A stretch of DNA of 46,393 bases from a virus, in IMG/VR virus record IMGVR_UViG_3300031364_000005, positions 1 to 46,393 of that record. One strand, given 5' to 3'. Position 1 is the first letter of the stretch. The number at the start of each line of letters is the position of its first letter. The position numbers and the translations under genes are program-made. The notes under the pieces were generated by a model. That model made no database searches. It saw only the letters and a list, made by a program, of their open reading frames with translations, and was not told the DNA's origin. This document shows, piece by piece, positions 1 through 46,393 of the stretch.

Positions 1-141
1 TCTCTTGTTTTTACATTGTACTATGAAACATCTATTACGTTTGCGTAGCGAGGTTGTAAAATTTAACCTAGTAGTAACCTTTTGTTATATCCTGAGATCT
101 CATAATTGTATCGTTTTTAGTCCGTATTTATTATTTCTAAT
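1..141. other. window edge, no convincing gene
   Basis: No coding region can be supported here. The plus strand is open from position 5, but it lies opposite a better minus-strand gene and has no family features. If the window is a whole lambda-type genome, this edge would join the sequence upstream of the small terminase gene at the other end and could hold part of a cos region. No direct terminal repeat shared by the two ends was seen. Confidence 0.4.
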
Positions 142-369
142 TTACTCCCCGTACTCTGCAATAATATTATTGTTTTCATCAAAATATTTCATCGACCAAG
201 TTGGATGGCAATTTCGCTGTTTTTTTTCTCCATTAAAAAGTACATTCAAATTACCGCTGATGTTTCCACTTTTTACAATCCCAACTTTCTTTAAATAGGT
301 GTTTTCTACTTTCATTCCTTTTTTAATAAAAGTCAAACCTCTTTTGTTTCTTACGTAATCTAAAGACAT
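142..369 (-). CDS. small phage protein with RGLTFIKKGMKVE segment
   Basis: This is a 75-residue protein of unknown function. Its N-terminal part contains RGLTFIKKGMKVE, which recurs almost identically in the broken reading frames near 2100-2150, so the window carries two related copies. The second half (GNLNVLFNGEKK, then NCHPTWSMKYFDENNNI) looks like a small beta-barrel of the kind seen in short accessory phage proteins; that fold is an inference. The gene follows a disrupted small gene at 394-583 and is the last gene before the window edge. No promoter of its own was found. Confidence 0.6.
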   Translation of the reverse strand: MSLDYVRNKRGLTFIKKGMKVENTYLKKVGIVKSGNISGNLNVLFNGEKKQRNCHPTWSMKYFDENNNIIAEYGE

Positions 370-393
370 TAATATATTTATTTCTGTTATCGG

Positions 394-583
394 TCATTTC
401 CTTACTACCTTAAATCCAGCTTCATTTAAATAAGTTAGTATTCCATCAGAAAATTCAGTACATTGATCAGTTGTGTAGCTCCCTGTGGCATATATAGCGT
501 TTTGTATCGGTTCTCTAATTTCTTCATCGGATGGTGCTAATTTTCCTAAAGGTTATTGGTGTATTAAAGTTCCAGAACATCAT
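394..583 (-). pseudogene. small gene disrupted by a one-base frameshift
   Basis: An ATGATG at 583-578 overlaps the TGA of the upstream gene (ATGA), which implies translational coupling. Translation from it gives MMFWNFNTPITFRK and then stops at an early TGA. The adjacent frame continues with a well-composed peptide (LAPSDEEIREPIQNAI..., EFSDGILTYLNEAGFKVVRK) to a TGA at 394-396, but has no start codon. The span from 583 to 394 is 190 nt, one base more than a multiple of three, so a single extra base near the AGGAAAATT run would explain it. It could be a real pseudogene, a sequencing indel or a frameshifted gene. Confidence 0.5.
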
Positions 584-768
584 ATCAATCCTTTTTCTTT
601 CAGTAACTGTCTTAATTCAGATTTCAAATCGCTTGCTTTTACTTCCATCCAAGACCAATGCATTGAATGGTTATAAATTGTCGTCCCAAATGCCATTAGA
701 AAAATTTTACCATTTTCTACCTTCACTGGCATTCCTTTGTATTTAACTGTTGTACTTATTACATTCAT
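580..768 (-). CDS. hypothetical small protein
   Basis: This 62-residue protein belongs to no family I recognise. It has a beta-rich first half (VKYKGMPVKVENGKIFLMAFG) and a charged helical end (KASDLKSELRQLLKEKG). Its stop codon overlaps the ATG of the next small gene, so it belongs to the packed chain of short genes at the low-coordinate end. Together with its neighbours it is probably a non-essential host-interaction or accessory gene; this is inferred from position only. Confidence 0.55.
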   Translation of the reverse strand: MNVISTTVKYKGMPVKVENGKIFLMAFGTTIYNHSMHWSWMEVKASDLKSELRQLLKEKGLI

Positions 769-806
769 ATTCGAATAAACTTACTTAAATCAGTTGGAGA
801 AAACAT

Positions 807-989
807 TTAATTTTCTAAAATGTAATAATCTTGTGTGCATAACATACAATGTAAAACTTGCACTTTAGTATCATTTTCTTTTGTATGTAAAATAGTTCGT
901 ACATCAGTACATCCACAATCGCATTTAGATTTTGTTTCTCCCTTATTTAGAACAACAGGTTCTTTATAAATTGAAATGTTCGTATTCAT
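807..989 (-). CDS. zinc-ribbon-like small protein
   Basis: This 60-residue protein has two cysteine pairs: CDCGC near residues 23-27 and CMLC near residues 48-51. The arrangement resembles a zinc ribbon. The N-terminal half is polar (ISIYKEPVVLNKGETKSK) and the last residues are aromatic (QDYYILEN). No catalytic motif is present. Cysteine-pair mini-proteins recur among its neighbours (1499-1798, 1836-2027 and 42899-43240), so this class is enriched in the accessory region. DNA, RNA or protein binding are all possible. Confidence 0.6.
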   Translation of the reverse strand: MNTNISIYKEPVVLNKGETKSKCDCGCTDVRTILHTKENDTKVQVLHCMLCTQDYYILEN

Positions 990-1072
990 AGTCTTTTCCT
1001 TGTTTTAGATAATTAATTTTTTACAGTTTATATTTGCATTCCGCTAGTAATAATGCCTTTCGTAGTATGTAT

Positions 1073-1444
1073 TTAAGTCTGGTATGTCCTCTTCGTAGTT
1101 TGCCTTGCCGAACAATCATAGTCACCATGTTTACATTTATTGTCTTCGTTATTACTACAAGCTGATGAATAGCAAACCGAAACGCTAACATCAGTAATAG
1201 TTAATTGATCTTCTCTCGTTTCAGCTTTTTGACCCAGCAATGCTTTAAATAGGCTTGACACTGCTTGCCTGATTTCGGGTGTCGCATTGCCTCCGCTCAT
1301 TGCTATTCTGGTGTCCAGTTTTACAATTTCACCTCTTTTAGTCTCTTTTAGGCAAATGTAATAATCTCCATTGTTCCCGTGATACATGCTTAGTTCTGTA
1401 TCTCTTATATCCATATCATCTGTTAATAATTTCGGTGTTTCCAT
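1073..1444 (-). CDS. hypothetical protein, cysteine-rich C-terminus
   Basis: This 123-residue protein is not assigned to a family. It contains an ordered first part (METPKLLTDDMDIRDTELSMY, then NGDYYICLKETKRGEIVKLD), a helical middle (ATPEIRQAVSSLFKALLGQ), and a tail with scattered cysteines (CYSSACSNNEDNKC, then DYDC). The cysteine spacing could bind a metal, but this is not a recognised ribbon. The gene stands about 50 nt from its upstream neighbour and has no obvious promoter. Confidence 0.6.
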   Translation of the reverse strand: METPKLLTDDMDIRDTELSMYHGNNGDYYICLKETKRGEIVKLDTRIAMSGGNATPEIRQAVSSLFKALLGQKAETREDQLTITDVSVSVCYSSACSNNEDNKCKHGDYDCSARQTTKRTYQT

Positions 1445-1498
1445 TTCTTTTATAATTTATTAGTTTCTGTTCTCGCATTGATATTTATGAGTTAGCAA

Positions 1499-1798
1499 TC
1501 AGTTTGCTATACGTCCACCACAATTAATGCACCTTGTTATAATCTTACCATGTTCAGTAAATGTACAAGGCTCTTTTTTTATACAATCGCAAACCAAATC
1601 GCTAACACCATGCAAAGGTAATGCTGCGTTCTCGTCCGAACATTCGCCAATCGCACGTTCTAATGATATTATACTGTTCGTAGTTGCATTATAAATAGTT
1701 TCTGTTTGTGTTCGATTGTGCTCTATCAATTCGGTGTTTTTAACCATCCATTCAATCGTTGTTTTAATGTATTCCAATTCTGATTTATTTAGTGCCAT
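1499..1798 (-). CDS. small protein with C-terminal Cys motif, paralogue A
   Basis: This protein has 99 residues. The N-terminal two thirds are helical (KSELEYIKTTIEWMVKN and onward). The C-terminal part contains SDENAALP, VSDLVCDC and a final CINCGG pair, which together suggest a metal site. The segment from SDEN to CDC is related in protein and DNA sequence to the protein at 1836-2027 (SDELEALP, VSKRYCDC), so the two genes share a duplicated C-terminal module with different N-termini. Function unknown. Confidence 0.6.
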   Translation of the reverse strand: MALNKSELEYIKTTIEWMVKNTELIEHNRTQTETIYNATTNSIISLERAIGECSDENAALPLHGVSDLVCDCIKKEPCTFTEHGKIITRCINCGGRIAN

Positions 1799-1835
1799 CG
1801 CTCAATAAATAATAGTTTTCAAAAACATTTCCAAA

Positions 1836-2027
1836 TTATTTTATGATGTATCCACATAATCCATAACTATAAACATATTCAAAATCAGGTATTGGTTTAT
1901 CGCAATCACAATAACGTTTGCTAACGCGTTGTATAGGTAATGCTTCAAGCTCATCCGAACTTATTTCCATCGCACCTGTTTTAAAATGGTGTTTAAGCGC
2001 TTTGTACCCATTTTTAGGGATTTGCAT
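1836..2027 (-). CDS. small protein with C-terminal Cys motif, paralogue B
   Basis: This 63-residue protein shares the SDE-x2-ALP-x3-VS-x4-CDC module with the gene at 1499-1798. It lacks the final CxxC of that paralogue, carrying LCGYIIK instead, so the metal site may be incomplete. Its start lies inside another short reading frame (1961-2101), so the exact start is uncertain. The duplication of this module suggests local recombination within the accessory cluster. Confidence 0.5.
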   Translation of the reverse strand: MQIPKNGYKALKHHFKTGAMEISSDELEALPIQRVSKRYCDCDKPIPDFEYVYSYGLCGYIIK

Positions 2028-2101
2028 TCAGTTTCACTTCCTGACATTTCATCAATACAGGTTATTTGGTAATCATCATTTGCAACCTTTTCTACTTTCA
2101 T
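1961..2101 (-). CDS. short reading frame related to 142-369, possibly broken
   Basis: From ATG at 2101 this frame encodes 46 residues (MKVEKVANDDYQITCIDEM...). In-frame sequence just upstream, without an ATG, reads RGLTFIKKG and matches the gene at 142-369. Relative to that paralogue there are about two extra bases just before AAAAGAGG, so this copy looks frameshifted. It overlaps the start of 1836-2027 by 67 nt in another frame. Either it is a remnant or the two frames are joined by recoding. Confidence 0.3.
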   Translation of the reverse strand: MKVEKVANDDYQITCIDEMSGSETECKSLKMGTKRLNTILKQVRWK

Positions 2102-2118
2102 TCCTTTTTTAATAAAAG

Positions 2119-2208
2119 TCAAACCTCTTTTATCTGTATATGATAATCAAAATAATTTGTTTCATAAACAGATAGTTCAAAACCTAATAATTTAGCTATT
2201 CTCTTCAT
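2119..2208 (-). CDS. 29-residue ORF, probable 5' part of a broken gene
   Basis: The ATG at 2208 overlaps the TGA of the upstream gene in an ATGA junction. The product starts MKRIAKLLGFELSVYETNYF and ends after DYHIQIKEV. Its DYHIQ segment aligns with DYVRN of the 142-369 protein directly before the shared RGLTFIKKG segment, which here lies in another frame. The simplest reading is that it is the N-terminal part of a frameshifted paralogue continuing into 1961-2101. Confidence 0.35.
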   Translation of the reverse strand: MKRIAKLLGFELSVYETNYFDYHIQIKEV

Positions 2209-2414
2209 TTTATTAATCTTTTGGTCTGATAAATTTGAAAACCCCATTCATATATAACCTGGGGTTCATTTTTTTTGATTTTTTCTCTAAATCTGTTTCC
2301 GATAGTCGATTTTTTCTTAGACAATCTCGGAAAATATTTAGTAAGTGATTCTAAATTCCTGAAGAAACCCCATTTACCAGTTGCTTTTTCTTTTGCAAAA
2401 TAAATATAAACCAT
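2205..2414 (-). CDS. hypothetical basic small protein
   Basis: This 69-residue, lysine-rich protein (MVYIYFAKEKATGKWGFFRN...) has no recognised domain. The first 20 residues look like a beta hairpin with aromatic residues. The middle (FPRLSKKKSTIGNRFREKIKKN) is strongly basic and could bind nucleic acid. It follows the short octad-repeat protein and overlaps the next ORF by four bases. Function unknown. Confidence 0.5.
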   Translation of the reverse strand: MVYIYFAKEKATGKWGFFRNLESLTKYFPRLSKKKSTIGNRFREKIKKNEPQVIYEWGFQIYQTKRLIK

Positions 2415-2425
2415 TTCTTATTATT

Positions 2426-2932
2426 TTAAATATTTCTAAAATCTAATACTTTCGAATTTTCATAAGCAAATACTTTCGAATTGCCATTGGCATATACTTT
2501 CGAATTTTCATAAGCAAATACTTTCGAATTGCCATAGGCACGTACTTCCGAATTGCCATGAGCATATACTTCCGAATTGCCTCGGGCATATACTTTCGAT
2601 TTTTCATAGGCAGATACTTTCGAATTGCCATAGGCATATACTACCGAATTGCCTGTAGCATGTACTTTCGATTTTCCGGTGACTATTAAATATCCGTCTT
2701 TTACATCTTCGTTGCAATAGATAGAGTTACGGTTGAAAATTTCTTTGTACTTTGTTACGATAGATTCTGTAACAACGTTATTTTCTGTGCACCAATGAAA
2801 ATTATCTTTCAATACAGTGCAAAATAATTCCTCGGTTTCAGCAGAGACCAATTTCTTGAATTCTGCCTTTCCAGCGCTGTTTTCCTTGCATAGATCTATT
2901 ATTTCTTCCCTAAAAGTTTTGTATGTGTCCAT
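2426..2932 (-). CDS. octad-repeat protein, short form (10 repeats)
   Basis: This 168-residue protein has an 86-residue N-terminal domain (from MDTYKTFREEIIDLCKEN) and then ten octads of the form (N/K)S(E/K/V)VxAxx, ending NSKVLDFRNI. The N-terminal domain is about 90% identical to that of 41582-42370 and similar to that of 2944-3690. The octads should form a repetitive beta-solenoid, an inference from periodicity. There is no signal peptide. The start follows the conserved leader (TTAGCGACATG). I recall similar uncharacterised repeat proteins in Bacteroidales genomes but know no function. Confidence 0.8.
   Translation of the reverse strand: MDTYKTFREEIIDLCKENSAGKAEFKKLVSAETEELFCTVLKDNFHWCTENNVVTESIVTKYKEIFNRNSIYCNEDVKDGYLIVTGKSKVHATGNSVVYAYGNSKVSAYEKSKVYARGNSEVYAHGNSEVRAYGNSKVFAYENSKVYANGNSKVFAYENSKVLDFRNI
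2435..2674 (-). repeat. 24-bp tandem coding repeat, 10 units
   Basis: Ten units of 24 bp encode the octads of the 168-residue protein. The unit reads AAT TCG (GAA/AAA/GTA) GTA, a variable codon, GC(C), and two more variable codons. Two units begin AAA instead of AAT. The Asn, Ser and Val codons are otherwise the same in every unit. Confidence 0.85.
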
Positions 2933-2943
2933 GTCGCTAATTT

Positions 2944-3690
2944 TTAGTTGTTTCTAAAATCTATTACTTCCGAATTGCCTAAGTCATGTACTTCCGAATT
3001 GTCAAAGGCATATACTTTCGAATTGGCATAGGCATGTACTTCCGAATTTTCATGAGCATATACTTTCGAATTGTCATAGGCAATTACTACCGAATTGCAT
3101 GTAGCATGTACTTCCGAATTGTCTCGGGCAATTACTTCCGAATTGTCTCGGGCAATTACTTCCGAATTGTCTCGGGCAATTACTTTCGAATTGTCATAGG
3201 CAATTACTTCCGAATTGTCTCGGGCAATTACTTCCGAATTGTCAAAGGCATATACTTCCGAATTGTCAAAGGCATATACTTTCGAATTGTCATTAGCATA
3301 TACTTCCGAATTGCCTCGGGCACGTACTACCGAATTGTCTCGGGCAATTACTTCCGAATTGTCAAAGGCATATACTTTCGAATTGTCTCGGGCACGTACT
3401 TCCGAATTGCCTGAGGCAGATACTTCCGAATTGCCGGTTACTATTAAGTACCCGTCTTTTACATCTTCGTTGCAATAGATAGAGTTTCTATTGAATGTTT
3501 CTTTATACTTTGTTATAGTATGCTCTGTAACAACATTGTTTTTTACGCACCAATGAAAATTATCTTTTAATACAGTGCAAAACACTTCCTCGGTTTCAGC
3601 AGAAATCAATTTCTTGAATTCTTCCTTGCAAGCGTTGTTTTTCTTGCATAGACGTATTATTTCTTCCCTGAATTTTTCGTATATGTCCAT
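2944..3690 (-). CDS. octad-repeat protein, long form (20 repeats)
   Basis: From ATG at 3690 the product has 248 residues. A longer frame opens at 3795, but MDIYEKFREEII at 3690 matches the starts of both paralogues and follows the same leader, so I use 3690. Residues 1-86 are the shared N-terminal domain (FREEIIRLCKK, EVFCTVLKDNFHWC, NRNSIYCNEDVKDGYLIV). Residues 87-246 are twenty octads, mostly NS(E/K/V)V(Y/I/R/H/S)A(R/F/Y)(D/G). This copy is rich in Asp at octad position 8, while the others favour Gly and Glu. Role unknown; a binding surface made of variable positions is plausible. Confidence 0.8.
   Translation of the reverse strand: MDIYEKFREEIIRLCKKNNACKEEFKKLISAETEEVFCTVLKDNFHWCVKNNVVTEHTITKYKETFNRNSIYCNEDVKDGYLIVTGNSEVSASGNSEVRARDNSKVYAFDNSEVIARDNSVVRARGNSEVYANDNSKVYAFDNSEVYAFDNSEVIARDNSEVIAYDNSKVIARDNSEVIARDNSEVIARDNSEVHATCNSVVIAYDNSKVYAHENSEVHAYANSKVYAFDNSEVHDLGNSEVIDFRNN
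2953..3432 (-). repeat. 24-bp tandem coding repeat, 20 units
   Basis: Twenty in-frame 24-bp units lie without spacers. The AAT TCG and GTA codons are constant. Variable codons 3, 5, 7 and 8 differ between units and nearly all differences change the amino acid. Blocks of neighbouring units recur (for example NSEVIARD several times), which points to unequal crossing-over or gene conversion. Confidence 0.85.
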
Positions 3691-3694
3691 GTCT

Positions 3695-3988
3695 CTAATT
3701 TTTATATTCATAATTGAAAGAATTACATATTGTAATACTTTCTTTTGATAGAAAGTTAAATGGTTTAAAACAAATTTCTGGCCTATGATTATCAAACAAT
3801 GCTATTTTGCCTAATTGTTTAAAAATATTGGACATTCTTTCCGGCATATTAAATGCCTTATCTGTTCCCAAAATCATCCCTCTTACTTCAAACCTTGTGT
3901 GTGAAGTATACATGTATTTTCTGATATATTCCCCTATTTCATAAGGGATTTCTATTTTATCGATAAAATAAGTTCCTGTTGTTTTCAT
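3695..3988 (-). CDS. hypothetical protein
   Basis: This 97-residue protein is not recognised. It begins MKTTGTYFIDKIEIPYEIGEY and has a central hydrophobic segment (FKQLGKIALFD). Its stop codon lies within the leader of the octad protein gene at 3690, so the two are probably co-transcribed. The start at 3988 follows a degenerate form of the cassette leader (AAATAGCGATATG) and, further upstream, the double-hairpin element at 4030-4081. Confidence 0.55.
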   Translation of the reverse strand: MKTTGTYFIDKIEIPYEIGEYIRKYMYTSHTRFEVRGMILGTDKAFNMPERMSNIFKQLGKIALFDNHRPEICFKPFNFLSKESITICNSFNYEYKN

Positions 3989-4029
3989 ATCGCTATTTTT
4001 TTAAGTTATTAATTCCTTCTACCACCAAA

Positions 4030-4081
4030 ACCCCTGACCTCGAAAGGAGCAGGGGTACCGACAGAATTAGCGGAAACTGGC
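4030..4081 (-). promoter_or_regulatory. double-hairpin leader element, copy 1
   Basis: Two adjacent inverted repeats precede the gene at 3988. The first pairs ACCCCTG (4030-4036) with CAGGGGT (4050-4056), with an inner CCT/AGG stem. The second (4060-4081) pairs CAG with CTG around a 12-nt loop containing AATTAGCG on the plus strand, which is CGCUAAUU in the transcript. A near-identical copy stands at 42410-42461. Its role is unknown: transcript processing, attenuation or translational control. Confidence 0.6.
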
Positions 4082-4083
4082 AG

Positions 4084-4161
4084 TCAATCTTCATCATATT
4101 CCGGTGCTCTCATTATTATGATTACCAGAATGCACGTGCACATTAAGAAAAGCAACGACAT
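4084..4161 (-). CDS. 25-residue membrane peptide
   Basis: A short frame encodes MSLLFLMCTCILVIIIMRAP plus an acidic tail (EYDED). One hydrophobic helix of about 16 residues is evident. It overlaps the preceding frame by 19 bases. Small single-span membrane peptides are common in phage accessory regions, but the role here is unknown and expression is uncertain. Confidence 0.4.
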   Translation of the reverse strand: MSLLFLMCTCILVIIIMRAPEYDED

Positions 4162-4286
4162 GATTTAATTTTTTTTGTTAATTCTTCGTTTTTTTGTAAA
4201 AGCTTTTTCGCTGTTTCAATTGAATCTGATATTAACATTAAATTGTTAATAACCTCAATCCCTTTATCAAGCTCTTTTGTACTCAT
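4143..4286 (-). CDS. 47-residue helical protein
   Basis: The ATG at 4286 overlaps the TGA of the gene upstream (ATGA). The product (MSTKELDKGIEVINNLMLIS..., then AKKLLQKNEELTKKIK) is almost entirely helical with heptad-like leucines, consistent with a small coiled coil. No family recognised. It is a middle gene in the chain of very short coupled genes between 5.1 and 4.0 kb. Confidence 0.5.
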   Translation of the reverse strand: MSTKELDKGIEVINNLMLISDSIETAKKLLQKNEELTKKIKSCRCFS

Positions 4287-4450
4287 GATATTTCTTCAAT
4301 GCGTTTAGTAATAATTCTTAAAATAGTTGCTTCCTTGGATAAATAGAAGAAAGGCGTATTAATATCATTTTCAAATGACTTTTTCTGTCTCGTTAGTTCC
4401 TCGATGCTAAGTTTAGGCACCATTTTTCGGTATAGTTCGATGTAGTTCAT
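4283..4450 (-). CDS. 55-residue hypothetical protein
   Basis: This frame runs from ATG at 4450 to TGA at 4283 and is coupled at both ends: it starts 3 nt after the stop of 4453-4719 and ends in an ATGA overlap. The product (MNYIELYRKMVPKLSIEELT..., ending KRIEEIS) is helical and charged. No family recognised. The tight spacing on both sides is the best evidence that it is expressed. Confidence 0.5.
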   Translation of the reverse strand: MNYIELYRKMVPKLSIEELTRQKKSFENDINTPFFYLSKEATILRIITKRIEEIS

Positions 4451-4452
4451 TT

Positions 4453-4719
4453 TTATGATTTTAGATATAATAATAATTTTTCTTCAAAGGTTTTCTCTTT
4501 TTCAAGGGTTTCGAGAATTTCTATTTCGTGTATGTCTTGAAAAAGCTCAAGTTCTCCTGTGTTTAATTGAATAGCAAGCCTGGTCTGTTCAGATTGCTTA
4601 ATGAGTAGATCAAATTTGTTTGTTTCAGCCTTTATAAGGCTATCAATAGCTTCAGCTTCTTCAAAAAGAAGGTTTAACCGCTCTTTTCTTTCTGCTGCTT
4701 TTTCTTCTAATCTTTTCAT
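4453..4719 (-). CDS. coiled-coil small protein
   Basis: This protein of 88 residues is almost wholly helical and rich in Glu, Lys and Leu (KRLEEKAAERKERLNLLFEE...), with a predicted coiled coil over most of its length. No domain is recognised. The start is preceded by the conserved cassette leader and, before that, by the hairpin at 4753-4777. Confidence 0.55.
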   Translation of the reverse strand: MKRLEEKAAERKERLNLLFEEAEAIDSLIKAETNKFDLLIKQSEQTRLAIQLNTGELELFQDIHEIEILETLEKEKTFEEKLLLYLKS

Positions 4720-4752
4720 GTCGCTAATTTTTAATTGTTTCTACTGACAAAT

Positions 4753-4777
4753 GCCCGCATTCCTAAGAAGTACGGGC
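4753..4777 (-). promoter_or_regulatory. GCCCG hairpin leader element, copy 1
   Basis: GCCCG (4753-4757) pairs with CGGGC (4773-4777), with an inner TTC/GAA stem. It lies between two small genes. Related elements stand at 41539-41565 and 43274-43298, each upstream of the same (G)GTAGAAA..AATTAAAAATTAGCG leader or a degraded form of it. The transcript is not followed by a long U-run, so simple termination is uncertain. Confidence 0.6.
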
Positions 4778-4795
4778 TAAACCATCCCCTGGCTG

Positions 4796-5095
4796 TTATT
4801 CTTCATTTTTTTTATGCCATATAGCACGATAACCATCATTGTACGGTTCAATTTCAACGAATTCATATCCTACTAAAATTTGTTCTGCTACTTCCTGTCC
4901 GTACTCGAATAATCTTGCCATTTCAGCATCATATATCATTAATTCATCGTTAGTGCATTCTATATCTATAGATGATTCAATGTCATAATCATTTAAATAG
5001 GCTGAATCTTCAAAATAATAAATATTTTTTTTAACTATACTATATACTTCTAATGTTTCAATAGCTTTGTTAATTTTTTCTGTTAGTGTTTTCAT
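4796..5095 (-). CDS. acidic hypothetical protein, first gene of cassette 1
   Basis: This 99-residue acidic protein (MKTLTEKINKAIETLEVYSI..., then IDIECTNDELMIYDAEMARL) is not recognised. It is the first gene after the strong promoter at 5136-5184. Small acidic early proteins are often inhibitors or DNA mimics in phages, but nothing here proves that. The start follows the AAAAATTAGCGACATG leader. Confidence 0.6.
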   Translation of the reverse strand: MKTLTEKINKAIETLEVYSIVKKNIYYFEDSAYLNDYDIESSIDIECTNDELMIYDAEMARLFEYGQEVAEQILVGYEFVEIEPYNDGYRAIWHKKNEE

Positions 5096-5108
5096 GTCGC
5101 TAATTTTT
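5096..5108 (-). promoter_or_regulatory. conserved translation leader AAAAATTAGCGAC
   Basis: Directly before the start codon the minus strand reads AAAAATTAGCGACATG. The same or nearly the same leader precedes the starts at 2932, 3690, 4719, 42370, 42872, 43240 and 43541, and a weaker form precedes 3988. It is absent from the structural and replication genes I checked. It has no Shine-Dalgarno sequence. It may be a ribosome-binding signal carried with the cassettes or a target for shared regulation. Confidence 0.65.
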
Positions 5109-5135
5109 GTTGTTGTGTTATGTTTTATTTTACGT

Positions 5136-5184
5136 TAAAGATAATCTATTTGTTTCAATTATGCAAACTTTTTTATTCTTTTTT
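5136..5184 (-). promoter_or_regulatory. promoter of cassette 1 (Bacteroidota type)
   Basis: The -7 box TATCTTTA (5136-5143) and the -33 box TTTG (5164-5167) are separated by 20 bp, close to the Bacteroidota consensus TTTG-N19-21-TAnnTTTG. Directly upstream lies AAAAAAGAATAAAAAA (5169-5184). The promoter at 43584-43632 has the same boxes, the same spacing and the same upstream A-rich element, which supports both. Confidence 0.75.
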
Positions 5185-5231
5185 GTATTTTTTTTACAAA
5201 TTATGCTATAACATTGGTTTTGATAGGATTT

Positions 5232-5687
5232 TTAAAAATAATCTTCCCTTAATTCTTGAATTATAACTTTATTGTCTAAATAAATTAGCATTTCTTTTCT
5301 GTTTCCATTCTCCCATTTGGAATGACAATTAAAACAAAGAAAATTGTGATTTCTAGGATCATGTGCTATTTCTGGATTTGAACCTCTACTGATAATATGG
5401 CTTATATTCGTTGATGAATAAACATTGTTTAAATTTCTATTATTGAAAACTTTTTGCCCGCAATTTTCACACCTGAGAGTTGAATGTTTAAAGCAATAAT
5501 GATAATATTTATCATTTGCTAATAATACATTGCCTTTTGACAGTTCATAAATACCGAATAAGCTATTTTGTATTGTGTGTCGTAAATTGATGTCAATCTT
5601 TATAAATCGATGCCAGAAAAGAGGATTTATGCCATGTTTCAGGCATAAATCATATTCTTCGATAGTATCAATTTTAATCTTATTCAT
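5232..5687 (-). CDS. HNH / NinG-like endonuclease
   Basis: This 151-residue protein has CENCG near residue 75, SHIISRGSNPEIAHDPRNHN in the middle and CFNCH after that. Cys pairs flanking a His-x3-SRG and Asn motif match zinc-bound HNH folds. The SRG-x-NPE spacing recalls NinG/Rap proteins of lambdoid phages, which act on branched DNA during recombination. It is the last gene of the replication module, two genes after a RuvC-like resolvase, and overlaps its upstream neighbour by 8 nt. A free-standing homing-type nuclease is the alternative. Confidence 0.7.
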   Translation of the reverse strand: MNKIKIDTIEEYDLCLKHGINPLFWHRFIKIDINLRHTIQNSLFGIYELSKGNVLLANDKYYHYCFKHSTLRCENCGQKVFNNRNLNNVYSSTNISHIISRGSNPEIAHDPRNHNFLCFNCHSKWENGNRKEMLIYLDNKVIIQELREDYF

Positions 5688-6297
5688 TTATTTCTTCAGC
5701 CACTGCTTCTTCAATGTTTTCTTCCTCTACATCTTCAAATTCCATACTCAATTGCTCGAAATCGGCATATTTTTCCTCAAATTCATATGAATAAGATTCG
5801 TTCTTCATGTCTTCAACTATATCCATTAGATCTTCTTCAATTCCGTATTCGTTACCCTCAAGATTAATCCATGTCGTTGAGGTCCCAGTTACATTTTCAT
5901 TAATGTCATATTTGAGATAAGAGATTATTATACCTTCTGATTTTCTTCTCTCTGAAATTGAAATTCCGGTAACTTTAATTGATTCCATCGATTGCTGTGC
6001 CATGCTTTCGATTATTCTCTGTTGATTCTCGGTTGTATCAAATCCTGGAATTGTTGAAAGTTTTCTCACATAGTCAATGTTTTCAATTTTAGCCACTATT
6101 GGCTTTAATTGTTTGAATAGCCTGATAAAATCATCATGAGGAATGACGTCGCATATTATTTTTGGATTCTTTATAAATCCTCTACCTTTGATGGTCATTA
6201 GATATGAATAATGAATTTCCATACCATTTTCACCACCATTTAATAACTTCATTTTTAACCAATTAATTTGGTCTTTTTTTAATTCTTGTTTTTTCAT
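5680..6297 (-). CDS. hypothetical protein with acidic C-terminus
   Basis: This protein has 205 residues and an ordered N-terminal domain (IHYSYLMTIKGRGFIKNPKI and following). Its extremely acidic tail has about a third Glu/Asp over the last 60 residues. It sits between a small unknown protein and the HNH gene in the replication operon. Such an acidic tail is typical of DNA-mimic or SSB-like proteins, but no OB-fold signature is obvious. Function unknown. Confidence 0.55.
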   Translation of the reverse strand: MKKQELKKDQINWLKMKLLNGGENGMEIHYSYLMTIKGRGFIKNPKIICDVIPHDDFIRLFKQLKPIVAKIENIDYVRKLSTIPGFDTTENQQRIIESMAQQSMESIKVTGISISERRKSEGIIISYLKYDINENVTGTSTTWINLEGNEYGIEEDLMDIVEDMKNESYSYEFEEKYADFEQLSMEFEDVEEENIEEAVAEEINE

Positions 6298-6307
6298 TTT
6301 TACTTTT

Positions 6308-6736
6308 TTAAAGTGATTTATAATTACCTATCGAAATGTCATAATTTTTAAGGCAATAAATGTGCAGCCATTCTATTGCAATTTCTAGCTCTTCTATTTG
6401 CATGTCGCATTTTGGTTGCCAATTAGAAAAATCAAAAATCGCATGTTTCTTTTTTTGTGTAATATAGAAAATCGGGCACTCATCAATAATAAATTCAACT
6501 GCCTTCTCGGGTGTCATTACTAATCCTAATTCTTTGTTACCTCTTATAACTGCGGGTACTATCATCTTCATTATATACCAGACATGGTGATCGTTTGTTC
6601 CAGGTTCAATTACTGATATATCCATTATAAACCTTTTTCCAGAATTAGATTTAAATATATGATTAAACCTTTCTAATCCTGATATAATCGGCTTTCCTGA
6701 ATCTGTTATGTGTCCATAAAGCTCAACATTTTTCAT
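6308..6736 (-). CDS. hypothetical protein in replication operon
   Basis: This is a 142-residue protein that I do not recognise. It is moderately hydrophobic with an ordered alpha/beta composition (MKNVELYGHITDSGKPIISG..., FIMDISVIEPGTNDHHVWYI). Its start shares one base with the stop region of the RuvC-like gene, so translation is probably coupled. The position between resolvase and HNH protein suggests a DNA metabolism role, by context only. Confidence 0.55.
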   Translation of the reverse strand: MKNVELYGHITDSGKPIISGLERFNHIFKSNSGKRFIMDISVIEPGTNDHHVWYIMKMIVPAVIRGNKELGLVMTPEKAVEFIIDECPIFYITQKKKHAIFDFSNWQPKCDMQIEELEIAIEWLHIYCLKNYDISIGNYKSL

Positions 6737-7320
6737 TAAAATAATTTTTTTGATGGTTGATATTTCTTGAGTTTATTTAAAATCCACCTTTGATCATATT
6801 TTAATTTAGTTCTTAAAAATTCAATGATCAAATAAGCATCAGCGTTCCATCCTACTATTTTTTCAGTAGGGAACATGTCCTTGGCAATATCCTTGTACCG
6901 TTCTTTTTTTATCTGATAATCTTCTCCAGGTATGCTAATATTTAACGTTTTCTGCCAGCTCCTTGGTTGTACCTCAATAAAGTTAATTTTAGCTAGTTTT
7001 AGAGCGGAACGTAGTTCAACGTAATGATCTTTCAATTTATTCAAACGATGCATCCTACCTATGTTTTCTGTGTCAGAATTATATGTATTAATCATTTCCA
7101 ATGCAACTAATGGGAGTGATGTTATTTCAGCTTGATATTTCCAGAAATCACATAACTCATTAAAATCTTTCATTTTTTTGAGTGGCCAGGACTCATACTT
7201 ATTATCTTTAAATCTTACAATGCCTCCATTTGTTGATCCTGGATCAATTGAATAAAGCTCTTTTGCAATAAAAGCGGATCCTACAATTTCATTAATTTTT
7301 TCCTTTTCCATAATCTTCAT
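6736..7320 (-). CDS. RuvC-like Holliday junction resolvase
   Basis: This 194-residue protein has the RNase H-like fold signatures of RuvC-type resolvases: SIDPGSTNGGIVRF with the first catalytic Asp near residue 26, LVALEMINTY with an acidic residue on the second strand, and WNADAYLIIEFLR with a C-terminal Asp. Such enzymes cut four-way junctions before packaging. It begins shortly after DnaB, with a second possible start at 7311 (MEKEKINEI). Exact subfamily not determined; the order of acidic motifs makes the fold call good. Confidence 0.75.
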   Translation of the reverse strand: MKIMEKEKINEIVGSAFIAKELYSIDPGSTNGGIVRFKDNKYESWPLKKMKDFNELCDFWKYQAEITSLPLVALEMINTYNSDTENIGRMHRLNKLKDHYVELRSALKLAKINFIEVQPRSWQKTLNISIPGEDYQIKKERYKDIAKDMFPTEKIVGWNADAYLIIEFLRTKLKYDQRWILNKLKKYQPSKKLF

Positions 7321-7328
7321 TTTAATAA

Positions 7329-8690
7329 TTAGAATTCTAATTCATTTATTTTATCCTGATCAAATTGTCCTTTATATTCGTAAATAGTTGACCATTTATC
7401 TGACCTGTAAAGTGTTATTATACCTGTTGCTCCGTGCCTATGCTTCGCAAATATAAATTCAATTTTATTTTTGTTTTCTTCAGAAACTTCCTTTTCATAC
7501 ACTTCTGGCCGATGAATAAAAGCAACTACATCCGCATCTTGTTCAATTGCTCCTGATTCTCTCAGATCACTTAATACAGGTGTTTTATCTGCCCTTTCTT
7601 CTACTTTTCTCGATAATTGAGATAGGGCAATTACGGGTATGTTTAATTCTTTTGCAATTAATTTTAAACTTTGGGAAATATGAGAAATTTCCCTTTCACG
7701 ATTTTTTGAATGATCAGGGCTCCTCATCAACTGTAAATAATCAACAATAATAAGCTTGATATCATTTTTCCGTTTGTAATATCTTGCTTTCGATTTAAAT
7801 TCATTAATTGTCAATGCAGGGGTATCATCGATTATTAATTCAAGATTTTCAATTTTTCTTTGAGCATTTTCAATTTTTTCCCAATCTTCATTTTTAAAGT
7901 TAGCTTGACGTATAGTCATATTTTCTAAACCTGTCTCAGAGGCTAGTTGTCTGTCATATAGTTCTGTGTCTTCCATCTCTAATGAGAAAAATGCAACAGG
8001 ACAACCATTTTCTGCTGCAATTTTTGCTATTTCCTGAGAAAGACGTGTCTTTCCCATCGCCGGACGTGCCGCTATAATAATTAGATTAGAAGGTTGCCAT
8101 GCCCCAATCGTTTTATTTAACTTTTCCCAACACGGAACTCCGGATAATTTTATTTCTCCTTTAGATATTTCATCTAATATTTTTAATCTTCTTTTGCCTA
8201 TTTCTCCCATTTTTAACCCTATTTTATTTATTGAATTAATTGTAATTCCTGATATTTGTTGTTCTGAAAAATCAATAAGTTCTGATATATCCTCAATTGA
8301 ATCATCATATGCCTTGTGTTGTATTTCTGTAGAGATCCTAATTAATTCTCTTTGAATGTATTTTTGTTGAATTATCCTAGCATGAAATTCAATATGTGCT
8401 GATGATGCAATCCTGTCAGTAAGTTTAGTTAAAAAAGCCGGGCCCCCAACATTTTCGAGTTCATTGCTTTGTCTTAATTTTTCAATTACTGTTAATATAT
8501 CGATTGCTTTATTATCATTGAATAATTGATATATTGATCTAAATATCTTTTGATGTTCTGTCCTATAAAAACTATTTTCAGATAAAATATCTTGAATTTC
8601 TTCAAAAGCTCTTGATTCAAGCATGCAAGCTCCCAATATAGCCTCTTCTAATTCAATATTTTGAGGAGGTACTTTACCTAATTCTATCAT
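7329..8690 (-). CDS. dnaB: replicative DNA helicase, DnaB type
   Basis: This 453-residue protein has normal DnaB length. The N-terminal helical domain begins PPQNIELEEAILGACMLES. The RecA-like domain has Walker A ARPAMGKT near residue 210, Walker B IIVDYLQLM, and the SQLSRKVEERADKTPVLSDL motif with an arginine-finger region DADVVAFIHR. It unwinds the fork as a hexamer. No separate primase or recognisable loader is seen, so it probably recruits host DnaG and is loaded by the winged-helix initiator or by an unrecognised small protein nearby. Confidence 0.95.
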   Translation of the reverse strand: MIELGKVPPQNIELEEAILGACMLESRAFEEIQDILSENSFYRTEHQKIFRSIYQLFNDNKAIDILTVIEKLRQSNELENVGGPAFLTKLTDRIASSAHIEFHARIIQQKYIQRELIRISTEIQHKAYDDSIEDISELIDFSEQQISGITINSINKIGLKMGEIGKRRLKILDEISKGEIKLSGVPCWEKLNKTIGAWQPSNLIIIAARPAMGKTRLSQEIAKIAAENGCPVAFFSLEMEDTELYDRQLASETGLENMTIRQANFKNEDWEKIENAQRKIENLELIIDDTPALTINEFKSKARYYKRKNDIKLIIVDYLQLMRSPDHSKNREREISHISQSLKLIAKELNIPVIALSQLSRKVEERADKTPVLSDLRESGAIEQDADVVAFIHRPEVYEKEVSEENKNKIEFIFAKHRHGATGIITLYRSDKWSTIYEYKGQFDQDKINELEF

Positions 8691-8756
8691 TTATTTATTT
8701 TTAAAAATTAATTCAGATTTAAGTTTTTTGATTGTTGATGCTGATTTTATGTTCAT
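8691..8756 (-). CDS. 21-residue ORF before dnaB
   Basis: A short frame (MNIKSASTIKKLKSELIFKN, plus one Lys) ends with TAA immediately followed by the ATG of dnaB. This adjacency could reflect translational coupling. It is basic and helical. It is too short for any assignment and may be only a leader peptide or chance. Confidence 0.25.
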   Translation of the reverse strand: MNIKSASTIKKLKSELIFKNK

Positions 8757-8793
8757 TTTTAGTTAGTTAATTGGTCTAAATGATATATAGTAG

Positions 8794-9150
8794 TTATGCC
8801 CCATTGGGATCGTAACCTTCTGCCAACGCTTTTTGTTTCTGTTGTTCTATAAACTGCACAAAATGCAAAACATATGCTGGTGGGAAACCATTAGTTTTTA
8901 ATGGATGGTCAGCGTTTAATATTACATCAAATGTATTTTTGGGTAATATGTTTTGCTTTTGCTCTTCGGTTAAATTCAAGTTTCGGATGTATTCATAAAA
9001 TTCCTGTCCAATTCCATCACACTCTTCGTTGCTTATTTCTATATCCTTGTAGTTTTTACGTAGGAAATATCGAAATAAATCAACGGGGCATAACAATGTA
9101 TAACAACCATTGTCAGTGCCATTTTCAAAGTTTTCTGCTATTTGTGTCAT
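8794..9150 (-). CDS. hypothetical protein
   Basis: This 118-residue protein is mainly helical and mildly acidic (MTQIAENFENGTDNGCYTLL..., NLTEEQKQNILPKNTFDVIL). No family recognised. It lies between a small membrane protein gene and dnaB, with an upstream gap of about 120 nt (9151-9269) that has no supported gene. Confidence 0.55.
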   Translation of the reverse strand: MTQIAENFENGTDNGCYTLLCPVDLFRYFLRKNYKDIEISNEECDGIGQEFYEYIRNLNLTEEQKQNILPKNTFDVILNADHPLKTNGFPPAYVLHFVQFIEQQKQKALAEGYDPNGA

Positions 9151-9269
9151 TTGTATATTTTTAAAAGTTAATATTCAACAGTTGTTATACTTACCGTTAC
9201 CACGCATTTTACTTTGAAACTTAGAAGTAAATCGAAAAGTTGTTTAAGCAAAACGTACCCTTATGCGCC

Positions 9270-9572
9270 CTACATAAACAACGATACGATCCAACCCACA
9301 AATAAAACAAAGCCAGCGTTAAATAATAATAGTCCTAATCCTTTAAGGAATTTTTCCCAAAATTCCTCTGTATCGTCTTTTTTTGATGAATTTATGGGCT
9401 TAAAGAAATTAACAACCAACATTAAGCCGATTGCCTCCACAAGCCCTAATTGAACAACTCCAAATGTTGGAACTATAAACCAAGCCCAAAGTTTCATAAT
9501 CACAAATCCGTTAATAATCGGGATAATTGTTAACGTTAAAACAATTGTCATAAATTTTCCAAAATTTTCCAT
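9270..9572 (-). CDS. small multi-span membrane protein
   Basis: This protein has 100 residues and three hydrophobic segments: MTIVLTLTIIPIINGFVIM, WFIVPTFGVVQLGLVEAIG running into LMLVVNFF, and LLLFNAGFVLFVGWIVSLF at the end. A charged loop (SSKKDDTEEFWEKF) separates the second and third. Its position in the replication region rather than the lysis cassette argues against a holin. An immunity or superinfection-exclusion role is possible but unproven. Confidence 0.6.
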   Translation of the reverse strand: MENFGKFMTIVLTLTIIPIINGFVIMKLWAWFIVPTFGVVQLGLVEAIGLMLVVNFFKPINSSKKDDTEEFWEKFLKGLGLLLFNAGFVLFVGWIVSLFM

Positions 9573-9641
9573 CTCTATTTTGTTTTTAATTAGTGTTTCA
9601 AATCAACTATACTGTGTAATTCACTCTACTTTTATATATTT

Positions 9642-9851
9642 TTAAGTAAAAATAAAATTAATTGTCTGTTCGTCCCCGTTGTCGTAGCGGATAATAATTT
9701 GTTTCCCGCTATTTTGTTGTTCTATAATTGTTTTAGCTATCTCGATGGACGAAGCAATAACTCTTGTACGATTTGATTCGCCAATCATTTTGCTTAAAAT
9801 GTCAATATTATTAAGTGTTTTTTTACTAAGGTTCATTGATACTTTTTTCAT
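9642..9851 (-). CDS. ribbon-helix-helix DNA-binding protein
   Basis: This 69-residue protein has an N-terminal strand KKVSMNLS, followed by two helices (KKTLNNIDILSKMIG and SNRTRVIASSIEIAKTII). That is the order of Arc/MetJ/CopG-type dimeric repressors. The C-terminal tail is beta-rich and may be a dimer or effector part. A perfect 12-bp palindrome lies 17 bp upstream of its start, directly between this gene and the replication initiator gene, so autoregulation, or control read through from the initiator gene, is likely. Confidence 0.75.
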   Translation of the reverse strand: MKKVSMNLSKKTLNNIDILSKMIGESNRTRVIASSIEIAKTIIEQQNSGKQIIIRYDNGDEQTINFIFT

Positions 9852-9868
9852 ATACTTTTTCCCGTTAT

Positions 9869-9880
9869 AGTTAATTAACT
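9869..9880. promoter_or_regulatory. palindrome AGTTAATTAACT, candidate RHH operator
   Basis: This is a perfect 12-bp inverted repeat just before the ribbon-helix-helix gene. The sequence TATAGTTA overlaps it at 9866-9873 and recurs at 9885-9892, a spacing of 19 bp, about two helical turns. Such spacing suits cooperative binding of two RHH dimers. This is an inference from sequence only. Confidence 0.45.
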
Positions 9881-9889
9881 TACATATAG

Positions 9890-10633
9890 TTATCTATCAT
9901 AACCCGATTTATAATTTTCTAAATTCTGATAGCTTTTTGATGCTGATATAATTTCTTTTTTATCTTTTATTGGATAGAAATCCTTCCAGCATGAAGTGAT
10001 TGCCTTTTCTATTATCTCAAGGGCCTCAGTTTTATTTGATGCATATTCATGAAGTTTTTTAAGTAGCCTGTTAATTATTCTTTCAGTATTATCCAGCTTC
10101 TTTTTCTTTCTCATTTGAAGATATTCAATGAAAGCATTGTTTACTTCTGAATCTTTTGAATAATCTCTATTATATATCTCTTTATTTTCTTTATTACTAA
10201 TATCTATATAGGGTAAAGTTTCTTTATCGCCATTTGGTAAAGTTTCTCTACCATTTTGGTAAAGTTTCTTTACCGGTAAAGTTTCTTTACCGGTGGTAAA
10301 GTACTTATCTACCATTAAGAGGGCTTCATCTTCTTTTAAACTGTACAAATTTATCTCTGAATCTGGACTTAATAGACTAATTATTCCATTTACTGGTTTT
10401 GTGTGCCCGATTATATTTTTTTCTATATAACCTCTTTTTTCTAAATTATCTATAATAGTAATTATTGATTGTTTACTTAGATCAAGAAAATCTCCTAATT
10501 TTTGCCGTGAAATTATGCACCAACCTTGCAATTCTATGTTATTACTCAGTCTATATATTGAATCTAAAACACAATACTCATTGCAAGATAAATGAAGGGC
10601 TTTCCTTAAAGGATGAATAATTGTAGTATACAT
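9890..10633 (-). CDS. winged-helix replication initiator with internal origin
   Basis: From ATG at 10633 the protein has 247 residues (a longer frame starts at 10696). The first 100 residues form a winged helix (MYTTIIHPLRKALHLSCNEY, LGDFLDLSKQSIITIIDNLE, RGYIEK). A linker follows whose DNA contains the iterons, and it reads as repeated KETLP/RETLP. The C-terminal 80 residues are helical. The layout of DNA-binding domain, iteron-coded linker and helicase-recruiting domain parallels lambda O. It probably opens the origin and loads DnaB, whose gene is downstream in the same operon. Confidence 0.75.
   Translation of the reverse strand: MYTTIIHPLRKALHLSCNEYCVLDSIYRLSNNIELQGWCIISRQKLGDFLDLSKQSIITIIDNLEKRGYIEKNIIGHTKPVNGIISLLSPDSEINLYSLKEDEALLMVDKYFTTGKETLPVKKLYQNGRETLPNGDKETLPYIDISNKENKEIYNRDYSKDSEVNNAFIEYLQMRKKKKLDNTERIINRLLKKLHEYASNKTEALEIIEKAITSCWKDFYPIKDKKEIISASKSYQNLENYKSGYDR
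10160..10312. other. putative replication origin (iterons plus AT-rich element)
   Basis: The block holds four 17-bp iterons at 10213-10229, 10237-10253, 10259-10275 and 10276-10292. A partial fifth (GGTAAAG) starts at 10296. At 10160-10212 there is an adjoining stretch that is nearly all A and T (TCTATTATATATCTCTTTATT and onward). The AT-rich part lies 3' of the iterons in the initiator gene, the same order as in lambda. The origin call is an inference from this architecture. Confidence 0.7.
10213..10292. repeat. palindromic iterons GGTAAAG-AAA-CTTTACC
   Basis: Each unit is a 7-bp perfect inverted repeat around AAA. The two central copies (10259-10275 and 10276-10292) are exact and directly abut. 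The outer ones each have one mismatch: TTTATC at the low end and TCTACC in the second. Start-to-start distances are 24, 22 and 17 bp. The units encode G-K/R-E-T-L-P in the initiator protein. Confidence 0.8.
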
Positions 10634-10715
10634 ACGCTCATTTTTTATACGCTCTTTTTTTTGAAAAGAAAGGGAGGTAGAGCGTAACAACCTCACCTTT
10701 CAAAATTCCTATGAC

Positions 10716-10735
10716 TATCGGTAGCAACTCCGATA
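10716..10735. promoter_or_regulatory. inverted repeat upstream of the initiator gene
   Basis: TATCGG (10716-10721) and CCGATA (10730-10735) flank an 8-nt centre in the short gap between 10744-11100 and the initiator gene. It could be an operator or a small hairpin. It does not resemble the iterons. Role unknown. Confidence 0.35.
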
Positions 10736-10743
10736 AAACAAAT

Positions 10744-11100
10744 TTAATCAATTTTCTGGCTTAATCGCTTATCATTGACTAAATTATTCAATAATGCTTT
10801 TGCCCGGATAAATTGCTCATCAGTCCTTAATTGCTTAATTATATTGAATAAATCATACAATTCATCAGCATCTCTTTCGTGTAGTTCCTCAGCTTCCTCA
10901 CCGTAATTCAATCTTATAGCCTTAATCCATTTATTCCTGAATTTTTCACCGAATTTCAAGTACTGATGAAATGATTGTTTGACATCGTGAGTTATTGTAT
11001 CGGTATCTATTAATTCAGATAATAAACGCTGGCTTACTTCTTGAATAACTAATATGGAAGTAAATACCTGGTTATTTTTATGTTTTTGTTGTGGAGTCAT
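10744..11100 (-). CDS. helical protein upstream of the initiator
   Basis: This 118-residue, mostly helical protein (VIQEVSQRLLSELIDTDTIT, FGEKFRNKWIKAIR, ADELYDLFNIIKQL) shows no catalytic motif. It starts one base after the methyltransferase stop and lies just before the replication initiator. A helicase-loading or initiator-accessory role would fit the location, but no loader motif is visible. Confidence 0.55.
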   Translation of the reverse strand: MTPQQKHKNNQVFTSILVIQEVSQRLLSELIDTDTITHDVKQSFHQYLKFGEKFRNKWIKAIRLNYGEEAEELHERDADELYDLFNIIKQLRTDEQFIRAKALLNNLVNDKRLSQKID

Positions 11101-11101
11101 T

Positions 11102-11902
11102 TTAAAATAAAGTTGGATTAATTTTATTTATTATACTCTTAGCAAAACCAATTTCTTTAATTTCTTTTTTAGTAATAATTATGTCATTGAGCCAGTTAGT
11201 AGCTAATTTGAAAAAATCTTTTTTTATTTCAAATCCAAATGCTTTTCTATTTAATTCTATTGCAGCAATAATCGTTGATCCGCTTCCTGCAACTGGATCA
11301 ATAATTACATCTCCCTCATCGGTAAATATTTCAATCAATTTCTTTAATAATTTGATGGGTTTTTGAGTTGGATGCAATTTATTAACATCATTTCCATCTC
11401 TTTCCCAATCAATGCAGTTAAATATCATTTTACCATTATTATTAAATTTAGGTAATTTTTCTCTATAAAATAATAGTCCATATTCGCAATTACCTACTAT
11501 TTTCATATTTGCTTTTAAAACCTGTGCTGAAAAATTCTTGCGAAACACTAAATTTATATAATTATTTAATCCATAGCGTTTTGCTAACTCAATGTAATAA
11601 AACTGCGATTCAAATTCACAAAATAATAACATTGCAGGAGATTTCCCTCTTTCCTTTGGTTCCGGCCTTAACATTTTACTACAAAAATGCATAAATTCGG
11701 CAGGTTTAAAATTTTTATCAGTATCAAAAAATTCTTTTCCAGCCAATTCACTTTCACCGTTTTTATTGTTTCCATCTTTGTACCAAGAGGGATTGCTTGC
11801 ATATGCATTATTTCCTAAATTATAAGGCACATCTGCAATTATTAATTGAGCCCTTGGTATTTGATATCTTTTGAAGTTTTGAAAATGATCGTTATATATC
11901 AT
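11102..11902 (-). CDS. DNA methyltransferase (N6-A or N4-C, beta class)
   Basis: This is a 266-residue protein. The catalytic motif appears early as ADVPYNLG (near residues 23-30), where most relatives have DPPY or SPPY, and the AdoMet-binding motif DPVAGSGST lies near the C-terminus. That order defines the beta class. HPTQKPIKLLKKLI precedes the AdoMet motif, as is usual in this class. There is no partner restriction enzyme, so it is an orphan enzyme likely to protect phage DNA or mark it. The DVPY variant may alter base preference. The start at 11902 directly follows the DUF5131 gene. Confidence 0.85.
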   Translation of the reverse strand: MIYNDHFQNFKRYQIPRAQLIIADVPYNLGNNAYASNPSWYKDGNNKNGESELAGKEFFDTDKNFKPAEFMHFCSKMLRPEPKERGKSPAMLLFCEFESQFYYIELAKRYGLNNYINLVFRKNFSAQVLKANMKIVGNCEYGLLFYREKLPKFNNNGKMIFNCIDWERDGNDVNKLHPTQKPIKLLKKLIEIFTDEGDVIIDPVAGSGSTIIAAIELNRKAFGFEIKKDFFKLATNWLNDIIITKKEIKEIGFAKSIINKINPTLF

Positions 11903-11909
11903 ATATGTT

Positions 11910-12740
11910 TTATTTAGGAAATTCTTGAATATTTAAGCGAAGGATATCTTTTTTATCAAAGAATGGAACATTAGCCTCTTTACATTGATTATATAATGAT
12001 TCAATCCATTCTTTTTTCATTGATCTGGATTTTGAGCCTGTTTCCGGCCCGGCAATTACCCATTGCAAACCATATTGAGTTTCATTATTATTAAGCCAGT
12101 TTAAAAATTTAATTTGGCATGCTTCAAGAAGATTAATATTTTCTAATAAAGGTTCTGCACTTATAAAATGAATTTTAGCCGGAATTTGTAATAGAATAGG
12201 TATTCTTTCATTAGCAGTTTTTTGATTTTCAGTTGTTACACCTATCCAAATATGATAAGGAGTACCAATATAATCAAGAGGGTTACTAGAACTACTAGGT
12301 ATAGAATCAAATCCATCATCTTTAACTTTTTGTCCTAACCACCTATAAAACTCTAACATTCTTCCAGGTCTTTTTGTAAGTACTTGAAATGTATGTCTTG
12401 GTGTTTGGCACATGATATCCCATATCTGTAGAATATCATCAAAAGAATTCTTTTCGTGGAACAAATCACTCATAGAGCAAACAAAAATCATCCTGGTATT
12501 TTTCCATTTTGCCGGAATATTTAATGCATTTTCAATAAATAATGTTTTTCCGTTCCATTTTTCTGAATCGTCAACAACATAAACGTAAAAATCTAACTTT
12601 GAACAACTATCTTTTGCTAAAGCCATACATCTTAATCTATAAGCCATTTTTTCAGCATAGCAATTTTGGCATCCTTCTGATATTTTATTGCACCCGATTA
12701 TTGGGTTCCATGTTTCGTTTGTCCATTCTATTTTACTCAT
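11910..12740 (-). CDS. DUF5131 family (phage Gp37/Gp68-like) protein
   Basis: This 276-residue protein begins MSKIEWTNETWNPIIGCNKI, then SEGCQNCYAE, the signature of DUF5131. Further motifs are FVCSMSDLFHE, VLTKRPGRM, WIGVTTENQ and ISAEPLLENI plus WVIAGPETG. The Cys-x7-Cys-x2-Cys pattern and strand order recall radical-SAM barrels of the spore photoproduct lyase group, so a redox or radical nucleic-acid modification is possible; this is not demonstrated. It starts in a 4-nt overlap with the membrane HTH gene and precedes the methyltransferase. The pair is common in phages. Confidence 0.85.
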   Translation of the reverse strand: MSKIEWTNETWNPIIGCNKISEGCQNCYAEKMAYRLRCMALAKDSCSKLDFYVYVVDDSEKWNGKTLFIENALNIPAKWKNTRMIFVCSMSDLFHEKNSFDDILQIWDIMCQTPRHTFQVLTKRPGRMLEFYRWLGQKVKDDGFDSIPSSSSNPLDYIGTPYHIWIGVTTENQKTANERIPILLQIPAKIHFISAEPLLENINLLEACQIKFLNWLNNNETQYGLQWVIAGPETGSKSRSMKKEWIESLYNQCKEANVPFFDKKDILRLNIQEFPK

Positions 12741-13354
12741 TTTGCTCTTTTTTTTAATATTCGATAAACTGTGCTCTGATTAACTCCTAATTCTTTCGCA
12801 ATTTCTGTCGGTTTCATAGTCTCTGACATTTGCAAAATTTTCTCTTTTCTCGTTTCTTTTGCATCTTTTTGCAAGTGCAAATCATTTGCATTTTCTTGCA
12901 AATTTTTCTCAATTAATGGTGCAATTAAATTTTCAAATTCTTGCAATTCATCTATCTTGCATCTATCATTATCAGTATGTGATATATAAGCATACATAAA
13001 TACAATAAATCCTGAATACAAAGCGTAGTAAGAACTCGCAAACCATTTCCAAATATTCTTAACTATTTCAGTATTGTTGTACAAGAAAATTCCTATCATT
13101 TCAAAAACTGCGATTGTTATTGCAAAATGCCAAAATAGTTTATCATTCTTTTGCATCAATCCGATAAGTATTGCCGTGACAATTCCAAAAGCGGCCCCGA
13201 ATATGTAAGGAATGTATTTCTTAAAATCGATACCGAAAAATGAAAATAATGCAATTTCTTTCTCAGGTTCCAAAATGAATAAGAATTTGCTATGCGTTGC
13301 GAAAAGAAAAATTGCAATGAAAATTAACCCGGTATAATAAATTGTTTTCTTCAT
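12737..13354 (-). CDS. membrane protein with C-terminal helix-turn-helix
   Basis: This 205-residue protein has about four hydrophobic spans in the first 130 residues (GLIFIAIFLFATH, YIFGAAFGIVTAILIGLM, AITIAVFEMIGIFLY, ALYSGFIVFMYAYI). A charged linker follows, then a C-terminal helix-turn-helix of the resolvase type (KPTEIAKELGVNQSTVYRIL). A DNA-binding domain tied to the membrane suggests a sensor-regulator or an anchor for phage DNA. The linker DNA is rich in TTTGCA/TGCAAA hexamers. It overlaps the DUF5131 gene by 4 nt. Role unknown. Confidence 0.7.
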   Translation of the reverse strand: MKKTIYYTGLIFIAIFLFATHSKFLFILEPEKEIALFSFFGIDFKKYIPYIFGAAFGIVTAILIGLMQKNDKLFWHFAITIAVFEMIGIFLYNNTEIVKNIWKWFASSYYALYSGFIVFMYAYISHTDNDRCKIDELQEFENLIAPLIEKNLQENANDLHLQKDAKETRKEKILQMSETMKPTEIAKELGVNQSTVYRILKKRAK

Positions 13355-13355
13355 T

Positions 13356-13616
13356 TTATAATTGTTGTAAGCAATAGTTAATTAATTCTTTGATTGATTC
13401 TTTTTTTAGATTCTTAATCATCATTTTCATGTGATGCATTGTTTTTAAATCAGAATTTGAACTAATAATATTAACATAATTCAATTTTATGTAGTTCATA
13501 AAATTATCAATCGGAACCCTATTTCCCCATGTTTTTAGCAAAGGTTTAAATTCATCTTCATTAACCTCAAACCTAATGAATGGCTTTTTATCAAAGTATG
13601 TCGTTATTATTGTCAT
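13356..13616 (-). CDS. hypothetical protein
   Basis: This 86-residue protein (MTIITTYFDKKPFIRFEVNE, then MKMMIKNLKKESIKELINYC) is not recognised. It has a beta hairpin start and a helical end. It is one of two small unknown genes between the MBL nuclease and the membrane HTH gene and is probably co-transcribed with them (one base between this stop and the next start). Confidence 0.55.
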   Translation of the reverse strand: MTIITTYFDKKPFIRFEVNEDEFKPLLKTWGNRVPIDNFMNYIKLNYVNIISSNSDLKTMHHMKMMIKNLKKESIKELINYCLQQL

Positions 13617-13625
13617 GATCTGATT

Positions 13626-13880
13626 TTATAATATTATCGGTTTTTGCAACATTACGCCAATGACTTCAGATAAGTATGAAATATCACTTAAATCCATTTC
13701 TTCAATTTCTTTAATCGATAGATTCTTATCTTCAACAACAATAAGTTGATTAATTAAATATTTAATTAATTCACCTAAATCACCTTGAGATTTTGACACA
13801 GCAAAAAAATAATGTTTGCCTTTTGCTTCCATAACGGTTGCTTTAATACCGGATGGCAGTGTTATTTTTATAAATTCCAT
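13626..13880 (-). CDS. hypothetical protein next to nuclease gene
   Basis: This 84-residue acidic protein (LPSGIKATVMEAKGKHYFFA, then VSKSQGDLGELIKYLI) resembles no family known to me by sequence. It starts 2 nt after the stop of the metallo-beta-lactamase-fold nuclease. The proximity suggests it is an accessory to recombination or a small regulator, by context only. Confidence 0.55.
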   Translation of the reverse strand: MEFIKITLPSGIKATVMEAKGKHYFFAVSKSQGDLGELIKYLINQLIVVEDKNLSIKEIEEMDLSDISYLSEVIGVMLQKPIIL

Positions 13881-13882
13881 GT

Positions 13883-14626
13883 TTAAAATTCTATTGATAA
13901 ATTTAATTTTAGGCCACTTTTAGCCGCGTAAGTATCTTTCCCGAACATTGACACTATTCCTAAGATAAACTCTTCTTCTAAGCTATTATTATCGCTTAAA
14001 TGAACCAAAATAATCTTATTTGTTTGCGATAAATCGGATTGTCCGAAAAAATAAGTCAATGTTTCATAACTCATGTGATTATCTTCAATCCTTCGCATTA
14101 ATCCTTGATTTATTGTTTCATTTAAAGTATTATCAAATATTTGCTTTTCTGAATAGTTACATTCGATTATCCAATGATTTACATTTTTTAAAAGATAAGG
14201 AGAGTATTTTGTATCAGTAATGTAAATTATATTACCTGAATCCGGATGAGTTATCTGATAACCTAAGCAAGTTACATCGTGAATCAGTAAAAAAGGCATT
14301 ATTAAAAATTCTCCAAGCATTATTGATTCCATGTTTTCGCAATATTCATCTAATTTTTTTGCAAAATGATGTTTTATCTTCAACTCAGACCAGGTATCTG
14401 AATGGGCATAACAATTTATGCCCAAATTCAGATAATTTTTTATGTATTTTGTGTGATCATCGTGAGAATGTGTTATCAATACCCCTGCAATTTTTCTTGA
14501 ATTGTGATCTAATTCCTTTAATACTAACTTTTGACTTATCCCGGCATCAAGAATTAATGCACTTTTCGAGTTTTGCAGGATATAGCAATTGCCAGATGAT
14601 CCGCTACCTAATACACATAGTTTCAT
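13883..14626 (-). CDS. MBL-fold nuclease, WalJ/YycJ-like
   Basis: This 247-residue protein starts LCVLGSGSSGNCYIL and has the metal motif THSHDDHTK near residues 52-60, DAGIS before it, ITDTKYSP in the middle and LVHLSDNNS near the end. These match the WalJ/YycJ group of metallo-beta-lactamase-fold 5'-3' exonucleases. The RecT gene lies 2 nt upstream, so the two probably form an exonuclease-annealase pair, with this protein producing 3' single strands for RecT. The exonuclease role is inferred from the family and the context. Confidence 0.8.
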   Translation of the reverse strand: MKLCVLGSGSSGNCYILQNSKSALILDAGISQKLVLKELDHNSRKIAGVLITHSHDDHTKYIKNYLNLGINCYAHSDTWSELKIKHHFAKKLDEYCENMESIMLGEFLIMPFLLIHDVTCLGYQITHPDSGNIIYITDTKYSPYLLKNVNHWIIECNYSEKQIFDNTLNETINQGLMRRIEDNHMSYETLTYFFGQSDLSQTNKIILVHLSDNNSLEEEFILGIVSMFGKDTYAAKSGLKLNLSIEF

Positions 14627-14628
14627 AA

Positions 14629-15516
14629 TTAAAACCCTGGCTTATCGTTTATTTTACTTTCTTCTGATTCCTCTGATTCATTAATCGATTTACCTTTTAC
14701 AGTTTTATGAGGCTTTTCAGTATATTTGTTTTCTGGTAATTCTACCGGTTCAGGCATTGAAGCTAATACTTTTAATGTTTGATTTTGCTTATCTTCAGTC
14801 TGATCTATATGCTCAGATGATTCTATCATAATCATAGCGTCATCAGTACTGTCAATATATTTCTTACATGCCCGGTTTATTACTGTTTTTTCGGCCATCT
14901 TGTCGGTAAAATCCTTATGAGCTTGTGTAAGTCCATTTCCTTGTCGCATTAACCAGGCTTTCTTTATGTCGTGAATTACCATTATTTCAATGTCCTTTTC
15001 ACCATCTGGCCGAATCACAATTGCATATGCCCCCTTTATTTTATCTTGATTTATATTTTCAAGTTTCGGTACATGCTTAATTAACTTTTTCAACCCAGTT
15101 TCAAGATTTACTTCATATTCGAATTCATCACCGTCATAAATAGTATGTGCAAAAATGTCAACAACACCTGAGTATCTTTTTGCGAGAAGTTTTGATCCTT
15201 CATATGAACGCTGGCATATAAGCTTATCGCCATAAACAATAAAATAACACTGTTTTTTTAATGGGTTTAATCCCTGGGTAATCATATAAAGCAATGAATT
15301 TGCAATACTTGGTTTTGTACATACTTCAAGTGCCGGCTTTTTGTTTTTGTCTACTATTTCAGCTAATACTAATCCAGCGGCCTGGATAGCATTCTGTATT
15401 GAATAATCTGAAGGTAAATTTAATCCACCAGCGTTCTTTATCTCTTCGATTCTCATCATTGTTTCGTCAACGATTGATTTCTGAATTTTTGCAACTGTTT
15501 CTTTCTTATTTTCCAT
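14629..15516 (-). CDS. recT: RecT-type single-strand annealing protein
   Basis: This protein has 295 residues. The RecT core is clear: LEVCTKPSIANSLLYMITQG, LNPLKKQCYFIVYG, KLICQRSYEGSKLLAKR, GAYAIVIRPDGEKD and MAEKTVINRACKKYIDS. The C-terminal 70 residues are polar and low complexity, typical of the variable tail that contacts partners such as SSB. It overlaps the DUF3820 gene by 11 nt and precedes the MBL nuclease, forming a phage homologous recombination module. Frequent RecT activity may also help shuffle the octad repeats. Confidence 0.95.
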   Translation of the reverse strand: MENKKETVAKIQKSIVDETMMRIEEIKNAGGLNLPSDYSIQNAIQAAGLVLAEIVDKNKKPALEVCTKPSIANSLLYMITQGLNPLKKQCYFIVYGDKLICQRSYEGSKLLAKRYSGVVDIFAHTIYDGDEFEYEVNLETGLKKLIKHVPKLENINQDKIKGAYAIVIRPDGEKDIEIMVIHDIKKAWLMRQGNGLTQAHKDFTDKMAEKTVINRACKKYIDSTDDAMIMIESSEHIDQTEDKQNQTLKVLASMPEPVELPENKYTEKPHKTVKGKSINESEESEESKINDKPGF

Positions 15517-15706
15517 TTTCTCTGTTTTTTATTTCGATTAGTAATACTTCTTTGTTTTCTTCTATATATTGCTTTACTTCTTTGTTTACCTTATTATTGT
15601 CGTAAAGCCATAAAAGATATTCAGCCGGGCAGTTGGCTATTTTCCTGCCTTTGTATATTCCAAAAGGCATGATATAGTTGTCATCTATTTCAATCGGCAT
15701 TTTCAA
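15506..15706 (-). CDS. DUF3820-like small protein
   Basis: This 66-residue protein contains MPFGIYKGRKIANCPAEYLL and WLYDN, the core signature of the DUF3820 family found beside DNA repair and exonuclease genes in many phages. The last third is charged and helical. It overlaps both the SbcC-like gene upstream (17 nt) and recT downstream (11 nt), which implies tight co-translation in the recombination module. Its biochemical role is not established. Confidence 0.75.
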   Translation of the reverse strand: MKMPIEIDDNYIMPFGIYKGRKIANCPAEYLLWLYDNNKVNKEVKQYIEENKEVLLIEIKNRENGK

Positions 15707-17645
15707 TCCTTAATTCATTTGTACCTGTTTCTTTTATGAGATTTATAACCTGAGTATTCATAGGCTGAATATCAGTAATACTTTCCCGGTTATCAATCCA
15801 TACTGGAGCATAAATATTATAATGCTGTGATAAAACATTAATGATGTCAAGTCCTGCATTTATTCGTTTCGCTGTATTTAATGAATGATAAGGGACACCG
15901 TCAACAAGTGTTATGCAAGTTTCCTCATTTTCGCCATTAATCAATTTATTGTATAACTTAAAAGAAACATACTTGAATTTAGCATTTATAGAAGATTCTA
16001 GGAGGTTTATCTTTTTCTCTGTAAAATCATAAATAATTGATATTTCCTTTTGGGAATTAGCTATTTCTTGCGCCTTTATGCGCATTTCTTCTTCGAGTTG
16101 ATTAATACGAAGTTGTATTTTATCAAATTCTTTTTCCAGGTCCATTTTTCGGGTCAATTCCGAAAGTTCTGATCTTAACAATGACAATCTTTCATCAATT
16201 GTAGATGTGTCTAGTTTTATTGTTGTCGAGAGCAGTTTATCTTTTAATGTTTCTTTTTGCTGTGAAAGTAATTTATAATCTTCATTTGCTGAAATTTGTT
16301 GATCAAATGATGATATGCCTAAACCTTTATTAGATAAATTATCCAATTCTTTTTGTAATTGAGAAATTTTATCTTTTTTGCTTTTCAATTCTTCATCTAG
16401 CAAATCATTCGATTGTAACAATGTTCCTTTTTGCTGCTTTTTTATTTCAGCTTTCTTTTCCAGGTTTTGAATCGACTCGACTTTAGATTTATTGAAATTA
16501 ATCTTAAGAGATTTTTTTATCTCATCTGAGTTTTCAAATTCTCTCTTACAAGTAGGGCAATGCGTTTGATTTTCTGATATTTCAATTTCACTGTCACGAA
16601 TTGTATACCATTCTTTTCTCATCTTTTCCAAATCTTCATCAAGTTTTAAAATCTCGATGTCGTTTTGTTCTTTTTCTATAGAAATAATCCTACACCTATA
16701 CGATAATCTTTGAACATCTAATTGCAATGAATTAATAGCAATTTCATGGTTTGATTTTTCACTAGAAATCTTAGATTGAATATCTAATTTAATTTCATTT
16801 ATTTCATTATCAATTTCAAGGATTTCAGATGAAATTTTATTTGAAGCATCATCATTTGATTTATGAGCTTCAATCAGTCCTGAAAGTTTTGTTTCTTCTG
16901 CTTTAATTTCAGCTTCTTTTTCTTCAATAAGCTTTAATAGTAAATCTCTGTTTTCTCTTTTTTCAGGCAGTTTCATTAAATTTTCATCGATTCTGCTAGG
17001 TATCGATATTAAATCTGATTTAATAGCCTTAATCTTTCTATCCAGGTCTTTTTTGTATTCGACAATATCAACTTTATTAAGTTTGTTAATTAATTGCTCA
17101 AAATCCTTATTCCCGGATGCAATTTCTTCATCAGATGCTATATTAGCTAATTCAAAAAGTATTTTTCTTTTTACAGTCCAATTCTGTGATTCGAAATAAA
17201 GCGGATTTGTTACATATTTAAATATATCAGTATCAATAAAGCTGCTTATAATCGAATCATATTTGCCTTTTTGAATATTAATTCCTTCAAAATAATAACT
17301 CGTTTCGTGCCCGGTCAATTCAGGTTCATCGTTTCCTTTTCTTTTCTGCCATTTTTCTTTATAAACTTTCATGAACGGATAAGTCCTATCATCTATTTTT
17401 AAAATTGCTTCAACTTCAATTTCGGCTTTTGATAAAGGAACATTATTTTCATCAAGAGGTTTAATTGCAAAATCCGCTTTATCATTCGAATCCTTACCAA
17501 ATAAAAGCCACAAAAAGGCATCCAACAACCTGGATTTACCTATTCCGTTATCAGCGTAAATTGATGTCTTTTCGGAAAAATTAATTTCCATAGGCTTTGC
17601 GCCTTTAAAAAATTTTAACCTGAGTTTTTCTAATTTAATCTTCAT
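15690..17645 (-). CDS. SbcC/Rad50-like ATPase
   Basis: This 651-residue protein has Walker A YADNGIGKSRLLDAF near residues 32-45 followed by WLLFGKDS. Long coiled coils flank a CPTCKREF zinc-hook half-motif in the middle, and WIDNRES at the end sits in the Walker B/D-loop region. It is shorter than host SbcC (about 1000 residues) and similar to phage-encoded versions. These ATPases gate a nuclease that cleans DNA ends. No SbcD homologue is adjacent; the MBL-fold nuclease is a possible partner. It overlaps the Xre gene by 11 nt. Confidence 0.85.
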   Translation of the reverse strand: MKIKLEKLRLKFFKGAKPMEINFSEKTSIYADNGIGKSRLLDAFLWLLFGKDSNDKADFAIKPLDENNVPLSKAEIEVEAILKIDDRTYPFMKVYKEKWQKRKGNDEPELTGHETSYYFEGINIQKGKYDSIISSFIDTDIFKYVTNPLYFESQNWTVKRKILFELANIASDEEIASGNKDFEQLINKLNKVDIVEYKKDLDRKIKAIKSDLISIPSRIDENLMKLPEKRENRDLLLKLIEEKEAEIKAEETKLSGLIEAHKSNDDASNKISSEILEIDNEINEIKLDIQSKISSEKSNHEIAINSLQLDVQRLSYRCRIISIEKEQNDIEILKLDEDLEKMRKEWYTIRDSEIEISENQTHCPTCKREFENSDEIKKSLKINFNKSKVESIQNLEKKAEIKKQQKGTLLQSNDLLDEELKSKKDKISQLQKELDNLSNKGLGISSFDQQISANEDYKLLSQQKETLKDKLLSTTIKLDTSTIDERLSLLRSELSELTRKMDLEKEFDKIQLRINQLEEEMRIKAQEIANSQKEISIIYDFTEKKINLLESSINAKFKYVSFKLYNKLINGENEETCITLVDGVPYHSLNTAKRINAGLDIINVLSQHYNIYAPVWIDNRESITDIQPMNTQVINLIKETGTNELRIENAD

Positions 17646-17874
17646 TTTCTTCTGTCATTAAATTAATAATTGTTGTATCTAATGCAATAGCCAGCTTACA
17701 AAGTGTGATTAAAGATAAACCATTGGCCCTGTTTTCGATTGCTACAATTGTTTGTCTAAATAATCCCATTTTATCTGCAAGTTGTTGTTGCGTTAAATCT
17801 AATTCTGAACGTAACCTTGTTACATTCGTTTGAATTGTTTTAATTGTTTGTTTTGATAATTCTTCTGGTGTCAT
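17635..17874 (-). CDS. Xre-family transcriptional regulator
   Basis: This 79-residue protein contains an HTH_3 domain: LRSELDLTQQQLADKMGLFR, QTIVAIENRANGLSLITLCK and ALDTTIINLM. This is the compact Cro/Cro-like type without an effector domain. It lies near the start of the early operon and overlaps genes on both sides. It may control the early promoter at 18545-18594 or another. There is no divergent repressor gene, so it does not form a classical lysogeny switch in this window. Confidence 0.85.
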   Translation of the reverse strand: MTPEELSKQTIKTIQTNVTRLRSELDLTQQQLADKMGLFRQTIVAIENRANGLSLITLCKLAIALDTTIINLMTEENED

Positions 17875-18037
17875 GGTTCAAATTTAATTCAATTAATAAA
17901 TCATATAATTCTTTACTTACTTCTCTCCATTCTTTTTTTGTAATTTCACAAGATACTTTGATGAAATATTTATCCTTTTTTTTCTTTACATATAAAGAAC
18001 CATAAAAATTACCAATTCCTTTTATTTCAGTTTTCAT
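17840..18037 (-). CDS. hypothetical small protein
   Basis: This protein has 65 residues, basic and beta-rich at the start (FYGSLYVKKKKDKYFIKVSC), with a helical end (WREVSKELYDLLIELNLN). It resembles small dsRBD- or SHOCT-sized domains in length only; no family is assigned. It overlaps the Xre gene by 35 nt, which is large and leaves the ends slightly uncertain. Confidence 0.55.
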   Translation of the reverse strand: MKTEIKGIGNFYGSLYVKKKKDKYFIKVSCEITKKEWREVSKELYDLLIELNLNHDTRRIIKTNN

Positions 18038-18044
18038 TATAATT

Positions 18045-18518
18045 TTATTTATAAATGAATTTATACAAATTAAATATGTTTATCCCAACGCCTAAAGTCA
18101 ATACCCAATTAGACCAGTCGTTAGATATGTAAAAAGAGCATATATCTGACCTATCGATATAAACCATAGCCCCTATATCGACAGAGAAATTCCTAAGCCT
18201 TTCAGGAGAAAAAAACAGGTTGTTGTCCTCAGTACAATCATATTTTATGTATGATGAACCTAACATTATCTTTCCATATTCAGGATAAGGGGCGAATGAC
18301 ATAATAGCCCCAACCTGGGTTATTTTCATTGATACGTCAGTAATATTCGCATTACCGTGTGAAAACACCGGACCTATCCCTACTAAGCCATTTATTTGAA
18401 TATTTGTAATAAACTTTGCAGTACCGGCATAACAGCCGATCATTACATCTTGTGATCTTACTGTGTTCGACAATAATAATAGCATTATAATAATGCACTT
18501 TTCTATTTGATGTTTCAT
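18045..18518 (-). CDS. exported, possibly outer-membrane early protein
   Basis: This protein has 157 residues with a clear signal peptide (KCIIIMLLLLSNTVRSQ). The mature part alternates short hydrophobic stretches with Gly and aromatic residues (MIGCYAGTAKFITNIQINGL, GVGINIFNLYKF). That pattern fits a small outer-membrane beta-barrel. It is the first gene after the early promoter. An early, exported, surface-type protein could block superinfection by masking a receptor. This is an inference; a periplasmic protein is also possible. Confidence 0.65.
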   Translation of the reverse strand: MKHQIEKCIIIMLLLLSNTVRSQDVMIGCYAGTAKFITNIQINGLVGIGPVFSHGNANITDVSMKITQVGAIMSFAPYPEYGKIMLGSSYIKYDCTEDNNLFFSPERLRNFSVDIGAMVYIDRSDICSFYISNDWSNWVLTLGVGINIFNLYKFIYK

Positions 18519-18544
18519 TGTACTATTATTTTAAATTTTATGTA

Positions 18545-18594
18545 CAAATATAGAATAATTTTTTATTCTTTGTATATATTTTTTATTCTTTTTT
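18545..18594 (-). promoter_or_regulatory. early operon promoter
   Basis: The -7 box TATATTTG (18545-18552) matches TAnnTTTG exactly. No good -33 TTTG is present at the expected place. The A-rich element AAAAAAGAATAAAAAA (18579-18594) stands 26 bp upstream of the -7 box, the same element and nearly the same distance (25 bp) as in the promoters at 5136 and 43584. A second partial copy (AAAGAATAAAAAA) lies between the two. Confidence 0.65.
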
Positions 18595-18602
18595 ATAAAA
18601 TA

Positions 18603-18631
18603 AAAAGGTTGCCTTTATCAGACAACCTTTT
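18603..18631. terminator. bidirectional hairpin terminator
   Basis: AAAAGGTTG (18603-18611) pairs with CAACCTTTT (18623-18631) around an 11-nt loop. On the minus strand the 3' side continues into a T-rich tail. It lies just upstream of the early promoter and backs up the terminator at 18709-18738, insulating early from late transcription. Confidence 0.7.
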
Positions 18632-18708
18632 AACACAAAAGTTAATACTATAAAAAAACTATTTTACTTGCTTTAATTTTGATTTTTGTTAGGTTTGATA
18701 ATAAAGAC

Positions 18709-18738
18709 AAAAAAAAAGCCAAGTATTTCTACCTGACT
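18709..18738 (-). terminator. terminator of the late operon
   Basis: On the minus strand AGTCAGGTA, a GAAA loop and TACTTGGCT form a 9-bp stem with two G-T pairs, followed by a run of eight to nine T. It lies 31 nt after the last late gene (18769). This is a textbook intrinsic terminator. Confidence 0.85.
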
Positions 18739-18768
18739 CAAATTTGGGAAAAACGAAAAGTATTTATA

Positions 18769-19056
18769 TTATTTTGATATATATTCTTTTACGATCATCG
18801 TTGCCAACTCCCACACAATAAGCACTGCAACTTCCCAATTTTTATCAAAAAGCGCATCTGCTAAAGCGTCTGCCTTTTCTTTGTACTTTTCGTTCAGTTT
18901 GTCAAGGCCATAATCATCGACTATTGTGATTATTCCTTTGAAAATAAAGCCGTCCAAACTCTCAGCTATCTTATTTTCAAATGGTACTTTTTCATCTAAG
19001 AACGATGCTATCGCCTTTTCTTGTTCAGAATTTAATATTCCCTTTTTGTCAGCCAT
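18769..19056 (-). CDS. hypothetical last gene of late operon
   Basis: This 95-residue protein (MADKKGILNSEQEKAIASFL..., then GLDKLNEKYKEKADALADAL) is helical and has an amphipathic end (VAVLIVWELATMIVKEYI). It is not recognised. Its position after the endolysin and a one-span membrane gene suggests a lysis or virion-release accessory, by context only. It is followed by the late terminator. Confidence 0.6.
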   Translation of the reverse strand: MADKKGILNSEQEKAIASFLDEKVPFENKIAESLDGFIFKGIITIVDDYGLDKLNEKYKEKADALADALFDKNWEVAVLIVWELATMIVKEYISK

Positions 19057-19058
19057 AA

Positions 19059-19241
19059 TTATTTTATTTTTTTATTAGTAAATATAGTCATTATTTTTGA
19101 TAATACGAAATCTATTGCATTCCAGAATGCATCATCCCATGTGTTTGCCGTTAATTTAGATTTTTCTATTTTTTTATCAACGAAGTTTTCAAAAACCCTG
19201 AATGCAAAAATTAATAATATGTACTCAATCCACTCTTTCAT
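19059..19241 (-). CDS. small membrane-associated protein in lysis cassette
   Basis: This 60-residue protein has an N-terminal hydrophobic stretch (WIEYILLIFAFRVFENFV), then charged residues (DKKIEKSK) and a second amphipathic segment (FWNAIDFVLSKIMTIF). It may be a pinholin or antiholin-like component. Assignment rests on size, hydrophobicity and position after the endolysin gene. Confidence 0.55.
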   Translation of the reverse strand: MKEWIEYILLIFAFRVFENFVDKKIEKSKLTANTWDDAFWNAIDFVLSKIMTIFTNKKIK

Positions 19242-19263
19242 CTTATTTTATGTGATCAAATAA

Positions 19264-19716
19264 TTAATGCGCAAAAGTCAATATCCTGAACCCTAATAAT
19301 TTTAATTTAGGATAAACAGATATATTTACCTCATTATTCTGATTACCACCCAGGCAATATATATCTCCATTAACCGTATATCCCATAAATAAGCCCACAT
19401 GCCCTTTCCAAGACTCCTTCTTTTCACGCCAAAAAACTACAACATTTCCTATCTCAGGATATTGGGTAGCTATGCCTACATTGAGCCAGCTCCTTGCATT
19501 AAGTTCCCCAGATATATTTGCCCCACATCTTTTTGCAATGAAATTTATGAAGCATGAACACCAACTAGTTTCGTCATCTTTTACCCATGAGTGCCCAATT
19601 TCAACAAACATGTCTAAAATTACAGGATTATTGTCTTTTCCTACAATTTCCTTTAATCCTAAATAACTAGCTGCTCGTGCTAGCATTTCCTCATTAATTT
19701 TCTTTTCCCTGTTCAT
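19264..19716 (-). CDS. endolysin-type amidase/peptidase (TIGR02594-like)
   Basis: This 150-residue protein has the NlpC/P60-CHAP-like core of the TIGR02594 family: RAASYLGLKEIVGKDNNPVI at the start, the catalytic Cys in ETSWCSCFINFIAKRCG near residues 52-55, IGNVVVFWRE and the catalytic His in WKGHVGLFMGY, then CLGGNQNNEVNI. It would cleave peptidoglycan peptide bonds. It has no signal peptide, so it depends on a holin. Neighbouring small membrane genes on both sides complete a lysis cassette. Confidence 0.85.
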   Translation of the reverse strand: MNREKKINEEMLARAASYLGLKEIVGKDNNPVILDMFVEIGHSWVKDDETSWCSCFINFIAKRCGANISGELNARSWLNVGIATQYPEIGNVVVFWREKKESWKGHVGLFMGYTVNGDIYCLGGNQNNEVNISVYPKLKLLGFRILTFAH

Positions 19717-19721
19717 TTCAT

Positions 19722-20015
19722 TTATTTTTTTAAGTCCCTAATATCTTCCCTAATCCCTGATACTTCTTCATGTAGCCAGTTCCTAAATTCCTTATTAACT
19801 TCCTTCTCTTCTCTGTGCTTTTTTTCATGTGAATCTCTATAAGCATTGAAAATCTTCTCATCGAGTTTATCCTGAAGTTTTCTATCCATATCCCTATTTA
19901 TTGAAATTGTAGAGTTTCTTTTAAATGAAAAAAAACTCACTATTAGCGCTACAACAAAGCTAAACGAACTACCAATTGCAGCAGTTAATATCATATCATT
20001 TACCGAACTTTCCAT
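19722..20015 (-). CDS. one-span membrane protein with coiled coil (holin/spanin candidate)
   Basis: This 97-residue protein has an N-terminal membrane span (AAIGSSFSFVVALIVSFFSF) and a long charged helix that follows (DRKLQDKLDEKIFNAYRDSH onward, ending GIREDIRDLKK). The layout resembles class III holins or inner-membrane spanins. It lies directly upstream of the endolysin and overlaps the next upstream membrane gene by 20 nt. Confidence 0.6.
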   Translation of the reverse strand: MESSVNDMILTAAIGSSFSFVVALIVSFFSFKRNSTISINRDMDRKLQDKLDEKIFNAYRDSHEKKHREEKEVNKEFRNWLHEEVSGIREDIRDLKK

Positions 20016-20361
20016 TAATAAATATTTTATAGGATAAATAAGAAAAGAAACCTATTATAAGAATAGACCCTAGAGTCATTGTACTAGTAGCAGATGCATA
20101 TATTTTATATAATTTAATATTAAACAATAAATATACATGAACTATTGCTGTTATACCCCAAAATATTGCTGCCAATTTCCACACCAATGAGGAATCAGTA
20201 AAAAACACATGATTAGACAATTGCAACGATACTATTCCCAGATAACAACTGAATACCGTCCAAAAAGAACATACCCAATAATCGTTATCATTGTTTCCGA
20301 ACAATTTATATACGAAATACAATAAAAAGAATATGACCGTTGCAATTGTACTTATCCTCAT
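19996..20361 (-). CDS. four-span membrane protein (holin candidate)
   Basis: This 121-residue protein has hydrophobic segments TIATVIFFLLYFVYKLF, FWTVFSCYLGIVSLQL, LAAIFWGITAIVHVYLLF and GSILIIGFFSYLSYKIFI. Four spans and a position before the endolysin make it a holin candidate, although no known holin family is recognised. The ATG overlaps the TGA of the preceding 32-residue gene (ATGA). Confidence 0.6.
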   Translation of the reverse strand: MRISTIATVIFFLLYFVYKLFGNNDNDYWVCSFWTVFSCYLGIVSLQLSNHVFFTDSSLVWKLAAIFWGITAIVHVYLLFNIKLYKIYASATSTMTLGSILIIGFFSYLSYKIFINGKFGK

Positions 20362-20456
20362 TTTTTCAACCCTAAAATTTTAAGTATCCATGAAAAAAAA
20401 CTTCTTTTTTCTTTAGGAGGAGGTGGCTCCTCCGGAAATCTGTGTAAAATAATCAT
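20358..20456 (-). CDS. 32-residue proline-rich peptide
   Basis: From ATG at 20456 the product reads MIILHRFPEEPPPPKEKRSF, then FSWILKILGLKK. It ends in an ATGA overlap with the holin candidate, which supports translation. A longer frame opens at 20621 but runs through the end of the fibre gene, so the short start is preferred. The amphipathic C-terminus could be membrane active. Confidence 0.5.
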   Translation of the reverse strand: MIILHRFPEEPPPPKEKRSFFSWILKILGLKK

Positions 20457-20472
20457 AATTTTATAAATTAAG

Positions 20473-23307
20473 TTAGTTATCACTTCGTGAAATTTCAATA
20501 TAATCATTATCGGCCTGAACAAAAATAATAATAATATCATCAGCCCCACCAACCCATGACGCCGAAAGATTAAAATTACCACTGTCGTTAATGGTAATAG
20601 TATAAGTATCTGAATTTCCAATGATTTTATATGTTTTTCCTACAATAGGATTGTCTAAATCTGTAATTACGACTGAATTAGCACTTCCATTATAAGTCCA
20701 ATTTACTGCACCTGTAATATCAGGTGTAGCATCATTATCTGCAATTGTGCCCATGCTACTTTCTGACAATTCATTTCCAAATTTTATCCAGTTATATGTA
20801 GCACCATCAGTGCTTATTACCAAGTATTTATCACCTCCAGATGCATCCCTGACTATTGTCATCGCCGGCTGAGGGGAATTTCCTAATATTCCACAACTTA
20901 CCAATTCAGAGTTCGAAGGATAATTATTAGTCATATCGCATGAATTATAATAAGGGATAATCAATTTATTAGTTATTTGTATACTATCGCATCCAACACC
21001 GCCATTGCTGAACCCCATTATGACATTATCAGATGCATCTAAAATAGAATAACCTGTTGATGACCCTGCATCTATCTTAACTCCCTGCCAATTCAGGGAA
21101 TACTTGTTCTCATCTAAAGTGTTTTCGTGAATTGTAATAGCATTAGGGTTATCCGCTAAATCGCAATTAAATTGTGAATTGAGACTTCCTGTACTTTCAC
21201 GTATAATTACATCACTATTAACAGATAATGCATTATTAAAAATTACGGAATTAAATTTTGCATCAATATCAGGTGCCAATAAAGAATCAGGATTAAACCT
21301 ATATACAGTATCAGCAGCAGAACTTGGTGTGTCATATATAAGATATGCTTTATTATAAAAAAGATCAAACTTATAAAAATAATCAGACAATGTCCTGCTT
21401 TCGAGACAAACATGGTTTCCATAATTACTCAGTTTAGATCTATAACTATTATTTCCGTATGTTAATATATTGTAAGTATCATACAATCCAAGATAATCAA
21501 AATTATTTCCTGATCTATAGTCTTTATTGTTTATTGAATAATCATATAATATAGACAATCCATCCAGATTCAAGCTATCATTGTCAGCCTTTATCCGATT
21601 ATTATATATATTATTAAAATAGCCAGTATCAGCAGTATAAGTAATTGCATTGCTGTCCGCTTTATTTGCATAATTTGCTGTATCTGAATAAATTGAACTG
21701 TCAACTTTTGAAGTACCATATTTCCAGTAATTTCCAGATTCGTCATATATTTTTCTCTGCTTTATCGGACTTGCATCAACTGAATCGGGGATATAATATG
21801 CCTGTGGCATTAGATTATTTAAACCGAAAACATTTATATAATTAAACCTATTTAAATTGTTAGTAAAAAATTCATCTGTTGCATAATAGTTAAATGTTGA
21901 ATTCGATATAACGCCCCCTAATAATGTTATTTTAACATTATTCCCTTCAGATGAGAAAAGATTGGGTGTATCAAAAAGATAAATAATACCTGGCAAATAA
22001 TCAAGTGATGAAAATAAATGAAACGCATCTGCCATATATGATGTATTTTCAAACGCATATGAACAATCTCTGATAGAAATTACTTTTCTTATCTCTAAAG
22101 TTGGATCATGTATTAATTGTATTGCAGGATGTACATTATCTCCCCTGAACAATATATCTGTCATATATATATTTGATCCCTCATAGCAATCAGAAAGAAA
22201 TAAAGCACCACTTATTGATGAATTATTTCTAAACAACATCCTAGTCAATGAAAAATTACCTATAAAACGTTTTAAACGGACAACATAATCAATAGCTGAT
22301 GTGTTTTCAATAACTGTCCCTTTCATGACAATTTGATTTAAAGCAGTCTCAGAATAAGTTCCGATTGAAAAACTTCCATTTATTGAAAATTTGCAATTTT
22401 TATATTTTCTCATCCTTAAACAACGCTCATGTTCTACATTACCATTCCTGACAAATATTAATTCGTTAAAATTAAGAGTGCCCCTGTTTTGTGCCATTAA
22501 ATTAAAATCTAGGGCAAAATCATCTGTTAAATTAAATGTTGTACGAAGCCGGACAATTGGACGTGTCATATTTTTTCCCGATTTTGCAATTTCCATTTCC
22601 CATGTGTTTGTACCAGCCGTGTTATGAGATATTGGATAGAAATGTATCCCGTCTTTCACAAAATAATTTATTAATGAATCTTCTGTCAATGTTACCCCTG
22701 AAGATGTTGCAGTATATTTTAAGATAGTATCTGCATCATATGCAAGTGAAACTGACGGAATAATTGTATCATATATGCCCCTTATTTCCATATCATTTCC
22801 TGTAAGTTCAAATCGTGAAAAAATTGCTGCCTCGTTCAATCCCCAGTCCCAATTTCCAGTATCAACTATAAATTGTACATAAGAATTTACTTGTGTATTA
22901 ATTGATAATGCGGCACCTATTATTGTATGAAAAGGATGAGATTCTGATCCATCTGCTGTTGTATCGTTTCCAGCTGGATAATGTTTAATATAAATATTCA
23001 AATCCTGTTCTTCAGGCAAATAAAGCAAATTTTTAGCATAATTAGTAGTGTCCGAATAAATAGAGCTATCTGCTTTAATCGAGTAATCAGCAGTGTCTGA
23101 ATTTACTAGACCTAAGTATATTTCACCAGAGACATCACTTAAATAAAGGCTGTCTCCTGAAGTCCTCATATATGCAATTGATCCTTTACGATTTGAAATC
23201 CAAAGCGTGTCACCCTTCTGACGTAATGAATCAATTGTTGCTGATATTTGAGTAAATCCAGCTAAATTATTAAGTATTAATAAAATGAATATGATTAATT
23301 TTTTCAT
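20473..23307 (-). CDS. large tail fibre / receptor-binding protein with signal-like N-terminus
   Basis: This 944-residue protein starts with a host-style signal peptide (KKLIIFILLILNNLAGFTQ), then repeated GDTLWISN / GDSLYLSD beta elements and SxYSDTTNYA repeats. A central beta-helix-like region follows (LPEEQDLNIYIKHYPAGNDT, then TADGSESHPF, typical of pectate-lyase-like fibres). The C-terminal domain ends KTYKIIGNSDTYTITINDSG and VQADNDYIEISRSDN, a pattern I recall at the ends of Bacteroidota phage fibres. It probably binds host surface glycans. The signal peptide is unexpected for a virion protein. Confidence 0.75.
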   Translation of the reverse strand: MKKLIIFILLILNNLAGFTQISATIDSLRQKGDTLWISNRKGSIAYMRTSGDSLYLSDVSGEIYLGLVNSDTADYSIKADSSIYSDTTNYAKNLLYLPEEQDLNIYIKHYPAGNDTTADGSESHPFHTIIGAALSINTQVNSYVQFIVDTGNWDWGLNEAAIFSRFELTGNDMEIRGIYDTIIPSVSLAYDADTILKYTATSSGVTLTEDSLINYFVKDGIHFYPISHNTAGTNTWEMEIAKSGKNMTRPIVRLRTTFNLTDDFALDFNLMAQNRGTLNFNELIFVRNGNVEHERCLRMRKYKNCKFSINGSFSIGTYSETALNQIVMKGTVIENTSAIDYVVRLKRFIGNFSLTRMLFRNNSSISGALFLSDCYEGSNIYMTDILFRGDNVHPAIQLIHDPTLEIRKVISIRDCSYAFENTSYMADAFHLFSSLDYLPGIIYLFDTPNLFSSEGNNVKITLLGGVISNSTFNYYATDEFFTNNLNRFNYINVFGLNNLMPQAYYIPDSVDASPIKQRKIYDESGNYWKYGTSKVDSSIYSDTANYANKADSNAITYTADTGYFNNIYNNRIKADNDSLNLDGLSILYDYSINNKDYRSGNNFDYLGLYDTYNILTYGNNSYRSKLSNYGNHVCLESRTLSDYFYKFDLFYNKAYLIYDTPSSAADTVYRFNPDSLLAPDIDAKFNSVIFNNALSVNSDVIIRESTGSLNSQFNCDLADNPNAITIHENTLDENKYSLNWQGVKIDAGSSTGYSILDASDNVIMGFSNGGVGCDSIQITNKLIIPYYNSCDMTNNYPSNSELVSCGILGNSPQPAMTIVRDASGGDKYLVISTDGATYNWIKFGNELSESSMGTIADNDATPDITGAVNWTYNGSANSVVITDLDNPIVGKTYKIIGNSDTYTITINDSGNFNLSASWVGGADDIIIIFVQADNDYIEISRSDN

Positions 23308-23639
23308 TATCTTGTTTTTAAAGTTATGTATGCAAAATTTCCAGTACCGTAAGAATTTATTACAAATCCGGTTTCATCCCAACTTACTAATTCTATTCCT
23401 AATCCTAAAGGATCAAATATGGTTGGTTTTATGTTTAAAAATGGAGTAGAATAAGTAATTGTTTGACCTTCTGTTCCATCTGCTGTTATTTCAGGATTTG
23501 CCCTATAAATATAAGCAAATATAGTGTCAAAATTTAGTGGATAATCTTGACCATCTTTTACTACATAAAACTGACTATCAGTTGCATCACTTAATGGCAC
23601 ACCTCCATTCAATTCTGGTATTGTCACTTGTTCGGCCAT
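23307..23639 (-). CDS. tail-fibre-associated protein
   Basis: This 110-residue protein begins VTIPELNGGVPLSDATDSQF and YVVKDGQDYPLNFD, a layout common in short fibre-tip or fibre-adaptor proteins, with a beta-rich C-terminus (GNFAYITLKTR). It sits between the gp45-like spike and the large fibre and shares its last base region with the fibre start. It probably joins the fibre to the baseplate. Confidence 0.6.
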   Translation of the reverse strand: MAEQVTIPELNGGVPLSDATDSQFYVVKDGQDYPLNFDTIFAYIYRANPEITADGTEGQTITYSTPFLNIKPTIFDPLGLGIELVSWDETGFVINSYGTGNFAYITLKTR

Positions 23640-23640
23640 A

Positions 23641-24171
23641 TCAATTTGTTTTTAAATTTTCAATTTTAGCTGTTGTTATATCTATTCCTGATTCAATTGC
23701 AGGTATTATATCCGGTATTGACGTTGGAGGGCTTGGAGATCCTGGTGCAGCTGTTGGATGAACATGCTGATTGAAAGCTGTTACCAAATCATTCAAATCA
23801 TCTCTTAATTGATGTATTTGCGTTTCTAATACAGAATGCCTGGATAGATTATCAGAATCACCCCCTAATTCACAATTCCCGTCATTTGTTAATAATATGT
23901 AGAATTGTTCAACTCCATCAGAATTTAAACTAAATAACCTTGTTTCGCCTTCATTTACAGATACATCTTCAAATAATATTCCGGCCAGAAATTTTTCACC
24001 TTTTATGCTTGTATCAGTATATATTCCCCTCATGCCTTTAACTGGCCTGGAATCTAGGCCAAATGGCAATAAATTATATACTGTTTTTACATCTTTAGCG
24101 CCAAGCCCGAGTATCTTTACTATTAATCGGCTTTTTTCTATTGATGTTGATATGATTTTACTTAGTATCAT
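23641..24171 (-). CDS. baseplate spike protein, Mu gp45-like
   Basis: This 176-residue protein has an N-terminal OB-like region (KILGLGAKDVKTVYNLLPFG), the family motif SRPVKGMRGIYTDTSIKGEK with beta-rich repeats after it, and a C-terminal tip region containing HVHPTAAPGSPSPPTS. Mu gp45 and P2 gpV pierce the outer membrane. The HxH at the tip fits an iron-binding apex, an inference from relatives. It overlaps the gp44-like gene by 4 nt. Confidence 0.8.
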   Translation of the reverse strand: MILSKIISTSIEKSRLIVKILGLGAKDVKTVYNLLPFGLDSRPVKGMRGIYTDTSIKGEKFLAGILFEDVSVNEGETRLFSLNSDGVEQFYILLTNDGNCELGGDSDNLSRHSVLETQIHQLRDDLNDLVTAFNQHVHPTAAPGSPSPPTSIPDIIPAIESGIDITTAKIENLKTN

Positions 24172-25208
24172 GCAAAAATATTTTTAGGTTTATTACCGCT
24201 ATAAACTTCGGGCAAAACACAATTTATTGTTGCAATTATACCTTCTTGATTGCCTGAATAAGATATACTTTCAACAAAAAATCGAGTTAAATTATTTATA
24301 AAATTAGTAGGGCTCTTTACATCAATTATATTGTTTGGCTTTATAATATTAATTTTTTGTCCATCTGTCCACTTCCATCTATCGGTAACAATTGTCAATT
24401 GAATGTTTCTTAGTTCAGAACCTAATACTGAATTTACCGAATCTTCTGTCTCATTATTTGAACCTTCTGTCTGTTGTTTTACAACGGGACGATATGATGT
24501 TACTAGGTCATTTGTCAATGTTTGTTCTCCTGCCACATCTACTTCAATTGATGCCTGTTTTTGCACTGTTATGTGTGAATGCATCGATTGTCCATCGACT
24601 GATAAACTTATTTTTGTGGAGGGCATACCTTCGATATAAGTTGCAACAGATGGTTGTTTCAGATTCAATTTAGTTAATAAAAGATTTCCATTTTCGTTAT
24701 GCGACAATATTATATTTCGCTGCGTAGTCAGTTCGTTTATATAACTTTTAATTGTTTGATCTGAATCGGCTGTCGATTTATCGAATTTTGTATTAACCGA
24801 TGATTGGGCTAATGAATCGACAATTAATGATAGTGAAAATGGCTTTAATAATTTTTCAATTATTTCTTTAATTGTAAGCTTATCGCTTTGGAGAGGATAT
24901 AATGAAGTCGGAATATTACAGTCATCTAACACACCTGTTTTAGCATATCCAGAAATACTTGCTAAACTATCCTGATTTTCTGCGCTTGTAGATGTGTTTA
25001 ATATTGTCCCTGTCAACAATAACTCATCATCCATGTATACCTTACATTCCTTATATGATAATGGTTTAAACAGATTTTTAGTTTCTTCATCAAAAATCAA
25101 ACCTTCGAATGAAAATGTAGAGGCAATAGAATTATATGCTAAATTCAATTCAAATGAATTAAAAAAATCAAATTTTCTGCCCGATATTTTCAAACTTAAA
25201 CTAGACAT
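24168..25208 (-). CDS. baseplate hub protein, Mu gp44 / late control D-like
   Basis: This 346-residue protein has the expected order for gp44/gpD hubs: a beta domain (SLKISGRKFDFFNSFELNLA, GTILNTSTSA), the hub helices (LTIKEIIEKLLKPFSLSLIV), the QTIKSYINELTTQRNIIL motif, and a C-terminal beta part (IVTDRWKWTDGQKINI). It connects tail tube and spike. It overlaps the gp43-like gene by 8 nt and the spike gene by 4 nt. Confidence 0.8.
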   Translation of the reverse strand: MSSLSLKISGRKFDFFNSFELNLAYNSIASTFSFEGLIFDEETKNLFKPLSYKECKVYMDDELLLTGTILNTSTSAENQDSLASISGYAKTGVLDDCNIPTSLYPLQSDKLTIKEIIEKLLKPFSLSLIVDSLAQSSVNTKFDKSTADSDQTIKSYINELTTQRNIILSHNENGNLLLTKLNLKQPSVATYIEGMPSTKISLSVDGQSMHSHITVQKQASIEVDVAGEQTLTNDLVTSYRPVVKQQTEGSNNETEDSVNSVLGSELRNIQLTIVTDRWKWTDGQKINIIKPNNIIDVKSPTNFINNLTRFFVESISYSGNQEGIIATINCVLPEVYSGNKPKNIFA

Positions 25209-26406
25209 AATAAATTATCTTTCGTCCCTTTTTGATATTAAGTAGTTCATTTAAACCAATATTATTTACTGAAATGAATTTATTCAAATTTACATCATTT
25301 TTGTCTAAACCGTAAAATCTGTGGGTCAAATTAATAACATTGTTATCATCTTCAAGTATATACTCCCTTTCTTGTTTTGCTTCAAACGCAATTTCAAACA
25401 GATTTGATGAAGCTAAATTCATTAAAGTATTTAATGATTCCTGACCTATATAATTAGGAATATAAGAATAGTCTGAATCGGCTCTATCTGTTTGTAATGA
25501 ATCTAAAAATTCGACATAATCATTATAAGTATTTATTAAATTTTCTTGTTGAATTAAGACTCTTGTTCGCGTTTCGTAGGAATCATTTATATTATTTGAA
25601 GATGAAAATTGCATTGCAGCAATCATACCTCCGGCCAGAGCTTCAAATTGATTTTTATTATTCGTAAAACTCATTATTAAGTTATCATAAACCTCTTTAA
25701 ATGCTGTGAATCTTGCTTCAATTGTTTGCTCAATAGTTGCAGGATAATTAATTATACTTTGAACAGATTGCAAAATACTAGTCGCTGTAGATATTGTCAA
25801 TCCTATCTCAGTTGTAGCTTCAGATACTAGATTTTTAAACTCTAAAAGTTCCTCTGATGAAGTTATGATGTTAGAAAATGTAGTATCCATAGAGTTTACA
25901 CTTGCCAACATTTCATTTTTATCTAATTCCTTTGAATCTGATAATGCCTGTATTTGATTTTCATTAGTAATATTTAACTGTTCTTCAATTCTATCAGTAA
26001 TAATTGGTGTATAAGTAGGATATTTACTTGTGATTGTTTCAATTACCGAAACATTGAACTTACTAATATTTAAAGCACTATTGTCTTGTTTTAATGATAG
26101 CGGTTGACACTTAAAATCACCGTAAAATGGATGTTTTATAGTCCAGTTTCGGCTATTCCTGGCAGATGTTTCGAAATTATTGCCTAAATCAATTGCATTT
26201 TCTCCATCAAAATAAAATTCAAGGTCGAAACGGCGTCCTTTTGGTTTTTTTCTTACAACTAATGAACCTTCAACCTCGACAAATTCAAAAATTGATGCAT
26301 TATATTCAACATCTTTCGTTGCATTTTTCCATTTTGGCGTATAACTCTTATTATCACCGGTAATTATAGTAAAAACTACTGTTTCTATGTTGTCTATCCA
26401 GCTCAT
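25201..26406 (-). CDS. DNA circularisation N-domain protein, Mu gp43-like, with LysM-like end
   Basis: This 401-residue protein starts with the DNA_circ_N-type domain (SYTPKWKNATKDVEYNASIF, FVEVEGSLVVRKKPKGRRFD). A long helical middle follows. The end (INLTHRFYGLDKNDVNLNKF, LNELLNIKKGRKIIYYV) resembles a LysM-like or T4 gp53-like tail end. In Mu this protein is a baseplate component despite the name. The context of gp44 and gp45 relatives downstream supports it. Confidence 0.75.
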   Translation of the reverse strand: MSWIDNIETVVFTIITGDNKSYTPKWKNATKDVEYNASIFEFVEVEGSLVVRKKPKGRRFDLEFYFDGENAIDLGNNFETSARNSRNWTIKHPFYGDFKCQPLSLKQDNSALNISKFNVSVIETITSKYPTYTPIITDRIEEQLNITNENQIQALSDSKELDKNEMLASVNSMDTTFSNIITSSEELLEFKNLVSEATTEIGLTISTATSILQSVQSIINYPATIEQTIEARFTAFKEVYDNLIMSFTNNKNQFEALAGGMIAAMQFSSSNNINDSYETRTRVLIQQENLINTYNDYVEFLDSLQTDRADSDYSYIPNYIGQESLNTLMNLASSNLFEIAFEAKQEREYILEDDNNVINLTHRFYGLDKNDVNLNKFISVNNIGLNELLNIKKGRKIIYYV

Positions 26407-27155
26407 TGTAATGCTTTATCTATTCTTTTTCGTGCATTTAAAATGAAAAAATTAATTTGCTTTGCATGTGTTATCATTGAAGCTTTTCTCAAAAATGGCC
26501 TTGAAATTACCCTTACATTCCTATTATATTCAAAACTTGCTAATGGAACTGCATTTATATTAGCCCGTCTGTTTTGCCCTTTTCCTGAAAATTTAAAACC
26601 TCTAATTTCATAAAGAGTGAAACCTCTCTTTGTTTTCCACAAAACATTTTTATTCTCTTTATATCCGATTGCCGCTGCTGCTACAAAATTACTTTTTCTG
26701 GATCTATTGCCATAACCTTTTAATGGCCTACCTCCAACTAATCCTTTTGTTCCCAAATAACTGTTTCTACGGACTTTTTTTTGTTTCTGTTTTGAAATAC
26801 GGGCTTGGTCCATGAATATCATGCTTCTATCTTGGATCGTTCCCCCATATTCTTGTTTAGTCAAATTTTCGGCTGCATGTAGTCCATGCGGAACAATACC
26901 AACTTCAGATTTCATGTTTTGGATATTAAAACCAGTAGCTTTTTTTACTCCTGAAACTTTTCTAAAAAAAGTACGATTTCTTAGTATGAATTCTTTATCA
27001 GCTGACTGCAAAAGTGTGTTTTTCTTTACATCAAACGCCATATCATTTAGAGTCGCACGTATTGCCAAGGGCAAATCAGAACGATGTAACCGTTTTAATT
27101 TCTCGGTATATGCTCTTACCTGAGAATTATCCATATTTAAACCATAACTAGACAT
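26403..27155 (-). CDS. putative minor tail / tail-completion protein
   Basis: This 250-residue, very basic protein has an N-terminal part (YTEKLKRLHRSDLPLAIRAT, LNDMAFDVKKNTL) that resembles gpZ/HK97-gp10-type proteins, which usually sit near the head-tail joint. Here it lies between gp48- and gp43-like baseplate genes, an unusual place. The middle has Arg/Lys-rich segments (RISKQKQKKVRRN). Overlaps of 4-8 nt on both sides show it belongs to the operon. Alternative: a baseplate component of unknown type. Confidence 0.5.
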   Translation of the reverse strand: MSSYGLNMDNSQVRAYTEKLKRLHRSDLPLAIRATLNDMAFDVKKNTLLQSADKEFILRNRTFFRKVSGVKKATGFNIQNMKSEVGIVPHGLHAAENLTKQEYGGTIQDRSMIFMDQARISKQKQKKVRRNSYLGTKGLVGGRPLKGYGNRSRKSNFVAAAAIGYKENKNVLWKTKRGFTLYEIRGFKFSGKGQNRRANINAVPLASFEYNRNVRVISRPFLRKASMITHAKQINFFILNARKRIDKALQ

Positions 27156-27870
27156 TCACTAATACTAATTGTCGTCCATCCAAAGTGCCTATATTATTAC
27201 CATCAAGGTAAATGAGTTTTTTTGCGTTTGTATATGTCAATCTTAAAAATGCAACTGTATTAACCGGTTTTAATGTCAAAACTAATAACCTAAAAGCTTC
27301 GATTGAATTCTGAGGTATATCACCATCGATATAAAACACCCCTAAATAAGTATCAATAGTTATATTTTCACCTATCTTAATTGAATTGGCAATCATATCC
27401 CCAGCTATTGCGCTTCCATGCTCTGTTAATAAACTGTGTTCAGTTGTAAGGCCATGTTCAATAGGCGAAATAGAAGGAATTGCAGAGTCATTTTCTGTAA
27501 CAGTCACATCATATCCAGCTAATTGCAATTGAGCCTCGATATATCTATAATTTTGCCTGTTTAAAAAACCACCAGGAAATTGATATTTTCTTAAAATTGT
27601 AGACTTTCTTGTCTCTAATGGAATATACCCGGTACCTGCATTAATTGCTAATCTCCTTTCCCATTCTGTTGCATCATCTGCCGTGAAATCGTCATTATCC
27701 GGTAATATCCTATTCAAGGTATTAATAGCAAACTGTAATGCCCTTTGTTCTGATTTGCCTAAAGCATATAACAGTTTATATAAATTACTTCCATAAGATA
27801 TTCTCCATGCCCTCCCGGTGGGGAATAACTGTTTTGTTAACTTAATGATATTGTCAAAACTTACTGTCAT
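27148..27870 (-). CDS. baseplate wedge protein, Mu gp48 / DUF2313-like
   Basis: This 240-residue protein has the DUF2313 pattern: LTKQLFPTGRAWRISYGSNL, YALGKSEQRALQFA, NRILPDNDDFTADDATEWER and a C-terminal FRLLVLTLKPVNTVAFLRL. In Mu-like tails it joins baseplate J proteins. It overlaps gp47-like upstream by 4 nt. The YIEAQLQLAGYDVTV segment is also typical. Confidence 0.75.
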   Translation of the reverse strand: MTVSFDNIIKLTKQLFPTGRAWRISYGSNLYKLLYALGKSEQRALQFAINTLNRILPDNDDFTADDATEWERRLAINAGTGYIPLETRKSTILRKYQFPGGFLNRQNYRYIEAQLQLAGYDVTVTENDSAIPSISPIEHGLTTEHSLLTEHGSAIAGDMIANSIKIGENITIDTYLGVFYIDGDIPQNSIEAFRLLVLTLKPVNTVAFLRLTYTNAKKLIYLDGNNIGTLDGRQLVLVNV

Positions 27871-29063
27871 GGTGTCGATAATGTATCTAAATAAGGATAA
27901 GTACCATATTTTGCAGGTGTATCACCAAACGCATATTGAGAATATGTTGTTGATGCTATTTCAATTGAAACATTTGAAAAACTTATCCCCTCATCTAAAA
28001 CATCATAAATTGCAGCTATTAAAGCAGAAATATATAATGTGTCCTTTCTGTTCGTACCATCCGCACCAGGGATGTATGGTCTTATTGTATACATCAAATC
28101 TTCAATTGCTGATGTAATCAATGCAATGACAGGAGCGGATTTATCGGATAAGTCATTAATTGTAATAGTAACCGCAACCGGAACAACCTCCAATACTTCA
28201 ACTGTTGCTTGTAATGGTCTTCTACCCCTCTCATTTATATCTTTTGTTGTGTCAGGATCTAATTCAATTACATCTTCAACATCAGTCAACATGCTCTCCG
28301 GAGGATATCCAGCTGGTTGTCCGGGCTCTGAATTTTCCGGTAATGCTTCTACAAATACTTGAACAGTATAAATTGCCCCATCTTTAGTGTATGGATAAAC
28401 TGTTCGAATTCCTGCGGCATCTGCTGCCCAGATTCTGTAGTCAGTTGCTGCACCTCCCTGTGGCTCTAATTGAAATGCTTGTATAACTAAATTCCTGTAA
28501 TCTTCTAAATCTTCAGCTTCAATTGCAGTCACATCAACACTATTTACAGTTGCTACAGAATCAACGTTAGCTATCGGTGAAGTAGTTTCTAATTCATCAC
28601 CTGCTTGCAATACTGAACCTGTGCCAGGTTCAAGTGCAACTATTTCTATTTGTCCTGTTGTGCCTGTCAATGTCACTTCTGATTTAACTGAATAAAGTTT
28701 ATCAGGACTTGTAGAACCTAATGAGCTTTTGAATGTTTGACCTTTAAGTATCACGCCTCCTATAGAACCTGTTACATCTAATGTATATTCACCTGCTACA
28801 GCTGGATAAGGATTTCTGCCTAATTTAACTCGTCCAAATCTTTCAAGTGTTCCCCCTGAAAACTCACTCGTTGCAGTATCGACAAAGATATTTTTCTGAA
28901 TTTGAGCTATATGAAGATAATATATCTTTAGTTTTGCGGCCTGAACTAATGATAATACTTTAAGCATTACCTTGCCTACCCATGTACGGGTAATGCCAAG
29001 TCCTGATTTAATATCATTTTCAATCTGTGATTGAAGTTCTGCTAATGTTGGTATATCGGCCAT
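27867..29063 (-). CDS. baseplate J / Mu gp47-like protein
   Basis: This is a 398-residue protein of the baseplate J family. It shows TLAELQSQIENDIKSGLGIT, the VQAAKLKIYYLHIAQIQKNI helix, EFSGGTLERFGRVKLGRNP, QFQLEP-like residues, and a C-terminal arm (ALIAAIYDVLDEGISFSNVS). It forms the wedge of the contractile-tail baseplate. Its start shares one base with the stop of the gp46-like gene. Confidence 0.9.
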   Translation of the reverse strand: MADIPTLAELQSQIENDIKSGLGITRTWVGKVMLKVLSLVQAAKLKIYYLHIAQIQKNIFVDTATSEFSGGTLERFGRVKLGRNPYPAVAGEYTLDVTGSIGGVILKGQTFKSSLGSTSPDKLYSVKSEVTLTGTTGQIEIVALEPGTGSVLQAGDELETTSPIANVDSVATVNSVDVTAIEAEDLEDYRNLVIQAFQLEPQGGAATDYRIWAADAAGIRTVYPYTKDGAIYTVQVFVEALPENSEPGQPAGYPPESMLTDVEDVIELDPDTTKDINERGRRPLQATVEVLEVVPVAVTITINDLSDKSAPVIALITSAIEDLMYTIRPYIPGADGTNRKDTLYISALIAAIYDVLDEGISFSNVSIEIASTTYSQYAFGDTPAKYGTYPYLDTLSTP

Positions 29064-29512
29064 TATATTATTTTTTCTTCAATTATTTCTTCCTTAGTGT
29101 TATCCCAAATAAAGGACCTATTTAATTGTTCAATAGTATCTGATATTACTATCTTATCATTTGATATAATAGATACTGAGCTATTAATGTTTCCTAATGA
29201 ATTCAAAACTTCTAAATCAGCCTTTGCATCTCTTTCAATAAAATTCCTGCCAGAACTACTGATATTATTTTCGTTCAACGATTTTTCAAGTAAACTGTTC
29301 ATTTGAAACTGTTCATCTAAAAATTCATTGCCCCACCAGTCAAACCTTTCTTCTCCTTCAATCTCATTTCCCGTTGTTGAGGCTTCAACATTTCCTCCAA
29401 AGTGAGCTAAGTACGGCATATTGAAAAGACCTTGAGTGGTTTCAATATCACCATTATCTTTTAACTTTATTTCTCCGCCATTTCCGGATTCATATATTAT
29501 TATGTCAATCAT
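29063..29512 (-). CDS. baseplate protein, Mu gp46-like
   Basis: This 149-residue protein has LKDNGDIETTQGLFNMPYLA near the start, the ERFDWWGNEFLDEQ motif near the middle, and FIERDAKADLEVLNSLGNI after it. These match the GP46 family of Mu-like baseplates (functionally like gpW/gp25). It is flanked by the tape measure and gp47-like genes with one-base overlaps. In Mu, gp46 comes after gp45; here it comes first, so the module order is rotated. Confidence 0.7.
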   Translation of the reverse strand: MIDIIIYESGNGGEIKLKDNGDIETTQGLFNMPYLAHFGGNVEASTTGNEIEGEERFDWWGNEFLDEQFQMNSLLEKSLNENNISSSGRNFIERDAKADLEVLNSLGNINSSVSIISNDKIVISDTIEQLNRSFIWDNTKEEIIEEKII

Positions 29513-31443
29513 TAGAATGTATTTGTAGTTACTGGTATTTTTGCTGAGTTAGTTTTTACATTAGCATTTTTATCTGTTTTGTTTGTCAGTTCAATTGCTA
29601 AGTTATTCTGCATTTCTGTAAGGGCATTTGTGTTCGCTTCTGAACTTGCCGCTTGTGTATTTACAGGTTTTTCATTATTGACGTTTAATTCTGCTTGAGT
29701 CCCTTTTGAAAATTTATCAATTAATTTCATTATTGGATCTAAAACTGGCCCAGATATTTTTTTTATCCATTCCCATAAGTTAACTATTAAACCCCAAACC
29801 CATTTGAACGTAAATCCCATCGATTTAAATACAAATTTTACCGCATTAATAGATTTAATCAATAAATCAAATGCTTTTGTTTCTTTAAATTTTGCAAGCA
29901 TTATTTTAAATTTATCTATTACCCATGTAATTGCAAATTTCAATGCTTTAAAATATAATATAAATGGATAAATATATGCCCTGATAAATTTTGCAAAGAA
30001 ATTGTTTGATGTCTTAATCCAATTTATTATTTCTTTCCATTTTACAATTAACAATACAATTGCGGCCACTAGAGCAATTATGCCTATTACTATCCAGGTA
30101 ATAGGATTTGCCCAAAGCGCTGCACTGAATAGCCATGTTGCCGCTGATGCTATTTTTGTTCCTATCGCATAAGCTTTCATAGCTACTGAACTTGCGGCAA
30201 GCGCAATCGGTACTGACGCCTGGGTTGCGTACATCAAACCTGTTGCAACGTTGAAAGCTAATGTAGCAGCTCTAATTGTTGTCATCAAAATATAATAAGA
30301 ACCAAACGCCGTGATCAGAGTTCCGACTACAACTAATATTTTATCTAAATTCCTTGTGACTAAATCAATTACTTTCCCGAATTTGTCAAGTATTTTTGAA
30401 TTTTCGTTTCCTTTTATAATTAGGTTCTCAAATCTTGCCTTTAACTCCTGTAATTTAATATTAAAGGATTTGGTGTTTATTTCGGCTTGTTTATAAGCCA
30501 TATTTGTGCCTGTTACCCCTTTTGTATACTCATCAAAAAGAGCTTTATTGTTTAAAATAATCTTACCGGCTGTAATATTTTCAGCCCCAAATATTTTCGA
30601 TGCAAATGCATCTCTTTCTTTTGCATTTGTTAATAATGCCATTTTTTTATTAGCTTCATCAATAGCATCATTTATGTTGAATATTCCGGATTGATAACCC
30701 AATTGCGCTTTTTGTAGTTTTAAAATTACCCCCCTGGCTTTTGTTCCGGCCTCGGCACCTTTTAATTGATATTTTCCTAAAACTTCGAGTAATGCAACTC
30801 CCTGCTCCATGCTCAAATTAGCATCAGCCATTACAGTACCTGAATTTTTCATAGCCTCAGTTATCTCAGATATGTTTGCAGCCCCAACAACCGAGCCAGC
30901 AGATAACACATTTATTGCCCTATTGGCATGTTCAGCACCTAAACTAAACTGGTTTAATACACCCGTAACATTTCTGGCAGAAACTTCTAAACTATCCTTT
31001 GACGCTTTAGATAAAACAATTGCAGCTTCAGTAACCTTACTTAAAGCTTTTGCGTCTTTTAAAAGTTCAGGTTGAGCACTACCTACTAATTCAAATGCTT
31101 TATTAACATCGTACCCGGCTTTTTTAGTCCTGTTTGCAACATCAACTACCTCCTTTTTTAATATATCCAAATCACTACCTACCATCCCAGTTATTGCACT
31201 CAAAGAATTTAATGATTCATCGAATTTTGTAACAGCCGATGTACCTGTATATAATAATGAACCGATTGAAAGCCCTCCGGCAACAGATAATAATTGACCA
31301 CTAACATTTGACATCGTACCCCTTAATTTATTGTATGCAGCATTTTGTTTGTTGGCAAAATTAGTATTAGCCCTTTCCATTTGTTTTAAAATCGGGCTCA
31401 TCTTGTCTACTGCTTTATATATTGTCGAAAGTGTAAATGCCAT
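29512..31443 (-). CDS. tail tape measure protein
   Basis: This 643-residue protein starts MAFTLSTIYKAVDKMSPILK and has the TP901-type core (KFDESLNSLSAITGMVGSDL, VANRTKKAGYDVNKAFELVG, VTGVLNQFSLGAEHANRAIN). Hydrophobic segments in the middle (ILVVVGTLITAFGSYYILM, TWIVIGIIALVAAIVLLIV) are typical for membrane insertion on DNA injection. A low-complexity C-terminus follows. Length implies a tail of roughly 0.1 micrometre by the usual 1.5 A per residue rule (inference). Its ATG shares one base with the stop of the frameshifted chaperone (TAATG). Confidence 0.9.
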   Translation of the reverse strand: MAFTLSTIYKAVDKMSPILKQMERANTNFANKQNAAYNKLRGTMSNVSGQLLSVAGGLSIGSLLYTGTSAVTKFDESLNSLSAITGMVGSDLDILKKEVVDVANRTKKAGYDVNKAFELVGSAQPELLKDAKALSKVTEAAIVLSKASKDSLEVSARNVTGVLNQFSLGAEHANRAINVLSAGSVVGAANISEITEAMKNSGTVMADANLSMEQGVALLEVLGKYQLKGAEAGTKARGVILKLQKAQLGYQSGIFNINDAIDEANKKMALLTNAKERDAFASKIFGAENITAGKIILNNKALFDEYTKGVTGTNMAYKQAEINTKSFNIKLQELKARFENLIIKGNENSKILDKFGKVIDLVTRNLDKILVVVGTLITAFGSYYILMTTIRAATLAFNVATGLMYATQASVPIALAASSVAMKAYAIGTKIASAATWLFSAALWANPITWIVIGIIALVAAIVLLIVKWKEIINWIKTSNNFFAKFIRAYIYPFILYFKALKFAITWVIDKFKIMLAKFKETKAFDLLIKSINAVKFVFKSMGFTFKWVWGLIVNLWEWIKKISGPVLDPIMKLIDKFSKGTQAELNVNNEKPVNTQAASSEANTNALTEMQNNLAIELTNKTDKNANVKTNSAKIPVTTNTF

Positions 31444-32050
31444 TATTTTTTCCCTTTTATTTCATCTGACATTCGTTTTGCGTCTTCATACCAAAAAAAT
31501 AGCCCGTACTCATCTAAATCATCCAAATAAAGTTTATCAATATAATCCATGTTCCAGTGATATGTACGGGCTATAGATATAGTAGCTACTAATACTTTAT
31601 TGTTATCTATATCAAAAAAAAAGCTGCAATATGTTCTGCTAATCCTGAATCGGTTGAATCAAGAGCTCTAATTAAACTTCTAGGTTGTTCAGTTAAACAT
31701 GAAATATAACATGTTGACATTTCTCCAACTAGATTATCAGCTCTTAATCCTTTTGTAGATGCAGATAATTCACCTTTAGTTACCCTAAATTTATACCTTA
31801 ATTCAGATAGTTTATCACCTTCTGAATTTATATTGAGAGGAAATGATAATTTATGAACAAAGCATAATTCATCATCAAGACTTAGATAACCTTTCTGAAT
31901 AGCTTCAATTATAATCTCTTTATCCTCTTCATGTTTATTTAGAGCTGACTGAGGCAATCTTTTAGCATCTGCCCATTTTTGAAACTCTGAATTAGCTATA
32001 TCAAAGCTAATTAACTCATGATTAGATTTTTCTATGTTTATTTTAGTCAT
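31443..32050 (-). CDS. tail assembly chaperone, -1 frameshift fusion form
   Basis: Upstream frame 31607-32050 encodes 147 residues ending AEHIAAFFLI. At 31614-31622 a T9 run gives the slippery U UUU UUG. A -1 shift moves into a second frame (FDIDNNKVLVATISIARTYH, then MDYIDKLYLDDLDEYGLFFW) that ends at 31443, giving a fusion of about 202 residues. Position between tail tube and tape measure, the short zero-frame product and the fusion are the hallmarks of the lambda G/GT, P2 E/E' and Mu gp41 chaperones. The second frame has no convincing start codon of its own near the shift. Confidence 0.85.
31607..32050 (-). CDS. tail assembly chaperone, short form
   Basis: This is the zero-frame product of 147 residues (MTKINIEKSNHELISFDIAN...). 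It lies directly after the tail tube gene with a 3-nt gap and before the tape measure. Most ribosomes are expected to stop at the TAG after FFLI. The ratio of short to fused forms helps tail assembly in known systems. The sequence has no close known motif; the call is from position, length and the slippery site. Confidence 0.8.
   Translation of the reverse strand: MTKINIEKSNHELISFDIANSEFQKWADAKRLPQSALNKHEEDKEIIIEAIQKGYLSLDDELCFVHKLSFPLNINSEGDKLSELRYKFRVTKGELSASTKGLRADNLVGEMSTCYISCLTEQPRSLIRALDSTDSGLAEHIAAFFLI
31614..31622 (-). other. programmed -1 ribosomal slippery site
   Basis: The minus strand reads GCT TTT TTT TTG ATA TAG in the zero frame. The heptamer T TTT TTG fits the canonical X XXY YYZ rule. 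The zero-frame stop follows two codons later, which favours frameshifting at this point. No long downstream stem was required to see the site; a pseudoknot was not tested. Confidence 0.85.
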
Positions 32051-32053
32051 ATA

Positions 32054-32461
32054 TTATTGAATTTTTGTTAATTGACCACCTCCGGAAATCTTTATACTCA
32101 TCTGAGATGAGTTAGTATTTCCTTGAATATCACCGACAGGTTTACCCTTTCCACCCCAAACTGTTCCATTTATATGGGTTATTGTCCAATCGGCTAAAAC
32201 AGGACTTGAAGCAAGCAATCTCGCTTGATTTAATTCGTCATTCACAGCCATATCCCATGCTATAGGGCCTTCCATTGACCAACGGACCCGGTTCATCTGA
32301 TCAATCATTTGTCCATTTGATGTCACCATGTTTGCATCATCTCCTGAACGATATCCCCCTGGGTCAACTGTGAAATCTTCCGCTGATTTTGGAAACCAAG
32401 TCCCCGCGCCTAGTGTCGGATGCTTATAAGAAATTTCCAGAATATCACCACCTGTAAACAT
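32054..32461 (-). CDS. tail tube protein
   Basis: This 135-residue protein lies between sheath and chaperone. It is beta-rich (DILEISYKHPTLGAGTWFPK, VRWSMEGPIAWDMAVNDELN, WTITHINGTVWGGKGKPVGD). Length and order match the Mu gpM/P2 FII-type tubes. Highly expressed structural protein expected. Confidence 0.75.
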   Translation of the reverse strand: MFTGGDILEISYKHPTLGAGTWFPKSAEDFTVDPGGYRSGDDANMVTSNGQMIDQMNRVRWSMEGPIAWDMAVNDELNQARLLASSPVLADWTITHINGTVWGGKGKPVGDIQGNTNSSQMSIKISGGGQLTKIQ

Positions 32462-32479
32462 ATTTTTAAATTTTTAATG

Positions 32480-34018
32480 TTAAACAATTCCGAAAGCAAA
32501 TCCGGCTTCTGCATCTGTTGAACTTATACGCGCTACGCCTGTACGTTTATACCTGAAATATGTATCTAACCTATCAGGATTAGTTTCAGAAACTTCAACA
32601 ACAATGCTGTCTTTCATAAAATCAACATCAGCAATCAATGCGCGTTCTCCTAAATCATCAGCATACGAGCGTAAAACTTGAATCCAATCCTTTGGTTTAA
32701 TAGTATTTGCTACACTTACCGATTGATTAGACGGCACCAAAGTTTTATCGACTACATAAGTCTGTTCGAGTAGATAATGTCCGTATCTCATGTTGAAATC
32801 TAACATCAAATTCCGGCAATATCTGAACTGTGGAGGAACTTCACCATCAGGATGATAAGTTGTTACAAAATCCTGCACCGTAAATCGGCCGGCTGTTAAA
32901 TTAACAGTTGAACAACCTCTCTGTACAAGATAGTCGCGATTATTATAATCTGACATATCACCTATAATGCCATCTGCTGGTACTGGCATATCTGGATAAG
33001 CTTTGCCATTCACATCAAGATGTGGCGAATTTTGTTCAATTAGCGCAAAATGATAAGTCATATTAGCGGCTGCTTCCCATGAATATCCTTCCGAATTAGG
33101 GGCCGGTGCAAGTGCGTGAGTTACTTGTGTTTTTCTTGCTGCTGCATTAGTTATTGTTGTCAGATTTGTTTTATCATCTTCGATACTTCCCCAAACGCTT
33201 ACCAAAGGTTTCCAATTTGTAGCCGAATATCTACCTGTTGGATTCTCGGGATCAGGAATGCCGTTAAATGTTTCGATGGTATCAAAAACTGCGGTTCCGT
33301 GTGAATTTAACAATATAGTTACCCAATCATTATCAATTGCGGCTAATGCATCTGAGATGTCTGCTGCACCTGTTCCACCTGCGACTACATTTGAATAAGT
33401 AATCCCGCAATCCTGATTATTAGTATCAACTCTTACTGTTAATTCAGCTGCTGAAACTCCTTTCCATTTTGTTGTTAACGTAATATCTGGTGATGCTCCT
33501 GCTGCTGCAATTACCGGTGAACCCGGAACATTATTGATAGCTGCTACAATTTTTGCAATAACAGCATCATCATCTTCGCCTTTTACAACCGAAAATGCAT
33601 AGGGTATACCATCTACATTATCCCTACCATTAATAACAACATAATGCGTGGCACTTGCTGTTGCTGTTGTAGCGATAGTAACGGTCATGGTGTTAACTGC
33701 GGCTGTTGCACCTGCGGCTTCTTCTGTCGGGTACACTACTGTCGGAATACCGCCAACTCCATCACCAGATATAGGGCGCAATATTCGCATTATCTGGTGA
33801 ATCGGTGAACCAAATCCATATAGTGTGCCGGCTTCTTTTGCAGATGTAATTTCTCGCTTTTCAATCGGCATTGTTGCCTGATTTGCTGTATTTGCCTCGG
33901 CTAATATCATAATTTTCTGTGGCAAATTAGGTGAGCTTACTGCAAAATTTCCTTTTTTGAGTTTATACCCAATAATCCTGGAAATCCTTTCTGCTCCTAC
34001 TGCTGTACTTACTGGCAT
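32480..34018 (-). CDS. contractile tail sheath protein
   Basis: This 512-residue protein is of the Mu gpL size. Typical features are PVSTAVGAERISRIIGYKL near the start, a variable middle with NTMTVTIATTATA-like repeats, an Asp/Gly-rich segment (VTILLNSHGTAVFDTI), and the C-terminal sheath handshake region (DWIQVLRSYADDLGERALIA, DVDFMKDSIVVEVSETNPDR). It polymerises around the tube and contracts. It makes the phage a myovirus in morphology. Confidence 0.85.
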   Translation of the reverse strand: MPVSTAVGAERISRIIGYKLKKGNFAVSSPNLPQKIMILAEANTANQATMPIEKREITSAKEAGTLYGFGSPIHQIMRILRPISGDGVGGIPTVVYPTEEAAGATAAVNTMTVTIATTATASATHYVVINGRDNVDGIPYAFSVVKGEDDDAVIAKIVAAINNVPGSPVIAAAGASPDITLTTKWKGVSAAELTVRVDTNNQDCGITYSNVVAGGTGAADISDALAAIDNDWVTILLNSHGTAVFDTIETFNGIPDPENPTGRYSATNWKPLVSVWGSIEDDKTNLTTITNAAARKTQVTHALAPAPNSEGYSWEAAANMTYHFALIEQNSPHLDVNGKAYPDMPVPADGIIGDMSDYNNRDYLVQRGCSTVNLTAGRFTVQDFVTTYHPDGEVPPQFRYCRNLMLDFNMRYGHYLLEQTYVVDKTLVPSNQSVSVANTIKPKDWIQVLRSYADDLGERALIADVDFMKDSIVVEVSETNPDRLDTYFRYKRTGVARISSTDAEAGFAFGIV

Positions 34019-34020
34019 TT

Positions 34021-34647
34021 TTAATTTTCTTTAATTAATAAATATCCCTTTTCTGTTTCTTCAATTTTAATAATAGTCTGATATGATGAAGCATCAATCG
34101 GTGTAATTTGATTATTATTTTCAATCATATGAACTTCAAATGTTATCCTAGCCATTCTTGAGTAAATTGCATCCTGTTCATCTATAACTTCTGAATATTG
34201 AATCTGATTTACAGAGCGATTTGCAATTATACCATCAGAAAAACTAAGCCTGTCATAATAAGGTGACATTAATATATGCCTTATTAAACCTATTAATTTT
34301 TGAAGTTTTACTGCTGAATTGTAATAGCCGTATCCGGTTGAAGTTTGTTTTGATTTTGTAAAAACATCAATATTAAATGAACACTCGTTTATTTGTGAAA
34401 TTGGTGTCCTGTTTGTTAATGATGAATTACCTAAACTAATAATTATCACATTAGGTTCTGATTTATCAACAGGTGTAAACCGTTCTGTATAAATATCGGC
34501 TGTATAATCATCATTTGGAACAACTGGATCTCCGGCACCTTGTAATAATGCTTGATTGTCCAATTCTTCTTTTAGAATAAGAGCAATTCTATCCCGAACT
34601 AATTCGAAATTACTAGATTGAATTGTATAATCAATTTTAACCGCCAT
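34021..34647 (-). CDS. putative tail terminator protein
   Basis: This 208-residue protein lies between the head-tail connector gene and the sheath, the place of Mu gp37-like terminators. It is alpha/beta (ELVRDRIALILKEELDNQAL, PNVIIISLGNSSLTNRTPIS, ARITFEVHMIENN). It overlaps the upstream gene by 11 nt. Assignment is from position and composition; sequence similarity is not clear by eye. Confidence 0.45.
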   Translation of the reverse strand: MAVKIDYTIQSSNFELVRDRIALILKEELDNQALLQGAGDPVVPNDDYTADIYTERFTPVDKSEPNVIIISLGNSSLTNRTPISQINECSFNIDVFTKSKQTSTGYGYYNSAVKLQKLIGLIRHILMSPYYDRLSFSDGIIANRSVNQIQYSEVIDEQDAIYSRMARITFEVHMIENNNQITPIDASSYQTIIKIEETEKGYLLIKEN

Positions 34648-35008
34648 AATACCCTAAAATACAAACTATTAAACCAAGTGTTTCGTCCGGAATTGTTTCC
34701 TTAATGACAAATGTTTTTGAACTTCCTGTGCTATCTGATAATGTTACCCTATGATTTTTTAAATCTACTTCACCCGTAGAATTCCTAACGGTGTAATTTT
34801 CATCTACCAAATCACTTTCAGCAATCGATATATGAATATTTTTAGCATTAATAGGAATTCCATCTGTACTCACACTATTATTATGAGAAGTGAAAAGAGC
34901 CTTAACAGTTACGGAATCCCCTATTGTCGGCGTAAATATACAATCAATACCGAAACCGGAATTGTTTATGATATTAATCATGTCTGCTCTAGCTCTTTCC
35001 AAACTCAT
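34637..35008 (-). CDS. putative head-tail connector / stopper protein
   Basis: This 123-residue protein begins with a helix (MSLERARADMINIINNSGFG) followed by a beta-barrel-like part (CIFTPTIGDSVTVKALFTSH, then VRNSTGEVDLKNHRVTLSDS). The shape matches lambda gpFII-like stoppers. It precedes the tail terminator and follows a small capsid-module gene. Confidence 0.5.
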   Translation of the reverse strand: MSLERARADMINIINNSGFGIDCIFTPTIGDSVTVKALFTSHNNSVSTDGIPINAKNIHISIAESDLVDENYTVRNSTGEVDLKNHRVTLSDSTGSSKTFVIKETIPDETLGLIVCILGYYGG

Positions 35009-35032
35009 AAAATGAAGATTACCAGGTTAAAA

Positions 35033-35248
35033 TTATTTTTGTTTTGAAACTTTCTTTTCAGATTCTTTTACAGTTTCTTTTTCAACTTCTGTTTTTTTAG
35101 TAACTGTAATCAATTCTAATTTACCTTCTTGTTCAAGTTTTTTTGCATTTCCTGCTGGAAAATTAGCTTCTAAAACAATCTCACCAGGTCCAAAAACTTT
35201 ATTGTTTAGGCCTTGAACACCTAATACCTTAACTCTGTATTTACTCAT
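35033..35248 (-). CDS. small capsid-module protein
   Basis: This 71-residue protein (YRVKVLGVQGLNNKVFGPGE, IVLEANFPAGNAKKLEQEGK) has a C-terminal Lys/Glu-rich tail. The GE-x-V-x3-F-x-G pattern is common in short proteins next to capsid genes in phages; their role is not established. It overlaps the exported protein gene by one base. Possibly head completion. Confidence 0.5.
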   Translation of the reverse strand: MSKYRVKVLGVQGLNNKVFGPGEIVLEANFPAGNAKKLEQEGKLELITVTKKTEVEKETVKESEKKVSKQK

Positions 35249-35772
35249 TATTCAAGAAGTTTAATTTCAATTGCTTCAAGTTCAATTCCCGTACCTGTTG
35301 CATCATTTCCTAAAATTATATATTCAAATTTTAAATAGCGATTAAATACATAATCATAAAGATATAAGTCATCAGTATTAGAGTCAAGTGAATCCAACCT
35401 CGCATATGGCTTAGATGTACTTTTCAGGGTTGCCGAACCATCGGCACTTCCAGCAAATGACGTTGAATCTAACTGCGTATACGAATCTCCTTCAAATACT
35501 TTTCCATACAATTTGCATATAACTGTAGTATCTGCTGTACCTACTAATGCAAATGTAGTTTTAGTATATGCGCTTATTGCCTGTGGTTTGTCAAGAAATA
35601 AAGTCAATGAGATTGTATCGTAAGTATCACCATCCAAAATATCAGTAGATGTTCCTGTATATTTGTAATAAGAAGCACCTTTTGTAAAGTTTTTTGAAAT
35701 GGTTTTTTCCTGTCCAAATGAACTAACTGCAAATGCTACAAATGCAATCAGCAAAATGATTGTTTTTTTCAT
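35248..35772 (-). CDS. exported protein encoded between capsid and connector genes
   Basis: This 174-residue protein has a signal peptide of host type (KKTIILLIAFVAFAVSSFGQ, with Gln at the likely cleavage site). The mature part is beta-rich with Thr, Ser and Asp (TISLTLFLDKPQAISAYTKT, DTTVICKLYGKVF) and resembles a small jelly-roll or adhesion-type fold. Being exported from the middle of the structural operon is odd. It may modify the host surface, or be a virion decoration whose N-terminus is used differently. Shares one base with the capsid gene. Confidence 0.65.
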   Translation of the reverse strand: MKKTIILLIAFVAFAVSSFGQEKTISKNFTKGASYYKYTGTSTDILDGDTYDTISLTLFLDKPQAISAYTKTTFALVGTADTTVICKLYGKVFEGDSYTQLDSTSFAGSADGSATLKSTSKPYARLDSLDSNTDDLYLYDYVFNRYLKFEYIILGNDATGTGIELEAIEIKLLE

Positions 35773-36872
35773 TAGTTCTGCGGTATTGCTGTTCCTGTTA
35801 CTTGGCTTGAATAAATCCTATCAACCGATACTGGCACCGCCAAACCTGCTGATAATATTTCAAAAACATGTTTTTTACCAAATGGGTCAATGTAATTATT
35901 AATGAAATAATCAGCTTCCATTTGACGTATATACTCAGGAAATTCAGCATTTCTTTGATCTCTGATTATTGCAGGTACACCAGCAAAACTCATCACAAAT
36001 TTACCTGAATTTTTTGGTAACATGAACATATAAGTACTGTCAACATAAGCTGTTGAAACTCCTAATGCATTATCATAATACTCAGGATATGACCATAAGT
36101 GTACTTTATAAGGCCCAGCTGATAATGTTCCATGATATACTCCTCCCATTGAGTTTGTCTGTGGCATCTGCAATTCTGTTAATGGCAATGTTTTAATTTT
36201 ATCATTGTCAATAAATGGATTCGCAAGTAAGTCAATTAATGCCTGACTACCCAAAATTATATTATACTCTCCATCTGTTGCCTTTCCAGTTTTACGTAAA
36301 AATTCTGCACCGGTTATGAAATCTGATCTTGGATCTACGGCATCAACTGACCAATAATCTGCCTGGTCCTTTACAACCATTGAAGCTGCCTTACGTTTAT
36401 AGTCAACATTATCACCATTCGTCAATTGAACAATTCCTGAAGTGAAAACCTGGGCACATTGTAATTCATATGCACGCTCGATTTTATATTTTAAAATATT
36501 CAATTTTTCAAGTGCCTGATCAATCATTCCTGTTATAACCCCGACAGTTGGGTTTGTTGCATCCTGACCGAATAATAAATCATATCTGTCAAGTTCTGTT
36601 GCATCAAAATACTCATTAAAAAATGGAGGTCCAAGAATCTTTTCTGAATGTTTTGAAAAAGTATTTCTGTTTCCATTTCCTCCCCGGATAACATCAACAG
36701 CAATTTTTTCCGTACCTCTCATTACTTCGATTGATATCTCTTTGCTGGTTGTTGTTTTCTTTGTAAAGAATGAACGTAAAAAGTTTTTAGGCTCTATTTC
36801 TGATAGTTCATTCCATCTTGCCACTAAGGTTTTGGTAAAAATACCCCTGGCGTCTTGAATTGGTATTGCCAT
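35772..36872 (-). CDS. major capsid protein, lambda gpE family
   Basis: This 366-residue protein has the pattern of the phage major capsid protein E family: FLRSFFTKKTTTSKEISIEV, KIAVDVIRGGNGNRNTF, KILGPPFFNEYFDATELD, and a C-terminal GKFVMSFAGVPAIIRDQRN region with IRQMEADYFIN. The decoration protein gene lies just upstream, as D precedes E in lambda. Confidence 0.9.
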   Translation of the reverse strand: MAIPIQDARGIFTKTLVARWNELSEIEPKNFLRSFFTKKTTTSKEISIEVMRGTEKIAVDVIRGGNGNRNTFSKHSEKILGPPFFNEYFDATELDRYDLLFGQDATNPTVGVITGMIDQALEKLNILKYKIERAYELQCAQVFTSGIVQLTNGDNVDYKRKAASMVVKDQADYWSVDAVDPRSDFITGAEFLRKTGKATDGEYNIILGSQALIDLLANPFIDNDKIKTLPLTELQMPQTNSMGGVYHGTLSAGPYKVHLWSYPEYYDNALGVSTAYVDSTYMFMLPKNSGKFVMSFAGVPAIIRDQRNAEFPEYIRQMEADYFINNYIDPFGKKHVFEILSAGLAVPVSVDRIYSSQVTGTAIPQN

Positions 36873-36883
36873 TTTTTTTAAAA

Positions 36884-37312
36884 TTAAGTGTTATCACTAG
36901 AGGTTAATTCCGTACCGGCTGCAAGTTCAATGCCTAATGTGTCAGATGCTAACCTGTCACGAATAGTTTTATAAGATACAACTGTTGCTAGAGTATCGGT
37001 CCCGTCAAAACTAAGTTTACTGGATTCAACTTTTCCGGCAATACATATGTTAATGTTTGCAGAACTTCCATCAGCAATTGTGACTGCTTCTGCACATACA
37101 CCTATTAGTTGAATATTAGATGTTCCTGATTTGTAAACTTGATAAGTTGCCCCTACCGCTCCGATAATAGTCCCAACTACGAGAGTAATGTCATCACCTG
37201 ATGCTGAGATAGATACTGTTCGATATTTGTTATCAAACAAAAAAACCTTGCTTAAATCATATTCAGAAAAAAGCTGGTTTCTAGTCGGTGTTCCTTGTGT
37301 TATAGACGACAT
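36884..37312 (-). CDS. head decoration protein, gpD-like
   Basis: This 142-residue protein is beta-rich and Gly/Ala-rich (VSISASGDDITLVVGTIIGA, VCAEAVTIADGSSANINICI). Order protease-D-E is that of lambda. The call rests on position and the typical gpD-like composition. It would stabilise expanded capsids. Confidence 0.7.
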   Translation of the reverse strand: MSSITQGTPTRNQLFSEYDLSKVFLFDNKYRTVSISASGDDITLVVGTIIGAVGATYQVYKSGTSNIQLIGVCAEAVTIADGSSANINICIAGKVESSKLSFDGTDTLATVVSYKTIRDRLASDTLGIELAAGTELTSSDNT

Positions 37313-37314
37313 AA

Positions 37315-37662
37315 TTAAGCGAGATTAAGTGATTTTTTTGTTTTTTCATCTACCTGTTTTTGAAAATCTTCGATTTCATTTTGCTCGGCAGTTTTGTCAT
37401 TAGCTTTCCCGGTTGGGGTTTCACCTGTAGAATCGTCTTTAATTTTATCAGAAAGCGATTTAGCTGACATTTTCACTGTCAATTCAGCCATTACAGCATT
37501 GTTGAATGCCTGTCCTTCTTTTATTGATTTAATGACATTTTCTTTGTCAACATCAATGAACGCCATGAACGCATTTACTCTTTCGCGCTCGGCTTCGACA
37601 GCTTCTTTTTTTATAGCTTCAACTATTTCTGTATGTTGAGCCAAAATTTCTGCTTTTGTCAT
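37315..37662 (-). CDS. nested scaffold protein, Nu3-like (predicted)
   Basis: An in-frame ATG at 37662 lies after a run of Asn codons (NINNNNKRM) and just before the helical scaffold part. Starting there gives 115 residues (MTKAEILAQHTEIVEAIKKE...). Many lambda-type phages make the scaffold from such an internal start. A-rich sequence precedes the ATG. The nested start is a prediction from architecture. Confidence 0.5.
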   Translation of the reverse strand: MTKAEILAQHTEIVEAIKKEAVEAERERVNAFMAFIDVDKENVIKSIKEGQAFNNAVMAELTVKMSAKSLSDKIKDDSTGETPTGKANDKTAEQNEIEDFQKQVDEKTKKSLNLA

Positions 37663-38319
37663 TCTTTTATTGTTATTGTTAATATTTGTTGTTTCATCTA
37701 CTGTTACGCTGCGCTGCGTATAATCTTCCGGACTGCGTTGTCCTTCGAAATCAAAATCAGCAAATGCCACGAATTTTTCATTATAAGCCTTTATTTGTTG
37801 CGGGGTAAGTTTTTTAATTTTTTGGATTAAACCTATTTTTTTTGCCTGTTTTGCATCAATCCATACATCAATTCTCTGTTTTGGGTCAAATATTTGGTCC
37901 ATAGTTTTACCGGTTACCTCTTCGAATTTCTCCATATTTAACCGGCTTTCCATTTGTTTACGCAAATCCTTATTAATCTTATCTAAAAAGGCTTGATCTT
38001 CTGGTGTTTCAACATAACCATCTGCTCGATGAATCATAAATTGAGATACTTCCAACGCTTCAACTTCATCAGCAAATAGAGTTAAAAAAATCATCATGCT
38101 TGCGGCATGTCCGAAAATTGACATTTTACATTTACCAGTTCTTTTTTGCATAGCTCCGATTATAGTCCAACCAGCAAATACCCGTCCTCCTGGTGAATTA
38201 GCCCATATTTCAATATCTTGATTTTCAGGTATTTCGTTCATTTTATCAATCAACTCTTCTGCAACATAATCATAAATTGGTGCAAAGAGTAGTAACGGTT
38301 TATTATTTAGTTGTTCCAT
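37315..38319 (-). CDS. ClpP-type prohead protease with C-terminal scaffold
   Basis: This 334-residue protein is a serine protease of the ClpP/SppA type in residues 1-190. The catalytic Ser lies in GHAASMMIFL, the His in QFMIHRADG, with ANSPGGRVFAGWTIIGAMQ before them. The rest (MTKAEILAQHTEIVEAIKK onward) is helical, like lambda gpC, whose end is also the scaffold Nu3. It matures the prohead. It starts 1 nt after the fibre-like gene and is followed by the gpD homologue. Confidence 0.85.
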   Translation of the reverse strand: MEQLNNKPLLLFAPIYDYVAEELIDKMNEIPENQDIEIWANSPGGRVFAGWTIIGAMQKRTGKCKMSIFGHAASMMIFLTLFADEVEALEVSQFMIHRADGYVETPEDQAFLDKINKDLRKQMESRLNMEKFEEVTGKTMDQIFDPKQRIDVWIDAKQAKKIGLIQKIKKLTPQQIKAYNEKFVAFADFDFEGQRSPEDYTQRSVTVDETTNINNNNKRMTKAEILAQHTEIVEAIKKEAVEAERERVNAFMAFIDVDKENVIKSIKEGQAFNNAVMAELTVKMSAKSLSDKIKDDSTGETPTGKANDKTAEQNEIEDFQKQVDEKTKKSLNLA

Positions 38320-38320
38320 A

Positions 38321-39421
38321 TTATTTATTAATATAATAGCCTTTAGCTTTTAATTCAATTTTTGAAAATCCTTTATTAATTTTTACTGGAAAATCATAAT
38401 AATCACCTTTATCTAAAATTATTCTTTCTTCAAAAAGCGGAATTTCTTTTCCATCAATTATTAATGTAAGATAGTCAATATATGTTATTTCGTCCTTTTC
38501 TTCAGATAATCTTATAATATTATCACCGGTAATTATTGATTTTGTTATATCGACAATTTCCTCTTTATAATTTTCAAATCCTATATGATTTTTAAGAATC
38601 TCATCTATAAAATGACTATTGATATAAATGAATGGACATGCTAAACCTTCAGCATTTGCTATCTGTTGAGATGAAGTAATATACCATTTCAATCCATCAC
38701 CATCACATTTTGCTTTAAAATAATTATTAGAAACAGATGTTAATACTAAACTACCTCCATTGCCATTAATTGAAGAACCAGATGAGTTCCCTTGAAACCA
38801 AAATTCAATTTCATCTCCTTCATTAGAACTTGATGCTGTAGGTAAATTAATAGTTATATTAGAAGATCCATTTGCTATCATGACACAACCTACGCCAACT
38901 GGAACATTATATATTGTTCCAAACCCTCCAGGGATATTAATATAATCTGTCTCTGTTCTTAATGCTAATCTCAATATTGAAGATGTCAAAATTCTTGTTG
39001 AATCAAATGCCCTTGCTTCTGATTCTGTCGCAAGTTCAGCTAAACCTGCTAGTGTCTGTGATGCGACTAATGATCCTAATCCTGCTGGTGTGACTGCCAG
39101 TAATGCTGATAATTTTGCTTGTGTTTCTGCACCCGTGGCTAATTCAACTACACCTTTTTCTGAAACAGAAGCAGCTAAAGTACGAACATAATAAGCTAAT
39201 GCTTGAATAAATTGAAACCCTTGAGTTTCGTTTTCGGGTAATCCGTTGTGAGATATACCAGCTGTACGCATCAATTTATGAAAAAACTGGACTATGTCTC
39301 CATATAATTCTTCAATAACCGGTGTCCCTGCATCCGGGGGTACTGCGTTTAAAATTCGTCCATTTGGATAATCAGCGTCTGCCGGCACAATATTTGGTAT
39401 AGTTGTCAGATTTCTTGCCAT
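38321..39421 (-). CDS. fibre-like protein encoded between portal and protease
   Basis: This 366-residue protein contains the tail-fibre repeat pattern SEKGVVELATGAETQAKLSA, then AVTPAGLGSL and LAGLAELATESEARAFDSTR. This is known from T4-group and P2-group fibres (Phage_fiber_2-type repeats). The C-terminus is beta-rich (YLTLIIDGKEIPLFEERIIL, VKINKGFSKIELKAKGYYI). Fibre genes normally lie after the baseplate. Here it is inside the head block with one-base spacing on both sides, so it may be a head or neck fibre. Its true location on the virion is unknown. Confidence 0.65.
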   Translation of the reverse strand: MARNLTTIPNIVPADADYPNGRILNAVPPDAGTPVIEELYGDIVQFFHKLMRTAGISHNGLPENETQGFQFIQALAYYVRTLAASVSEKGVVELATGAETQAKLSALLAVTPAGLGSLVASQTLAGLAELATESEARAFDSTRILTSSILRLALRTETDYINIPGGFGTIYNVPVGVGCVMIANGSSNITINLPTASSSNEGDEIEFWFQGNSSGSSINGNGGSLVLTSVSNNYFKAKCDGDGLKWYITSSQQIANAEGLACPFIYINSHFIDEILKNHIGFENYKEEIVDITKSIITGDNIIRLSEEKDEITYIDYLTLIIDGKEIPLFEERIILDKGDYYDFPVKINKGFSKIELKAKGYYINK

Positions 39422-41058
39422 CAGTCTTTATTTATTATTGTAAGTTCTGAAACCATTTTCTTTTTTGGGTCAGGTATCAAATTTTTTGGTATAATTTTTT
39501 TCTGAGTGTTAATCTTATTCATGTTCTGAGAAAAGTCACCCGTTCCTAAACCTTCAGTTTCTTGGTCGTAATCAGATAGTGGTGTAGTTTGATCACCTAG
39601 TCTTAATCTAGCGGCCTGAACTTCTTTGACCGGATCAATATGTGGAACATTAATACCTCTGAACCTTGCATTTCTATATGCTTCAATAACCATCAAATCA
39701 CCCGTTAAAAGTGCTTTAATATAACCATCAGCATTTATTTTTCCTTTTAAAATTTCCATATCTAACCAAAAATTGTAATAATTCTTATAAAACTGATTAG
39801 AAAATTTCTCGCGGGATGTTTTCATTGAATGCTCCCAATCCTTTATGGCGGCCCTTGATGCTGAATAATTACTATTATACATTGACAAAGCAACCTCGAA
39901 AGGTAATCCTATTGAGGCACAAACTAATTGAATATTGGTTGTATAGAAATCTTTAAAATAAAGTTCGTTTTTTGATTCGAGTAATTTTAAAGTCGCCCCT
40001 ATAGGCATATTGAATGCCTGTTTATTCGTTGTTGCTGCTACTTTTGTTGCAGCTGCTTCATAATCATCTATGCTTTTTGACTCTGGAGCTTCTCCCATTC
40101 CGAGATTCCTGGCTTGTTGTATCTTCGCTAAAAAAGGATTTTCACCTGTTGAATCAGGTGAATGTTCTACTGAGTAGGCTATTTTTTGCCGTTCTTCCGC
40201 ACTTCCTACCGTTGCCTCTTTATATCGATCAAGTTTCTTAAGTGTCTCAAGTATTGCAGCTAAAAGGGGTAATCCTCTGACATTATCAATTCTGTATTTA
40301 TTGCCATAAACCATAAATGCCATTAACTGGCCCGATTTTTCACCATATCTAGGCACCCTATAAATCTTATTGTCTGCTCCCCATATATAATATGCTATAT
40401 GCTCGTTTGATTTGCTTATCTCGATACCGTACTCGATCCTATTACCTCTTTGTTCAGCCTCTTTTATATAATGAGTTTCCAAAAAAGGGGTTAAAACATG
40501 AGCGCCATCAATCAGTTGAATGTTACAATAACCATTTTCAACCCGGTTTATAACTAAACAATCTCCCCCTATAATTGCATTCTTGTGAGCTTCGGCGGCT
40601 AAATAATCGATTGATGTCATTTTTGCAGAATCAGAAAACCTTGAGCTGGTCCATAAATTGAATCTTGACTCTACATTCTTGATAAAATCTTCGCTTACTT
40701 TAATATTTTCTTGTGCTAAAACTTCTGAGACTGGTTCTGGTTGAACTTTTAATCCTTTTCCTACTACCCATAAATTGAATTTATTAATCACGATCTGAGC
40801 AATCTCACTTTCAAGATAAGCTTGCCATGAACGGACCCTTAAAAAATCATAAACTAATTGATAGTCCTTTGCAGCCCCCATTTCACCAGGAGTTTTTTCG
40901 CCATCAAAAGGTGCTGCATATAGATGTGAATAATTATAGTAAGGAGAGTAGTTTGCTTCTGCCAGATTCCTTTTTAAGTCTGACACCTCGGATTCAAGTT
41001 TATTAATTTTCTTCTTATTGAATACGTCTAAACTTATTTGATTGAATAGTCCCGGCAT
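39421..41058 (-). CDS. portal protein, lambda gpB family
   Basis: This 545-residue protein has the lambda-type portal pattern: SDLKRNLAEANYSPYYNYSH, LRVRSWQAYLESEIAQIVIN, a middle NAIIGGDCLVINRVENGYCN, RIDNVRGLPLLAAILETLKK, and a C-terminal QAARLRLGDQTTPLSDY. It forms the dodecameric DNA channel. It overlaps the gpW-like gene by 44 nt at its start and shares one base with the fibre-like gene at its end. Confidence 0.9.
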   Translation of the reverse strand: MPGLFNQISLDVFNKKKINKLESEVSDLKRNLAEANYSPYYNYSHLYAAPFDGEKTPGEMGAAKDYQLVYDFLRVRSWQAYLESEIAQIVINKFNLWVVGKGLKVQPEPVSEVLAQENIKVSEDFIKNVESRFNLWTSSRFSDSAKMTSIDYLAAEAHKNAIIGGDCLVINRVENGYCNIQLIDGAHVLTPFLETHYIKEAEQRGNRIEYGIEISKSNEHIAYYIWGADNKIYRVPRYGEKSGQLMAFMVYGNKYRIDNVRGLPLLAAILETLKKLDRYKEATVGSAEERQKIAYSVEHSPDSTGENPFLAKIQQARNLGMGEAPESKSIDDYEAAATKVAATTNKQAFNMPIGATLKLLESKNELYFKDFYTTNIQLVCASIGLPFEVALSMYNSNYSASRAAIKDWEHSMKTSREKFSNQFYKNYYNFWLDMEILKGKINADGYIKALLTGDLMVIEAYRNARFRGINVPHIDPVKEVQAARLRLGDQTTPLSDYDQETEGLGTGDFSQNMNKINTQKKIIPKNLIPDPKKKMVSELTIINKD

Positions 41059-41326
41059 CAGCTAATCGCATTATTCTTGTTCCTGTTATTTCTGAAAGTA
41101 TTCGATTTCTTATCTTTTCATATTCATTTATGGCTTTTGCTATTTGATCGGAGCTCCTGTAAGTAGTTTGTATTCTTGTCTGTCCATCATCTAATGAATA
41201 ACTGACAACTCCACTATTCGAAACTACTAATAATTGCTGTTCTTCTAAAGCTGAAATAATAGCCGTGATACGGTCATATTTGATCTTTAAATTATCACTG
41301 TCTATTATGTATTGATATTCTGTCAT
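41015..41326 (-). CDS. gpW-like head-tail joining protein
   Basis: This 103-residue protein, just before the portal gene as W precedes B in lambda, has a helical gpW-like part (LKIKYDRITAIISALEEQQL), a beta element (VVSYSLDDGQTRIQTTY) and SSDQIAKAINEYEKIRNRIL. It is longer than lambda gpW (68). It is the first gene after the accessory cassette and likely starts the main structural transcript. Confidence 0.65.
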   Translation of the reverse strand: MTEYQYIIDSDNLKIKYDRITAIISALEEQQLLVVSNSGVVSYSLDDGQTRIQTTYRSSDQIAKAINEYEKIRNRILSEITGTRIMRLADAGTIQSNKFRRIQ

Positions 41327-41344
41327 ATAAATGAATCAATGATA

Positions 41345-41371
41345 CAAATATATGATATTAATTATTTCAAA
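41345..41371 (-). promoter_or_regulatory. possible structural operon promoter
   Basis: The -7 box TATATTTG (41345-41352) is an exact match to TAnnTTTG. The nearest upstream TTTG (41368-41371) is 15 bp away, closer than the usual 19-21. It lies 19 nt before the gpW-like start and after the cassette terminator, so a promoter here would be needed for structural genes. Moderate confidence. Confidence 0.45.
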
Positions 41372-41462
41372 TGAATTATTTTATTAACTAATTTATTGTA
41401 AATTAACAATTTGCGTTATATCTTCGTTTTATTTTTTAAATATGTAAGTATTTTTATTGCAT

Positions 41463-41492
41463 AAAAAAACCCCGGCTAAATTAATAGTCGGG
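41463..41492 (-). terminator. terminator of accessory cassette 2
   Basis: On the minus strand CCCGACT pairs with AGCCGGG (one A-C mismatch) around an 8-nt loop, followed by T7 (41463-41469). It ends the cassette between terminase and gpW-like genes and separates it from the structural promoter. Confidence 0.75.
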
Positions 41493-41565
41493 ATTAATAT
41501 CGTTAATTTTTAATTTATTAATTCTTTCTACCATTAAAAGCCCGCATTCCGAAGAAGTACGGGCT
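41493..41565 (-). promoter_or_regulatory. orphan cassette leader with GCCCG hairpin, no gene
   Basis: AGCCCG (41539-41544) pairs with CGGGCT (41560-41565), with an inner TTC/GAA stem and TTCG loop on the minus strand. It is followed by GGTAGAAAGAATTAATAAA and AAAAATTAACGATAT, a degraded form of the AAAAATTAGCGACATG leader. No ATG or gene follows; the cassette terminator starts directly. This looks like a slot from which a gene was lost, or an unused leader. Confidence 0.6.
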
Positions 41566-41581
41566 GCAACCAATCCCCTGG

Positions 41582-42370
41582 CTATCTATAATCTATTACT
41601 TTCGAATTGTCATAGGCATATACTTTCGAATTTTCATTAGCATATACTACCGAATTTTCATAGGCAGATACTTCCGAATTGCCTCGGGCATATACTTTCG
41701 AATTTTCATAGGCAGATACTTCCGAATTGCCTCGGGCATATACTTTCGAATTGGCATAGGCACGTACTTCCGAATTGCCTCGGGCATATACTTCCGAATT
41801 TTCAAAGGCATATACTTTCGAATTTTCATAGGCATATACTACCGAATTTTCATAAGCAAATACTTCCGAATTGCCTCGGGCACGTACTACCGAATTGTCT
41901 CGGGCAGATACTTTCGAATTGTCTCGGGCAATTACTACCGAATTTCCATAGGCATATACTTTCGAATTTTCATAAGCAAATACTTTCGAATTGCCATTGG
42001 CATATACTTTCGAATTGCCTGTGGCAGATACTTCCGAATTGCCTCGGGCATATACTTCCGAATTTTCATAAGCAAATACTTTCGAATTGCCTGTGGCAGA
42101 TACTTCCGAATTGCCGGTTACTATTAAGTACCCGTCTTTTACATCTTCGTTGCAATAGATAGAGTTACGGTTGAAAATTTCTTTGTACTTTGTTACGATA
42201 GATTCTGTAACAACGTTATTTTCTGTGCACCAATGAAAATTATCTTTCAATACAATGCAAAATAATTCCTCGGTTTCAGCAGAGACCAATTTCTTGAATT
42301 CTCCCTTGCAAGCGCTGTTTTCCTTGCATAGATCTATTATTTCTTCCCTAAAAGTTTTGTATGTGTCCAT
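41582..42370 (-). CDS. octad-repeat protein, cassette 2 (22 repeats)
   Basis: This 262-residue protein shares the 86-residue N-terminal domain (MDTYKTFREEIIDLCKENSA) with the two copies near 2.4-3.7 kb, and has 22 octads, such as NSEVSATG, NSKVFAYE, NSEVYARG. Nearly every octad starts AAT TCG in DNA. It follows the conserved leader and the double-hairpin element. Its placement between terminase and gpW-like genes marks it as an accessory (moron) gene. No signal peptide or transmembrane part. Function unknown. Confidence 0.8.
   Translation of the reverse strand: MDTYKTFREEIIDLCKENSACKGEFKKLVSAETEELFCIVLKDNFHWCTENNVVTESIVTKYKEIFNRNSIYCNEDVKDGYLIVTGNSEVSATGNSKVFAYENSEVYARGNSEVSATGNSKVYANGNSKVFAYENSKVYAYGNSVVIARDNSKVSARDNSVVRARGNSEVFAYENSVVYAYENSKVYAFENSEVYARGNSEVRAYANSKVYARGNSEVSAYENSKVYARGNSEVSAYENSVVYANENSKVYAYDNSKVIDYR
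41585..42112 (-). repeat. 24-bp tandem coding repeat, 22 units
   Basis: Twenty-two in-frame 24-bp units without spacers. As in the other two copies, codons 1, 2 and 4 are fixed at the DNA level. Codon 3 is GAA, AAA or GTA, and codons 5, 7 and 8 vary mostly by amino-acid-changing bases. Neighbouring blocks such as NSEVSAYE-NSKVYARG recur. Confidence 0.85.
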
Positions 42371-42409
42371 GTCGCTAATTTTAAGTTATTAATTCCTTCT
42401 ACCACCAAA

Positions 42410-42461
42410 ACCCCTGACCTCGAAAGGATCAGGGGCACCGCCAGAATTAGCGGAAACTGGC
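42410..42461 (-). promoter_or_regulatory. double-hairpin leader element, copy 2
   Basis: CCCCTG (42411-42416) pairs with CAGGGG (42430-42435). GCCAG (42440-42444) pairs perfectly with CTGGC (42457-42461) around a 12-nt loop. In the transcript the loop contains CGCUAAUU, the exact complement of AAUUAGCG in the leader directly before AUG of the octad gene at 42370. Loop-leader pairing could hide the start site. Copy 1 is at 4030-4081. Confidence 0.65.
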
Positions 42462-42464
42462 AGT

Positions 42465-42872
42465 TTATAAATATTTTTTTGATAATATCTTTAATATGTT
42501 TAAATCTTCCATATACCAATTATTGCCTGGCTCATCAGGGCATATCAATACCCATCCTTGACCGTTTGAACTAGGACGGTGTAATGCCCTCCAATCTATC
42601 CCGGTCCTGTTAAAACGTGAAGAAGTGGCATAAGGATCGAACATTGCTTTTTTTATTTCAGCCAAAAAAGCCTTTTTTTCTTCGAAAGTAGTTTCATTTT
42701 TGTTGTTTAACTTTGTCATCCGGCGAACATTTCTTTTTCGCCTTGCATCTAAAATATTGTCATCGCTAAAGCCTATTTTTGCAGCTTCTTTGAACGATTT
42801 ATGACGTTTGTCTAATTTATAAGGATTACGATAATTATAATACTTGATTGCATTTTCAATAATTGTTTTCAT
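42465..42872 (-). CDS. hypothetical protein in cassette 2
   Basis: This 135-residue basic protein (IENAIKYYNYRNPYKLDKRH, FEEKKAFLAEIKKAMFDPYA) has a C-terminal part with aromatic and Cys residues (GQGWVLICPDEPGNNWYMED). No family recognised. It uses the cassette leader (TTAGCGTCATG). It may bind nucleic acid because of its basic first half. Confidence 0.6.
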   Translation of the reverse strand: MKTIIENAIKYYNYRNPYKLDKRHKSFKEAAKIGFSDDNILDARRKRNVRRMTKLNNKNETTFEEKKAFLAEIKKAMFDPYATSSRFNRTGIDWRALHRPSSNGQGWVLICPDEPGNNWYMEDLNILKILSKKYL

Positions 42873-42898
42873 GACGCTAATTTTTAGTTAATTACTTT

Positions 42899-43240
42899 TT
42901 ATATAGAGCAATATTTACAAATAGATATTGCGCAATTATTATCATTATTTGATATATGATACATTTCATCTTTTGTATAATACTCAAAACAACATTCACA
43001 TTCATAATAATGTGAACTTACCTCCTTTATCATATCTTCATCAAATGATTTAGATATTTTAGGAATATATTCTTCTGGATAATCATAAATTAATTTAGGA
43101 TTATCGGTTATCAATTCCCAAAATAAATTTGAATTATTTTTATTGCTTTTATAGACATCACTTTTCATTTTTACATCTGATATAACAAGTGAACCGTCTA
43201 ATTTAGAATATTGAGCATAAAGCCCTAATTTATCTTTCAT
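42899..43240 (-). CDS. Cys-rich small protein in cassette 2
   Basis: This 113-residue protein has a C-terminal metal-like site: YECECCFEYYTKDEMYH, then CAISICKYC. The N-terminal part (LYAQYSKLDGSLVISDVKMK) is not recognised. It fits the pattern of cysteine-pair proteins seen at 807-2027. It follows the cassette leader and the GCCCG hairpin. Confidence 0.6.
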   Translation of the reverse strand: MKDKLGLYAQYSKLDGSLVISDVKMKSDVYKSNKNNSNLFWELITDNPKLIYDYPEEYIPKISKSFDEDMIKEVSSHYYECECCFEYYTKDEMYHISNNDNNCAISICKYCSI

Positions 43241-43273
43241 ATCGCTAATTTTTAATTGTTTCTACCTATAAAA

Positions 43274-43298
43274 GCCCGCACTCCGGAGAGATACGGGC
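43274..43298 (-). promoter_or_regulatory. GCCCG hairpin leader element, copy 3
   Basis: GCCCG (43274-43278) pairs with CGGGC (43294-43298). The inner stem is CTC/GAG where copies 1 and 2 have TTC/GAA. The T-A pair is thus replaced by C-G, a compensatory change supporting the stem. It is followed by the usual leader and the gene at 43240. Confidence 0.65.
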
Positions 43299-43316
43299 CG
43301 CCAATAATTATTGTCA

Positions 43317-43541
43317 TTAGCTTAATTCAATATTTAATCTGTTGTTTTCACAAAAAGATGTTATTTTAACAAATTCTTCATATTTTGCAAAAAAAGTAAA
43401 ATACTCCCAGTTCATTCCATTCCAATGGCCACCCCATTTTACATTAAATACTTCAAACTCATCTTTAATACAGTTTCTTAACATTTGTAATGTGTTGAAG
43501 TTTACTGAATTTGCTGTGTGTTTTTTCATTCCTTTTTTCAT
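43317..43541 (-). CDS. first gene of cassette 2, hypothetical
   Basis: This 74-residue protein (MKKGMKKHTANSVNFNTLQM, VKWGGHWNGMNWEYFTFFAK) is not recognised. It is the first gene after the promoter at 43584-43632 and uses the leader TTAGCGTCATG. A second possible start is 12 nt further in (MKKHTAN); the leader position supports 43541. Confidence 0.55.
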   Translation of the reverse strand: MKKGMKKHTANSVNFNTLQMLRNCIKDEFEVFNVKWGGHWNGMNWEYFTFFAKYEEFVKITSFCENNRLNIELS

Positions 43542-43583
43542 GACGCTAATTTTTAATTGTTTCTTATATTAAGTTTTACGATG

Positions 43584-43632
43584 CTAAGATATGAAATGTT
43601 TCATTACAATGCAAACTTTTTTATTCTTTTTT
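43584..43632 (-). promoter_or_regulatory. promoter of accessory cassette 2
   Basis: The -7 box TATCTTAG (43584-43591) and -33 box TTTG (43612-43615) are 20 bp apart. The upstream AAAAAAGAATAAAAAA element is at 43617-43632. The whole arrangement matches the promoter at 5136-5184. It lies directly after the large terminase stop codon (43637). Confidence 0.75.
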
Positions 43633-43636
43633 ATGT

Positions 43637-45673
43637 TTAAATGCCGGATTTTTTTATTATATCGCAAAATTTACCCCAACTTACATCTTGAACTTTACTA
43701 GCTTTTAAGAAATAATCTACGAATATATCTCTTAATGCCGGAGTATACACCGCGCAATCCCAAAAGTGATTATCGACAGTGCTATGTTTTTTCTTCCAAG
43801 TATAACCAACTTCTGAACCATCTGCATTTAGTTTTGGTACCTTATGTTCTGACTCAAATTGTTTGAAATAATTCTTATATGAATATTTGCCATCAGCTGG
43901 ATCTGGAAAATTCATAAATCCAACCGGTTGAGAAATTCCGCTATCATCTGACCACACAAACTCAATCCTATCTGCAATTAAATCTTTCAACTGATTAACC
44001 TCGAACAAAAATAAATTCTCCCTTTCTCTTGATTTCTTATAAAAGTCTGTGTCGGCCCCTAATTTTCGCACCTTATTAGTATCACCTTTTAATCCAATTG
44101 TCATTAATGGAACTGGCTCATATTGCATAACATCAATAAATATATATGCATATTGGGTGAAATTACCTGTATCTATGCCAGAAATCATTATTGTATAATT
44201 TTTACCTGATGCCCCTTTATAAACTTTTTGCAATATTTGTTTTTTAAAGAAATCAAAGGCATTATTTATTCGCTCATTATTTCGATAAGTCCACAATTCT
44301 CTATTTTCCTGAGATAATTTCCTATGAAAAGTACCAATTGAACCGGCATCTATTGAATAAGTGCACCCTGTTTCTGAATGTGCAACAACCTCATAATCAA
44401 TCCTAGCATCATCTATTTTACCATTTAGGTCACATGAGCAGGTAAGCATTATTATTTTACCATTGCCATCTTGTTCCGATAAAGTATCTGGTATAGTACC
44501 GATTGTATATCCTCGCGTATTAGTTGCAAGTTGGCTAATCTTTGGGGCCTTCCCTTGTTCCTCGTAAGTTTGACCTAATACAAGATTTAAGAATACCTGT
44601 AAGTTTCTTTTCTTAACAATACCTGCCGCTGGAAATATCTTAATCCATTGCATCGCATGATGGGTCCAATCAAAAAATCCAGGCGGTGAATATAATCCGG
44701 ATATATGATAACTATACCAATCTGGCCGGCTCGGTTCGGCTGTTGGTTTCCAGATTCCATTGATTAGCATTTCTTTTTTATGGTTTTCTTTGAAAAATCC
44801 TTTGCATTCCTGGCATATATAACCTACTGAGCTTTCGATTAAATGTCCTTTATCATCTTTTTCAAAGTAAACTCCAACCTGTTCTTTTGTTTCTTCATCA
44901 ATTTGATACCATTTAAGGTCAATATAGGAACCGCATAATGGACATGGCATGAAATAATAACGCTGGTCACCCATCATGAACGCTGGTTCTATGAGGCTAT
45001 TTTGTTTTATCTCAGGAGTAGATATGAAACAAACTTTCATTAGGTCCTTAAATGAGTTAAACCTCATTAAAACCAAGTCAATAATATCCCCTGCTTGTTT
45101 CTCAGCTCTTACAGCTGCCTCGAAATCATCAAAGAAACCATATCTGAATGAGTTCTGCCTAATTTTATCTACTGCTTTAATTGACTGAGCCATCAAAGAA
45201 CCGCCTGGAAATTCTTTCATATTGTTAGTATCACCGGTCCTTTTATTGTTTTTCTTTATTGTATTTGGCCGGATAAAACCTCTAAGTCCTGAGTGTTCAA
45301 TCATCTGATCAATCTTCTTTACCATCTGGCCTTCACTCAATTCTTTGTCGGCTGATGTTAAAATAATGTTCCCAGGATAATTTTTTATGATATATCCAAT
45401 CCCTGTTTCAATAAAATTAGTTGATTTTCCAATCTGTGCACCCCCCATTATAGATAATAGCCTCATCGGATGATCTGGACTTAGTGTATTTACCGGCTCT
45501 TTCCAGTATGGAAACCTATCATAACTAACTTTACCAGGGAACGCACTGACATCGGGAGTTAATATTCTATTCTTTTCTGCCCATTCTGATGGTAATTCCT
45601 GAGATATTTTTGTTTTAAAATAGTCCCTTGCAAATTGTAACAGTAGTTCTGTGTTACTTTCTTGCATTTTCAA
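43637..45673 (-). CDS. terL: terminase large subunit, lambda GpA type
   Basis: This 678-residue protein is of the GpA family: WAEKNRILTPDVSAFPGKVS, PFWKEP-like residues (FPYWKEPVN), the P-loop region LLSIMGGAQIGKSTNFIETG near 72-90, Walker B FFDDFEAA, a zinc-like CPLCGSYIDLKW and CQECK pair, and nuclease-domain residues (VDNHFWDCAVYTPALRD). GpA-type enzymes cut at cos. It overlaps the small terminase gene by 20 nt. The accessory cassette follows its stop codon, splitting it from gpW. Confidence 0.95.
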   Translation of the reverse strand: MKMQESNTELLLQFARDYFKTKISQELPSEWAEKNRILTPDVSAFPGKVSYDRFPYWKEPVNTLSPDHPMRLLSIMGGAQIGKSTNFIETGIGYIIKNYPGNIILTSADKELSEGQMVKKIDQMIEHSGLRGFIRPNTIKKNNKRTGDTNNMKEFPGGSLMAQSIKAVDKIRQNSFRYGFFDDFEAAVRAEKQAGDIIDLVLMRFNSFKDLMKVCFISTPEIKQNSLIEPAFMMGDQRYYFMPCPLCGSYIDLKWYQIDEETKEQVGVYFEKDDKGHLIESSVGYICQECKGFFKENHKKEMLINGIWKPTAEPSRPDWYSYHISGLYSPPGFFDWTHHAMQWIKIFPAAGIVKKRNLQVFLNLVLGQTYEEQGKAPKISQLATNTRGYTIGTIPDTLSEQDGNGKIIMLTCSCDLNGKIDDARIDYEVVAHSETGCTYSIDAGSIGTFHRKLSQENRELWTYRNNERINNAFDFFKKQILQKVYKGASGKNYTIMISGIDTGNFTQYAYIFIDVMQYEPVPLMTIGLKGDTNKVRKLGADTDFYKKSRERENLFLFEVNQLKDLIADRIEFVWSDDSGISQPVGFMNFPDPADGKYSYKNYFKQFESEHKVPKLNADGSEVGYTWKKKHSTVDNHFWDCAVYTPALRDIFVDYFLKASKVQDVSWGKFCDIIKKSGI

Positions 45674-46283
45674 TGTTTTTGAATCCTACTTCAATCTCTT
45701 GCAAAGCTAAATCCTGACATGAATTTATAATGTTAATTGATTTTGAGCACGTATTTTTAATTATGATATTATCTGCTTGAACTTCATTTAATGAATCTCG
45801 GATCAAAACATTCAATTGCTGCTGCAAGTTCATTATGAATCTATTCAGGTAACTATTCAGCATTAAACCGACATCATCCCTTGAAATTAATTTATTGAGT
45901 TCCTTTTCATTCTTTAATTTTGCGGCAATAATCTCCTGTTCTATTTTTTGCTGCTTCAGCCGTTCACCTTTAAGAATGAAGTTAGTTGTTTCCTCATCTT
46001 TTTTATTCGCATTCTTTATCTTTTGCTCTGAACTGGCATATATTTTAGTTTCTACTAACTCTTGTTTGGTTGTTTTTACTACTTTTTTTTTAGGATGAGT
46101 ATTATTTTTATTCTCAGGAGTTTGTTTTAATTCTCGCTTTTCAAGATAAATTTTATTTATTGGATTTTCAGTATCAAATTGACCGTCTATAATAATTACT
46201 TTACCTCTATCTTTTTGCTTATTCAATGTTTGAGGCTTTACCCCCAATAGTTCTGCTATCTCAGATGTCTTATATATTGCCAT
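45654..46283 (-). CDS. terS: terminase small subunit, Nu1-like
   Basis: From ATG at 46283 the product has 209 residues (MAIYKTSEIAELLGVKPQTL); the longer frame from 46388 adds a basic 35-residue tail and is less likely. The first 40 residues form a winged-helix/MerR-like DNA-binding domain as in lambda gpNu1. The rest is coiled coil and ends in a region for TerL contact. It is expected to bind the repeats at 46297-46346. Confidence 0.8.
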   Translation of the reverse strand: MAIYKTSEIAELLGVKPQTLNKQKDRGKVIIIDGQFDTENPINKIYLEKRELKQTPENKNNTHPKKKVVKTTKQELVETKIYASSEQKIKNANKKDEETTNFILKGERLKQQKIEQEIIAAKLKNEKELNKLISRDDVGLMLNSYLNRFIMNLQQQLNVLIRDSLNEVQADNIIIKNTCSKSINIINSCQDLALQEIEVGFKNIENARK

Positions 46284-46296
46284 TGTTGCAATTTTA

Positions 46297-46346
46297 TAAG
46301 ACAAATATACAATTTTTAAATTTGTCTTAAGACACTCATTAAGACA
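46297..46346. promoter_or_regulatory. TAAGACA repeats upstream of terS (cosB-like) and -7 box
   Basis: TAAGACA occurs at 46297-46303, 46328-46334 and 46340-46346, and inverted (TGTCTTA) at 46323-46329. TAAGACAAAT (46297-46306) and ATTTGTCTTA (46320-46329) form a 10-bp inverted repeat with 13 bp between. Their position in front of the small terminase gene matches R sites of lambda cosB. A TATATTTG -7 box (46302-46309, minus strand) overlaps them. Confidence 0.55.
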
Positions 46347-46393
46347 TTTTATAAAATGGTCTGATTTTTTTTTTTTCGCAATCCGCAACGTAT

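Follow-up and report, generated by a model that had tools for sequence, protein, structure and literature searches.

The window, the whole 46,393-nt stretch of viral DNA analyzed here, carries on its minus strand a gene that almost certainly codes for a replication initiator, and within that gene lies an array of palindromic iterons that we interpret as the replication origin of the phage. We place the probability of this full model, which includes dimer binding, melting, and helicase recruitment, at about 0.87. The iterons are very probably binding sites of the gene's own initiator, because residue 55 of the protein covaries with base 4 of the iteron half-site among relatives. The relatives' sites change in step with this one amino acid, and protein and site therefore appear to evolve as a matched pair. 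We further consider it likely that the family constitutes a natural library of matched pairs of winged-helix (wHTH) domain and target, in which residue 55 sets base 4 (Arg, Lys, or Asn with G; Gln or Pro mostly with A; Asp with C) and origin specificity has been switched about ten times.

A putative initiator with a winged-helix DNA-binding domain

The start of the initiator gene was placed at the ATG at 10633, based on the (M)YTTIIHP N terminus conserved in relatives; an alternative GTG start at 10696, which would give a longer open reading frame (ORF), is possible. The gene, its DNA-binding parts, and a nearby helicase gene are located as follows.

9890..10633 (-), initiator gene, 247 amino acids, ATG at 10633
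10388..10621 (-), wHTH DNA-binding domain, residues about 5 to 82 (AF2 model, Pfam MarR/HTH_36, and fold matches)
10436..10474 (-), recognition helix, residues 54 to 66 (AF2 model), with the Q55 codon at 10469-10471
7329..8690 (-), gene for a DnaB-like replicative helicase, a likely partner of the initiator, 1.2 kb downstream

Among PHROG profiles, the protein matched phrog_678, "replication initiation O-like" (E = 7.9e-16), over residues 11 to 257 of the 268-amino-acid ORF, a match that covers most of the protein. Pfam searches at E values up to 1 returned only MarR/HTH-type models and DUF6904, all of them sub-threshold, and neither the lambda O family nor the RepA_N N-terminal domain was among the matches. 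The O-like filing of the initiator thus has two sources, the PHROG match and the layout of the gene. In 23 aligned relatives, Pfam HTH_36 was found in 18 and DnaD_N, weakly, in 9. The AF2 model displays a confident wHTH domain (block means of 90 to 98 for residues 11 to 80), very low confidence across most of residues 114 to 181, a linker predicted to be disordered, and low confidence in the C-terminal part. A fold search with this model matched MarR-type regulators, none with an E value below 0.001. Searches with the initiator by tblastn and by a single-protein viral scan against phages and plasmids returned nothing useful.

Palindromic iterons and an adjoining AT-rich stretch

Four 17-bp dyads of the form GGTAAAG-AAA-CTTTACC were located on the minus strand at 10212-10291, corresponding to nucleotides (nt) 343-422 of the gene and falling inside the predicted disordered linker. 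A 19-nt degenerate copy precedes them in gene sense, and the start-to-start distances between the iterons are 17, 22, and 24 bp. Listed in gene sense, the elements are as follows.

10296..10314 (-), degenerate fifth iteron, 19 nt, GGTAGATAAGTACTTTACC
10275..10291 (-), perfect iteron, GGTAAAGAAACTTTACC, read as GKETLP
10258..10274 (-), perfect iteron, in another frame, read as VKKLY
10236..10252 (-), iteron with one mismatch, GGTAGAGAAACTTTACC, read as GRETLP
10212..10228 (-), iteron with one mismatch, GATAAAGAAACTTTACC, read as DKETLP
10154..10203 (-), AT-rich stretch, 86% AT, candidate unwinding element

A preliminary description of this DNA had proposed a palindromic array within an initiator-like gene, followed 3' by an AT-rich stretch. 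Both proposals were confirmed, with the array inside the minus-strand gene that matches phrog_678 and the stretch 3' of it (gene sense) ranking in the top 0.8% of 50-bp windows. The same description held all four units to be perfect, which is incorrect: two are perfect, two carry one mismatch, and a degenerate fifth is present. Nor is KETLP encoded by every unit, as 10258-10274 is read as VKKLY. The units extend over 10212-10314, compared with a claimed span of 10160-10312, the start of which takes in the AT-rich element.

No extra iteron copies and no second array were found elsewhere in the window, and blastn with the array gave marginal short matches only. Neither GC skew nor third-position skew over the record displayed a switch near 10.2 kb; almost every gene has the same orientation, which would hide a switch, and skew is for this reason uninformative on the replication start. 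That replication starts at the array is therefore something that we infer rather than read from the skew.

Evidence that the DNA, not the peptide, is constrained

The two perfect units place the identical 17 nt in two frames of one gene, where they are read as both GKETLP and VKKLY, and in relatives the unit is used in all three frames (GKETLP/GKESLP, VKKLY/VKNLY, and SKNFT-like). Of the six distinct sequences in the SKNFT-like frame, five have C at base 4 and the remaining one is a weak match; this A>C change prevents a TAA stop from arising, and the mirror base is still T. The preliminary description had regarded loss of the palindrome beneath a conserved peptide as damaging to its reading, and no such loss was seen, as GKETLP in relatives always lies on the identical 17 nt.

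These observations bear on the idea that the KETLP peptide benefits the protein, such as by gripping the helicase, and that the palindrome is a by-product of this peptide and an AT-rich codon bias. Frame use speaks against it, as does codon resampling. When codons were resampled according to the usage of the phage, under an unchanged protein sequence, none of 20,000 trials produced four units within one mismatch, and two exact units arose at a frequency of 5e-5. Dinucleotide shuffling, a weak test for this array, gave an expectation of 1.6 matches at up to three mismatches versus the 5 present, a number reached by 2 of 100 shuffles. A cruder test, the generic count of repeated palindromes against synonymous shuffles, gave 0.013 for the studied gene and does lend the idea some support, as counts in several close KESLP relatives were not above the synonymous null; the weak result there arises because peptide and codon bias alone produce palindromes. 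This count was superseded by the motif test and the repeated-palindrome test. Divergent relatives, in turn, have other palindromes together with other peptides. In its strict form, the peptide-driven explanation is refuted by frame use, codon resampling, and the divergent relatives, and we give it next to no credence overall. Judged from the sequence, the constraint acts on the DNA rather than on the peptide. Because the iterons encode a predicted disordered linker, the gene can tolerate DNA-constrained sequence at this place.

Palindromes across the initiator family

Relatives were assembled as group A, collected around the studied gene, and group B, seeded by three loci (L007, L024, and L032). 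Seed loci were found via the palindrome and later loci via conserved wHTH peptides; the repeats of the later loci were therefore not selected for. The named members of group B are phages of Bacteroidota, and one group A member resides in Larkinella soli (the prophage of L173). Scans of genome contigs matched only Larkinella soli and a frame-broken copy in a metagenome-assembled genome (MAG) of Candidatus Aminicenantes (L274:3001-3400). The latter is an initiator copy with iteron-like peptides and in-frame stops, which reflect either decay of the copy or an error in the sequence.

Whole genes of 86 initiators were scanned for repeated palindromes, with 100 synonymous shuffles each. All 100 shuffles were beaten by 56 of the 86 genes, and 69 were at or below 5/100, leaving 17 that failed to reach this level; the studied gene scored 50, compared with a null mean of 14.5 and a null maximum of 26. 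Most units of the 69 genes (217 of 238) lie at nt 250-400, directly behind the part encoding the wHTH domain. Divergent relatives have different palindromes at the same gene position, and their half-sites vary widely (TCTCGGA, ACCCGCA, AGTGTAA, TTAAACA, GGTGTCA, GGTTGGA, and others). Recurrent features are a spacing of mostly 20 to 24 bp and, in many cases, a 3' flank that is AT-rich and codes for Asn. In two relatives, L291 (nt 277-382 of the gene) and L337 (nt 280-383 of the gene), the repeats combine two unlike half-sites (GGCAAAA...TTTACC; TAGCCAAAAAACTTGGGTA), as if asymmetrically read.

Two members of group B come from isolated phages and carry palindromic repeats within the gene: gp53 of Flavobacterium columnare phage FCV-1 (36207-36857 of NC_041845) and PD491P1_00032 of a Parabacteroides phage. 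Both proteins are annotated as hypothetical. Their half-sites differ from that of the studied gene, with GGTGCAG and Asn at residue 55 in FCV-1 and GGTTGGA and Ser at residue 55 in PD491P1_00032. By themselves, the FCV-1 repeats do not beat the synonymous null of 100 shuffles.

Residue 55 and half-site base 4

To relate protein to site, half-site consensus sequences were read from the palindrome centers, independently of the protein, with register and alignment choices made by the analyst; the set comprised 46 genes below 75% wHTH identity. Overall wHTH identity barely predicted half-site similarity (r = 0.11). By partial correlation with half-site similarity, the recognition-helix columns 53, 55, 58, 54, 59, and 60 ranked 2 to 7. 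Column 26 (numbering of the studied protein), outside the recognition helix, had the top partial correlation, which may be a lineage effect.

The pairing of column 55 with half-site base 4 had the highest mutual-information z score, 9.6, of 736 column-base pairs. Base 4 was G in all 12 genes with Arg, Lys, or Asn at residue 55, versus 1 of 34 genes with other residues; Asp55 was paired with C in 2 of 2 genes, and the 16 genes with Gln55 have A (13 genes) or C (3 genes). In a tree computed with the recognition helix omitted, residue 55 switches class roughly 10 times; of 10 contrasts that do not overlap, 9 were concordant. Among genes left out of the fit, which are those with low repeat scores and are related to the fitted genes, G was present in four of five with Arg, Lys, or Asn at residue 55 (L160, L306, L347, and FCV-1 [L276]) and in no other. 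The fifth, L301, disagrees, with Asn55 and T, and its repeats are not significant. An Arg or Lys contacting G would fit the general chemistry of protein-DNA contacts, and a Gln that accepts either A or C would be in keeping with the A>C change in the frame prone to a stop. Within group B genes that have G at base 4, base 5 tends to follow residue 55 (C with Asn, mostly T with Lys, and mostly A with Arg).

Every unit can form a stem-loop with a 7-bp stem and an AAA loop, and both arms differ together between divergent relatives, as would be expected if the repeats were mRNA hairpins that, for example, pace translation or decay. Within the GGTAAAG group, however, 64 of the 65 changed pair positions lacked a compensating change, with G-T at 12 of these. 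This pattern is the one expected if a dimer reads the two half-sites separately, and not that of an RNA stem. An RNA stem would also leave the covariation with the recognition helix unexplained, and we regard hairpins as very unlikely.

Comparison with known origins

The origin of phage lambda lies inside its own initiator gene. Its four iterons are placed in O, 3' of the DNA-binding part, as in the studied gene, and the sequences show them read in frames 0, 2, 2, and 1. An AT-rich tract follows the iterons in O (PMC7466680). The same layout is present here, with iterons in the gene, 3' of the DNA-binding domain, and then an AT-rich tract. The two phages differ in iteron sequence, in dyad pairing (6 to 7 of 7 pairs here versus 3 to 6 of 7 in lambda, by the analyst's count), and in the DnaB-like helicase encoded by the studied phage. 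In Bacillus phage SPP1, oriL is located within gene 38 and combines direct repeats with an AT-rich unwinding element, and the phage has a DnaB-type helicase (PMC6316719). This combination of repeats and AT-rich element in the initiator gene with a phage DnaB-type helicase is also found here, whereas SPP1 has a second origin, oriR, and the loader gp39, and no second array or loader was identified in the studied phage. As lambda ori and SPP1 oriL share the layout, the studied array is of a known kind and the candidate origin belongs to an already known architecture. In the open-access literature searched, no description was found of the origins of this family or of a residue-55 code; the residue-55 correspondence is the part not found described there.

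RepA_N initiators (pSK41, pTZ2162, and PLE RepA) use a DnaD-like N-terminal domain to bind semi-palindromic repeats, the arms of which run together at a poly-A tract (PMC7145576). The weak DnaD_N matches among relatives of the studied initiator are a point of likeness, while the PLE repeats are in a non-coding region, unlike the intragenic array. The preliminary reading of a lambda-O-like origin inside the initiator gene is supported, as far as sequence can show. Self-palindromic iterons do not serve as the distinguishing trait that they were taken for, given the weaker 17-bp dyad in lambda iterons and the semi-palindromic RepA_N repeats.

The position of the array also bears on whether the palindromes are operators through which the wHTH protein represses or times its own gene, with replication starting elsewhere. 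Proteins of the MarR class are dimeric repressors of palindromic operators, the wHTH fold here is MarR-like, and covariation indicates binding rather than its purpose. The array nevertheless sits mid-gene in nearly every relative, about 220 to 420 nt past the start codon and not at the promoter; PHROG groups the protein with replication initiators; and the array with its 3' AT-rich stretch is laid out as in lambda ori and SPP1 oriL. Operators in place of an origin are thus unlikely, and autoregulation may be a second role of the array.

Proposed mechanism and implications

In the origin model, the wHTH domain would bind each 17-bp palindrome as a dimer, with each monomer reading one half-site (GGTAAAG) and residue 55 placed close to or at base 4. 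A number of such dimers, separated for the most part by roughly two turns of the helix, could build an O-some-like complex next to the AT-rich stretch, and this stretch would then melt. The C-terminal part may recruit the phage's own DnaB-like helicase, a step proposed by analogy because this part is modeled at low confidence.

The intragenic-origin design recurs across very diverse phages, with named hosts mostly in Bacteroidota. Since protein and target are contained in one gene, metagenomes would supply many cognate winged-helix/site pairs without an assay. With a few point mutants, one could test both a recognition code for domains of this class and how phages change origin specificity, and the design offers a simple route to origin prediction in uncultivated phages.

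Two further regions of the window were noted. Upstream of the initiator, at 11102-12740, two genes resemble, by eye, a DNA methyltransferase and a DUF5131-type phage protein. At 14629-17645, a RecT-like annealing protein and a match to the family "SbcC-like subunit of palindrome specific endonuclease" are present, in a genome that carries palindromic iterons.

Follow-up and report, generated by a model that had tools for sequence, protein, structure and literature searches.

The window analysed here is an entire IMG/VR record of 46,393 bp, placed in the IMG/VR class "linear". Its packaging genes are grouped at the high-coordinate end on the minus strand, so that the natural left-to-right reading is the reverse complement of the window, with the window edge as bp 1; positions given below as "bp" are counted from that edge. 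The terS gene (45,654-46,283, minus strand, ATG at 46,283) encodes a small terminase subunit of 209 aa that matches PHROG 57 (terminase small subunit, E-value 2.4e-06) and carries an N-terminal winged helix-turn-helix, as recognised by a structure model and a fold search. The terL gene (43,637-45,673, minus strand; its start codon may alternatively be the ATG at 45,667) encodes a large terminase of the lambda gpA type, with both the ATPase and the endonuclease domains of a lambda-type terminase detected by Pfam (GpA_ATPase, PF05876, 1.2e-48; GpA_nuclease, PF20454, 1.4e-32). The same group includes genes for a lambda-family portal, a head protease of the Clp type and a major head protein of the cap_E type. 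Genes of the early region encode an N6/N4 DNA methylase (11,102-11,902), a DUF5131 protein (11,910-12,740), RecT (14,629-15,516) and a DnaB helicase (7,329-8,690).

Repeats between the window edge and terS

Four TAAGACA motifs had been reported upstream of terS in a preliminary description of the window, and all were recovered by word searches on either strand (46,297-46,303, 46,323-46,329, 46,328-46,334 and 46,340-46,346), at 14-63 bp from the ATG. The inverted repeat given there as 10 bp is present but longer, being a perfect 12-bp palindrome, TGTCTTAAGACA (46,323-46,334), set within a pair of 16-nt arms that match at 88%. Read in the natural direction, the motif is TGTCTTA. The first R-like site starts at bp 48 (46,340-46,346, minus strand), close to the position of R3 in lambda, which occupies bp 50-65 from the left cohesive end (PMC9026076). 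The second lies 12 bp from the first, at bp 60 (46,328-46,334, minus strand), a spacing also found in relatives, and an inverted copy at bp 65 (46,323-46,329, plus strand), retrieved by the word and inverted-repeat searches, completes the palindrome. The third, also identified by word search and comparison with relatives, is at bp 91, 31 bp from the second (46,297-46,303, minus strand), and overlaps the terS promoter box. An extra TAAGACA within terS codons 4-6 (46,266-46,272, plus strand) may be due to chance.

TAAGACA shows no enrichment across the whole window (8 copies seen, 8.0 expected), so it is the clustering of the motif, rather than its overall frequency, that exceeds chance: five of the eight copies fall within the last 128 bp. 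Within the 96-bp gap between cos and terS, four copies of one 7-mer were counted, versus 1.68 in dinucleotide shuffles (p=0.003, which is the floor of this test). The earlier suggestion of cosB-type repeats adjoining cosN is supported by the copies at bp 48, 60 and 91 and the inverted copy at bp 65, and the TGTCTTA repeats are considered as putative TerS-binding sites, probably the counterpart of the cosB R sites.

The high-coordinate edge and the predicted cohesive ends

Relatives were collected from two IMG/VR scans, which yielded more than 100 loci. Because neither DNA patterns nor tblastn with TerS alone found any terS relatives, TerL was used as the query. Searching viral contigs with a broad pattern for the cosQ-cosN pair gave mostly chance matches and was rejected. 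No description of the cos sites of these phages was found in the literature searched.

Read from its high end, the window starts with ATACGTTGCGGATTGCGA (46,376-46,393, minus strand), an extended cosN-like block of which bp 1-17 are conserved in 44 relatives. With a 16-nt cosN profile trained without the window, the window edge is the top match over both strands of the whole window (12.2 bits). Relatives were retained for the analysis of contig edges when their contig started at most 260 bp from terS (64 relatives), and the motif was accepted at 8 bits or more. In 33 of the 64, the contig starts at offset 0 or 1 of the cosN-like motif, compared with 0.15% of random places; 27 of the contigs starting at the motif, window included, were outside the profile training set. 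The nearest full relatives, L135 (TerL 67%) and L200 (TerL 53%), have the same first ten bases as the window, ATACGTTGCG. The records of two Ficleduovirus phages start about 100 bp before terS, with TATGTGTTGCGATCGGCGAAA (FCV-1) and TATAGGTTGCGCATTCGCGAAA (FL-1), to be compared with ATACGTTGCGGATTGCGAAAA for the window, 110 bp before terS. In addition, three pairs of contigs from different assemblies are near-identical at the cut, where L196, L198 and L194 stop and L197, L199 and L195, respectively, read through. The contig of L238 opens with Illumina adapter sequence fused to ATGTATGCGCACCCC, and this start is a fragment ligated at the natural chromosome end.

In the preliminary description, cosN was expected about 50 bp past the repeats; the last copy lies 47 bp from the edge, and cosN is placed at the edge itself. 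The contig-start pile-up, the near-identical phages that read through, the adapter-joined contig and the terminal repeats of five relatives (below) all identify the high edge as the cosN cut. It is very likely that the phage chromosome is naturally cut at the right edge of the window, next to candidate docking repeats for the packaging enzyme, and the contig would stop at this left cut because it had reached the end of the virion DNA. A headful (pac) phage, for which the contig edge would be an arbitrary assembly break and the repeats a pac site, is very improbable: variable, circularly permuted ends are its signature, whereas independent contig edges coincide here on the same aligned base beside terS in 33 of 64 relatives, as for a unique fixed chromosome end. 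The terminal repeats of 12-13 nt and a TerL of the gpA type also argue against it.

These terminal repeats were found in five full-length relatives of 45-53 kb, in each of which the two ends share 12-13 nt: ATGCGTTCAACC in L136, ATAGGTTGCGCAT in FL-1, ATACGTTGCGTAC in L200, ATAAATGCGAAGC in L265 and, with one mismatch, ATAAGTCG(T/C)AAG in L235. Such repeats are the product expected from the fill-in of 5' overhangs of 12-13 nt. Cohesive ends of about 12 nt are indicated through these relatives, the window's own right end being missing. For the window, the left cohesive end is predicted to be a 12-nt 5' overhang, 5'-ATACGTTGCGGA-3' (46,393 down to 46,382, minus strand), with the edge as the cut, on the basis of the relatives' contig starts, of the terminal repeats and of the first 10 bases shared with L135 and L200. 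For FCV-1 and FL-1, a 12-13 nt 5' overhang is predicted at ATGTGTTGCGAT or ATAGGTTGCGCA.

The polarity of the overhang would be 5', since both ends keep the repeat. Strand polarity is not directly visible in contig data, which leaves room for other kinds of fixed end, with 3' overhangs or a short, blunt repeat at the termini, in place of 5' cohesive ends; this is judged quite improbable, because both ends retain the 12-13 nt, as fill-in of a 5' overhang gives, and because lambda, with a TerL of this type and a matching layout, ends in 12-nt 5' overhangs. Overhangs of the 3' type are normally removed by end repair.

An element resembling cosQ, (A/G)GGT[A/C]CT, precedes the cut by 23-26 nt in 14 loci that read through it, and is also present at the right ends of L136, FL-1, F27, L200, L235 and L265. 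In the lambda record, GGGTCCT, which is cosQ, stands 23 nt from the end, and the exact lambda heptamer occurs in L160 and L247. The cosQ site has been described as highly conserved and 7 bp long (PMC4669245).

Some of the records examined contain sequencing artefacts or redundant ends. The RefSeq record of FCV-1 (NC_041845.1; right end, 6,426-6,451 of locus L006) ends in CTGTCTCTTATACACATCT; as this is a Nextera transposon end, the record includes adapter sequence and is without the genuine right end, which is visible in FCOV-F27. The FCOV-F27 record (L009, L010) has two overlapping ends, so that cos is present twice in a linear record. The IMG/VR contigs of L221 (1-33) and L238 (1-22) open with Nextera and Illumina adapter sequence.

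Repeat geometry and the TerS protein

The geometry of the repeats was compared between the window and its relatives, a set of 49 phages without redundancy. Of these, 14 carry an exact direct 6-mer repeat spaced by 12 bp, where 1.4 would be expected and no lag exceeded 7 in any of 500 shuffled sets; the first copy is at bp 47-53 in all 14. A spacing of 31 bp was found in 8 of the 49 (1.15 expected), and an excess of 7-mer repeats had been obtained in an earlier set of 27 (Fisher p 4e-10). More than half of the relatives are without an exact 12-bp-spaced repeat, and a strict three-copy model (12 + 31 bp) was rejected, since it fits only some relatives and the third copy is inverted in others. 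The repeat words vary between phages and mostly start with TGT or TGC (TGTCTTA, TGTATTA, TGTATAC, TGTTTTC, TGTAACA, TGCAACT, TGTTGAC and TGTAGTT, among others); that of L200 is TGTATAC. Between cosN and the repeats, in a conserved block at bp 33-44, where lambda has I2, an element ..ACC.TTTT (bp 33-42; 46,352-46,361 in the window, minus strand) is conserved, with column information above the shuffle limit and a T at bp 40 in 43 of 44 relatives; it may have a comparable function. In lambda, the distance between cosN and cosB is critical (PMC9026076). Comparison of these loci indicates that dozens of Bacteroidota-type phages have this lambda-like arrangement in common, each with a repeat word of its own.

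The structures of 29 TerS sequences were modelled with AlphaFold2, giving a confident N-terminal winged helix (pLDDT about 90) followed by a long C-terminal region of helices; the mean pLDDT was 82.7. The best PDB matches of the N-terminal domain by Foldseek were BldC and 7lwr, 7lw0 and 7lxs (titled viral DNA packaging motors), with lower-ranked matches to 6hn7 (Rpp/TerS complex) and 1j9i (gpNu1). Probabilities were 0.54-0.87; the E-values for TerS domains were weak (0.4-1.6), as expected for a domain of 55 residues. In these models, the fold appears to resemble the DNA-binding domains of phage 21 and lambda TerS (gpNu1-like winged helix-turn-helix), and it is MerR-like, a fold common to transcription factors such as BldC.

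A Bacteroidota-type -7 promoter box of terS, TATATTTG (46,302-46,309, minus strand), overlaps the third repeat; the TAnnTTTG box is present in the cos-terS gap of 37 of the 49 phages (6.9 expected). This overlap and the MerR/BldC fold of TerS N-domains would also suit repeats that are operators of the terS promoter, autoregulatory or bound by a phage repressor, with a real but separate cos cut. Such a role in place of packaging is considered unlikely, because the repeats are fixed in position relative to the cut (first copy at bp 47-53), matching lambda R3. The repeats may nevertheless serve both as operators and as packaging sites, and autoregulation of terS by TerS is conceivable.

Taken together, the final 110 bp of the window are interpreted, with a probability of about 0.88, as a left chromosome end of the lambda cos type, nicked by a gpA-type TerL with TerS on the TGTCTTA repeats. 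Comparison between the phages shows the position of the cut, the 12-13 nt terminal repeats of the relatives and the conserved layout. Binding of TerS to the repeats and nicking by this TerL would then proceed as follows. The winged helix-turn-helix of TerS, on TGTCTTA at bp 48, 60 and 91 (and the inverted copy at bp 65), would position TerL, which would nick concatemeric DNA at cosN to leave the 12-nt 5' overhang ATACGTTGCGGA. Packaging would begin at the left end, with terS entering the head first, and would finish at the next cos, where the cosQ-like GGT[A/C]CT is expected 23-26 nt before the cut.

Phages whose repeat words agree tend to have matching recognition helices (TGTAGTT in L141 and L143, TGTTTTC in L146 and L165). 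With TerL similarity held constant, covariation between the R word and the TerS recognition helix was weak (partial r 0.15, p 0.03, with R words taken by eye) and was absent in distant pairs. It is tentatively proposed, at somewhat less than even odds, that across this phage group cosN, cosQ and the R spacing stay constant, that the R word changes freely and the TerS recognition helix changes with it, which would create a lineage-specific packaging address, and that TerS, because the third R site lies on the terS promoter, represses its own gene when bound at cos.

The low-coordinate edge and comparison with known systems

At the low-coordinate edge (1-60), inspection against relatives found neither a cosQ-like GGT[A/C]CT nor a second copy of the 12-nt cohesive sequence. 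The edge lies outside any clear gene, as had been noted; without the cosQ-like site and the second cosN half, it does not reach the right end of the chromosome. The missing stretch is at least about 44 nt, possibly longer. The proposal that the window is a complete cos genome of about 46 kb is therefore not supported: its 46.4 kb are near the length of complete relatives (45.0, 46.3, 46.6 and 47.0 kb), but completeness at both ends is very unlikely given this low end. The low-end TAGTACAATGTAA resembles an altered AGGTACTGTAA, the cosQ-like 11-mer of relatives, and was not counted because the core GGT[A/C]CT is absent. An exact AGGTACTGTAA at 30,831-30,841 (minus strand) is within a tail gene (29,512-31,443) and is probably due to chance. 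Searches with exact end 20-mers detected this phage in no further contig, so that the missing right end was not recovered, and its placement by synteny with three genomes (G001, G002 and G015) failed for want of shared genes. Reading frames in the first kilobase are only short and broken, and an exact 44-bp direct repeat lies near this end (302-345 and 2,088-2,131).

Chromosome ends can be obtained for a large group of uncultured phages using assembled contigs alone, and many "linear" IMG/VR records begin at a natural end; a cos signature would aid in orienting and completing metagenomic phage genomes. The lambda recognition code rests on few phages (lambda, 21 and N15), and about 49 natural TerS/R-site pairs with a fixed geometry would make a small-terminase recognition code testable.

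The site is best described as a lambda-type cos left end, apparently a variant whose cosB-like repeats have a constant geometry and differ in sequence between phages. It shares with lambda cos the putative TerS repeats from near bp 50, the order terS then terL after the cut, a gpA-type TerL and a winged-helix TerS; its relatives further share the 12-nt cohesive ends and a cosQ-like site 23-26 nt before the cut (exactly GGGTCCT in two of them). It differs in its cosN and R words, in the arrangement of the repeats (R3-I1(IHF)-R2-R1 over 120 bp in lambda, a 12-bp direct repeat then 31 bp here) and in having the terS promoter within the repeat array. As for the specificities of phages 21 and N15, near-identical cosN and cosQ are combined with differing R words and TerS recognition helices (PMC4669245), but the word varies here in most of 49 phages, versus a few lambdoid types. 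The Ficleduovirus phages of Flavobacterium columnare (FCV-1, the FCOV phages and FL-1) have a TerL 37-38% identical, a terS gene that lies about 100 bp inside the end of the record and the same cosN-like and cosQ-like elements, whereas their R-like word is TGCAAC and the record parts examined carry no cos annotation. The nearest relatives have extra genes between terS and terL (L135, 782-2,840, including methyltransferase-like genes; L191, 818-1,681). Finally, BldC/MerR-type regulators share the small winged-helix fold of the TerS N-domain, but are transcription factors and not packaging proteins.
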